This document shows positions 1 to 36,459 of a stretch of DNA of 36,459 bases, piece after piece. The notes beneath the pieces were generated by a model that worked only from the letters and a program-made list of their open reading frames with translations, searched no databases and was not told the DNA's origin. The first letter of the stretch is position 1. Every line of letters begins with the position of its first letter. This DNA comes from a virus. The DNA lies in the IMG/VR virus record IMGVR_UViG_3300047476_000196, positions 1 through 36,459 of that record, one strand, 5' to 3'. The position numbers were made by a program, and so were the translations under genes.

Positions 1-127
1 GGAAGATTTTGTAGTCCGTATAGGGCGGTTCCCTATATAATTATGGAAATGAAAACATGAGCGATACTGAAAGCACCACTCCAGAGGGAAGTGCGCAGTT
101 AGATGTAAATGGTGCAGCTAACGCTAT
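1..127. repeat. Direct terminal repeat, left copy (circle junction)
   Basis: These 127 bases are identical to 36333-36459. The overlap length equals a common final k-mer of short-read assemblers, so this most likely marks a circular or terminally permuted molecule assembled as one contig, not a true terminal repeat. Bases 1-14 hold the last codons and stop (tag at 12-14) of the small gene that starts at 36116. Bases 57-127 are the start of the scaffold gene. Confidence 0.95.
19..37 (+). other. Hairpin between the portal operon and the scaffold gene
   Basis: TATAGGG at 19-25 and CCCTATA at 31-37 form a perfect 7-bp stem with the loop CGGTT. No U-tract follows, so it does not look like a terminator. 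The right arm runs into TATAAT (36-41), a perfect -10 hexamer, but I see no -35 at proper spacing. It may be an RNA processing or leader structure before the scaffold and capsid genes. A second copy lies at 36351-36369 because of the contig overlap. Confidence 0.45.
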
Positions 128-1031
128 TTTGGGATTAATGGGTACTGATGACGGCTCCGAACAGGAACAACCAGAACAGCGCACAGAATCCAACGATAGC
201 GATGCCGAATCAGAGGAATACGAGGAATCGGAAGAATCTGAGGTAGAACAAGAAGAAGCTGATGAGTCAGAGGAACCCCAAAAATTCCGAGTGAAAGCTG
301 CGGGAGAAGAACGTGAGGTAACCCTAGATGAACTCATTAAGTCGTATCAACTTGGCACTGATTATACAAAGAAATCGCAAGCTGTAGCGGAAGAACGTAA
401 GGCGGTTGAGGCCGAACGCCAAGCAGTTCAAGAAGCTAAGCAACTCCGTGATACTTATGCGGAGAGGTTGCAGTATATCGAGCAAGCCTTGATGCAGCCT
501 CAAGAAACAGAGAATCTGGAATACCTGAAAGAGACTGATCCTATTGGATACGCTGTTAAGGTTGCAGAGATGTCTCAGAGGGAAAAGCAGTTAGCGCAAG
601 TTCGTGCTGAGAGACAACAGATCGCTCAACAGCAGGAATACGACAGACAGCAGCAACTACGTGCAACGGTCGCACAAGAAGCTGAGAAGTTAGTTAGTGC
701 GTTACCTGAATACGCTGATCCTGTTAAGGGTGAGGCAATCCGTAAAGACATCCGTAGCTACGGCAAACAGGCTGGATTCTCGGATGATGAACTAGCGAAT
801 GTATTTGATTCACGTGCTGTATTAACGCTTTATAAAGCTATGCAGTACGATAAATTGAAAGCATCGCAACCAGCTATTGCTAAGAAGGTGAATGATGCGC
901 CTAAGACAATGAAGTCAGGTGTATCACAACCAAGAGATAGCGGAGCTGAGGACTTTAAAAAACTGAAGGCTAGAGCTAGACAGTCTGGAAAGATTGGCGA
1001 TGCAGCAGCCGCTTTTGAACGATTCTTATAA
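57..1031 (+). CDS. Capsid scaffolding protein
   Basis: Predicted 324-residue scaffolding protein that would guide procapsid assembly and leave before or during maturation. The N-terminal part (about residues 34-75) is a strongly acidic Glu/Ser/Asp tract. Residues about 105-215 are rich in Ala, Glu, Gln, Lys and Arg and should form long helices or coiled coil. The C-terminal end is basic (KKLKARARQSGK). This acidic-coil-basic layout, and the position directly upstream of the major capsid gene (9-base gap), is typical of podovirus scaffolds. The ATG at 57 is preceded by only a weak purine-rich ribosome site. On the circular map the gene follows the portal gene and its small partner. The family name is not certain from sequence alone. 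The function rests on composition and position. Confidence 0.75.
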   Translation: MSDTESTTPEGSAQLDVNGAANAILGLMGTDDGSEQEQPEQRTESNDSDAESEEYEESEESEVEQEEADESEEPQKFRVKAAGEEREVTLDELIKSYQLGTDYTKKSQAVAEERKAVEAERQAVQEAKQLRDTYAERLQYIEQALMQPQETENLEYLKETDPIGYAVKVAEMSQREKQLAQVRAERQQIAQQQEYDRQQQLRATVAQEAEKLVSALPEYADPVKGEAIRKDIRSYGKQAGFSDDELANVFDSRAVLTLYKAMQYDKLKASQPAIAKKVNDAPKTMKSGVSQPRDSGAEDFKKLKARARQSGKIGDAAAAFERFL

Positions 1032-1040
1032 GGAATTATT

Positions 1041-1985
1041 ATGCCTACATATCAAACATTTACCGCTATCGGTATGCGTGAAGATTTATCTGACGTTATC
1101 TATAACATCAGCCCAACTGAAACACCAATTATGTCCTCTATCGGTAAGACTAGCGCAACTGCTGTTTACCATGAATGGCAGACGGATTCGCTCGCCGCAA
1201 GTACGACAGCGAATGCGGCCGTTGAGGGGGCAGACGCTACAAGCGCAACTTTAGCTCCAACTACTCGTGTAGGTAACTACACTCAGATCGTACAAAAGAC
1301 TGTACAAGTTTCTGGTACTTTGGATAAAGTAAACAAAGCAGGTCGTAAGTCAGAAAAGGCTTACCAGTTAGCTAAGGCTTCTGCTGAACTAAAGCGTGAC
1401 TTAGAGACAATCATCACTGCTAATCAGGGTCGTAGCGCAGGTACATCAACCGTAGCCCGCACAATGGGTTCGTTGTTGTCATGGATCAAGACCAACAGCT
1501 CACAAGGCAGTGGCGGTTCTGCTCCAGCAACTTCAGGTGTTTCTACCCGTACCGATGGTACACAGCGTACTGCTACTGAAGCATTGTTGAAAACTGTTAT
1601 CGCTTCGATCTTCGATCAAGGTGGTTCACCTAAGGCTGTATTCGTTGGTTCAGCTGGTAAACAGAAGATGTCAACCTTTGCAGGTATCGCTGTAAATCGC
1701 TATCAGATCACTAAGCCTGAGGCTGGCGTAATCATCGGTGCTGCTGACATTTATCAGTCTGACTTTGGTCAATTGTCTATCGTTCCAGATCGTTTCATGC
1801 GTACTCGTGATATGTTAATTCTCGATCCTGAGTATGCAGCTATGGCTTACTTACGTCCATTCATGACTAATGAATTGGCTAAGTCTGGTGACTCCGAGAA
1901 AACTCAGATTCTTGCTGAAGTTACTCTCGAAGTTAAGAACGAAGCAGCTCACGGTATCGTAGCTGACTTGGACTTCTCGCTGTAA
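1041..1985 (+). CDS. Major capsid protein (DUF5309/SU10-type)
   Basis: Major head protein, 314 residues, expected HK97 fold. The N-terminus (residues 1-35, with EDLSDVIYNISPTETPIMS) is the hallmark of the DUF5309 family typified by Escherichia phage SU10. That segment is followed by the usual conserved stretch around HEWQTDSLA and by a C-terminal region with DRFMRTRDMLILDPEYAA. The length agrees with the family. An AAGGA ribosome site lies a few bases upstream of the ATG. A strong rho-independent terminator follows directly, which fits a highly expressed capsid gene where most transcripts stop. Very confident. Confidence 0.95.
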   Translation: MPTYQTFTAIGMREDLSDVIYNISPTETPIMSSIGKTSATAVYHEWQTDSLAASTTANAAVEGADATSATLAPTTRVGNYTQIVQKTVQVSGTLDKVNKAGRKSEKAYQLAKASAELKRDLETIITANQGRSAGTSTVARTMGSLLSWIKTNSSQGSGGSAPATSGVSTRTDGTQRTATEALLKTVIASIFDQGGSPKAVFVGSAGKQKMSTFAGIAVNRYQITKPEAGVIIGAADIYQSDFGQLSIVPDRFMRTRDMLILDPEYAAMAYLRPFMTNELAKSGDSEKTQILAEVTLEVKNEAAHGIVADLDFSL

Positions 1986-1992
1986 TTTGACT

Positions 1993-2023
1993 AGCCCTCT
2001 ACTTAACGGTAGGGGGCTTTTTT
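1993..2023 (+). terminator. Rho-independent terminator after the capsid gene
   Basis: A 10-bp stem (AGCCCTCTAC at 1993-2002 with GTAGGGGGCT at 2009-2018, one G-U pair), a 6-base loop TTAACG and a T-run at 2018-2023. It lies 8 bases after the capsid stop codon. Downstream genes on the same strand must be reached by read-through or another promoter, which gives a simple way to make capsid protein in excess. Confidence 0.92.
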
Positions 2024-2032
2024 GAGGGATTA

Positions 2033-2332
2033 ATGGAAAACTTTCGTACTCAGACGGTTCATGCGGACGGTGATGGCGGGATTATCATCGAAACTAATCA
2101 AGATATATCTGACATCCTAGAGCGCAATAAAGTGCTTCAGGAAGTTGACAAGGCTAGGACAGGAGCAACAGAAGATTTACATTTAATAGGCTCAATACCT
2201 TTTACGGCTATTGATAAGCTAAATCAAATGGGAATCATGCGTGGATTTGCGATAATGGACGAGGTAGCTTTTAAGAAGTGGCTCAACCATCCTGAACAAG
2301 CACCGTTAAAGATATATCGAGGAACAGTATGA
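2033..2332 (+). CDS. Conserved phage hypothetical protein after capsid
   Basis: 99-residue protein without a recognised domain. It begins right after the capsid terminator with a GAGG ribosome site 6 bases before the ATG. The sequence is soluble-looking. Its C-terminal half (about residues 50-99) is a mixed helix/strand segment with a short Lys-Trp-Leu helix. Its stop overlaps the start of the following glycosyltransferase-like gene by four bases (ATGA), so the two are probably translationally coupled. A head-completion or regulatory role is possible from position only. Confidence 0.75.
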   Translation: MENFRTQTVHADGDGGIIIETNQDISDILERNKVLQEVDKARTGATEDLHLIGSIPFTAIDKLNQMGIMRGFAIMDEVAFKKWLNHPEQAPLKIYRGTV

Positions 2333-2982
2333 GAGTTGGCGTTTGTATTCCATGTAGGGACGAAGTACATACAGGTTTTGCGTTTGATTTTGCTAGGATG
2401 GCTGCACATGATGCGTCTGTTCGATGCAAGGACGGTAAGGGTGGTCTAAGCCTCTATACGATGCCTGGAACGCTTATATTTGATCAGCGTGAGAAGTTAG
2501 CTCAGGTAGCATTAAAAGAGGGCTGTGACGCTGTTCTGTACATTGATAGCGATATGCGGTTCCCTCCTGATCTGATAACGATAATGTTATCTCGTGAGGT
2601 TGGAATTGTAGGTGTCAATGCTGTCACTAGACGTAAACCATGTATGCCAACGGCTAAACTGTTAGTTAAGTCAGAGGATGAGAAAGGTATTCGCCATCAT
2701 TGGTCTAATGTCGATTCTCGTGGTAAGGAAGGTATTGAGAAGATTACTGCTGTTGGTTTTGGGGCGGTAATGATTCGTAGGGAAGTGTTTGAGAAGGTTC
2801 CTCAGCCGTGGTTTGATGCAGGATGGGGACCAACTGGTGTAGTAGGTGAGGATGTTCACTTCTGCGTTAAGGCTGGTGACAATGGCTTTGATACTTACGT
2901 GGATCACGAGCTGTCTATGCACATTAAACACATAGGTACGTATGAGTACGGTTGGGACGATTTCGAGCAACTAGAGGAATAA
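2329..2982 (+). CDS. Glycosyltransferase-like protein (GT-A fold)
   Basis: 217-residue protein resembling family-2-type glycosyltransferases. The N-terminus (VGVCIPCRDEVHTGFAFD) has the nucleotide-binding strand of the GT-A fold. DSD at residues 73-75, in LYIDSDMRFPPD, is a good metal-binding DxD motif. Later elements VGFGAVMIRREVFE and GEDVHFC match the acceptor region and the (G/E)ED motif of these enzymes. It would transfer a sugar from a nucleotide donor. The acceptor is unknown and could be a virion protein, DNA or a host glycan. Its place inside the head gene cluster, between capsid and adaptor, favours a late, virion-linked role, but this is inference. Another protein with a GT-A-like core lies at 29789-30484. 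Confidence 0.8.
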   Translation: MRVGVCIPCRDEVHTGFAFDFARMAAHDASVRCKDGKGGLSLYTMPGTLIFDQREKLAQVALKEGCDAVLYIDSDMRFPPDLITIMLSREVGIVGVNAVTRRKPCMPTAKLLVKSEDEKGIRHHWSNVDSRGKEGIEKITAVGFGAVMIRREVFEKVPQPWFDAGWGPTGVVGEDVHFCVKAGDNGFDTYVDHELSMHIKHIGTYEYGWDDFEQLEE

Positions 2983-2983
2983 T

Positions 2984-3604
2984 ATGGCTTTTACGACATA
3001 TAGTGACTTAAAGACTACGATAGCTAGTTACTTAGCACGTAGTGATTTAACAGCTATGATTCCTACGTTCATCCAGTTGGCTGAATTACGTCTGCGTAGA
3101 GAACTTAGAACTCGTCAAATGTTGGTTGTAGCTACAGCAAATACGACAGGTGGAGACTCTACCGTAGGATTACCTACTGACTTCCTAGAGATGCGTGATA
3201 TTCACGTTAATACTAATCCTATAACGACACTAGCTTATAGTGCGCCTAACTCGTTCTATAACTCTTACAGGGCTACAGAATCAGGTAAGCCAACTGACTA
3301 CACAGTATTAGCGACAGAGCTTCAATTGTCTCCTATTCCTGATAGCACTTATCAGCTACAAATGCTCTACTACGCACAGCCGTACTTCTTGAGCGACTCG
3401 AATCAAGGTAATGTATTCTTGACTAACTTCCCTGATGCGTTGCTGTACGCTGCTTTAGGCGAGGCAGAACCGTATCTAATGAATGACGCAAGATTACAGA
3501 CTTGGGCTAGTTTGTACGATAGAGCAATATCATCAATAACGATAGCAGACCAGAGTAGTGAGTACAGTGGTCAGCCAATGTCAATGAACTATAACGTGAG
3601 GTAA
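2984..3604 (+). CDS. Head-tail adaptor protein
   Basis: 206-residue protein that looks like the adaptor ring placed between portal and tail nozzle in SU10/P22-type phages. The helical N-terminus (TYSDLKTTIASYLARSDL, then AELRLRRELRTRQM) and the phrase STVGLPTDFLEMRDIHV are typical of this adaptor family. The C-terminal half has the expected FPDALLYAALGEAEPYL helix. It starts one base after the preceding stop. Its neighbours are capsid upstream and tail proteins downstream, in the usual assembly-gene order. Recognised from family memory, with no alignment run. Confidence 0.8.
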   Translation: MAFTTYSDLKTTIASYLARSDLTAMIPTFIQLAELRLRRELRTRQMLVVATANTTGGDSTVGLPTDFLEMRDIHVNTNPITTLAYSAPNSFYNSYRATESGKPTDYTVLATELQLSPIPDSTYQLQMLYYAQPYFLSDSNQGNVFLTNFPDALLYAALGEAEPYLMNDARLQTWASLYDRAISSITIADQSSEYSGQPMSMNYNVR

Positions 3605-3607
3605 ATT

Positions 3608-3994
3608 ATGGCAGAGATGTCAACATACTTAGAAAATGCTCTGATTAACGCTACCTTGCGTAATACGAGCTATACAAGTCCTTCTACTGTTTACGTAGGT
3701 TTATATACGTCTGATCCTACTGATGCCAATACTGGTACTGAAGTATCAGGTGGTTCTTATACACGTACTGCGGTAACTATGGGTTCTCCTACTGACGGTG
3801 TATCGACTAACAGTGCTGCGGTAGAGTTTCCACAGGCTTCTGGTTCATGGGGTACAGTTGGCTGGATCGGTATTCTTGATGCTTCATCTAGCGGTAACTT
3901 GCTGTATCACACAGCTTTAGACACATCCAAGACAATTTCTTCTGGTGATATCTTTAAGATAGCAATTGGTGGACTCAGCGTAACTCTTGCGTAA
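3608..3994 (+). CDS. Small tail/virion protein (Gp80-like)
   Basis: 128-residue beta-rich protein, rich in Ser, Thr and Gly. The motif VYVGLYTSDPTDANTGTEVSGGSYTR followed by GWIGILDASSSGNLLYHTAL is common to a family of small phage structural proteins related to mycobacteriophage Gp80. It is probably a tail or decoration component. It sits between the adaptor and another beta-rich tail protein and is preceded by a start-proximal purine tract. The exact place in the virion cannot be told from sequence. Confidence 0.7.
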   Translation: MAEMSTYLENALINATLRNTSYTSPSTVYVGLYTSDPTDANTGTEVSGGSYTRTAVTMGSPTDGVSTNSAAVEFPQASGSWGTVGWIGILDASSSGNLLYHTALDTSKTISSGDIFKIAIGGLSVTLA

Positions 3995-4004
3995 GGAGTA
4001 GATG

Positions 4005-4505
4005 ATGGCACTAGTTGTCGCAGATCGTGTTAAGGAAACATCTACTACTGCTGGCACTGGTACGCTAACGCTTGCTGGTGCTGTTGATGGGTTTCAGTCT
4101 TTTGCTGTAATTGGTAATGGCAATACTACCTACTATTCTATTGTTGATAGCACTGCTAACACATGGGAAGTAGGTATTGGTACGTACACATCTTCAGGTA
4201 CTACATTAGCTCGTACTACGGTATTGGCTAACAGTTCTGGCACTACTTCACCTATATCTTTTGCATCTAACAGCAAGGACGTATTTGCTACGTATCCTGC
4301 TGGCAAGTCTGTTCATGAGGATGCTGATAATACGGCTTACGCAGAGCAGATTGGTGCTTCTAACGGTATCGTAATTAACAAGCAAACTGTAGCTACAAGT
4401 TTCTCTATTCCTAGTGGATATTCAGCTATGAGTGCTGGCCCTATTACGATCAATAGCGGAATAAGCGTTACTGTTCCTAGTGGATCAAAGTGGGTGGTGT
4501 TCTAG
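4005..4505 (+). CDS. Tail-associated beta-rich protein with shared C-terminal module
   Basis: 166-residue structural protein. Residues 2-100 match a domain common in podovirus tail regions (VVADRVKETSTTAGTG, then GNTTYYSIVD and TYPAGKSV). The last about 40 residues form a separate module ending MSAGPITINSGISVTVPSGS plus KWVVF. That module is repeated at the C-terminus of the fibre protein at 11963-12538. Two in-frame ATGs occur at 4002 and 4005. The AAGGAG ribosome site at 3993-3998 is 3 bases from the first and 6 from the second, so 4005 is chosen. Likely a fibre or capsid-decoration protein. Confidence 0.75.
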   Translation: MALVVADRVKETSTTAGTGTLTLAGAVDGFQSFAVIGNGNTTYYSIVDSTANTWEVGIGTYTSSGTTLARTTVLANSSGTTSPISFASNSKDVFATYPAGKSVHEDADNTAYAEQIGASNGIVINKQTVATSFSIPSGYSAMSAGPITINSGISVTVPSGSKWVVF

Positions 4506-5162
4506 ATGTTTGGAATATCCGCATATTCGCAGACTCCGTATTCGTCTCTAGCAGGTGGTGCAGGAATACTGTTCGGCAATGCTAGCGTTAATGTCTATGC
4601 GACAGTCACAGCGAATGGCGGTAAGTTGTTTTTCGGAACTGGAAATATATCTTGCTTGGCTACGGTAAGTGCTACAGCCATAAGGATATTAAGCGGTACA
4701 GGCGCAATAATTGGCACAGCTACAGTAACAGCTAACGGTGGTCTAGTAATTAATGCTGCTGCTTCTGTAAATGGTACGGCTACGGTAACTGCACAAGCTA
4801 CTAGAGTCTTGTTCTTTACTGGCGATGTAGAGTGCGATGCCACTGTTACTGCTGACGGAATACGAATAAGACTAGGCGTAGCGTCTATTGATGGCACTGC
4901 TACGGTTACGGCTAACGGTGGTGTTGAATATTCCGGTAACGCTTCTGTAGAGGCTCTAGCTGATGTAGCTTGCTTGGCAATAGCTGTATGGAACGCTGTT
5001 GCTGATATAGAAGGAAATGCTGAATTATCTGCTGACGGTCAAGTAATTGGTGACGAGTGGGATAACGTAACAGAACAATCGAATACTTGGACTATCGTTC
5101 CTGAAGGTGAGAACACTTGGACGGTAGTTTCATCGCAATCTGATACTTGGACAAGGCAATAA
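4506..5162 (+). CDS. Repeat protein with 20-residue periodicity
   Basis: 218-residue protein with no known family that I can name. Residues about 24-183 contain eight units of exactly 20 residues. The core ATVTA (variants ATVSA, ADVAC, AELSA) falls at 32, 52, 72, 92, 112, 132, 152 and 172. Each unit alternates small and aliphatic residues, as in beta-solenoids or beta-helices. The C-terminus carries a second, shorter repeat: NTWT/DTWT at 193, 203 and 213, period 10. The start codon follows the previous stop directly (tagATG) and the stop overlaps the next start by one base. It is placed among tail genes, so a spike, fibre or decoration role is likely. Confidence 0.75.
   Translation: MFGISAYSQTPYSSLAGGAGILFGNASVNVYATVTANGGKLFFGTGNISCLATVSATAIRILSGTGAIIGTATVTANGGLVINAAASVNGTATVTAQATRVLFFTGDVECDATVTADGIRIRLGVASIDGTATVTANGGVEYSGNASVEALADVACLAIAVWNAVADIEGNAELSADGQVIGDEWDNVTEQSNTWTIVPEGENTWTVVSSQSDTWTRQ
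4575..5054 (+). repeat. Eight 60-bp coding repeats
   Basis: Eight diverged tandem units of 60 bp encode the 20-residue repeats of the protein at 4506-5162. The best-kept DNA block is the ACGGCTACGGTAAC-like segment coding for TATVT. Third-base changes between units show they are old or under protein-level constraint, not a recent slippage product. Confidence 0.8.
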
Positions 5163-6583
5163 TGGCTAAACAACGAATAATATTTGGTGAATGGCTACCA
5201 GATCAGCCTGGTGTTACAGGTGCTTTAACAGGTGCAGTTAACTGTTATCCAGTTACTAATGGATACGCTCCAATTCTTGACGAAGAAGAATATTCTGATG
5301 CTGCTGATGCTGATTTATTGACGTGTTTTGCAGGTAAAACAGCAGGAACGGTATCATTATTTGGTGCTTCTGCTAGTAATTTATACAAATTTGAAGCTGG
5401 TACTCGTGCAATGGATCCTCTAACCACTGCTGGTTATAGTGCTATCGAGTATTGGGACGCTGTTCAGTATGGCGAAAAGATGATTATGGCTAACGGAAGC
5501 GATAAATTGCAGTCGTTCACGCTAAATTCATCGACTTATGCAGGAGATTTGTCTGCTGATGCTCCTGAAGCTAAGTATGTAACGGTAGTTAAGGACTTTG
5601 TAGTCGCTGCTAACGTAGCTGGCGAAGAAAACAAGGTCTATTGGTCTGATATTAACGATGAAACAGATTGGACTCCTGGTCTTGCTAGTCAAGCTGACTC
5701 TCAGGTAATGCCGGATGGCGGTGATATCACTGGTTTAGCTGGTGGTGAGTTCGGATTAGTGTTCCTAGAACGTGCTATCTACCGTATGTCTTATGCAGGT
5801 AGTCCGTACTTCTTCCAGTTTGACGCTATTAACCGTACTTTAGGCTGTATTTCTGCCGGATCAATCATTAACTTTGCAGGATTAACGTATTTCCTAGCAG
5901 ACGATGGTTTTTACGTGTGCGATGGTCAGACAACCAAAGGAATCGGTACAGAAAAAGTAGATCGCTGGTTCTTTGATAACGCAAACTTGTCAGCAGTTAA
6001 GTTAGGTATGTCATCCGCTATAGATACTGAGAAACGCCTAATTACTTGGCTGTTTCCTGCACAGAATGGTGACAATTTACTGCTGATTTATAACATCTCG
6101 TTAAACAAATGGTCGTATGCAGAGACTACTGCTGACAGTGTATCGTTTGCTCTAACACCATCGGTAACACTAGAAGGATTAGACGTATTTAGCGCAAGCA
6201 TAGACTCACTAGGTATCTCTTTAGATGATCGTCAGTGGGTTGGCGGTCTATTGCTATTGTCTGCAACGAGAGGCCCTAATATTGTTACATTTAGCGGTCA
6301 GTACAAACAGGCTGCTTTAACGTCTGGTGACATAGATATTGGTCATTCCGTAGTTACTTTAGGCAGACCGATTGTGGATCAAGGTAGCGGCTCTGTAGCA
6401 GTCGCAAGTCGTGAGCTATTGTCTGATGCTATTACATTCGGAGATGCGTCTGTAGCCGATTCTGAGGGTCGCTGTGGGCTGCGTTCAGCAGGTAGGTATC
6501 ACAGGGTTAAAACTAGTCCTAGCGGGGCGTGGAGGACTGCTGTAGCGGTTGAAATAGATATAGCAGGTCAGGGTAATCGATGA
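5162..6583 (+). CDS. Tail nozzle/hub protein (P22 gp10-like)
   Basis: 473-residue protein close in length to P22 gp10 (packaged-DNA stabilisation protein), which forms the tail nozzle below the adaptor. The sequence has the beta-propeller look of that family: a start with GEWLPDQPG, then repeated blades such as YGEKMIMANGSDKLQSF, VYWSDINDETDW and GLVFLERAIYRMSY. The propeller segment ends near NISLNKWSYAETTADSVSFA. A Met codon 15 bases further upstream (5147) is possible, but the ATG at 5162, overlapping the previous stop as TAATG, is the better start. It overlaps the next gene by four bases. It should act in the tail to close the head channel. Confidence 0.75.
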   Translation: MAKQRIIFGEWLPDQPGVTGALTGAVNCYPVTNGYAPILDEEEYSDAADADLLTCFAGKTAGTVSLFGASASNLYKFEAGTRAMDPLTTAGYSAIEYWDAVQYGEKMIMANGSDKLQSFTLNSSTYAGDLSADAPEAKYVTVVKDFVVAANVAGEENKVYWSDINDETDWTPGLASQADSQVMPDGGDITGLAGGEFGLVFLERAIYRMSYAGSPYFFQFDAINRTLGCISAGSIINFAGLTYFLADDGFYVCDGQTTKGIGTEKVDRWFFDNANLSAVKLGMSSAIDTEKRLITWLFPAQNGDNLLLIYNISLNKWSYAETTADSVSFALTPSVTLEGLDVFSASIDSLGISLDDRQWVGGLLLLSATRGPNIVTFSGQYKQAALTSGDIDIGHSVVTLGRPIVDQGSGSVAVASRELLSDAITFGDASVADSEGRCGLRSAGRYHRVKTSPSGAWRTAVAVEIDIAGQGNR

Positions 6584-7371
6584 CGAGAACAGTCCAGTTT
6601 CAGACGTTACCGCCTTTTGGTGGAGATCAGCGACAGGTTGCTGAAGTTGTTCGTGGAATTATGGACGGTAAGACGAATAACACTGGCAAGGTAACTTTAT
6701 CCACAGGCAATGCGACTACAACGACTATATACGACAGCCGTATAGGCAACGAGAGCTTGATATTCTTGGTTCCTGTATCTGCTGCTGCTTATGCTGATTC
6801 TGCGCCTTATGGAGCGTTTCAAAGCCTTGTAGATCAGTCTGTAACAGCTAACACAGCTACAGCAATGACGTTAGACACAACGGACTATTCTAACGGTGTG
6901 TATCTATCGAATAGCTCAAGGATGAATGTTAGGAATACTGGCGTTTATAACCTACAGTGGTCAGGTCAGTTTAACAATACAGATACGCAGATACACGATG
7001 TTAGCGTTTGGTTAAGAAAGAACGGTACAGACGTTACTGGCTCTACTGGCGTTATCTCTGTTCCTAACTCACATGGTGGAGTTGATGGTCAAACTATTGT
7101 AGGTTGGAACTACTTCTTAGAGTTAGCAAAGGATGACTATATTGAGATTTATTGGTCAGCTACTAGTGCTTTGATAACGCTTCAGCATCTACCATCTCAG
7201 ACTAGTCCGACTAGACCAAGCACAGCATCACTTATTACAACATTAAACTACATAGCTCCAGCAGCAACATCTAACGTATATGTTTCCTCACAACAGCAAG
7301 GAAGTGCTATTCTTACGCACTGGACAAACAATACTGCGGATAAAACTTATGGATACATTGTGGTGGGCTAA
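6580..7371 (+). CDS. Tail fibre protein with C1q/TNF-like region
   Basis: 263-residue beta-rich protein. The N-terminus (TRTVQFQTLPPFGGDQRQVAEVVRGIMDG) looks like a virion-attachment segment. Residues about 110-190 (RNTGVYNLQWSGQF ... VWLRKNGTDV ... FLELAKDDYIEIYWS) have the pattern of C1q/TNF-like jelly-roll domains used as trimeric fibre heads. It starts with an ATGA overlap from the nozzle gene and ends in a one-base overlap with the next gene, so it belongs to the same translational block. A host-binding or fibre-anchoring role is inferred. Confidence 0.65.
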   Translation: MTRTVQFQTLPPFGGDQRQVAEVVRGIMDGKTNNTGKVTLSTGNATTTTIYDSRIGNESLIFLVPVSAAAYADSAPYGAFQSLVDQSVTANTATAMTLDTTDYSNGVYLSNSSRMNVRNTGVYNLQWSGQFNNTDTQIHDVSVWLRKNGTDVTGSTGVISVPNSHGGVDGQTIVGWNYFLELAKDDYIEIYWSATSALITLQHLPSQTSPTRPSTASLITTLNYIAPAATSNVYVSSQQQGSAILTHWTNNTADKTYGYIVVG

Positions 7372-7769
7372 TGGAATTTAGACATATACCAGTAGCAGAT
7401 ATACGTAAATGGTGGGCATCAATTAAAGCACCATTGGACAAAATTAAAGGGTATAGCCCAGAGGATTGGATAGTAGAAGATGTCTATGCAGATTTAATCT
7501 CTAATAGATCACTTCTATGGGTAGTTTTGAAGGAGCAGAGGTTCGGCGGCTTCTTCATATTGCAGCCATCTGGACTACATCTACACGTTTGGGCGGCTTG
7601 GACGTTAGAAAATGATTATCAAATGGTTGAAGATGGGCTAAAATACATAAAAGGCTTGGCAAGTCAAGCTAATGCAAAATATGTAACTTTCTCTAGCCAT
7701 CGACAAGGTTGGCAACGTAGGGCTAAGAAGCTTGGCTTCAAGCCTAAACAATGGATTTGCGAGGTCTAA
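7371..7769 (+). CDS. GNAT-like phage protein
   Basis: 132-residue protein with a GNAT (N-acetyltransferase)-like fold pattern, similar in plan to T7 gp13-type proteins. Features are LLWVVLKEQRFGGFFIL (paired strands), LHVWAAWT, a helix with YIKGLASQANAK, and a final GWQRRAKKLGFKPKQW that resembles the C-terminal GNAT strand-helix. The typical acetyl-CoA loop (R/Q-x-x-G-x-G/A) is not obvious, so it may be a structural relative without enzyme activity. It sits just upstream of the internal virion genes, where T7-like phages also carry this protein. Confidence 0.6.
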   Translation: MEFRHIPVADIRKWWASIKAPLDKIKGYSPEDWIVEDVYADLISNRSLLWVVLKEQRFGGFFILQPSGLHLHVWAAWTLENDYQMVEDGLKYIKGLASQANAKYVTFSSHRQGWQRRAKKLGFKPKQWICEV

Positions 7770-7770
7770 T

Positions 7771-8493
7771 ATGGGCGGTGGTGGCGGTGGTTCAACTACA
7801 ACAAGCGGGATAGATCCCACAATCAAGCCGTATGTAACGTATGGTCTTGAAGAAGCTAAACGTCAATATGAGTCACCTGGAGCAGCGTTCTTTCCTGGTC
7901 AGACTTATGTCTCTCCTAGTGAGGCTACTCAGGCTGCATTACAGGCTGCTCAAACTAGAGCTATGTCAGGCTCTCCAATTCAGCAAGCAGCGCAGCAAGA
8001 GTATCTATCCACAGTTCAAGGTAGAGGCGTTAATCCATTCCTAGAGGGTGCTTTAGCAGGGACTACTCGTCAGGCTGAGGAAGCATATACTCGTGGCGTT
8101 CAAGGATTGCAGTCTAAGGCATCATCAATGGGTCGTTATGGCTCTAGCGCAATGGGTCAACAAGTAGGTCAGGCTCAAGACATATTCGGTCGTAACCTAG
8201 CGGAAAGCGCAGGTCAATTAGCTTATCAATCGGCTGAGGCAGAGCGTAATCGTCAAATGGCTGCTGTACAAGGTGCGCCAGCGTATGCTCAAGCTGATTA
8301 CATGGATATTCAGAAATTACTAACGGCAGGTCAAGGTCAAGAGTCATATCAGCAGAAAGCTCTGCAAGACGCTATTAACCGTTACAACTACGAACAAACT
8401 CTGCCACAGCAGAAGTTACAGCAATTCACTAATCTATTCACTAGCGTGCCTTCTGGCGGTACTAGTACGACTACACAATCAGGAGGTAAATAA
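7771..8493 (+). CDS. Internal virion/ejection-type protein 1
   Basis: 240-residue protein that begins with a short polyglycine stretch and then becomes helical and Gln/Ala-rich (residues about 25-215), with no signal peptide. The ATG at 7771 follows GAGG at 7761-7764 with 6 bases spacing. An upstream in-frame start at 7732 is less likely because it would overlap the previous gene deeply. Composition and place, first of four Ala/Gln/Gly-rich genes between nozzle and fibres, fit podovirus ejection proteins that leave the head with the DNA and cross the envelope. No domain recognised. Confidence 0.65.
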   Translation: MGGGGGGSTTTSGIDPTIKPYVTYGLEEAKRQYESPGAAFFPGQTYVSPSEATQAALQAAQTRAMSGSPIQQAAQQEYLSTVQGRGVNPFLEGALAGTTRQAEEAYTRGVQGLQSKASSMGRYGSSAMGQQVGQAQDIFGRNLAESAGQLAYQSAEAERNRQMAAVQGAPAYAQADYMDIQKLLTAGQGQESYQQKALQDAINRYNYEQTLPQQKLQQFTNLFTSVPSGGTSTTTQSGGK

Positions 8494-9068
8494 TGGCTGA
8501 TCCTATTACTTTGGGTGCTATTGGTGCTTTAGGTGGAGCTGCATTAAAACCTAATAATCCATTACAAGGCGCAATGTTAGGTGGTATGGCTGGATTTACT
8601 GGTGGTACTGCATTAGGCGTAGGTGGTGCTACTACTGCTGCTGGCGGCGGAACTGGTTTAACTATGGGTGCGGGCGGTACTGGATTAACTGCTGCTGGCG
8701 CAGGAATGTCTCCTACGGGTGGTGTTTTAGGGACAACAGGATTAACTGGCACTGGTGGTGTTGGTTTAACTGTTCCTGCCGCTACTTCTGGTTATGGTTT
8801 GGCTGCTCCTGTTGCTTCAAGTGCTGCAATGGCTCCTACACTTGCTGAGAGATTTAGTATGGCAGGTAAGTCTGCTTACGAAAATCCAATGATGACAGCA
8901 TCAGCATTAAACGCAACTCAAGGTTTATTGACACCAGAACAAATGCCTTCACCAGCTCCTGCTATGCCTTTACAAGCAGGTCGTGGAGTTAAGCCTTACG
9001 ATCCAATGGCATCATTAGATCCATACAAACAGTCCGTAGTTGGCGGTCAACCGATTTCACTAATTTAG
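8493..9068 (+). CDS. Internal virion/ejection-type protein 2, Gly/Ala-rich
   Basis: 191-residue protein dominated by Gly, Ala, Thr and Met in residues 5-120 (GAIGALGGAALKP, GGMAGFTGGTALGVGG and similar). This makes it a low-complexity, weakly hydrophobic sequence that could insert in membranes. The C-terminal 60 residues are more normal (AERFSMAGKSAYENP, later KPYDPMASLDPYKQS). It overlaps the previous stop by one base with a clean GGAGG ribosome site. An ejection-protein role is inferred from composition and neighbourhood. Confidence 0.6.
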   Translation: MADPITLGAIGALGGAALKPNNPLQGAMLGGMAGFTGGTALGVGGATTAAGGGTGLTMGAGGTGLTAAGAGMSPTGGVLGTTGLTGTGGVGLTVPAATSGYGLAAPVASSAAMAPTLAERFSMAGKSAYENPMMTASALNATQGLLTPEQMPSPAPAMPLQAGRGVKPYDPMASLDPYKQSVVGGQPISLI

Positions 9069-9075
9069 GTGATAT

Positions 9076-10350
9076 ATGGCATTAGAAGATTTAACACCGT
9101 TCGGAACATTACCTAGTGCATATCAAGGTCTGTTAAGCACAGAGGATACTGCTGCACTGCAAAAGAAAGCGCAGATACAAGGATTACTAGGTGCAGGATT
9201 AGCATTAGCTAAAGGCATGAGTTCGTATGGGCCTCCACGTTCAGCATTGCAAAACATTATTGGTGCTGTAGCTGGTGGATTCGAAGGTGCTGGTGGTGCT
9301 TACGAAGGTGGTCTAAAGCAAGCCATGACCGCTCAAGACATACGTCAAAAGCAGATACAGTTCCAACAAGCAGAAATGTTACGTAAAGACGTAGAAAACG
9401 TAATGAGAACTCCTGAAGTGGCTAATAATCCTTCATTGGTTGCTTTGTTACGTGCTGATCCTAAGAAGGGTCTTGAGTGGATTAACGAGAATATGGCTAT
9501 ATCTCGTGCTTATGCTCCACAGCAACCTGCTGCTCCTAGATTAGATGAAACAGGTAAAGTTCTTGAGGCTCAACCTGTAGTTGCTCCATTAGATAAAAGA
9601 GCGCAGTTATTCCAGACTTTAGATCGTCTTAGCGGTGTAGCTGGTGAAGGCGCAAGAAAAGAAAAAGAAATTATCCTAAAGCAAATTGAGGCTTTGGATA
9701 AACAAGAAGAAATAGTAAGAAAGCAACAAGACTTTACTAACGAAGCTCGTAGAGTTGCTGCTGCTATGTTTAATGGCAGAAGAATTGAAGAATTACTACC
9801 AAAAGAACTTGAGCAATTACAAACAAGATTAGATGAAATAGAAACTGCAAAACGTAGAGCAGGCGCTACAACCATCAATATGCCAACAGAGTCAGAGCGT
9901 GGTGCAGGTTATTTAACAGCACGTTTACAAAATTCTTTAGCACAGTATCAAGATGTAGTAGGTGGCAATCCTAAAGCAGCATTACCAACACTTTCGGCAG
10001 AGGTTGTTAAGGGTGTTACTCGTTCTGATTATCTTAAAAATTTAGTTAATCCAGAAGATCGTCAGCGTGTTGAAGCTGCTCAGTTAGATATGATTTCTGC
10101 TGCTTTAACGTTAAGCACTGGTGCTGCATATACCAAAGAAGAATTAGAGGCACAAAGAGCTGCTTTATTCCCACAGTTAGGTGATAAGCCAGCAACTATT
10201 AGAGATAAGGCTGTACGATTAAATAACTTGTTAAATCAAGCGAAGATTAAAGCTGGACGTGCTGCTCCTGCTGCAACTACTAATGCTCCTGTTACTTTTG
10301 ATATTAATGCAATTAATCAAGAGTTAGAAAACCGTAAAAAAGGTAAATAA
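9076..10350 (+). CDS. Internal virion/ejection-type protein 3
   Basis: 424-residue, largely helical protein. The N-terminal 90 residues contain a Gly/Ala-rich hydrophobic segment (IQGLLGAGLALAKGMSSYG; IIGAVAGGFEGAGG). Residues about 95-290 are rich in Gln, Glu, Lys and Arg and look like coiled coil (QLQTRLDEIETAKRR). No enzyme motif was found. It ends with an overlap into the next ejection-type gene (AAATAATGG). The amphipathic start plus long coils fits a channel-forming ejection protein. Confidence 0.65.
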   Translation: MALEDLTPFGTLPSAYQGLLSTEDTAALQKKAQIQGLLGAGLALAKGMSSYGPPRSALQNIIGAVAGGFEGAGGAYEGGLKQAMTAQDIRQKQIQFQQAEMLRKDVENVMRTPEVANNPSLVALLRADPKKGLEWINENMAISRAYAPQQPAAPRLDETGKVLEAQPVVAPLDKRAQLFQTLDRLSGVAGEGARKEKEIILKQIEALDKQEEIVRKQQDFTNEARRVAAAMFNGRRIEELLPKELEQLQTRLDEIETAKRRAGATTINMPTESERGAGYLTARLQNSLAQYQDVVGGNPKAALPTLSAEVVKGVTRSDYLKNLVNPEDRQRVEAAQLDMISAALTLSTGAAYTKEELEAQRAALFPQLGDKPATIRDKAVRLNNLLNQAKIKAGRAAPAATTNAPVTFDINAINQELENRKKGK

Positions 10351-11963
10351 TGGATTTATCTAAAATTTCTACAAAAGACTTGGAGTACCTTAAAGCAGGG
10401 CAAATAACTAAGGTATCTACTGCTGGTCTTGAGGAACTAGCAAAACAGCAAGGATCAACTGGAGTTCTTCAGCCTTCTGTAGTTGCTCCTGTTCCTTATT
10501 CTCCAACTGCTGAACGTGTTAGAGCTGCGGCAGGTGGTGTTACGTTTAGTTTAGCTGATGAGTTAGAAGCTGCTTTACGGTCTGGTGCTGTTAGTGGTGA
10601 AGAATATAGAAGAATCAGAGATCAATTAAGAGCGCAGCAAAGTCAATACGCATTAGATAGACCAGTAGAATCAACTGTTTCAGAGGTTACTGGTGCATTA
10701 GCGATGCCAGCAGCTCTAGCAGTTAAGCCTGTTACTCGTGGCGCAGGTGTTCTAGGTGATATAGCGTTAGGCACTGGAACTGGTGCTTTATACGGTGTTG
10801 GTAAAGCTCAAGAAGCTGTAGATATACCTGAAGAAGCAATTAAAAACGCAATGCTTGGTGGCGGTATTAGTGGGGCTTTAAGCGGTGCTGCTCGATTAGC
10901 TGCTCCTGCAATTAGACCTGAAGCTGCTGCATTACGTGAAAAAGGTATTCCATTAACGCCTGGTTCTGCTTTCGGTGGTGCGTATCAACAGATAGAGCAA
11001 GCTGCTGAAAGTTTGCCAATTGCAGGTCGTATCGTTAGTGGCGCAAGAGAGCGTCAGTTTGAGAAGTTTAATACTGCTGCATACAACAAAGTATTGAGCA
11101 ATATTGATCCTGCTTTGAAAGTACCAGAAAACTTAACAGGTAGAGCTGCGTACAACTACGTAGAAGAAAATATTGGAAAGCAATACGATAAGGCATTACC
11201 GCAAATAAGCATTACATACAATCCTAGAGTTGAAAAGTCTTTGGATGCTGTAGTTAATAGATACTCAGGTACGAAATTACCGCCAGAGTTAAGTAAAGAA
11301 TTTAAAACTTATGTAGATGGTCTTAAAGCAGACTTTAGTGCTAATCAGGTTCTAAATGGTCGTAGAGCGCAAGCAGTAAAGGAAGATATTGCTAGTATGG
11401 CAAACGCTTACTCTACAGCACAAGGTAAAGATAGATTGTTAGCTGATGCTTACAGAGACTTACAAAATGTCTATATGACAACGATGAAGAATCAAAATCC
11501 TGCATTTGCTAAAGATTTAAGTAAGGCTGATTCTGCGTATAGAGACTTTGTTCGTGTTCAGACTGCAATGGCTAAAACTCGTGGTGAGGAAGGTATCTTT
11601 ACTCCTGCACAGTTAGAGGCTTCTGTAAGACAAGCAGATAGATCAGCTCGTAAGGGTGCTTTTGCTCGTGGTTCTGCTCCAATGCAGGATTTATCAGGTA
11701 CAGCAACTTCAGTTTTAGGCACTAAAGTTCCTGATAGCGGTACTGCTGCTCGTGGAATGACAGGCGCATTATTAACTGGTGCTGCTGGTTCTTTTGATCC
11801 TTTGGCAGGTGGCTTAACTGCTTTAATGACTGCTCCATATTACAGACTTGGAGAGAAAGCGTTATTTGCTCCGAGAAATCCTACATTTAGCGAAGCTGTA
11901 CAAAGAGCAAGAACTGCGACTCCTTACGCAATACCTGGCTTACTTGGATTAGGTGAACAATAA
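10350..11963 (+). CDS. Internal virion/ejection-type protein 4
   Basis: 537-residue Ala-rich protein, the largest of the block. The start (LSKISTKDLEYLKAGQITKVST) is a motif I associate with phage internal virion proteins. Residues about 48-180 mix Gly/Ala-rich hydrophobic stretches (GALAMPAALAV; LGTGTGALYGVGKAQ; LGGGISGALSGAARLAAP). The rest is helical, with a second hydrophobic stretch near residues 465-495. No lytic transglycosylase motif is visible. It overlaps the following fibre gene by one base. A DNA-ejection role is inferred. Confidence 0.65.
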   Translation: MDLSKISTKDLEYLKAGQITKVSTAGLEELAKQQGSTGVLQPSVVAPVPYSPTAERVRAAAGGVTFSLADELEAALRSGAVSGEEYRRIRDQLRAQQSQYALDRPVESTVSEVTGALAMPAALAVKPVTRGAGVLGDIALGTGTGALYGVGKAQEAVDIPEEAIKNAMLGGGISGALSGAARLAAPAIRPEAAALREKGIPLTPGSAFGGAYQQIEQAAESLPIAGRIVSGARERQFEKFNTAAYNKVLSNIDPALKVPENLTGRAAYNYVEENIGKQYDKALPQISITYNPRVEKSLDAVVNRYSGTKLPPELSKEFKTYVDGLKADFSANQVLNGRRAQAVKEDIASMANAYSTAQGKDRLLADAYRDLQNVYMTTMKNQNPAFAKDLSKADSAYRDFVRVQTAMAKTRGEEGIFTPAQLEASVRQADRSARKGAFARGSAPMQDLSGTATSVLGTKVPDSGTAARGMTGALLTGAAGSFDPLAGGLTALMTAPYYRLGEKALFAPRNPTFSEAVQRARTATPYAIPGLLGLGEQ

Positions 11964-12538
11964 TGGCAAAAACAAAGATCAGCGAATTTAGCGCAACAGC
12001 AAGCTCAAATACTGATATTGACGGTATTAACTTAGCTGAAGGCATGGCTCCTAGCCTTGTCAATAACGCAATTCGTGAATTAATGGCGCAGTTAAAGGAT
12101 CAGCAGGTAGGTACTTCAGGCGATCCATTTACGGTAGCAGGCACTTTCACAGCATCAGGTTCTACGGTCATAGGAAGCACTACAACGTCCTCTGTGACGA
12201 TTAATGCAGCTACTATAGACGTACCTACTACATTTGCAATAAACAGCACTGGAGCTGTTAGAGTGCCTGTAGGAACGACTGCACAAAGACCATCGTCAGC
12301 CACAGGTCAGTTACGATATAATTCAACTTTAGCAATACTTGAAACGTATGATGGTTCTAACTGGATACCTGTAGGTGGGGCAACTGGTGGAGCTGGAGCG
12401 ATATTTGAGAACAAGAATACGGTATCAGCTAACTACACGATTACTACGAATAACAATGCAATGAGTGCTGGCCCTATAACAATAGCGTCTGGCGTAACAG
12501 TAACAGTACCCTCCGGCAGTCGGTGGGCGATTGTTTAG
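11963..12538 (+). CDS. Tail fibre protein with conserved attachment domain
   Basis: 191-residue fibre protein. The N-terminus (ISEFSATASSNTDIDGINL, AEGMAPSLVNNAIRELMAQL) is a widespread phage tail-fibre segment thought to fasten fibres to the virion. Next comes a Thr/Ser-rich beta region with AQRPSSATGQLRYN and LETYDGSNWIPVG, also common in fibres. The last 40 residues are the module ending AMSAGPITIASGVTVTVPSGS plus RWAIV, nearly the same as the end of the protein at 4005-4505. It sits between the internal proteins and other fibre genes. Confidence 0.8.
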   Translation: MAKTKISEFSATASSNTDIDGINLAEGMAPSLVNNAIRELMAQLKDQQVGTSGDPFTVAGTFTASGSTVIGSTTTSSVTINAATIDVPTTFAINSTGAVRVPVGTTAQRPSSATGQLRYNSTLAILETYDGSNWIPVGGATGGAGAIFENKNTVSANYTITTNNNAMSAGPITIASGVTVTVPSGSRWAIV

Positions 12539-12555
12539 TCAATAAGGAATAAGAT

Positions 12556-13017
12556 ATGCCCAATTTACTCGTGGCGGGAAATTCTACCAACGGTGGCACT
12601 GCAATATCTACAGACACTAGCGGTACGTTAAATATTGTTACTGGATCAGGTTCAGGTGCTACTGCTGTAACAGTAGATGGCTCTCAGAATTTATCGTTTA
12701 ACTCAGGTTACGGTTCTGCTGCTGTTGCTTATGGATGTCGTGCTTGGGTTAACTTTAACGGCACAGGTACAGTAGCTATTCGTGCTAGTGGAAATGTAAC
12801 AAGTATTACTGATAATGGGACTGGGAGCTACACAGTTAATTTAACAACTTCATTGCCAGATGTAAATGGAGCTGTGCTATCTACTACTGACACAGATACA
12901 AGCACACAACAATCTGTATCGGCTCAATTTCTTTCTGCAGCATCTGCAAGAGTTAGGCAGTATATTTCTGGCTCTTTATCTGATGCTAGTGGTGTATTTG
13001 TTGCTATTTTCCGCTAA
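12556..13017 (+). CDS. Tail fibre/adhesin protein
   Basis: 153-residue beta-rich protein. The central stretch (YGCRAWVNFNGTGTVAIRAS, then NVTSITDNGTGSYTVNLTTSLPD) is a motif shared by many phage fibre tips. It has an AAGGAA ribosome site. It lies directly after the fibre carrying the attachment domain and before two small fibre-linked genes, so it is probably a receptor-binding or fibre-head part. The only cysteine is in the YGC motif. Confidence 0.75.
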   Translation: MPNLLVAGNSTNGGTAISTDTSGTLNIVTGSGSGATAVTVDGSQNLSFNSGYGSAAVAYGCRAWVNFNGTGTVAIRASGNVTSITDNGTGSYTVNLTTSLPDVNGAVLSTTDTDTSTQQSVSAQFLSAASARVRQYISGSLSDASGVFVAIFR

Positions 13018-13026
13018 GAGGACAAA

Positions 13027-13215
13027 ATGAATTCAAGAATAATTTACCCAACAGATGACGGTGGCGTAGCGATCATAGTTCCTGCTGCTGAATGTGGTTT
13101 AACCATTGAGCAAATAGCTGCTAAAGATGTACCAGCAGGTAAGTCATACAAAATTGTAGATGTTTCAGACATCCCTACAGATAGAACATTCCGTAATGCT
13201 TGGGAGTGCGCATGA
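13027..13215 (+). CDS. Small conserved fibre-linked protein
   Basis: 62-residue protein of a small family that regularly follows tail fibre genes (motifs IIYPTDDGGVAIIVPA, ECGLTIEQIAAKDVPAG and DRTFRNAWE). Function unknown. By size and place it may be a fibre chaperone or a minor fibre part. GAGGA ribosome site. The stop overlaps the next start in ATGA, and the pair is often found together. Confidence 0.75.
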   Translation: MNSRIIYPTDDGGVAIIVPAAECGLTIEQIAAKDVPAGKSYKIVDVSDIPTDRTFRNAWECA

Positions 13216-13436
13216 TTACCATAAACATAGATAAAGCTAAGAATATTGCACACGATATTCGCAGATCAAAACGAGCAGAAGAATTTGCTCCACTAGATAT
13301 TCAAGCTACTATTCCTAGTCAAGCGTCTGCTGCTGAGTCTGCTAGACAAGTAGTAAGAGATAAATACGCAGCTATGCAAACACAGATTAATTCTGCATCT
13401 ACGCCAGAAGAAATCAAAACAGCGTTAGGAGTATAA
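13212..13436 (+). CDS. Small helical fibre-linked protein
   Basis: 74-residue protein starting MITINIDKAKNIAHDIRRSK. Start chosen at the ATGA overlap with the previous gene (13212) instead of a GTG further upstream. It is helical and charged, with the C-terminal pattern RDKYAAMQTQINSASTPEEIKTAL, known from small proteins that travel with the preceding gene in tail-fibre clusters. A chaperone or assembly role is possible but not shown. Confidence 0.75.
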   Translation: MITINIDKAKNIAHDIRRSKRAEEFAPLDIQATIPSQASAAESARQVVRDKYAAMQTQINSASTPEEIKTALGV

Positions 13437-13438
13437 CC

Positions 13439-14551
13439 ATGCCATACGGAACAGTAAACGCAGATTTAATGACTACCAGTGATGGTGTAAGTTCTGCTGG
13501 CTTGTACGGATTCAAGAATAGAATTATTAACGGTGACATGAGAATAGATCAGCGTAATGCTGGTGCGAGTGTTACTCAGGGTACTGGTGTTTTATACGTA
13601 ACAGATAGGTTTGCGATAATAGGTTCTGTTGCAAGTAAATTTACTGGTCAACAAAGCTCTACTGCTCCTGTTGGTTTTGTTAAGTCGTTATTAACAACAT
13701 CATCCTCAGCTTACACAGTTGGCTCAAGTGAGTTTTTCCAAATATCTCAAAGGATAGAAGGAAATAACATAGCTGATCTAGGATGGGGTACTGCTAACGC
13801 TCAAACTGTTACATTATCTTTTTGGGTTCGTAGTTCACTAACAGGGACATTTGGTGGAGTGTTAAATAGTTATGCAGGAGATGTTTTTTATCCATTTACT
13901 TACACAATTAATGCTGCTAATACTTGGGAAAAAGAAACAATAACTATTGCTGGGCCAACAACAGGAACATTCCCAACAGATAATACTGGTTCATTAGTAG
14001 TAGGTTTTTCTCTTGGTGCTGGTGCTACTGTAAGCGGAACTGCTGGCTCTTGGTCAGGAACTACATATCGTTCAGCTACAGGCGCAACATCAATAGTAGG
14101 CACTAACGGAGCTACGTTCTACATTACAGGCGTACAACTAGAGAAGGGTACTACAGCTACTAGCTTTGATTATTTGGATTATGGTCGTAGTCTGATGCAG
14201 TGCCAGCGTTATTATTACAGAATAACACCTGGTGCTGTTTCTAAGCCACTTACACAAACAGGATGGAACTTAACATCATCTAACGCAATTGGCATCAATA
14301 AATTTCCTGTGACTATGAGAATAGCTCCTACAGCATTAGAGCAATCTGGAACTGCTAATCAGTACGTAGTTGTAAATTTAAATACTTCAACTGCTTGCAC
14401 TGGGGTTCCTCAATTTTCAAACTCTACTACAGAACAAGCATTAACTCTTTTGGTAACTGGCGCAACTATGACTGCTGGACAGGGTAGTGTTGGTTATACA
14501 GATGGAACAAATGGCGCAACAGCTTATTTAGGATGGAGTGCTGAACTATGA
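13439..14551 (+). CDS. Tail fibre/spike with carbohydrate-binding-like fold
   Basis: 370-residue beta-rich protein. The N-terminus (LYGFKNRIINGDMRIDQRNAG) is a common fibre motif, followed by a jelly-roll-like region seen in phage adhesins: VTLSFWVRSSLTGTFGG, NTWEKETITIAGP and GATFYITGVQLEKG. The C-terminal third (SLMQCQRYYYRITPGAVSK) is also typical of phage fibre ends. It probably binds host surface glycans. It overlaps a short gene at its end by ATGA. No depolymerase active site was recognised. Confidence 0.8.
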   Translation: MPYGTVNADLMTTSDGVSSAGLYGFKNRIINGDMRIDQRNAGASVTQGTGVLYVTDRFAIIGSVASKFTGQQSSTAPVGFVKSLLTTSSSAYTVGSSEFFQISQRIEGNNIADLGWGTANAQTVTLSFWVRSSLTGTFGGVLNSYAGDVFYPFTYTINAANTWEKETITIAGPTTGTFPTDNTGSLVVGFSLGAGATVSGTAGSWSGTTYRSATGATSIVGTNGATFYITGVQLEKGTTATSFDYLDYGRSLMQCQRYYYRITPGAVSKPLTQTGWNLTSSNAIGINKFPVTMRIAPTALEQSGTANQYVVVNLNTSTACTGVPQFSNSTTEQALTLLVTGATMTAGQGSVGYTDGTNGATAYLGWSAEL

Positions 14552-14703
14552 TTTTTAAAATACTAAAAATTGAAATGGGTCAAACAATCTACGCTCGTAT
14601 AGATGACGATGGTTTATGTCGTTTAACTTGCACAGAAGATTATCCAGAATTTAAGGCTTGGGTTGAGGCTGGCAACGAACCAACTTCTGCGGATAGTGAA
14701 TAA
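14548..14703 (+). CDS. Small protein between fibre genes (51 aa)
   Basis: 51-residue protein, MIFKILKIEMGQTIYARIDD onward, ending in an acidic tail (EPTSADSE). It is locked between two genes: an ATGA overlap with the upstream fibre stop and a TAATG overlap with the downstream fibre start. Two cysteines (24 and 28) and one conserved-looking DYPEFKAWVEAGN segment are visible. No family recognised. A small chaperone or fibre-cap role is possible from context. Confidence 0.7.
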   Translation: MIFKILKIEMGQTIYARIDDDGLCRLTCTEDYPEFKAWVEAGNEPTSADSE

Positions 14704-15644
14704 TGCCAGCGATCATTGACGGTACTAACGGAATAACTAACGCATCGTGGACTACTGCTGGTAGACCTTCTAGTCCTGCTGCTGGGACTATGGGTTATAA
14801 CACTACGCTTGGATATAACGAGTGGTATGACGGTAATAATTGGTGGCAGTTTAATCAAGCTAAAACTTATACTGTTGATTACATTATTGTTGCTGGTGGC
14901 GGTGGCGGTGGGTCTAATAAAGGCGGTGGCGGTGGAGCTGGTGGATATGTAACTGGTTCTTTATCTGTATCGTCTGGAACAACTTATTCTATTGTTGTTG
15001 GGGCAGGTGGAGCTGCTGTAGCTATCAATAATAAAGGTGGTGCTGGCGGAACGTCATCATTTCCTGGTATATCTGCAACCGGAGGCGGTGGAGGTGGTTA
15101 TGACATTTCCAATGGTGGCGGTACTGGCAATAGCGGCGGTTCTGGTGGTGGAGGGTCAAGAGGTTTAGCTGGTGGCTCTGGCACATCAGGTCAAGGTTAC
15201 GCAGGTGGTACTGGCTCTGCTTCTGCTAGTAATTATGGAGCAGGTGGTGGAGGTGGTGCTTCTGCTCTTGGTTCTAATGGAACATCAAGCACTGGCGGTA
15301 ACGGTGGGGCTGGAACCGCAGATACTTGGACAGGTTCTAGTAGAACATTATCAGGTGGTGGAGGCGGTGCTGCTTATTTCCCTGGTGGTGGTGGAACATC
15401 TGGATCAGGCGGTGCTGGCGGTGGCGGCAATGGAGCAACGACTGACGGTGGGACAGGAAGTAGCGGAACAACCAATACAGGTGGTGGTGGAGGTGGCGCA
15501 AGTTCTGGAACGTCTGGAGCTGGCGGCTCTGGTATTATTGTAATTAGATATTTAGGATCACAAAAAGGAACAGGCGGGGTTGTAACTACATCTGGCAGTT
15601 ACACGCTTCATACTTTTTTATCGTCAAATAATTTTATCGCTTAA
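14703..15644 (+). CDS. Polyglycine tail fibre tip/adhesin
   Basis: 313-residue protein. Residues 1-60 are a fibre-type domain (IIDGTNGITNASWTTAGRPS; GYNEWYDGNNWW). Residues about 62-280 consist largely of runs of glycine with Ala, Ser and Thr between short strands (VDYIIVAGGGGGG and many similar). This recalls the polyglycine-II sandwich of receptor-binding adhesins such as phage S16 gp38. The last 30 residues return to normal sequence after IIVIRYLGS. It probably forms a fibre tip that binds the host receptor. The glycine-coding DNA also opens an unrelated frame, which is rejected below. Confidence 0.8.
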   Translation: MPAIIDGTNGITNASWTTAGRPSSPAAGTMGYNTTLGYNEWYDGNNWWQFNQAKTYTVDYIIVAGGGGGGSNKGGGGGAGGYVTGSLSVSSGTTYSIVVGAGGAAVAINNKGGAGGTSSFPGISATGGGGGGYDISNGGGTGNSGGSGGGGSRGLAGGSGTSGQGYAGGTGSASASNYGAGGGGGASALGSNGTSSTGGNGGAGTADTWTGSSRTLSGGGGGAAYFPGGGGTSGSGGAGGGGNGATTDGGTGSSGTTNTGGGGGGASSGTSGAGGSGIIVIRYLGSQKGTGGVVTTSGSYTLHTFLSSNNFIA

Positions 15645-15646
15645 TT

Positions 15647-15991
15647 ATGGCTCATTTCGCTAAGGTATTAGATGGAATTGTTACTCAGGTTATCGTTGCA
15701 GAGCCAGAGTTCTTTGATACGTTTGTAGATTCATCTCCTGGTGAGTGGATACAGACTAGCTACAATACACACGGTGGTCAGCATCCAGAGGGTCGTCCAC
15801 TACGCAAGAATTATGCAGGTATTGGTTTTACATACGATAGAGAACGTGACGCGTTTATTCCTCCTAAGCCTTATGCTAGTTGGATATTAAACGAAGATAC
15901 TTGCCTATGGGAAAGCCCTATTGCTATGCCTAATGATGGCAAAATGTACAATTGGGATGAAGCACAACAACAATGGATAACTAGCGAGTAA
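15647..15991 (+). CDS. Conserved virion-region protein (MAHFAKV family)
   Basis: 114-residue protein of a family found next to fibre genes in many aquatic phages: HFAKVLDGIVTQVIVAEP, then WIQTSYNTHGG, PLRKNYAGIGFTYDRERDAF and WILNEDTCLWESP. The function is not known. The many aromatic residues and the position suggest a small tail or fibre-associated part. It starts two bases after the polyglycine fibre gene. Confidence 0.75.
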   Translation: MAHFAKVLDGIVTQVIVAEPEFFDTFVDSSPGEWIQTSYNTHGGQHPEGRPLRKNYAGIGFTYDRERDAFIPPKPYASWILNEDTCLWESPIAMPNDGKMYNWDEAQQQWITSE

Positions 15992-15994
15992 AAA

Positions 15995-16147
15995 ATGGAC
16001 GTAGATTCACGCTTAACAACTCATGAAGCAGTATGTGCTGAACGATATGCAGGTATTTGGGCTAGATTAAAACGCCTAGAATCAATCCTAATTACGTCTG
16101 CTGGTGCAATTATTATGTTGCTGTTAGCTCTCGTATTGAAGGCTTGA
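15995..16147 (+). CDS. Small one-TM protein at start of lysis cassette (50 aa)
   Basis: 50-residue protein beginning MDVDSRLTTHEAVCAERYAG, with a soluble charged N-terminal helix and one strong membrane segment at residues about 29-48 (ILITSAGAIIMLLLALVL). It begins three bases after the previous stop and ends one base before the next start. The helix-plus-single-TM plan resembles small hemolysin/holin-type proteins near phage lysis genes. A second holin, antiholin or membrane cofactor of lysis is possible. Identity unproven. Confidence 0.7.
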   Translation: MDVDSRLTTHEAVCAERYAGIWARLKRLESILITSAGAIIMLLLALVLKA

Positions 16148-16148
16148 C

Positions 16149-16670
16149 ATGATAGAAGTGGCGGTTGCATTTGCCGCTGCTGAGGCTGCTGTAGCTGGAG
16201 TCAAGAGGGCTATTGCTCTCGGCAAAGAGATACAAGAGTGCTATCACGATATTTCTACGTTCTTTGAGAAACAAGCCGAAATTAAGTCTGTTGCTGTAGT
16301 TGATAATGTAGCTAAAAAGAATCCGAATATAACGCTATCACAAGCCACAAAACAAGCACTAGATGCTACCTTTGCATCACGTAAGCTGTACCGCATGGAA
16401 GTCGAGCTACGTGAAATGCTTATCTACAATAACTCAGGTGAGACAGGTTTATACGAGGAGATGTGCGCTCGTAGGGACGCTATTGTCGCTGCTGCTAGAG
16501 AAGAAGCTGAGGAAGAAGCTCGTATAGAGCGTATGAGGCTCAGAGAGGTGGCTAGAAGGCGTGCAGAGAGGATTCAGTTAGTTCAGAGCATTATTGCTGC
16601 TATCGTTGGTACAGCGTGTGCTACGGCTATTTTATATGGTATTTGGTGGATGTTTCATTGGAGAGAATGA
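16149..16670 (+). CDS. C-terminally membrane-anchored helical protein
   Basis: 173-residue protein with an Ala-rich N-terminus, a long charged helical stretch (residues about 110-140, EEAEEEARIERMRLREVARR) and one membrane segment at about 147-168 (IIAAIVGTACATAILYGIWW) near the C-terminus. It lies between the small TM protein and the holin and overlaps the holin start by ATGA. Spanin-like (membrane plus coiled coil) and virion-linked roles both fit, but the topology is the reverse of a normal i-spanin. Family not recognised. Confidence 0.65.
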   Translation: MIEVAVAFAAAEAAVAGVKRAIALGKEIQECYHDISTFFEKQAEIKSVAVVDNVAKKNPNITLSQATKQALDATFASRKLYRMEVELREMLIYNNSGETGLYEEMCARRDAIVAAAREEAEEEARIERMRLREVARRRAERIQLVQSIIAAIVGTACATAILYGIWWMFHWRE

Positions 16671-17152
16671 TGATTACTTTATTTTCAACTTTAATTTCGT
16701 TTTTAACTGGCGGTTTACCTAAACTATTGGATTTCTTTCAGGATAAGTCTGACAAGAAGCACGAACTACAGTTAGCTCAATTACAATTAGATCAACAAAT
16801 TAAATTAGTAGCTGCTGGGATTAAATCTCAGGAACGTGTTGAAGAAATACATACTGAGCAATTACAAATTCAAACAGCAGCAGATGAACGTCAGGCTTTG
16901 TATGCTCACGATATAGCTATCGGACAAGGTGCATCTCAGTGGGTTATTAATGCTCGTGCGATGGTAAGACCTGCTATCACTTTCGGTATGTTTGCATTAT
17001 TAGTGTTTGTTGATGTATTTGGCTTTTACTATGCTATACATACTGGCGTATCTTTTGAAACAGCTTTAAATGCGTTATGGGATGATGAGACACAGATTAT
17101 CTGGAGTTCAATCGTTGCCTTCCATTTTGGCGCACAGGCGTTTAAAAAATGA
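16667..17152 (+). CDS. Holin (3-TM, GTA-type)
   Basis: 161-residue holin of the type used in gene-transfer-agent release (holin of 3TMs family). One hydrophobic stretch lies near the N-terminus (residues about 2-16), followed by a long Gln/Leu-rich coiled segment (HELQLAQLQLDQQIKL). Two further membrane segments lie at about 108-128 (AITFGMFALLVFVDVFGFYY) and at the C-terminus (IIWSSIVAFHFGAQAF). ATGs at 16667 and 16670 are both possible, and the GGAGAG site favours 16670 slightly. It lies just upstream of the endolysin, with an ATGA overlap, and would permeabilise the inner membrane to release it. Confidence 0.85.
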   Translation: MMITLFSTLISFLTGGLPKLLDFFQDKSDKKHELQLAQLQLDQQIKLVAAGIKSQERVEEIHTEQLQIQTAADERQALYAHDIAIGQGASQWVINARAMVRPAITFGMFALLVFVDVFGFYYAIHTGVSFETALNALWDDETQIIWSSIVAFHFGAQAFKK

Positions 17153-17646
17153 AGATGTCAGCCAAAGCCAGAGAGGTAATGGCTCATCACGAAGGTGTAC
17201 GAAAAAAGCCTTACCTTGACGTAGTGTTGCTGTGGACAACTGGTGTCGGCCATTTAATAGCACCTATTGAGCAGCAGAAAATGACGTTAGACCAACGTAA
17301 AGCAGCTCATGCAGCGCATAACTTACTTTGTCCGGTTGAATGGTTAAGGACTCTTACAGATGCCGAAGTGGATAAGATATTGCAGGATGATCTGGCACGT
17401 TTTGAGCGAGGCGTACTACGTCTTTGCCCTAATAATCTTACTCAAGGGCGGTTTGACGCTTTGGTCAGCTTTGCTTTTAACGCAGGGTTAGGAGCGTTAC
17501 AGAAGTCCAGTATTCGTATGCGACACAATCGAGGTGACTTTGATGGTGCGGCTGATGCTTTCATGCTGTATCGCTTTGCAGCAGGTAAAGAGTTCAAAGG
17601 TCTTGTAAGACGCAGGACACATGAGCGTGATACTTATAGGAGTTAG
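17149..17646 (+). CDS. Endolysin, GH24 lysozyme
   Basis: 165-residue muramidase that cleaves the glycan strands of peptidoglycan. The GH24 catalytic pattern E-x8-D-x5-T is present as Glu15, Asp24 and Thr30. The later conserved part FDALVSFAFNAGLGALQKS and the final GLVRRRTHERDTY are typical of phage lysozymes. There is no signal peptide or signal-arrest segment, so it needs the holin encoded just before it (ATGA overlap). The segment between Gly34 and Val43 differs from T4-type enzymes, with a longer insertion before LTDAEVDKIL. Confidence 0.93.
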   Translation: MKMSAKAREVMAHHEGVRKKPYLDVVLLWTTGVGHLIAPIEQQKMTLDQRKAAHAAHNLLCPVEWLRTLTDAEVDKILQDDLARFERGVLRLCPNNLTQGRFDALVSFAFNAGLGALQKSSIRMRHNRGDFDGAADAFMLYRFAAGKEFKGLVRRRTHERDTYRS

Positions 17647-17648
17647 AT

Positions 17649-17855
17649 ATGAAATGGATTGCTTTATTTTTAATTGCTAGTGTTGCAACGGCAGCGACTT
17701 TAGATGATAATGGCAATCTATTGTTATCGAAAGAAGAAGTAAACAATACTCGTGCGCTTTATAACGAACTTAACAGAGTAATTCAGTACCAGCAGTATCG
17801 TATTGAAGAACTAGAAAAAGGTTTGCTAGATGTCGAAAAAAGGAAGTGTCTCTAA
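17649..17855 (+). CDS. Small secreted coiled-coil protein, possible spanin-like
   Basis: 68-residue protein with a clear signal peptide (MKWIALFLIASVATAA, cleavage near Ala16) and then a charged helical segment (about 28-64) that should form a coiled coil. There is no lipobox cysteine, so it is not a standard Rz1-type outer-membrane spanin. One Cys is at position 67. The place right after the endolysin, with AGGAG ribosome site, suggests a lysis role in the periplasm. It overlaps the next gene by 26 bases in another frame. Confidence 0.65.
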   Translation: MKWIALFLIASVATAATLDDNGNLLLSKEEVNNTRALYNELNRVIQYQQYRIEELEKGLLDVEKRKCL

Positions 17856-18045
17856 GATTCCTGACGATTGTATGCCAATGTGTATAACGTGTGCATTTTT
17901 CGTACCCGACAAAAATTCTTCAGTTGGCGAGTGTCATCGCTACCCACCTGCAATACTGCCTGATGATGGAGGCGGTGTTTCCTTCTCTTTTCCACTAACT
18001 TCTGCCGATGAATGGTGCGGTGAGTTTGTGCGTTACGTATCCTGA
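17830..18045 (+). CDS. Small cysteine-rich protein
   Basis: 71-residue protein with cysteines at 14, 18, 21, 35 and 63 (pattern DCMPMCITCAFF, GECHRYPP, WCGEF). This is a metal- or cluster-binding arrangement known from small hypothetical proteins in proteobacterial phages. Its start lies inside the preceding gene in another frame. No function known. Metal binding is inferred from the cysteines. Confidence 0.7.
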   Translation: MSKKGSVSKIPDDCMPMCITCAFFVPDKNSSVGECHRYPPAILPDDGGGVSFSFPLTSADEWCGEFVRYVS

Positions 18046-18051
18046 GGACTT

Positions 18052-19014
18052 ATGAGATCAAAAATTACTGACGCTCATTTTATTGAGCTATGGAATAACT
18101 TAGGCAGTGTTAGTGCAGTAGCTAATCACTTAGGAATAGATGTTCGTAATGCTCACCATCGCAGACGCAAGGTCGAATTACGTCAAGGAGTTAAGCTATT
18201 AGGAATAGCTAGAAACAGTCCAGACGCTAAGATTGTCTATCCTGAGAACGGAGTTAGGGCAACCACAAAAATCGACTCTGGTGTCGTTATGGTGGCTTCT
18301 GACTGCCATTATTGGCCTGACATAATATCTACTGCTCACAGGGCTTTTGTAAAGTTTACTAAAGAGCTAAAACCTAAGATTGTGGTCATTAACGGTGATG
18401 CGTTTGATGGTGCTTCAATCTCTCGTCATCCGGCTGGCGGTACATGGCAATCAATGCCTAGCGTTAAACAGGAACTAGAAGCGTGTCAGGATCGCTTAGA
18501 AGAGATCCAGAAGGCTGCTACAGGCGCACAGCTACACTTCTGTTGGGGCAACCACGATCTACGCTTTAACGCTCGTTTACAGTCTCAGGTAGGCGATACT
18601 TTTAAAGGCGTAATGGGCATGAATTTAGCAGAGCATTTCCCGCTATGGCGATTCTCGATGTCTTTGATGATTAACGGTGACACTATGATTAAGCATCGTT
18701 ATCACAATGGCATCCATGCAATTTATAACAATATCTTAAAGTCTGGTGCGAATATGATTACTGGTCATTTGCACAGTCTTAAAGTTACTCCGTGGACTGA
18801 CTATAGCGGTACTAGATACGGTGTAGATACAGGCACACTGGCTCAAGTTGATGCTGACTCGTTTACGTACTCAGAAGATGCCCCATCTAACCATCGCTCA
18901 GGTTTTGCGGTACTAACATTCCACAATGGTAAGTTAATGCCACCTGAGCTATGTGAAGTTATTGATGAGGAAAAAGGGATTGTTTACTTTAGAGGTCAAG
19001 TGATTAGTGTTTAG
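18052..19014 (+). CDS. Calcineurin-like metallophosphoesterase with N-terminal HTH
   Basis: 320-residue enzyme. Residues about 1-45 look like a helix-turn-helix (ITDAHFIELWNNLGSVSAVA, then NHLGIDVRNAHHRRRK). The catalytic domain has all five metallophosphoesterase motifs: D84-x-H86, GD at 115-116 with D119, GNHD at 166-169, H218 and GHLH at 238-241. It hydrolyses a phosphoester with a two-metal centre. The substrate is unknown: DNA ends, nucleotides or phosphoproteins are all possible. It starts after a GAGGA site and is the last gene of the long rightward block. It converges with a leftward gene over 11 bases without a visible terminator. Confidence 0.88.
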   Translation: MRSKITDAHFIELWNNLGSVSAVANHLGIDVRNAHHRRRKVELRQGVKLLGIARNSPDAKIVYPENGVRATTKIDSGVVMVASDCHYWPDIISTAHRAFVKFTKELKPKIVVINGDAFDGASISRHPAGGTWQSMPSVKQELEACQDRLEEIQKAATGAQLHFCWGNHDLRFNARLQSQVGDTFKGVMGMNLAEHFPLWRFSMSLMINGDTMIKHRYHNGIHAIYNNILKSGANMITGHLHSLKVTPWTDYSGTRYGVDTGTLAQVDADSFTYSEDAPSNHRSGFAVLTFHNGKLMPPELCEVIDEEKGIVYFRGQVISV

Positions 19015-19186
19015 CCTCAGTGATTATCTCTTGTAGGCGTTTAATCTCCATGCGTAGATGGTAGATAATCTCGTTTAAGTCTTTAACTTCTTCACGTTTT
19101 TTCTTATATGCTTCTTCAATAGTTTGCATATCTCCTCCAGTTGTATAGTTAGGTTTGCCACCACAGTAAGATTTAACCCAAGTCAT
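19004..19186 (-). CDS. Small coiled-coil protein, last gene of leftward operon
   Basis: Up to 60 residues. The C-terminal 41 residues (MQTIEEAYKKKREEVKDLNE and on) form a charged coiled coil. Two starts are credible: ATG at 19186 with an AAAGGA site, and ATG at 19129 with a very strong GGAGGAG site. Both may be used. The longer form adds a short Gly/Tyr-containing leader (WVKSYCGGKPNYTTGGD). The gene overlaps the end of the phosphoesterase gene tail-to-tail. No family recognised. Confidence 0.6.
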   Translation of the reverse strand: MTWVKSYCGGKPNYTTGGDMQTIEEAYKKKREEVKDLNEIIYHLRMEIKRLQEIITEAKH

Positions 19187-19427
19187 TTTTTTCCTTTAGC
19201 TTTGCTTCAACCATAGCAGCTACAGAACCTCTATCTTCAGGCTCGCACAAATCAAAAATATCTTTTTTTTCTTCTTTTGTAAGCCATACCCATTCTTTTT
19301 CAGGCTGATCTACTTTCTCACGTAAAACTTCAATAAATTCTTTTTTAAGTAACATAGGAATAAATCCCATAGTATCTATAAAACTCAATATATCTAATGA
19401 TTTTTGTAGTAACTCTCTGTCAGTCAT
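19173..19427 (-). CDS. Small protein, paralogue of the gene at 26583
   Basis: 84-residue protein starting MTDRELLQKSLDIL. Start chosen at the ATGA overlap with the upstream gene (19427). A GTG 9 bases earlier is also open. It shares three blocks with the rightward protein at 26583-26819: the start MTxxELLQ, the middle QP(E/K)KEWV-x-LT, and the end EAKLKEKN. This family is frequent among phage hypothetical proteins. Function unknown. Confidence 0.75.
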   Translation of the reverse strand: MTDRELLQKSLDILSFIDTMGFIPMLLKKEFIEVLREKVDQPEKEWVWLTKEEKKDIFDLCEPEDRGSVAAMVEAKLKEKNDLG

Positions 19428-19627
19428 TTTCCACACGCTCTCTTTTTAGCTGACTCAAGATCAGACTGAAACCACCACTGCAAACAAATATTATCGACTT
19501 TCTTTGAGCTTAAAGCGTGCAGCCCGTCTTGGAATCCACGTTCGTACTCATGCTCTAGATGATCTTGTATCGCTAACGTAATGCCTAGCAGCATTAGGCT
19601 AACTCCTAGCAAAAACCATATTCTCAT
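19424..19627 (-). CDS. Small membrane-anchored protein (67 aa)
   Basis: 67-residue protein with an N-terminal hydrophobic segment (residues 3-20, IWFLLGVSLMLLGITLAI) that can serve as a signal anchor, followed by a charged region with EHEYERGFQDGLHALSS and two cysteines (48, 65). It overlaps both neighbours by four bases. An early inner-membrane protein, for example in superinfection exclusion, is possible but unproven. Confidence 0.65.
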   Translation of the reverse strand: MRIWFLLGVSLMLLGITLAIQDHLEHEYERGFQDGLHALSSKKVDNICLQWWFQSDLESAKKRACGK

Positions 19628-19815
19628 AGTAAAGCCTTTATGTCTTTAATCGACATCTTAAACGTCTCGTGGATAGCGATAATCATATCTGCGCTAACTG
19701 GATACTTGCCTGTTCTAATCTTAGATAACGTAGGCGTGCTAAATCCTAGTTTTATTGCAAGTTGACGATCATTCTTAACGTCATAAGTCTTTTGTAAATA
19801 ATCTAACAGTTTCAT
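19624..19815 (-). CDS. Cro-like transcriptional regulator (XRE/HTH)
   Basis: 63-residue DNA-binding protein consisting of one HTH domain. DRQLAIKLGFSTPTLSKIRTG (about residues 16-37) is a clear helix-turn-helix, followed by the usual dimer helix (SADMIIAIHETFKMSI). Start chosen at 19815 because AAAGGAA precedes it by about 5 bases; an open frame continues upstream to 19965 but covers a structured leader. With no integrase or CI-type partner it is probably an early-gene repressor. The palindrome in the promoter at 21582-21610 is a natural candidate operator (inference). Confidence 0.85.
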   Translation of the reverse strand: MKLLDYLQKTYDVKNDRQLAIKLGFSTPTLSKIRTGKYPVSADMIIAIHETFKMSIKDIKALL

Positions 19816-19994
19816 TGTTTTCCTTTGTAAGTGCAGGGTCACTACCGAGAGTGATGTCTGAAGGAGACGGATAGCCCCTGCTGCCGATGTTATAAAGCCA
19901 CTATCGGCTTGGCTGTTAGGTGAGGTACTTACTAGCACCCTTACACGCTCATTTACTTCATGCAAGGTATCTTACGCTAGTGTTCCCTCGCAGA
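19816..19994 (-). other. Structured leader between the SSB-like gene and the regulator
   Basis: A gap of 179 bases, the longest in the genome, with dense short inverted repeats: GCAGGG (19833-19838) with CCCTGC (19876-19881) enclosing two hairpins, TCACT/AGTGA (19839-19843, 19850-19854) and GTCT/AGAC (19856-19859, 19865-19868). Next to them lies GCCGAT/ATCGGC (19883-19888, 19903-19908), and ACTAGC/GCTAGT (19931-19936, 19976-19981). The first group ends just before the ribosome site of the regulator gene. It may be a folded 5' leader or attenuator. I could not fit it to a tRNA or a known riboswitch. Confidence 0.45.
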
Positions 19995-20237
19995 TCAAAA
20001 AGGGATATCGTCTATTGGTGTATCGTCATCACGCTTAGCTGGCTTTGCTTGCTCATCTTTCAACTTAAACGAGCAGCTCATAAACTTACCTGACTTGCCT
20101 TCTTTTAACCAAGCACTAACCCAGATCGCATTACCGTCTGCGTCCTTACCATCGCCTCTGTAATCGGGGTGTTTATCGCTTTCTTTCTTGTCATTTTTAA
20201 ACAGGGAAAATGTACCTGGTTTTGCTTCATATGCCAT
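19995..20237 (-). CDS. Small protein with SSB-type C-terminal tail
   Basis: 80-residue protein with motifs FSLFKNDKKESDKHPDYRGD, WVSAWLKEGKSGKFMS and LKDEQAKPAK, known from a small phage/plasmid hypothetical family. Its last residues, DDDTPIDDIPF, strongly resemble the acidic tip of bacterial single-stranded DNA-binding protein (ending DDDIPF), which recruits recombination and replication enzymes. The upstream gene encodes an ERF annealing protein, so it probably works with it on ssDNA or recruits host repair factors. It is shorter than a normal SSB and the OB fold is not certain. Confidence 0.75.
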   Translation of the reverse strand: MAYEAKPGTFSLFKNDKKESDKHPDYRGDGKDADGNAIWVSAWLKEGKSGKFMSCSFKLKDEQAKPAKRDDDTPIDDIPF

Positions 20238-20241
20238 TTAT

Positions 20242-20883
20242 TTATCCTTTAGCTTCTTGATTCATTGTCTTTAATGTACTGCGACATTTACTGCTTAATT
20301 GCGCCCATACTGCCGTTGATGCTGTTACATCATAGGTAGTCTGATCTCGCAAATCCCATGCTTCAAACGCAGCCCACTCGTTACCTGCATCGAACTGTGC
20401 TTGAATATGACTTGATAACTTGTCCACTAAGGCTGCTAAACGAGCGTCTAAGGCATCTTTTGCACCATCGGTAGCGGATATAGTCTTTTTCTCTTTCGTA
20501 GGCTCTGAAGCGTCCACTATGTCAGACTCACAAACAGCTAACGCAAGTACAAGTAGGTACCTCGAAATATAGGTAAGTTGAGCGCCTAGATTCTGAACTG
20601 GCATACAGCCCTTTAAAACTGCTGGCTCCATTGGGCAGCAAAACTTAATTGAGCTACCTGTAGCCACATCCACTACATACATATTCGCAACATCTTTATC
20701 GAATTGTAGTGAGTAGCAAAGACCATAAATATCAAAAAGAGTATTTATAGCGGGCAGTAGGTCACTGAGTTCGAAGTAACGGTAGCCAGCGAATTTGTTG
20801 TGTCCTGACTTCTTTAACTCCATGTTCTGCAACTCTACACGGCACTTTTGTAACTTAGCGTAAACTTTAAAATCTTCCATCAT
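20242..20883 (-). CDS. erf: ERF-family single-strand annealing protein
   Basis: 213-residue recombinase of the ERF superfamily, which anneals complementary single strands for recombination and genome circularisation. Typical blocks are KSGHNKFAGYRYFELSDLLP (25-44) and NLGAQLTYISRYLLVLALAV (98-117), equal to the G-x-x-x-T/S-Y-x-x-R-Y motif. The C-terminal 90 residues are a variable helical tail. Start codons ATGATG (20883, 20880) follow GGAGAT. It sits in the leftward early operon with the SSB-tailed protein. No exonuclease partner is visible in this operon, though a VRR-NUC nuclease is encoded at 26299. Confidence 0.88.
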   Translation of the reverse strand: MMEDFKVYAKLQKCRVELQNMELKKSGHNKFAGYRYFELSDLLPAINTLFDIYGLCYSLQFDKDVANMYVVDVATGSSIKFCCPMEPAVLKGCMPVQNLGAQLTYISRYLLVLALAVCESDIVDASEPTKEKKTISATDGAKDALDARLAALVDKLSSHIQAQFDAGNEWAAFEAWDLRDQTTYDVTASTAVWAQLSSKCRSTLKTMNQEAKG

Positions 20884-20896
20884 TTATCTCCTGAAT

Positions 20897-21064
20897 TTAC
20901 TTAATCTTAACGAGCTTCTCATTGATACATTGAACTTTCGATACATCCTGATCCTGTTTAGCCTTTGCTTGCTCCTCTCTAATACGTTTAAAAGTCTTTT
21001 TAATATCCGTCTTTGTCGCTGACGTATATTTAAACTTTGGATTAAGAATTGATTTCTCATTCAT
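20897..21064 (-). CDS. Small basic coiled-coil protein (55 aa)
   Basis: 55-residue Lys-rich protein starting MNEKSILNPKFKYTSATKTD, followed by a helix (IKKTFKRIREEQAKAKQDQ). It lies 13 bases before the ERF gene and overlaps the tiny membrane peptide gene upstream by 8 bases. The basic helical nature would suit nucleic-acid binding. No named family. Confidence 0.65.
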   Translation of the reverse strand: MNEKSILNPKFKYTSATKTDIKKTFKRIREEQAKAKQDQDVSKVQCINEKLVKIK

Positions 21065-21140
21065 AGCTCGACACGAGTATCCATAACATTAAAAGGATTC
21101 CAATTATAACTACTTGGTGTTCATCAAGCCATTTAATCAT
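21057..21140 (-). CDS. Tiny one-TM peptide (27 aa)
   Basis: 27 residues, MIKWLDEHQVVIIGILLMLW then ILVSSYE, with one membrane helix (about 10-24). It is coupled on both sides: its ATG overlaps the upstream stop as ATGA and its stop overlaps the next start by 8 bases. This tight coupling is the main reason to accept so short a gene. Likely an inner-membrane micropeptide. No known homologue recalled. Confidence 0.55.
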   Translation of the reverse strand: MIKWLDEHQVVIIGILLMLWILVSSYE

Positions 21141-21316
21141 TCTTCATTCTCCATTTCGTTAACCATCCAATGTATTTCTTTCGGTGGTAGTGCTAAGGCT
21201 CTGTAAGCCATCATAAGAACTTCATGTTCGCTAGGTGATAATTCTCTACGCTCAAACTTATCTACCATTAGGCGTAAAACGTAAGTTATTTCAGCCACCA
21301 TCCATTTGTCTATCAT
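21137..21316 (-). CDS. Small helical protein of the early leftward operon
   Basis: 59-residue helical protein starting MIDKWMVAEITYVLRLMVDK. Start 21316 is chosen for its ATGA overlap and GGAG at 7 bases; in-frame Met codons at 21322 and 21331 are alternatives. It is rich in Met and Glu (LSPSEHEVLMMAYRALALPP). No domain recognised. Confidence 0.65.
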   Translation of the reverse strand: MIDKWMVAEITYVLRLMVDKFERRELSPSEHEVLMMAYRALALPPKEIHWMVNEMENEE

Positions 21317-21546
21317 GGCCATACTCCACATTTAGATTTGTAATCCATAGCTCGTTCGAATTCAGCAATTCTTTCAGAATCCCATAAATCCATATCGTTA
21401 TCAATACGATCAAGCTCTATTTGCATTTTTTCTTCACATTCGTAATCTTCTGCTGGTCTGCCTAGTAGCGTATCGTCTAAGTCATTAAGAAAGTTTATAT
21501 CTGCATTTGGCAGATCAGGCATTTGCTTGTATATTGTTAAGTCCAT
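21313..21546 (-). CDS. First gene of leftward operon, acidic small protein
   Basis: 77-residue acidic protein (DLTIYKQMPDLPNADINFLN; DRIDNDMDLWDSERIAEFER). It is the first product of the early leftward transcript, about 30 bases after the likely start site of the promoter at 21582-21610, with ribosome site GAGGGAG. First early genes of phages often encode host take-over or anti-defence factors. Nothing in the sequence proves this. Confidence 0.7.
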   Translation of the reverse strand: MDLTIYKQMPDLPNADINFLNDLDDTLLGRPAEDYECEEKMQIELDRIDNDMDLWDSERIAEFERAMDYKSKCGVWP

Positions 21547-21581
21547 TTATTTCTCCCTCGTTGTGTTTAGTTGATGTACGA

Positions 21582-21610
21582 ATCATAGTTACGTTTGTAA
21601 ACATGGTCAA
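21582..21610 (-). promoter_or_regulatory. Sigma70-type promoter of the leftward operon
   Basis: On the minus strand, -35 TTGACC (21610-21605), a spacer of exactly 17 bases and -10 TATGAT (21587-21582). Both hexamers match consensus in five of six positions. Transcription should start near 21575 and read the eight or more genes down to 19004. This is the best promoter in the window by eye. Confidence 0.85.
21593..21602. promoter_or_regulatory. Palindromic operator candidate in the promoter spacer
   Basis: GTTTGTAAAC at 21593-21602 has inverted GTTT/AAAC arms and lies between -35 and -10 of the leftward promoter. The flanks extend the symmetry in purine/pyrimidine terms (ACGTTTGT against ATGTTTAC). 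A repressor bound here would block RNA polymerase. A weak rightward promoter (TTGTAA 21595-21600, 18-base spacer, TATTAA 21619-21624) would share the same site. The Cro-like protein encoded at 19624-19815 is the likely ligand (inference). Confidence 0.45.
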
Positions 21611-21706
21611 CAACTATTTATTAATAGAAACATGAAAATCAATAGGAATAATTTATAAGACGAAACATCAAAAGTATGGCAAGCTATCCGTTCATTGGAG
21701 GTGACA

Positions 21707-21814
21707 ATGATTAAAAAAATACTAATTTGGCTGTATTTATCGGCAGCGTTAGGGGTGTTTTTTGCTGTAACAATCTTTGGTACAGTAGCAATTTTGCAAA
21801 CAATCTTTAATTAG
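21707..21814 (+). CDS. Small membrane peptide, first rightward early gene (35 aa)
   Basis: 35 residues starting MIKKILIWLYLSAALGVFFA, nearly all hydrophobic after the first four, so one membrane helix or a signal-like segment. A classical GGAGGTGA ribosome site precedes the ATG at 21707. It lies just right of the divergent control region. Possible superinfection-exclusion or membrane-tuning peptide. Unproven. Confidence 0.65.
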   Translation: MIKKILIWLYLSAALGVFFAVTIFGTVAILQTIFN

Positions 21815-21823
21815 GAGATGGGG

Positions 21824-21982
21824 ATGCGTGATCCAAGTTATTGGCGTGAAGTAGAACGTGAAGAAGCTGAAAAATCTGATGAAAAAGATCGTATATGGAC
21901 TGATAACCAAAAACTTTCTACAGAAATAAAAGAGCATAAATCTCTCTGGAGAAAGCGTCAGGTAGAGGATAAAGATGAGTGA
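21824..21982 (+). CDS. Small charged protein (52 aa)
   Basis: 52 residues (MRDPSYWREVEREEAEKSDE onward) with many Glu, Lys, Arg and Trp, probably helical. The ATG at 21824 lies 6 bases after AGGAG. An ATG at 21818 in the same frame is too close to the ribosome site. Its stop overlaps the next start by 8 bases. No family recognised. Confidence 0.65.
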   Translation: MRDPSYWREVEREEAEKSDEKDRIWTDNQKLSTEIKEHKSLWRKRQVEDKDE

Positions 21983-22412
21983 TATGTTTCAAGAGCTGCC
22001 GAAAGAAGGCACTAAGAGATATAAAATTTGCATGAATTTTCTAAAGAATCATCCGTTAAATCCGGAACAGTTTGTCGAGGCTTACGGAATGATGAACGCA
22101 CCGACTTTAGCTAATCTCAGATGCGAGTTTGACGAGCTGGTAAGGGAAGGGTTACTCAAGGAGTTTAAAGGCTCCTACAGCCCTTCTGGCAAGCTCAAAC
22201 AGGGTATCAAGATAGAAGGTGTGGAGTACGTTAAACCACGTGAACCTAAGCCGTTTACGCCATTATCTAGCAAGTATTTTTTACCAAGAGTATCACCAAG
22301 AGGTCAGGTATTACGAGACTTCTGCCACATAGGATTAAGCAATGGAGCAAAAGAAGAAACAGGAAACGACTTATCAGTTCTCAACGAAGTTATGTCCGGT
22401 CTGCAAGCGTAG
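21975..22412 (+). CDS. Hypothetical protein, possible winged-helix
   Basis: 145-residue protein. Residues about 12-70 (KRYKICMNFLKNHPLNPEQF, later LANLRCEFDELVREGLLKEF) have helix-helix-wing spacing like small DNA-binding domains. The middle is basic and Pro/Lys-rich (GVEYVKPREPKPFTPL). The C-terminal end overlaps the next mini-gene by 71 bases. It precedes the replication genes, so a regulatory or replication role is plausible only from position. Confidence 0.65.
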   Translation: MSDMFQELPKEGTKRYKICMNFLKNHPLNPEQFVEAYGMMNAPTLANLRCEFDELVREGLLKEFKGSYSPSGKLKQGIKIEGVEYVKPREPKPFTPLSSKYFLPRVSPRGQVLRDFCHIGLSNGAKEETGNDLSVLNEVMSGLQA

Positions 22413-22482
22413 TCGGTCGATAATACAATTTAAGAGTAGTGATATTTGTAAGACTTGCAGGATCAGGAACAAAAGCGTATAG
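22342..22482 (+). CDS. Zinc-ribbon mini-protein (46 aa)
   Basis: 46-residue basic protein with a four-cysteine zinc-binding pattern: CPVC at 18-21 and CKTC at 36-39, between Lys/Arg-rich ends (start MEQKKKQETTYQFSTKL; end RIRNKSV). It is found in another frame within the end of the previous gene and beyond, after AGGATT. It may bind nucleic acid or a host protein. The overlap with the previous gene lowers confidence, but the paired CxxC motifs argue for a real gene. Confidence 0.6.
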   Translation: MEQKKKQETTYQFSTKLCPVCKRSRSIIQFKSSDICKTCRIRNKSV

Positions 22483-22522
22483 TTCTATGGGAATGGCTAG
22501 GGAGTGCAACCCGAAAAGACGA

Positions 22523-22561
22523 TTAGTCACCGTCCTGCCTTTACCCACCACCTGTGACTAA
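22523..22561. repeat. Inverted repeat upstream of the replication gene
   Basis: TTAGTCAC at 22523-22530 and GTGACTAA at 22554-22561 form a perfect 8-bp inverted repeat around a 23-base C/T-rich loop. It fills most of the 101-base gap (22483-22583) before the DUF1376 replication gene. A smaller GACG/CGTC hairpin (22518-22521, 22531-22534) overlaps the left arm. It could be a protein site, part of an origin, or an RNA leader hairpin. Confidence 0.5.
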
Positions 22562-22583
22562 AACCAATGACTTGAGGTTATAT

Positions 22584-23258
22584 ATGCACTTCTATCCACA
22601 CCATATCGGTGACTTTCAGCGTGATACCGCCTCGTTATCTGATTCAGATACTATGGCTTACCTACGTCTAATCTGGATGTATTACGACACAGAATTACCA
22701 TTGCCAGCAGATGCTAAAAAACTAGCATTTAAGATCGGCTCTAATCCTGATTCTGTTCAGATTATTCTTGATACCTTCTTTACAAAAGAGCAAGACTTTT
22801 ATCGTCACAAAAGATGTGATGAGGTTCTAAATGAGATTTACGATAAGTCAGATAAGGCTAGACTTGCGGCAGAAGCTAGATGGGCTAAACATAAAGGAAC
22901 AATGCAAGTGCAATGCGATGGCAATGCGAACGCATTAAAAACTGATGCGTCTGCACCTAAAATTGATGCTACCCATAACCCAAAACCCAAAACCCAAATA
23001 AATAAAGATATACGTCCTTTAGATGTTGATATTTCAATATGGCAAGATTTTCTTAAACTTAGAAAAGCTAAAGATGCTCCTATAACGGAAACAGCATTAA
23101 AAAAGATTACTTCTGAAGCAGCTAAAGCTAACTGGAAATTAGAGGATGCTCTAACGGAAATGTGTAGTAGAGGATGGACAGGTTTTAAAGCTGAATGGGT
23201 AAACAAAACTCAAGACTCTAAGCCAGTATTTGATGGCAGACTGAGAGGTGCTAAATGA
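22584..23258 (+). CDS. DUF1376-type replication protein
   Basis: 224-residue protein. The N-terminus (MHFYPHHIGDFQRDTASLSD, then LIWMYYDTELPLPADAKKLA) is the DUF1376 domain, common in phage replication initiator or helicase-loader genes. The linker (about 95-140) is basic and variable. The C-terminal part (IWQDFLKLRKAKDAPITETA ... SRGWTGFKAEW) resembles the DnaT/O-type end that contacts helicase and ssDNA. The ATG at 22584 follows GAGG at suitable spacing; a GTG 30 bases earlier lies inside an inverted repeat and is less likely. Primase-like and helicase genes follow with ATGA overlaps. Confidence 0.85.
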   Translation: MHFYPHHIGDFQRDTASLSDSDTMAYLRLIWMYYDTELPLPADAKKLAFKIGSNPDSVQIILDTFFTKEQDFYRHKRCDEVLNEIYDKSDKARLAAEARWAKHKGTMQVQCDGNANALKTDASAPKIDATHNPKPKTQINKDIRPLDVDISIWQDFLKLRKAKDAPITETALKKITSEAAKANWKLEDALTEMCSRGWTGFKAEWVNKTQDSKPVFDGRLRGAK

Positions 23259-23668
23259 GCATAGAAAACTTACTCCAACGTCTAACGAAAGTAAAAGGTG
23301 GTAGAGGCAGGTGGACTGCTTGTTGTCCTAGCCATGAGGATCGTAGTCCTTCCTTAGCGATAAGAGAAACAGAAGATGGTCGTATCCTATTGAAATGCTT
23401 TGGTGGTTGTTCTGTACAGGAAATAGTCGGTGCTATTGGTATTGATATAGGTGAGTTATTTCCTAAAACACACGATACACACCATATTCCTAAAGTTAAA
23501 AATGCTTTTTACGCAACAGACTTACTTAGGGTTATTGAGTTCGAGTCCGTACTGGTATCTGTGGCTGCAAGTAATCTAGCTAACGGAGTTAAATTAACTG
23601 ATAATGACAGATCACGTTTAAGAAAAGCACAAGAACGGATCATTGAGGCAGCGAGGCACATAAGATGA
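23255..23668 (+). CDS. CHC2 zinc-finger protein (primase fragment-like)
   Basis: 137-residue protein with the zinc-binding domain of DnaG-type primases: C24-x2-H27, then C48-x3-C52, within WTACCPSHEDRSPSLAIRE and LLKCFGGCSVQEIVGAIGID. The TOPRIM catalytic domain is absent. The C-terminal 60 residues are a helical segment. It may recognise template DNA for priming together with the helicase encoded next, or regulate the host primase. Length suggests a natural stand-alone form, since it ends in a proper ATGA overlap and not in a broken frame. Confidence 0.85.
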   Translation: MSIENLLQRLTKVKGGRGRWTACCPSHEDRSPSLAIRETEDGRILLKCFGGCSVQEIVGAIGIDIGELFPKTHDTHHIPKVKNAFYATDLLRVIEFESVLVSVAASNLANGVKLTDNDRSRLRKAQERIIEAARHIR

Positions 23669-24672
23669 CTACAAACTTAGAATTAGTAGCAGTACAACTA
23701 GACGTTGAGCGTAAAGCAAGACTAGTAAAGTCACAGGATATTGACGTAGAAAAGTATCTTAAAAATAACGATGTCGGTCAGAAGGTTCGTATTGTTTCAG
23801 ATTGGCTTGATGAGATCACAGAGAACTACATCAATCCACCTGTTAACGATAATGCAAAAATGCCGTGGACTAAGACGCAGGATGACTTTAACTTTCGTCT
23901 AGGTGAGGTTACTTTGTACGCAGGTGGTAACGGTGGCGGTAAATCGTTAATAACTGGTCAGATAGCGTTGCACTTGATTAAACAGAAACGTAAATGTGTT
24001 ATAGCGTCATTTGAGATGAAGCCTACTAGCACCATTCACAGGATGCTTAGACAGTTTGCTGGAGAGTTTATTGATGATCCGCTTACTAACGATAGAGATA
24101 AGTACATCAAAGGACTGACTCAGCGATTTAACCAGTTCGCAGGAGAACATCTCTACATCTACGATCAGCAGGGTTCTACAACTCCGAACCAGACTATTGC
24201 TATGGCTAGGTATTGTGCTGTAGAGCTAGGCATCGAGCATATTTTTATTGACTCGTTAATGAAAGTTTGTAATGCTGAGGATAATTTCAATGAACAGAAA
24301 TACTTTGTCGATGAGCTAACCGCATTGGCACGAGATCATAACGTCCACATTCATTTAATCCACCATATCCGCAAGTTACAGTCAGAGGAAGTTCAGCCTG
24401 GCAAGTACGACATAAAAGGCACTGGGGCTATAACGGATCAGGTTGATAATGTATTCTTAATGTGGCGTAATAAGCAGAAAGAGAATCGTAAGCGTAACGG
24501 AGAGAAGTACGAGGAGGATTTACCTGATGCTTACTTGATGTGCGAGAAGCAGCGTAACGGTGAAGCTCAAGAAATGTACGGACTTTATTACCATCAAGGT
24601 AGCCAGCAGTTTATTGAGACTTGGGGTGGTGCTACGATGGACTTTGATAACAAGGGAAAGTTTCGTGGATAA
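23665..24672 (+). CDS. DnaB-like replicative helicase (RecA-fold ATPase)
   Basis: 335-residue ATPase resembling the C-terminal domain of DnaB/Twinkle helicases. Walker A is GGNGGGKS (87-94), the following strand VIASFEMKP (112-120) carries the catalytic Glu, Walker B is HIFIDSLMKV, and HLIHHIRK with the later GTGAITDQVDNVFLMWRNK matches motifs H3/H4. The N-terminal DnaB domain is missing; residues 1-75 are a short helical linker. It should unwind the phage origin, loaded by the DUF1376 protein. The end overlaps the methyltransferase gene by 8 bases. Confidence 0.9.
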   Translation: MTTNLELVAVQLDVERKARLVKSQDIDVEKYLKNNDVGQKVRIVSDWLDEITENYINPPVNDNAKMPWTKTQDDFNFRLGEVTLYAGGNGGGKSLITGQIALHLIKQKRKCVIASFEMKPTSTIHRMLRQFAGEFIDDPLTNDRDKYIKGLTQRFNQFAGEHLYIYDQQGSTTPNQTIAMARYCAVELGIEHIFIDSLMKVCNAEDNFNEQKYFVDELTALARDHNVHIHLIHHIRKLQSEEVQPGKYDIKGTGAITDQVDNVFLMWRNKQKENRKRNGEKYEEDLPDAYLMCEKQRNGEAQEMYGLYYHQGSQQFIETWGGATMDFDNKGKFRG

Positions 24673-25567
24673 AATTGAATTTGGTGACTGCCGAGAAATA
24701 ATGCGTAAATGGGCTGAGTTAGGCATTAAATCGCAAACTTGTGTAACTAGTCCGCCTTATTACGGATTGCGTGATTATGGGCATGATGGTCAAATAGGAT
24801 TAGAAGAAACTCCAGAAGAATACATATCTGCAATGGTTGAGGTATTTCGATGTGTATGGGATGTACTTGAGGATGATGGGACACTATGGTTAAACATTGG
24901 TGATAGTTATTGCGGCACTGGTAGTAAGGGCGATTTAATAGATCCTAAAAATCCTAATGGCAGAAACGGTCAATCTAAAAGCAAAACTCAAAAGTTAGAA
25001 GGTTATAAATCAAAAGATTTAATCGGTATTCCGTGGATGCTTGCATTTGCTTTACGTGCTGATGGTTGGTATTTACGTCAAGATATTATTTGGCATAAAC
25101 CTAATCCAATGCCAGAGCCAGTACAAGATCGTTGCACTAAATCCCATGAATATATATTTTTATTTAGTAAGAAATCAAAATATTATTACGATATAGATGC
25201 AATGCAGGAGCCAGCTATTTATGCTGGAGATGATAGAGGTTCAAGAGGAGATTCAAGGAGAGGAACAGAAGCAAACTCAATGTCAGGTAAAACAGGAGAA
25301 ACTAGGAATAAACGTAGTGTTTGGTCAGTAACTACTAAACCTTATTCTGGAGCGCATTTTGCAGTATTTCCTCCTGATTTAATTGAACCTTGCATTATGG
25401 CTGGTGCGCCTATTGGTGGTATTGTTCTGGATCCTTTTATGGGAAGCGGAACAACTGCACAGGTAGCTCAAAACTTAGGACGCAAATATTTAGGCTGTGA
25501 ATTAAATACAGAATATGAGATATTGCAACGTGAACGACTTAAACAACAATCACTAGAATTAATATGA
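24665..25567 (+). CDS. DNA methyltransferase, beta class (m4C or m6A)
   Basis: 300-residue DNA methyltransferase. The catalytic motif SPPY is near the start (residues 29-32, in VTSPPYYGLRDYG) and the SAM-binding motif DPFMGSGTT is near the end (256-264). This permuted order defines beta-class amino-methyltransferases. SPPY fits either N4-cytosine or N6-adenine products. Residues about 90-230 hold the target-recognition region, including a Gly/Ser/Arg-rich loop. The start is a GTG at 24665 that overlaps the helicase stop. No restriction nuclease is adjacent, so it probably protects phage DNA from host restriction or marks it for replication timing. Confidence 0.92.
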   Translation: MDKIEFGDCREIMRKWAELGIKSQTCVTSPPYYGLRDYGHDGQIGLEETPEEYISAMVEVFRCVWDVLEDDGTLWLNIGDSYCGTGSKGDLIDPKNPNGRNGQSKSKTQKLEGYKSKDLIGIPWMLAFALRADGWYLRQDIIWHKPNPMPEPVQDRCTKSHEYIFLFSKKSKYYYDIDAMQEPAIYAGDDRGSRGDSRRGTEANSMSGKTGETRNKRSVWSVTTKPYSGAHFAVFPPDLIEPCIMAGAPIGGIVLDPFMGSGTTAQVAQNLGRKYLGCELNTEYEILQRERLKQQSLELI

Positions 25568-25770
25568 ATGAGTTTTTTGAGGAAGAAAGACATCGGTGTG
25601 AAGTCTGGCAAGTATTACGATGGAGAGCGCAAGATAGAAATAAGTCATCAGATTACTTGCAGTTAGTCAGAAAGATGCGAGGACATAACGCAGCCGATAA
25701 GCTAGAGAAAGATTGTAAAGAGCAATGGTCTCGAGGTGCGAGAGGCTTAAAAGGAGATTGGCGTGACTAA
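25564..25770 (+). CDS. DUF7696-like small protein
   Basis: 68-residue basic protein with RHRCEVWQVLRWRAQDRNKS, LVRKMRGHNAADKLEKD and GARGLKGDWRD, matching a small phage family (DUF7696) usually located beside replication and methyltransferase genes. Function unknown. ATGA overlap with the methyltransferase stop; overlaps the HNH gene by 8 bases. Confidence 0.75.
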   Translation: MNEFFEEERHRCEVWQVLRWRAQDRNKSSDYLQLVRKMRGHNAADKLEKDCKEQWSRGARGLKGDWRD

Positions 25771-26299
25771 AAAAATTGAAGATTATGACTTATCAAAAGC
25801 ATCACAAAGATATTTAGCAAGAAAAGCAGGTTTTGATGTTCCATTATTAAAACCCTATAAGTCTCCTGAATTTTGGTCTCAAATTGAAAAAACTAATACA
25901 TGTTGGTTTTGGACAGGTCGCAAAGATAGATGTGGGTATGGTGTTTATTCTACAAATAAATTTACTCATAAAGCCCATAGATATTGTTATGAAATAACCA
26001 ATAATGTAAAAATAGGTTCTTTAATAGCAATGCACACTTGCGATACTCCGCATTGTGTAAATCCTGACCATATAAAACTAGGCACACATCAAGATAATCA
26101 GCATGATAAGTTTTTAAAAAACAGACAAGCCAAAGGTTCAAAAATTAAAGCATCAATTTTAAAAGAAGAAAATGTTATAGATGCTAGAGAAAAATATAAA
26201 ACTGGCAAATATACATATATTGATTTAGCAGTTGAATATGGTGTATCAAAAGATGCAATGCAAAAAGCAATTCGTGGAATTAATTGGGGGCATATTTAA
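25763..26299 (+). CDS. HNH homing endonuclease with C-terminal HTH
   Basis: 178-residue free-standing homing-type nuclease. Residues 47-110 form an HNH_3-type core: AHRYCYEI (71-78), then MHTCDTPHCVNPDHI (90-104) with H91, C93, C98, N100 and H103, and the tail LGTHQDNQHD. Residues 130-178 (EENVIDAREKYKTGKYTYID, LAVEYGVSKDAMQKAIRGIN) are a NUMOD-like helix-turn-helix for DNA recognition. It starts with GTG after AAGGAG. The gene is visibly more AT-rich than its neighbours, a sign of recent arrival. It lies exactly between two genes and interrupts neither. Confidence 0.9.
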   Translation: MTKKIEDYDLSKASQRYLARKAGFDVPLLKPYKSPEFWSQIEKTNTCWFWTGRKDRCGYGVYSTNKFTHKAHRYCYEITNNVKIGSLIAMHTCDTPHCVNPDHIKLGTHQDNQHDKFLKNRQAKGSKIKASILKEENVIDAREKYKTGKYTYIDLAVEYGVSKDAMQKAIRGINWGHI

Positions 26300-26586
26300 T
26301 GACGTTTAAAAGGGTCGATGAAATTCAAACTCAGGTAACTAAAGCGTTAAGAGCTGAAGGCTGGACTGTTCAGCATTTACACGAGGTAGGGAAGGGTTGT
26401 CCTGATTTAATCGTAGGAGCTAAAGAAAAGAACTTCCTAGTAGAAGTCAAAGACGGCAAAAAGGCGTGGAAGCTAACACCAGATCAAGTTATCTGGCATT
26501 ACAACTGGAAAGGACAGGTAGTCGTTGTAACGAGTCCAGAAAACGCAGTAGAGACTATTAACAATTTATTAAAGAGTGGCAAATGA
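26299..26586 (+). CDS. VRR-NUC/PDDEXK-type nuclease
   Basis: 95-residue nuclease-like protein. The sequence GKGCPDLIVGAKEKNFLVEVKDG carries the PD...(E/V)xK catalytic core (Asp in CPDL, Glu-Val-Lys in VEVKDG). WKLTPDQVIWHYNWKGQVVVV follows, as in VRR-NUC Holliday-junction or flap nucleases. The start at 26299 (TAATG with the HNH stop) is preferred to an earlier in-frame ATG. It may process branched DNA before packaging or serve as the nuclease partner of the ERF annealing protein. Confidence 0.85.
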   Translation: MTFKRVDEIQTQVTKALRAEGWTVQHLHEVGKGCPDLIVGAKEKNFLVEVKDGKKAWKLTPDQVIWHYNWKGQVVVVTSPENAVETINNLLKSGK

Positions 26587-26819
26587 CTGAAAAAGAATTA
26601 TTGCAACAAATTGTAAATGCTTGGGAGCATGGCAGCGAAATAGGAATAGTTAATGCTATTGAAGCAATACGCACAAGACTAGAGCAGCCAAAGAAAGAAT
26701 GGGTAGGTTTGACGGATGATGAGATAAAAAAAGTGAATCAATTGGGCATTTATGAAAAGCCTTTGATTGAATTCGCTAGAGACATAGAAGCAAAGTTAAA
26801 GGAGAAGAACTTTGACTGA
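26583..26819 (+). CDS. Small protein, paralogue of the gene at 19173
   Basis: 78-residue protein starting MTEKELLQQIVNAWEHGSEI, with the shared middle block QPKKEWVGLTDDE and the end IEAKLKEKN. The same three blocks occur in the leftward gene at 19173-19427. ATGA overlap with the nuclease gene. Function unknown. Confidence 0.75.
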   Translation: MTEKELLQQIVNAWEHGSEIGIVNAIEAIRTRLEQPKKEWVGLTDDEIKKVNQLGIYEKPLIEFARDIEAKLKEKNFD

Positions 26820-27135
26820 TCCGCACGCAGCAATCGACTACATAATCAAACATTCAAAGGAATACGCTAAGGCTAAAGCTGACGTTACCTACTTGTCAGA
26901 ATTCCGTAAGACTAAGAAAGCATTATGTTTTCAAAATAGCATGAAAAGTACGATGGCTGAGAAAGAAGCTGATGCTTACGCTAATCCAGAGTATCAAGCT
27001 GTATTGGAAGGGCTTAGGGAGGCTGTAGAAAGGGCTGAGACGCTACGATGGATGCTCATAGCGGCTCAGGCTAGGATTGATGTATTTCGTACTCAGGAGG
27101 CTTCTAATCGGTTCCTTGAGCGTTCCACTATTTAG
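26812..27135 (+). CDS. Conserved helical phage protein, TTG start
   Basis: 107-residue helical protein with motifs DPHAAIDYIIKHSKEYAKAK, SMKSTMAEKEADAYANPEYQ and ETLRWMLIAAQARIDVFRTQ, known from replication-region hypothetical proteins. The start TTG at 26812 lies 7 bases after AAGGAG and overlaps the previous gene by 8 bases. No better ATG exists upstream. Its end overlaps the leftward acidic gene by four bases. Confidence 0.75.
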   Translation: MTDPHAAIDYIIKHSKEYAKAKADVTYLSEFRKTKKALCFQNSMKSTMAEKEADAYANPEYQAVLEGLREAVERAETLRWMLIAAQARIDVFRTQEASNRFLERSTI

Positions 27136-27329
27136 ATTTCATCTTCAAAGTAGTCGAACTCGTCTGCGTACCACTCGTCATCTTCTTCACAGTACCAGTA
27201 CCAGATTTCTTCTTCTTCATCGAAAGACCAAGCTATGCCTTCTTCATCGTACTCGTAACCATCGTCCTCAAACTCAACTTCATCGGATTCTACGTAAATA
27301 ACCATGTCACCAACGGTAATAGTAATCAT
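27132..27329 (-). CDS. Hyper-acidic aromatic protein, DNA-mimic candidate
   Basis: 65-residue protein with 28 Asp/Glu, 15 aromatic residues (4 Trp, 7 Tyr, 4 Phe) and no Lys, Arg or His. It begins MITITVGDMVIYVESDEVEF and continues in short acidic-aromatic steps (DDGYEYDEEG; EEIWYWYCEEDDEWYADEFD). Start at 27329 is set by GGAG with about 6 bases spacing. The only leftward gene outside the 19.0-21.5 kb operon, it therefore needs its own promoter; a weak candidate is TTGAGC-16-TAGCAT on the minus strand within about 70 bases upstream. Size, charge and aromatic content resemble phage DNA-mimic proteins such as Ocr or Gam-like inhibitors, but no homology is claimed. Confidence 0.7.
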   Translation of the reverse strand: MITITVGDMVIYVESDEVEFEDDGYEYDEEGIAWSFDEEEEIWYWYCEEDDEWYADEFDYFEDEI

Positions 27330-27415
27330 AAATTTCTCCAAATAAACACAGCCCACACGCTGTAAAACAATGCTACCAGAGAATTATGACTGCTCAATAA
27401 ATAGGCATTAACAAT

Positions 27416-27631
27416 ATGACAATAGATAACATTAACAGTCCAATGCACTACACAAGAGGTGGTATAGAGACTATCGACTTTATTGAGGCTAAGGGACTTA
27501 ACTACAACTTAGGTAATGCTGTTAAATACATATCCAGAGCTGGTTACAAGTTAGATATGGCTGAGGATTTAAAGAAAGCAGTCTGGTATTTAAACAGGGA
27601 GATCAGTCGAATTGAAAAAGATAACAAATGA
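27416..27631 (+). CDS. DUF3310 protein
   Basis: 71-residue protein of the DUF3310 family (sometimes listed as nucleotide-kinase-like or SaV-like). It has the complete signature: NSPMHYTRGGIETIDFIEAK, then YNLGNAVKYISRAGYKLDMA and DLKKAVWYLNREI. It probably acts early in nucleotide metabolism or phage replication. The 86-base gap before it (27330-27415) also holds the control region of the leftward acidic gene. ATGA overlap with the next gene. Confidence 0.9.
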   Translation: MTIDNINSPMHYTRGGIETIDFIEAKGLNYNLGNAVKYISRAGYKLDMAEDLKKAVWYLNREISRIEKDNK

Positions 27632-27921
27632 TCTATAGAAATAAAACGATCCTTGAATTAGCTAGAGATATGCCTTGCCAACATTGCTATATATCGGATG
27701 GAACTGTTGTGGCTGCTCACTCAAATCAGTTGCGAGACGGTAAAGGACGTGGTATAAAATCACATGATTACCGCATAGCTGCTTTATGTTACGCCTGTCA
27801 CATGGAACTGGATCAAGGCAAGAATCTAAGTAAACAAGAGCGTGTCGAGATGTGGGAAGAAGCACATAGAAAGACAATCGGATTACTCTTTGATAACGGT
27901 AAATTACAGGTGATTAAATGA
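27628..27921 (+). CDS. YbcO/DUF1364-like nuclease
   Basis: 97-residue metal-dependent nuclease-like protein. CQHCYISDGTVVAAHSNQLR followed by HDYRIAALCYACHMELDQGK gives the CxxC...H...CxxCH pattern of the DUF1364/YbcO family, an HNH-related fold replacing lambda Nin-region functions. It may resolve or nick recombination intermediates. It overlaps DUF3310 and the next mini-gene by four bases each. Confidence 0.88.
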   Translation: MIYRNKTILELARDMPCQHCYISDGTVVAAHSNQLRDGKGRGIKSHDYRIAALCYACHMELDQGKNLSKQERVEMWEEAHRKTIGLLFDNGKLQVIK

Positions 27922-28085
27922 TGAAGAAAACTAAGGCAGCTAAGAAAGTCAGCAAGGTAATGAAGGAATTTGGTAAAGGCGAACTTCATTCAGGCAAGGG
28001 TGGCCCTGTAGTTAAGTCCAGAGACCAAGCCATCGCTATAGCATTAAGCGAAGCAAAGGTAGCTAAGAAGAAAGCCAAGAAATGA
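27918..28085 (+). CDS. DUF6496-like basic mini-protein (55 aa)
   Basis: 55-residue Lys-rich protein (KKTKAAKKVSKVMKEFGKGE, LHSGKGGPVVKSRDQAIAIA, then LSEAKVAKKK). The GELHSG and QAIAIALSEA pieces are the signature of DUF6496-type proteins often found in phages. Two ATGs (27918, 27921) are possible. First of four consecutive lysine-rich mini-genes linked by ATGA overlaps. DNA binding is inferred from charge. Confidence 0.75.
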   Translation: MMKKTKAAKKVSKVMKEFGKGELHSGKGGPVVKSRDQAIAIALSEAKVAKKKAKK

Positions 28086-28231
28086 AAGCCGGACTATACA
28101 GCAATATCCATAGCAAACGTAAGCGCATAGCTGAGGGATCAGGCGAGAAGATGAATAAGCCTGGTACTAAGAATGCGCCAACTAAAGCAGACTTCAAGTT
28201 AGCTGCTAAGACTGCGAAGAAAAAGAAATGA
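28082..28231 (+). CDS. Basic mini-protein (49 aa)
   Basis: 49-residue protein (MKAGLYSNIHSKRKRIAEGS, GEKMNKPGTKNAPTKADFKL, and a Lys-rich end). It belongs to a small conserved set that travels with DUF6496 and DUF6321 genes in phages. ATGA overlaps at both ends. No biochemical role known. The charge suggests nucleic-acid contact. Confidence 0.75.
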   Translation: MKAGLYSNIHSKRKRIAEGSGEKMNKPGTKNAPTKADFKLAAKTAKKKK

Positions 28232-28527
28232 GTGCGGCTTGGACAAAGAAAGCAGGTAAGAATCCTAAAGGTGGTCTTAACGAAAAAGGTCGTAAATCTT
28301 ACGAGGCTGAGAATCCTGGCTCTAATCTAAAAGCTCCAGTTAAGTCAGGTGACAATCCACGTAGAGCAAGTTTTTTGGCTCGTATGGGGAATATGCATGG
28401 TGCTGAGAGAAAACCAAACGGTGAGCCTACTAGACTGCTGTTAAGTCTAAATGCTTGGGGTGCAAGTTCAAAAGCTGATGCAAAAAAGAAAGCAGCAGCA
28501 ATATCTGAAAGGAATAAAAAGAAATGA
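28228..28527 (+). CDS. DUF6321-like protein
   Basis: 99-residue basic protein with SAAWTKKAGKNPKGGLNEKG, SYEAENPGSNLKAPVKSG and RRASFLARMGNMHGAE, then a Lys-rich tail (KADAKKKAAAISERNKKK). This matches the DUF6321 family of phages. Role unknown; it may be a virion-internal or DNA-condensing protein because it lies just before the packaging genes. Third gene of the lysine-rich set. Confidence 0.8.
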   Translation: MSAAWTKKAGKNPKGGLNEKGRKSYEAENPGSNLKAPVKSGDNPRRASFLARMGNMHGAERKPNGEPTRLLLSLNAWGASSKADAKKKAAAISERNKKK

Positions 28528-28694
28528 AAGGCATGAAATCTTGTCCTAAGTGTAAGGGTGGTGAGTGCAAAGGCGGTAAGGGTTGCATGATGGAAGAAAA
28601 AGAGAAAAGCAAAAAGAACGGCAAGATCGAGATTGAGATTAGTCTGCCCATGCGTGGAAGCCGTACCAAAACAAACAAAGCCAAAAAGAAGTAA
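28524..28694 (+). CDS. Cys/Lys-rich mini-protein with zinc-knuckle-like start (56 aa)
   Basis: 56 residues. The start MKGMKSCPKCKGGECKGGKG plus Cys21 gives four cysteines (7, 10, 15, 21), a compact metal-binding knuckle. It then becomes charged and ends in a Lys-rich tail (TKTNKAKKK). ATGA overlap upstream and TAATG overlap with the acetyltransferase gene downstream. Fourth and last of the lysine-rich set. Confidence 0.7.
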   Translation: MKGMKSCPKCKGGECKGGKGCMMEEKEKSKKNGKIEIEISLPMRGSRTKTNKAKKK

Positions 28695-29203
28695 TGCGTT
28701 ACACATACGGACTAGAGAATATTAAAGTTCGTGATTGGGGAGAAGGAGCTGATGTAAAGGTAGGCTCCTTTTGTTCGATTGCTGATAACGTAACGATCTT
28801 TATAGGTGGTAACCATAGGACTGATTGGGTAACGACTTATCCGTTCGGACACATCCATAAAGACGTATTTAATCATCACGGCAAAGGTCATCCAGCCACT
28901 AAGGGTGATGTAGTCATAGGTAATGACGTATGGATAGGCTCAGGGTCAACAATATTATCTGGGGTCACGATTGGAGACGGGGCGGTAATTGCTGCCAACT
29001 CTGTGGTCGTAAAGGATATTCCGGCTTATGCAATTGCAGCAGGAAATCCGGCAATAGCAATAAAGTTCAGGTTCACTCGGAGTCAGATAGAGAGACTGCT
29101 ACAAAACCCGTGGTGGGAACTGCCAGATAGCCGTATAAACGATTTAATCCATTTGCTTTGCTCTAACGATATAGAGGCTTTAATTGCTGCCAAAAACGCT
29201 TAA
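28694..29203 (+). CDS. Hexapeptide-repeat acetyltransferase (CatB-like)
   Basis: 169-residue left-handed beta-helix transferase. Hexapeptide repeats run from VKVGSFCSIADNVTIFIGG through GDVVIGNDVWIGSGSTILSG to VTIGDGAVIAANSVVVKDIP. The loop GNHRTDWVTTYPFG carries the catalytic His of xenobiotic/sugar O-acetyltransferases. It moves an acetyl group from acetyl-CoA to a sugar or small molecule. It opens a cluster with a methyltransferase and a glycosyltransferase-like gene, so modification of a glycan is likely (inference). Confidence 0.9.
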   Translation: MRYTYGLENIKVRDWGEGADVKVGSFCSIADNVTIFIGGNHRTDWVTTYPFGHIHKDVFNHHGKGHPATKGDVVIGNDVWIGSGSTILSGVTIGDGAVIAANSVVVKDIPAYAIAAGNPAIAIKFRFTRSQIERLLQNPWWELPDSRINDLIHLLCSNDIEALIAAKNA

Positions 29204-29702
29204 TTTAGGATCAGGTAAAGACTGGCGAGATGAGTGGTTTAACGCTGACATACAGGCTAGAACTAAACCTGACTGGCACGTAGATATTACTCACGTAGAG
29301 TTTGGTGAGGTAATTGATACTAGGTTTGGTAAGGTAGAGATAAAGAAGGGAATGTTTAACCAGATAGTCGCTAATGACGTACTGGAGCATATACCTGATC
29401 TGGTAACGGCAATGACTAACTGTAAAGACTTGCTTGACACAGGTGGCGAGTTCCACATTCAAGTGCCGTATGACTTGAGTTTAGGTGCGTGGCAGGATCC
29501 AACTCACGTAAGAGCATTTAACGAAAACAGCTTTTTATACTATACTGATTGGCACTGGTATCTAGGCTGGGAAGATAGATTTACGGTCAAGACAATGGAG
29601 TTCGGTATATCTGAGTTCGGTCAAACGATACAGGATCAGGAGACGCTACTTAGAACGCCAAGAGCAATAGATTTTATTCGAGTAATCTTAACAAAGAGCT
29701 AA
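29184..29702 (+). CDS. SAM-dependent methyltransferase, class I
   Basis: 172-residue methyltransferase. The SAM motif I is LNLGSGKDWRDEWFNADI (about 6-23) and the later NQIVANDVLEHIPDLVTAM is the Methyltransf_11-type motif with an acidic/His post-motif. HIQVPYDLSLGAWQDPTHVR resembles enzymes acting on glycans or small molecules. The start is TTG at 29184 with GAGG 6 bases before, giving a 20-base overlap with the acetyltransferase gene. It probably acts on the same substrate as its neighbours. Confidence 0.85.
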   Translation: MLPKTLNLGSGKDWRDEWFNADIQARTKPDWHVDITHVEFGEVIDTRFGKVEIKKGMFNQIVANDVLEHIPDLVTAMTNCKDLLDTGGEFHIQVPYDLSLGAWQDPTHVRAFNENSFLYYTDWHWYLGWEDRFTVKTMEFGISEFGQTIQDQETLLRTPRAIDFIRVILTKS

Positions 29703-29703
29703 A

Positions 29704-29778
29704 AAGCCTGAGAATTAGGATGTTGTATTTGTTTACAGCAAAAAAGCGATGGGAATCCTTTCCCTAGTTCTCAGACTT
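29704..29778 (+). other. Long intergenic hairpin
   Basis: CTGAGAATTAGG (29708-29719) pairs with CCTAGTTCTCAG (29763-29774) over 12 positions, one of them G-U. After one mismatch the stem extends by AAG/CTT (29704-29706, 29776-29778). The loop of 43 bases holds a short A-rich part. No U-run follows, so it is not a standard terminator. It fills the gap of 86 bases between the methyltransferase and glycosyltransferase-like genes and may control decay or processing of their mRNA. Confidence 0.6.
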
Positions 29779-29788
29779 ATTAATAATC

Positions 29789-30484
29789 ATGCAAGCTATC
29801 GTTATTTGTTCCACAGGAAACATTGGTCTAAACATACTGCTTTTAAGCATAAAGGCGTATTGTCCGAATATACCTGTATATCTATCCAGTAAAAATACTG
29901 AGGACGCTGAACTTGTAGATACATGGATATACAACGTAGCTACAAACTTTGGTGATGCGTATAACGAAGCTATGTCTAAGGCGTTTTACGATGGCTACAA
30001 AGAAATCATTATCGCTAACGATGACGTTGTTATAACTCCGACAACTTACAAGAATCTACAGTCAGATATTGAGCTACTAAAGAATCACACCGACAAACTA
30101 GGTTTCGTAGGAGCAAGAAGTGACTATATTCTTTGGGATCAAAATATTCGTTGTAGTATTACTAATGATTCTATCTCTGGGTTAAAATGGGCATCAGAAG
30201 ATCACATCAAAGAAGTAGGGGTCATTGCGCCTATTTTTGCTTACATCAATAAACAAGCGTTTGACGTAGCAAGATTCCCTAGCACTAATTGGTATTCAGA
30301 TAACATTATGTGCGATGATCTATCTAAAGCAGGGTTCAGTCATTATGTAAGTACGGCATACGTGCATCATGCGGGAAGTCAGACAGTAGGAATGGACTAC
30401 GCAAAGTGCCACGAGGAACCTAGAGAATGGATACGGACTAACCGTCCTGATAAATACGAGGAAATATATGGGACTACTGGATAA
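29789..30484 (+). CDS. Glycosyltransferase-like protein (GT-A)
   Basis: 231-residue protein. The start MQAIVICSTGNIGLNILLLS and the metal-site motif ANDDVVITP (NDD at 77-79) fit a GT-A glycosyltransferase core. Further on come GFVGARSDYILWD, VGVIAPIFAYINKQAF (acceptor loop region) and a His-containing HYVSTAYVHHAGSQT (last metal ligand candidate). The sugar donor and acceptor are unknown. It probably works with the acetyltransferase and methyltransferase before it. Its end overlaps the next gene by 17 bases. Confidence 0.75.
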   Translation: MQAIVICSTGNIGLNILLLSIKAYCPNIPVYLSSKNTEDAELVDTWIYNVATNFGDAYNEAMSKAFYDGYKEIIIANDDVVITPTTYKNLQSDIELLKNHTDKLGFVGARSDYILWDQNIRCSITNDSISGLKWASEDHIKEVGVIAPIFAYINKQAFDVARFPSTNWYSDNIMCDDLSKAGFSHYVSTAYVHHAGSQTVGMDYAKCHEEPREWIRTNRPDKYEEIYGTTG

Positions 30485-31856
30485 CGCCCTACAAGCCATA
30501 AAGAACCAATACCAAGAGACTAAAGGTAATGTTGGCTTGCTTATGTCTGATCCTAAGCAATATATGTCAGGACTGAACCAAGACGCAGCAGAGTACAACA
30601 GATTGTCAAGTCTAGCTTTACAGGCAGAGCGTAACGCTTATCGTGGATTACCAGTATCTCAGGAACAGGCAGCAGCAAAGCAGTACATAGATCAGCAACA
30701 GCAGGATATGGCGTTAGGATTTGTAGGAAATATAAAAACTGTTAAGCCTAATCCTAAATTGGTTGGTACTGCTGAACAAAGAGCTGCTGAACAAGGATAT
30801 ATAGATTATCTGCATGGAACTCAACGCTTAGATAGGATGCTTGAAGGAAGGACTTTAAATCCTAAAAGGGCTACTTCAGGCCCTATGCCGTATGGAACTC
30901 CAAGCCAAGAATTATCATCTAATTATGCAATGAATAAAGCCGATACATCACGAATAGCTAGTGATGCAGGTGATATGAAAAATTATTTCCAAGTCGCACC
31001 TAAAGATATTGGCTCTAGCGGTAGGTCTTTGATGGCAGTAGAGGACTCATGGTGGAGATTACCTCAAAGTAAAAAGAATGAGATATTAGACAAAGCTAAA
31101 CGTATTGGATATGCGAATCCAGAGGAAGCAGAAGGAAAATGGACTTTGCACCAAACATCTGCGGGTGCGCCATATTCAGAAAGCCACTGGAATTACACTT
31201 TGAACAGAGAAGCTGGTGGGAATCCATTAAAAGCATTACGTCAAACCTACGCAGAAAGCGGAATGTTAGATGCTTATGCTCCAACTGAGTTAGCTGATAT
31301 ATACAAATTAGCAGGATACGATGCTCCAATAACGCAAACAAATGCACCGTGGACTGAAGCAAAAGGCGTATTTTTAGGTAAGGCTAGAATTACTAATCCT
31401 TTGCAAACTACTGACACAAAGAATTTACAAGAAAATGTCATACCGTATTTAAAAGAACAGTTCAAAAATGACAAGACTCGTAAGAAACAATATGGTGCAG
31501 ATCAATGGGATAAAAACACAAGATATACGCCTAAAGAATGGGTAGATCAGTTAGAGCAGGATGTTGCTAATGGTCAAAACTCTTTTGTATGGACATCAAT
31601 TCCTGATAAAGTTACTAAAACACTAAAAGAAGGTTTAGGGTATAACGGAATCATAGACACAAGCGGCAAAGGTGGATCAGGAACTCCAGTGCCAGTAGTG
31701 ATACCTTTTGAGCCTGGTCAGATACGATCAAGATTTGCTCAGTTTGATCCTGCAAAGATTGGGCAACCAGATTTATTAGCTGGAGTAGTTCCACTAGGAT
31801 TGTTAGCAGGACAAGAACAGCTAGAGATGAAGAAAGAAAAGAAACCTAAGAAGTAA
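30468..31856 (+). CDS. Large protein with ADP-ribosyltransferase-like end motifs
   Basis: 462-residue protein. The N-terminal 90 residues are helical and Gln-rich, similar in style to internal virion proteins. YLHGT at 114-118, followed by DRMLEGRTL and an LSSNYA segment, recalls the nicotinamide-pocket start of ADP-ribosyltransferase (ART) domains. The C-terminal stretch GYNGIIDTSGKGG ... PVVIPFEPGQIRSRFAQFDP (391-428) matches the usual ART-PolyVal/MuF-type ending (F-x-P-x-Q-I-K/R-S ... FDP). A hydrophobic piece and a Lys-rich tail follow. It may modify host proteins after entry, or be virion-packaged. Tentative, since only these motifs were seen. Confidence 0.6.
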   Translation: MGLLDNALQAIKNQYQETKGNVGLLMSDPKQYMSGLNQDAAEYNRLSSLALQAERNAYRGLPVSQEQAAAKQYIDQQQQDMALGFVGNIKTVKPNPKLVGTAEQRAAEQGYIDYLHGTQRLDRMLEGRTLNPKRATSGPMPYGTPSQELSSNYAMNKADTSRIASDAGDMKNYFQVAPKDIGSSGRSLMAVEDSWWRLPQSKKNEILDKAKRIGYANPEEAEGKWTLHQTSAGAPYSESHWNYTLNREAGGNPLKALRQTYAESGMLDAYAPTELADIYKLAGYDAPITQTNAPWTEAKGVFLGKARITNPLQTTDTKNLQENVIPYLKEQFKNDKTRKKQYGADQWDKNTRYTPKEWVDQLEQDVANGQNSFVWTSIPDKVTKTLKEGLGYNGIIDTSGKGGSGTPVPVVIPFEPGQIRSRFAQFDPAKIGQPDLLAGVVPLGLLAGQEQLEMKKEKKPKK

Positions 31857-31884
31857 CGCATGACACCAGAAAGGTAATGCAAAA

Positions 31885-32196
31885 ATGGAAACAGATTACA
31901 CCAGTAAAATAGAGGAAGATGCACGAATAGCTAACCTTACTAATATGGGTAAGGGTAGACCTAAAGGTGCGGTCAACAAGTCAACATCTATCGTTAAGGA
32001 AGCTATTGCAAAGCTACTAGAACGTAACGTAGAGAACATGGATGGATGGCTAGAACAGGTAGCTAAGGACGATCCTTACAAGGCTTTAGACCTAATGAAT
32101 AAGCTGTGTGAGTACCACGTACCTAAACTGGCTAGGTCAGAGATTACAGGTGCAGATGGTGGCGCAGTAGAGCATAGCGTGACATGGCAGAAGTAA
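31885..32196 (+). CDS. terS: Terminase small subunit-like protein
   Basis: 103-residue protein with GKGRPKGAVNKSTSIVKEAI (DNA-binding N-terminal region as in many small terminase-type proteins), then WLEQVAKDDPYKALDLMNKL and YHVPKLARSEITG. It should recognise the packaging site and feed DNA to the large subunit. AAAGGTAA precedes the ATG. In most related phages the large subunit follows directly; here an HNH gene with its own promoter is inserted between them. Confidence 0.78.
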   Translation: METDYTSKIEEDARIANLTNMGKGRPKGAVNKSTSIVKEAIAKLLERNVENMDGWLEQVAKDDPYKALDLMNKLCEYHVPKLARSEITGADGGAVEHSVTWQK

Positions 32197-32200
32197 TACT

Positions 32201-32229
32201 TTGAATATTTACTAAAAAAGTATTAAAAT
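32201..32229 (+). promoter_or_regulatory. Promoter of the HNH gene between terS and terL
   Basis: -35 TTGAAT (32201-32206), 17-base spacer, -10 TAAAAT (32224-32229; five of six consensus bases). It starts four bases after the terS stop codon and fires into the HNH gene and terL. The AT-rich spacer suggests it arrived together with the HNH gene. Confidence 0.75.
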
Positions 32230-32249
32230 ATATCCATTAGGAGAATCTT

Positions 32250-32768
32250 ATGGATAGAAAAGCCAGAGTTGTCGATTTAGATGGTTTAGAGCATCATCAT
32301 TGCGGTAAGTGCAAAACATATAAATTGCCAGAAGAATTTTATTTAAACGCAAGATCGCTTACTGGTAGAGGCTCATATTGCAAGCCATGTATGAGCGATT
32401 ATACAAAGACAGAAAAATGGTCTAACTGGAGAAAAGAAAAGTATTACAAAAATCCATCAAGATCAATTTGGATAGAAGCTAGAAACAGAGCTAAAAAAGC
32501 TGGATTGCCTTTTAATATTGATCCAGAGGATTGTGAGATTCCGGATTTATGCCCAGTTTTAGGGATAAAGTTAATTAATAAGGGATTTGGCACAAGAAAT
32601 GATGCTACTCCTACTTTAGATAGAATTAGAAACACAGAAGGATATATTAAAGGGAATGTGAAAATTATTTCTTGGAAAGCAAATAGGCTTAAGTCTGATT
32701 GCAATGACTACAATGTTTTTTTAGCGATAGCGGAATATGTCAGAAATAATAATCCCTTACAAACCTAG
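32250..32768 (+). CDS. HNH endonuclease inserted between terminase genes
   Basis: 172-residue nuclease. The N-terminal zinc ribbon has C18-x2-C21 and C44-x2-C47 (HHHCGKCKTYKLPEEFY; SYCKPC). The nuclease end carries CPVLGIKL, TLDRIRNTEGYIKGNVKIIS and KANRLKSD, typical of free-standing HNH/His-Me homing-type enzymes in phages. AGGAG precedes the ATG. It has a promoter of its own, is more AT-rich than terS and terL, and overlaps the terL start by 32 bases. Homing insertion is the main reading; a packaging-associated HNH, known beside terminases in some phages, is an alternative. Confidence 0.88.
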   Translation: MDRKARVVDLDGLEHHHCGKCKTYKLPEEFYLNARSLTGRGSYCKPCMSDYTKTEKWSNWRKEKYYKNPSRSIWIEARNRAKKAGLPFNIDPEDCEIPDLCPVLGIKLINKGFGTRNDATPTLDRIRNTEGYIKGNVKIISWKANRLKSDCNDYNVFLAIAEYVRNNNPLQT

Positions 32769-33996
32769 ACCACAGCAGTTAATCCTGCATGATGCTCTTG
32801 ATAACAATAGATTTGTTGTTGGGGTTATGCACAGAAGGTTTGGGAAAACAGTGGCTGCGATCAACCAGCTTATCAAAAAAGCAATAGAGTGTGAGTTAGA
32901 TGATCCTAGATTCTGCTATGTTGCTCCTACATATACACAAGCCAAGAGGATAGCGTTTGACTACTTGGTTAAGTTCACAAGACCTTTGGGTGCTAGCGTA
33001 AACATCTCTGAGCTGCGTGTTGACTTTTGGGGTAGAAGAATCTCGTTGCATGGCGCAGATAATCCAGATTCATTACGTGGAACTTACTACGATGGATGCG
33101 TCTTAGACGAAGTAGGAGACATGAACCCAAAGGTATGGAATGAGGTTCTTAGACCGAGTCTGAGTGATAGATTAGGCTGGTGCTTATTTATCGGAACTCC
33201 AAAGGGTCGTAACCATTTCGCAGACTTTAGAGATCGAGCTGAGGAAACTGATGGGTGGAAGTTGCTAGAGTTTAAAGCTAGTGAAACTGGCATTATTCCT
33301 GAGTCAGAACTTAACGCAGCTCGTGCTGAGATGGGTGAGGATAAGTACCAACAAGAGTTCGAATGTAACTTTAATAGTGCCGTAGAAGGGGCTTACTATG
33401 GGCAGATTATCAACGATCTTGAAGCAAAAGGTCGTCTCACCACTGTTGACCGTGATGATCTTTGCAAGTCTTATGTGGCTTGGGATTTGGGTATGGGTGA
33501 CTCTACTTGCTTGTGGGTGGCTCAATTGGTTGGCAAGGAAGTCAGGCTCATTGATTTCGTGGAAAACCACGGGGTCGGGCTTGATTGGTATGTCAATTGG
33601 CTCAAAGAAAATAGATATGAGCGTTTCTACCAGTACCTTCCACATGACGTTGAAGTCCGTGAAATGGGGACAGGAAAGAGTCGCAAGGAAGTCCTCCAAG
33701 AAGCAGGACTAGAGATTACCGTAGCTCCTAGACTATCTGTGGCTGATGGCATACAGGCTGTGCGTAGGCTGCTACCACGTTGTTGGTTTGACAAGGATAA
33801 GACTAAGCAAGGCGTTAATGCTTTACGTAACTATCGCAGGGAATATAACGAGAAGCAGAACGTGTACTACGAGAAACCGCTACATGATTGGGCATCTCAC
33901 GCATCAGATAGTTTTAGGTATTTAGCGATAACACTTGACGAATCGGACGATTCATGGTCATCAAATATCCCAATTAATACTAAATGGGTTGTATAA
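32737..33996 (+). CDS. terL: Terminase large subunit
   Basis: 419-residue packaging motor ATPase-nuclease. The Walker A variant is HRRFGKT (32-38), Walker B is CVLDEVG (121-127, Asp124 and catalytic Glu125) and the coupling motif GTP lies at 153-155. The RNase-H-type nuclease starts with D250 in VAWDLGMGDST and has a late acidic site in HDWASHASDSFRYL. The ATG at 32737 lies inside the HNH gene and its ribosome site is weak (GGAA close to the start), so it may depend on coupling. It is followed by the portal after 29 bases. Confidence 0.95.
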   Translation: MSEIIIPYKPRPQQLILHDALDNNRFVVGVMHRRFGKTVAAINQLIKKAIECELDDPRFCYVAPTYTQAKRIAFDYLVKFTRPLGASVNISELRVDFWGRRISLHGADNPDSLRGTYYDGCVLDEVGDMNPKVWNEVLRPSLSDRLGWCLFIGTPKGRNHFADFRDRAEETDGWKLLEFKASETGIIPESELNAARAEMGEDKYQQEFECNFNSAVEGAYYGQIINDLEAKGRLTTVDRDDLCKSYVAWDLGMGDSTCLWVAQLVGKEVRLIDFVENHGVGLDWYVNWLKENRYERFYQYLPHDVEVREMGTGKSRKEVLQEAGLEITVAPRLSVADGIQAVRRLLPRCWFDKDKTKQGVNALRNYRREYNEKQNVYYEKPLHDWASHASDSFRYLAITLDESDDSWSSNIPINTKWVV

Positions 33997-34025
33997 TAAG
34001 CAAAATATCCGCATAGGGTTTAGCT

Positions 34026-36119
34026 ATGGATTCAGGACAAGTAAAAGGTATTTTAGAGAACGAGATTGATAACTCAATCGGCTTTATCGACTCTGAAACT
34101 ACTGACGAACGGACAAGAGCATTACAGTATTACTTACGTGAACCTTACGGTAACGAGGTTGAAGGTCGCTCACAGATCGTAACGGGGGAAGTAGCTGAAG
34201 CTGTTGATGGCGCATTGCCACAGCTTCTACGTGTCTTTACGACAACAGAGGACATAGTTTACTTTGAGCCTAAGTCACCTAATGACGAGGAAACAGCAAA
34301 GCAAGCTACTGAATACTGTAACTGGGTGTTCTATCGTGAGAATGATGGTCTGCTGATTCTGCATAACTGGTTTAAGGATGCGCTCCTGCAAAAGACAGGC
34401 GTTGTTAAGTCTTACTGGGATTCGCAAGAAGATGTAGTCAAAGAAAAGTACAAGAACCTAACAGAAGAAGAACTCGCTTTATTGCTATCTGACGAGACGA
34501 TGGAAGTCGTGCGTCAAAAGGTCGAGATGGTAGAAGCTGGTGTAGATCAGATGGGTATGCCGATTATGGCTCCGTCTTATTCTGTAACGGTAAAGAAGGT
34601 TAAGAAGTCTGGTCAGGTAAAGATTGAGAACGTGCCACCAGAGGAGTTCTTGATCTCTAAGGCTGCTAAGACTATTGATGATTCTCCGTTCGTTGCTCAC
34701 AGACGTTTAATGCCTCGTAGTGATCTTATCGCTATGGGTTACAGTAAAGACGTAGTTGACAGTCTGCCAACGTATGATGATCTAACCTATAGTCCTGAGC
34801 GTATCGCACGATTTAACCAAGACGAGCAGCCAGATTCCTCGCCTAGCCTAGACTTCTCGATGCAAGTGCTTGAGGTTTACGAGTGCTATATACGTATTGA
34901 CGAGGACGAGGACGGTATTGCTGAGTTACGCAGGATTGTTTACTGTGGCTCTGAGATTCTGGATGACGAAGAAACAGACGTTATTCCGTTCCATTCAATC
35001 TGTCCTATCCCAATCCCACATAAGTTCTTTGGGCAGTCATTAGCTGATCGCACAATGGACATTCAGTTAATCAAGTCCACGTTAATGCGTCAGACTTTGG
35101 ATAACTTGTATCTAACGAATAATGCTCGTGTTGGCGTGGTTGACGGTCAGGTAAACCTTGACGATATGCTTAACGCTACGCCTGGTGGAATTATCCGAGT
35201 AAAGAATCCTAATGCTCTGATTCCAATGCAAGTGCCTAGCGTTACAGGTCAGGCGTTCCCAATGTTCGAGTACCTTGACGGTGTAGCAGCCAAGCGTACA
35301 GGCGTATCAGACGCTAACGCAGGTTTGGATCCAGACGTACTCAATAACGTCACAGCTACTGCTGTAGCGGCTATGATGAAGTCTAATAGCGGTAAGTTGG
35401 AGTTGATTGCTCGTGTGTTCGCTGATACTGGCGTTAAGTCGTTGTTCAGAGGTATCTTGCATCTATTGGGCAAGTATCAGGACAAGGCAAAGCTAGTCCG
35501 TATGCGTGGCAAGTACGTACAGTACGATCCTAGAACTTGGGCGAATGAATACGACATTAGCATTAACGTAGGCTTAGGTTCTGGTGACAGAGATCAGAAG
35601 TTGGCAATGTTGCAAATGATTCTGGCTAAACAAGAGCAGATATTGCAGCAGTTCGGCCCATCTAATCCACTAGTATCGGTAGGTCAGTATCGCACCACGT
35701 TAGCAAAGTTTATCGAGTCAGCAGGGTTTAAAGATGCAAACGCATTTCTTAACGAGATTACTCCTGAACAAGATGCTGCTCTTGCACAGCCTCAGCCTCC
35801 ATCTCCCGATGCACAGGCAGAGGTTGCTCAAATGCTTGCGGACGTTGAACGAGAGAAGATCGCTGCGAAGTCGCAGATTGAAGCGGAGAGATTGAGATTA
35901 AAGCAGCAGGAACTCGAAGCTCAATATACCCAAAAGGGTCTAGAGATGGCTATGAAGAACCAGCAGCAACAGTCTGACATCAAGATTAAAGAAGCACAGT
36001 TAGCTGTTCAGCAGTTACAGGCAATTCTAACGATGGATATGGCAGACGAGCAGATGCGTCAGAAGCAAGCTGAGATTGTCCTGAAAGCGATTAAAGAATT
36101 AGGTGGTTTAGTCCAATGA
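34026..36119 (+). CDS. Portal protein (P22-like)
   Basis: 697-residue portal, near the length of P22 gp1 (725). The N-terminal part (EVEGRSQIVTGEVAEAVDGA, LPQLLRVFTTTEDIVYFEP, later WVFYRENDGLLILHNWFKDA) and the wing/stem phrases ISKAAKTIDDSPFVAHRRLM and IPIPHKFFGQSLADRTMDIQ are typical of P22/SU10-type portals. Residues from about 565 form a Gln/Ala/Glu-rich helical barrel-like end (VEREKIAAKSQIEAERLRLK). It makes the 12-mer ring for DNA entry and tail attachment. ATGA overlap with the last gene. Confidence 0.95.
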   Translation: MDSGQVKGILENEIDNSIGFIDSETTDERTRALQYYLREPYGNEVEGRSQIVTGEVAEAVDGALPQLLRVFTTTEDIVYFEPKSPNDEETAKQATEYCNWVFYRENDGLLILHNWFKDALLQKTGVVKSYWDSQEDVVKEKYKNLTEEELALLLSDETMEVVRQKVEMVEAGVDQMGMPIMAPSYSVTVKKVKKSGQVKIENVPPEEFLISKAAKTIDDSPFVAHRRLMPRSDLIAMGYSKDVVDSLPTYDDLTYSPERIARFNQDEQPDSSPSLDFSMQVLEVYECYIRIDEDEDGIAELRRIVYCGSEILDDEETDVIPFHSICPIPIPHKFFGQSLADRTMDIQLIKSTLMRQTLDNLYLTNNARVGVVDGQVNLDDMLNATPGGIIRVKNPNALIPMQVPSVTGQAFPMFEYLDGVAAKRTGVSDANAGLDPDVLNNVTATAVAAMMKSNSGKLELIARVFADTGVKSLFRGILHLLGKYQDKAKLVRMRGKYVQYDPRTWANEYDISINVGLGSGDRDQKLAMLQMILAKQEQILQQFGPSNPLVSVGQYRTTLAKFIESAGFKDANAFLNEITPEQDAALAQPQPPSPDAQAEVAQMLADVEREKIAAKSQIEAERLRLKQQELEAQYTQKGLEMAMKNQQQQSDIKIKEAQLAVQQLQAILTMDMADEQMRQKQAEIVLKAIKELGGLVQ

Positions 36120-36346
36120 GTAAAGCAGATTGGGCAGCTCGAATACTTCAAGATGAGCGATTCATTGAGGTAATGAACGAGCTAAAAGAGTTAGAGATAC
36201 AGAAGTTTAGAAGTACAGATTACAGCGACATGGAACTACGTGAACAAGCGTATCTACGCCTCAGGGTTCTGGAGGATATAGAAGGTTATATTCAAGGGCT
36301 TACTAACCAAAAGCTCATTGACGCAAAAAGATGGAAGATTTTGTAG
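36116..36346 (+). CDS. Small portal-linked helical protein, crosses the circle junction
   Basis: 76-residue helical protein (MSKADWAARILQDERFIEVM, later MELREQAYLRLRVLEDIEGY) of a type regularly found after P22-like portal genes. Role unknown. The last 14 bases (36333-36346) are the start of the terminal overlap, so the same gene end appears at 1-14. The gene is complete here. Start ATG overlaps the portal stop (ATGA). Confidence 0.8.
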   Translation: MSKADWAARILQDERFIEVMNELKELEIQKFRSTDYSDMELREQAYLRLRVLEDIEGYIQGLTNQKLIDAKRWKIL

Positions 36347-36459
36347 TCCGTATAGGGCGGTTCCCTATATAATTATGGAAATGAAAACATGAGCGATACT
36401 GAAAGCACCACTCCAGAGGGAAGTGCGCAGTTAGATGTAAATGGTGCAGCTAACGCTAT
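36333..36459. repeat. Direct terminal repeat, right copy
   Basis: Identical to bases 1-127, see the left copy. It contains the end of the small portal-linked gene, a second copy of the 7-bp hairpin (36351-36369) and the beginning of the scaffold gene. Confidence 0.95.
36389..36459 (+). CDS. Scaffold protein, partial duplicate of gene start
   Basis: First 71 bases of the scaffold gene repeated at the contig end, cut by the end of sequence. It is an artefact of linear display of a circular molecule, not a second gene. Confidence 0.95.
   Translation, partial: MSDTESTTPEGSAQLDVNGAANA

Follow-up and report, generated by a model that had tools for sequence, protein, structure and literature searches.

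A hyper-acidic aromatic phage protein family with a covarying leader hairpin: a portable cassette for a possible polyanionic decoy

Phage morons are single-gene cassettes that carry their own promoter, small phage takeover proteins dock on other proteins and change their activity, and WW- and OCRE-type domains are short aromatic β-meanders. The known DNA mimics of phages combine small size and high acidity with diverse structures (PMC9836394). Among them, Ocr (gp0.3) of phage T7 contains 116 amino acids, 34 of which are acidic and 6 basic, and forms a mostly α-helical dimer shaped like bent DNA (PMC4872106). The RecBCD inhibitors gp5.9 of T7, which is α-helical and has a pI of 4.0 (PMC9836394), and Gam of lambda are also small, highly acidic proteins that form α-helical dimers, a parallel coiled coil in the case of gp5.9. 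Ugi, SAUGI and p56 are small acidic DNA mimics as well, of which Ugi and SAUGI bind via a β-strand; the strand-1 motif of these two proteins is E-[ASVFHTNI]-[LVIFMT], and the signatures of p56 are E-X-X-Y and F-X-D-S-Y (PMC10303552).

The protein described here is encoded on the minus strand of a viral DNA of 36,459 nucleotides (IMG/VR record IMGVR_UViG_3300047476_000196), the whole of which was analyzed and is referred to as the window (Table 1). Translation of positions 27329..27132 of the minus strand gives MITITVGDMVIYVESDEVEFEDDGYEYDEEGIAWSFDEEEEIWYWYCEEDDEWYADEFDYFEDEI*, a product with 28 D/E, 15 F/W/Y and no K/R/H residues and a calculated pI of about 4.05. The position, length and composition given in the original prediction were exact, the strand being the only item left unstated there. 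This ORF is the most acidic of all window ORFs, the runner-up having 30% D/E together with 14 K/R/H residues. Taking the composition of the window's own long genes as background (K/R/H 11%, D/E 12%), the probability of finding at least 28 D/E in 65 residues is ~2e-10 and that of finding no K/R/H ~4e-4. Like Ocr, the product is a small and very acidic phage protein encoded by a separate small gene and is presumed to act stoichiometrically; unlike Ocr, it has 65 residues, none of them basic, and is predicted to be all-β with its acids in turns and tails. The predicted all-β fold also separates it from gp5.9 and Gam, with which it shares small size and high acidity. The proposal that the protein is Ocr-, Arn- or Gam-like was thus not borne out, since neither sequence nor fold similarity to Ocr, Arn, Gam or gp5.9 was found in Pfam, PHROGs, PDB or Foldseek searches, and Ocr and gp5.9 are α-helical. 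More generally, no sequence or structural similarity to known DNA mimics or anti-defense proteins was detected. Profiles of Pfam, PHROGs and NCBIfam gave no match for the acidic protein, and hence none to a non-mimic family; the PDB sequence search returned only noise; and PADLOC-DB contained no family for the 65-residue protein and merely noise (E=0.05) for the distant member L148. Judged from these searches, the family appears to be previously undescribed and is probably hidden by low-complexity filters. In fact, tblastn of the 65-residue protein against isolate phages gave no match, and the low-complexity filter may mask the protein there. A uracil-DNA glycosylase inhibitor of the Ugi/SAUGI/p56 type, which would likewise be small, acidic and β-rich, is very unlikely. 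The protein does contain the pattern E-X(6)-[ED]-[ED]-X-[ED]-[ED] (PMC10303552), as would any such acidic protein, and E-X-X-Y occurs twice, but the E-[ASVFHTNI]-[LVIFMT] (ESI-type) motif and F-X-D-S-Y are both absent, and there is no Pfam or PDB match to Ugi or p56.

Table 1. Features of the acidic gene, its leader and its surroundings (positions in the window)
Feature	Position	Strand	Details
Hyper-acidic ORF, 65 aa + stop	27132..27329	minus	ATG 27329-27327, TAA ending 27132
Conserved core EYDEEGIAWSFDEEEEIWYWYCEEDDEWY, residues 26-54	27168..27254	minus	Family alignments and AlphaFold2 strands
N-terminal predicted β-hairpin MITITVGDMVIYVE, residues 1-14	27288..27329	minus	Strands 2-6 and 9-13; block pLDDT <50
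Shine-Dalgarno GGAG	27336..27339	minus	6 nt from ATG; conserved in relatives
Leader hairpin ACAGC-GTGTGG-GCTGT	27348..27363	minus	5-bp stem, compensatory changes in relatives
-10-like TAGCAT	27370..27375	minus	TG just before (27378-27377); hairpin ~6 nt downstream
Convergent neighbor, 107 aa	26812..27135	plus	No Pfam family; TAG overlaps the TAA of the acidic gene
Orphan N6/N4 DNA methyltransferase	24665-25567		Pfam PF01555

The acidic ORF is a genuine gene under purifying selection and is strongly conserved. A scan of IMG/VR identified 28 contigs that encode the protein with 79-100% identity, so the frame is conserved in related phages, and K/R/H residues are absent from all 28 copies of this window clade. 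Complete copies have in common a DE[FY]DYFEDE[IV] C-terminal tail and a GGAGAAA Shine-Dalgarno sequence, and some copies contain an insertion of 6-7 residues that is a duplicated 'VEYEDD' unit. Among 13 aligned sequences the pooled dN/dS is ~0.10, and 34 of the 51 variable sites of the gene fall on codon position 3. These data bear on the idea that the locus produces an antisense or regulatory RNA convergent to gene 26812, the ORF being incidental. Such an RNA would be in line with the structured conserved leader described below, with transcription against the flanking operon and with an exact antisense frame that has no stops in any of the 13 aligned sequences. However, the low dN/dS, the concentration of variation on codon position 3, the conserved Shine-Dalgarno sequence and the retention of the protein core where locus, neighbors and overlapping strand differ make this the most improbable of the explanations considered here.

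Beyond the window clade, profile searches and, for a few more, a back-translated DNA motif retrieved about 30 further, more distant members, which brings the family to about 58-60 contigs (counted as contig names). The members share the core E.DE[DE]G.A[WY].F[DE]....[WY]Y.[YF].E....W, in which G31, F36, W43, Y44 and W53 (numbering of the window protein) are invariant or almost invariant in family alignments. Their length ranges from 58 to 108 residues, and the whole open frame of L148 spans 119 residues with two core-like units, i.e., tandem meanders. The D/E content reaches ~50%, K/R/H residues number two or three at most and are often found at residue 2, and every member keeps a strong negative charge. 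The extreme D/E content and the DEEEE and EEDDE turns, present in all members, could point to a polyanionic protein that binds or stores cations (Ca2+/Mg2+ or polyamine) and aids infection chemically. This explanation is unlikely, because no match to an EF-hand or other known metal-binding family was found and because simple charge leaves the invariant core aromatics and glycine unexplained.

Four lineages of the family can be distinguished. Lineage A comprises the window type and the more diverged L103, L130 and L132, all at one syntenic spot. In lineage B the gene is located directly 3' of the major capsid gene, is co-directional with it and in most contigs has a small HNH-type gene converging on it. 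Lineage C genes lie upstream of the TerS/TerL genes, whereas those of lineage D close a cluster of recombination genes (ERF, exonuclease and SSB-like genes, assigned by inspection) and adjoin a metallophosphoesterase-like gene. The acidic gene thus occupies four or more different insertion sites across phages. Judged by terminase or capsid sequences, the phages that carry the distant members are unrelated to the window phage: the window TerL is nearest to those of Methylophilales phage Venkman (64% identity) and a Manatee Spring phage (64-65% for the two), lineage B phages have a capsid protein of the HTVC023P/Pag-Yong1 type, and lineage C phages a TerL of the MEP301/BcepC6B type. The acidic ORFs of Venkman and MW202481, whose TerL proteins are the closest, include no gene of this kind. 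The bacterial and archaeal genome contigs scanned contained no relative and hence gave no prophage or host evidence, and distant blastn matches in Alishewanella and Erwinia jumbo phages were discarded as simple D/E runs in unrelated, lysine-rich proteins. Four T7-like contigs (L156, L160, L166 and L167) encode a protein of 185-211 residues with an embedded acidic-aromatic stretch of the DVNYFYDEDEEVEYYYVEDEGVWYYYDEDEDDWFVVED type, on the minus strand in the first three and on the plus strand in L167, and in two of the four the stretch precedes a long poly-E run. These larger proteins do contain basic residues, and the stretch is possibly either a domain form of the family element or the result of convergence, its homology being uncertain.

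An additional feature shared by the family resides upstream of the gene. The sequences upstream of the gene in different lineages can be aligned despite their differing loci, and they present the same order of elements across lineages: a -10 box, ~6 nt, a 5-bp hairpin, a GGAG-like Shine-Dalgarno sequence and the ATG. The -10-like hexamer reads TATAAT, TATTAT or TAGTAT in relatives, and its T, A, A and T are invariant in leader alignments that span different loci. A scan for consensus -35/-10 elements found no promoter, so it is from this conservation that we infer one. The window hairpin alone has a folding energy of -7.9 kcal/mol. Over 24 distinct leaders the stem is 99% paired, and three of its pairs show double-sided changes; 12 compensated cells are found in the stem compared with a mean of 3.6 after shuffling, in controls that leave some relatedness in, and sliding the stem partner abolishes the pairing signal. 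A covariance model retrieves the leader of five members outside its training set (L117, L130, L132, L148 and L154), all of which have the same hairpin in different letters. Within the window and 208 kb covering 17 loci, matches of the leader model at E<0.1 occur solely upstream of acidic genes. The hairpin is not uniform in the whole family, the leaders of lineage C having retained the -10 box and GCAGC while the stem is gone, and the hairpin being weak in five lineage D contigs with an L099-type gene. As to its nature, a dimeric DNA operator is less likely, given that the arms are separated by anything between about 5 and 10 nt in different members, which suits an RNA hairpin better, and a role as terminator or attenuator is less likely because the U-run 3' of the hairpin is not conserved (L082, L103 and L106). 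The Rfam search of the leader region produced a mere chance match on the opposite strand. If transcription starts ~7 nt past the -10 box, the hairpin would be placed at or beside the 5' end of the mRNA; stem-loops in 5'-UTRs are known to protect and stabilize bacterial mRNAs (PMC7509114).

Because the leader is common to members located at different sites, gene and leader travel together, and the sequence comparisons indicate that they move between unrelated phages as one self-transcribed cassette with a predicted promoter. The distribution of the gene is informative in this respect. In the window clade, the acidic gene accompanies the homologue of gene 26812 (at least 83% identity, or truncated matches) in all 28 contigs and is invariably antisense and adjacent to it. 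A sister clade has a 26812 homologue of ~65-79% identity and the identical gene order 25564-26284-26812-27918-28524, and its contigs, where they span that far, contain no such acidic ORF within 900 bases of the locus, although, contigs being fragments, a gene missing from this site may still be encoded elsewhere in the genome. Similarly, the isolates Pag-Yong1, DSL-LC04 and HTVC023P, which have the capsid operon of lineage B, have only 104-154 bp between the capsid gene and the next structural gene. The cassette is therefore gained and lost, being missing from the sister clade and from capsid-operon isolates with the same flanks. As in morons, a single ORF has a conserved promoter-leader that is maintained independently of its flanks, occupies varied sites and is absent from same-flank relatives. 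In contrast to morons, the cassette includes a conserved 5' hairpin, its product is hyper-acidic, and there is no clear terminator of its own in the window, where no terminator-like site was found 3' of the gene in 26900-27600. Since its own terminator was not found and the neighboring gene converges on it, the cassette is better termed moron-like than a moron. A terminator-like hairpin, GGGGGCTTCGGCCCCC-T(n), closes the upstream capsid gene in several contigs of lineage B, where the acidic gene therefore looks like a transcription unit of its own. The small convergent HNH-type gene found just 3' of the acidic gene in L079, L098, L108, L117 and L154 encodes ~120 residues and is of the MPHKDISARRATNRRHYERNKA type in four of the five, the L108 copy having no Pfam match; it may be the mobilizer of the cassette in lineage B.

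Several statements of the original prediction concern the surroundings of the gene. That it is transcribed alone against its surroundings agrees with the sequence, in which the major genes on either side all run on the plus strand and the gene has its own conserved leader upstream. Its placement next to replication genes holds only loosely, since the primase and helicase genes are 2.5-4 kb away and the direct neighbors are of other kinds: the gene converges with 26812 and is divergent from 27416 (DUF3310) and 27628 (YbcO-like nuclease). Members of the 26812 gene family, common in phages of Vibrio and Pseudomonas and in uncultivated phages, frequently have helicase, methyltransferase or nuclease genes as neighbors. 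On the other side, a series of small genes with very basic or nuclease-like products occupies 27628-28694; it includes the YbcO-like nuclease 27628 and the Lys-rich 27918, 28228 and 28524 and is kept across the clade. A homologue of 28228 is also encoded close to the acidic gene in the phages that have the latter at the capsid locus. Finally, the orphan methyltransferase had been regarded as a possible second layer against restriction. This link was not upheld, as only 2 of the ~23 covered relatives with the acidic gene also carry the methyltransferase gene; the methyltransferase is sporadic in relatives and thus itself an accessory gene.

AlphaFold2, run on the family alignment, models the 65-residue protein with a mean pLDDT of 62 and a pTM of 0.45. 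Its core is modeled as a three-stranded β-meander (strands 33-37, 42-47 and 52-55; block pLDDT 67-80), and the N-terminal hairpin has a counterpart in L103 according to the family alignment. The AlphaFold2 model of the 108-residue member presents the same meander, with blocks of pLDDT 85-87, and an additional N-terminal β-β-α element. Foldseek found no match in the PDB at E<0.001 for either the 65- or the 108-residue model. In the 65-residue model (mean pLDDT 62), 26 of the 28 acids are located in turns, linker and tails and only 2 on strands, aromatics account for 9 of the 25 strand residues, and DNA-like rows of carboxylates are not seen at this low model confidence. The proposed DNA mimicry is nonetheless plausible: the size and charge of the protein, the constraint on its gene and the patchy, mobile occurrence of the latter agree with an anti-defense mimic, while the lack of likeness to known mimics speaks against it.

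The arrangement of aromatics and acids is equally relevant to another explanation, in which the protein is an acidic-aromatic docking module and not a DNA decoy, engaging one particular partner of host or phage origin (RNA polymerase, a nucleoid protein or a basic phage protein) via a WW/OCRE-like aromatic meander and altering the activity of that partner. This is possible, by analogy with takeover proteins, and nearly as likely as a decoy because the aromatic core is the most strongly conserved part. Conservation peaks in this core and not in the number of acids, the modeled strands carry aromatics and hardly any acids, L148 has meanders in tandem, and L160 and L166 contain the motif within larger proteins. 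As in WW and OCRE domains, there are three short strands whose aromatic pairs are spaced regularly; however, the protein is far more acidic, and searches by profile and by fold matched it to neither WW nor OCRE nor another domain. The small basic proteins 28228 and 27918 are encoded nearby in lineage A, and a 28228 homologue in lineage B, but homologues of both persist in the sister clade without the acidic gene and hence are not part of an obligate pair, which weakens the pairing of the acidic protein with either of them.

The explanation tentatively preferred here is that the protein is an acidic polyanionic decoy for the basic surface of a host, possibly defense, protein, produced from a portable cassette. 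This cassette consists of a predicted promoter, a probably 5'-terminal RNA hairpin, a Shine-Dalgarno sequence and a single small ORF for an acidic-aromatic, predicted β-sheet protein, and is most likely transcribed by the host RNA polymerase as a unit separate from the phage operons. Situated at the 5' end or close to it, the hairpin may keep the short mRNA stable and thereby allow abundant protein to be made. The protein would then occupy the basic nucleic-acid-binding surface of its host target as a stoichiometric polyanionic decoy, to which the aromatic meander would supply shape and specificity. Natural targets for such a decoy would be restriction, recombination-nuclease or other defense proteins, or a nucleoid protein. 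Patchy presence and mobility as a cassette are what an arms-race gene would be expected to show, and the spread of the portable cassette suggests an accessory weapon or regulator. Against a decoy counts that no co-occurring defense target could be demonstrated, and the acidic-aromatic stretch inside the larger T7-like proteins would suit a structural element just as well. The more specific proposal that base-free, hyper-acidic β-meander inhibitors delivered by a 'promoter - 5' hairpin - ORF' cassette block a widespread host DNA- or RNA-binding defense protein by non-helical mimicry is doubtful.

In all, many inhibitors of restriction, repair and CRISPR enzymes come from small acidic proteins of phages, which have no sequence signatures and escape homology searches. 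The combination of an aromatic-acidic core and a promoter-hairpin leader is a signature that makes this family recognizable and yields a small set of genes that can be tested directly. Should the product prove to be an inhibitor, its broad distribution over unrelated phages would indicate a common host target.
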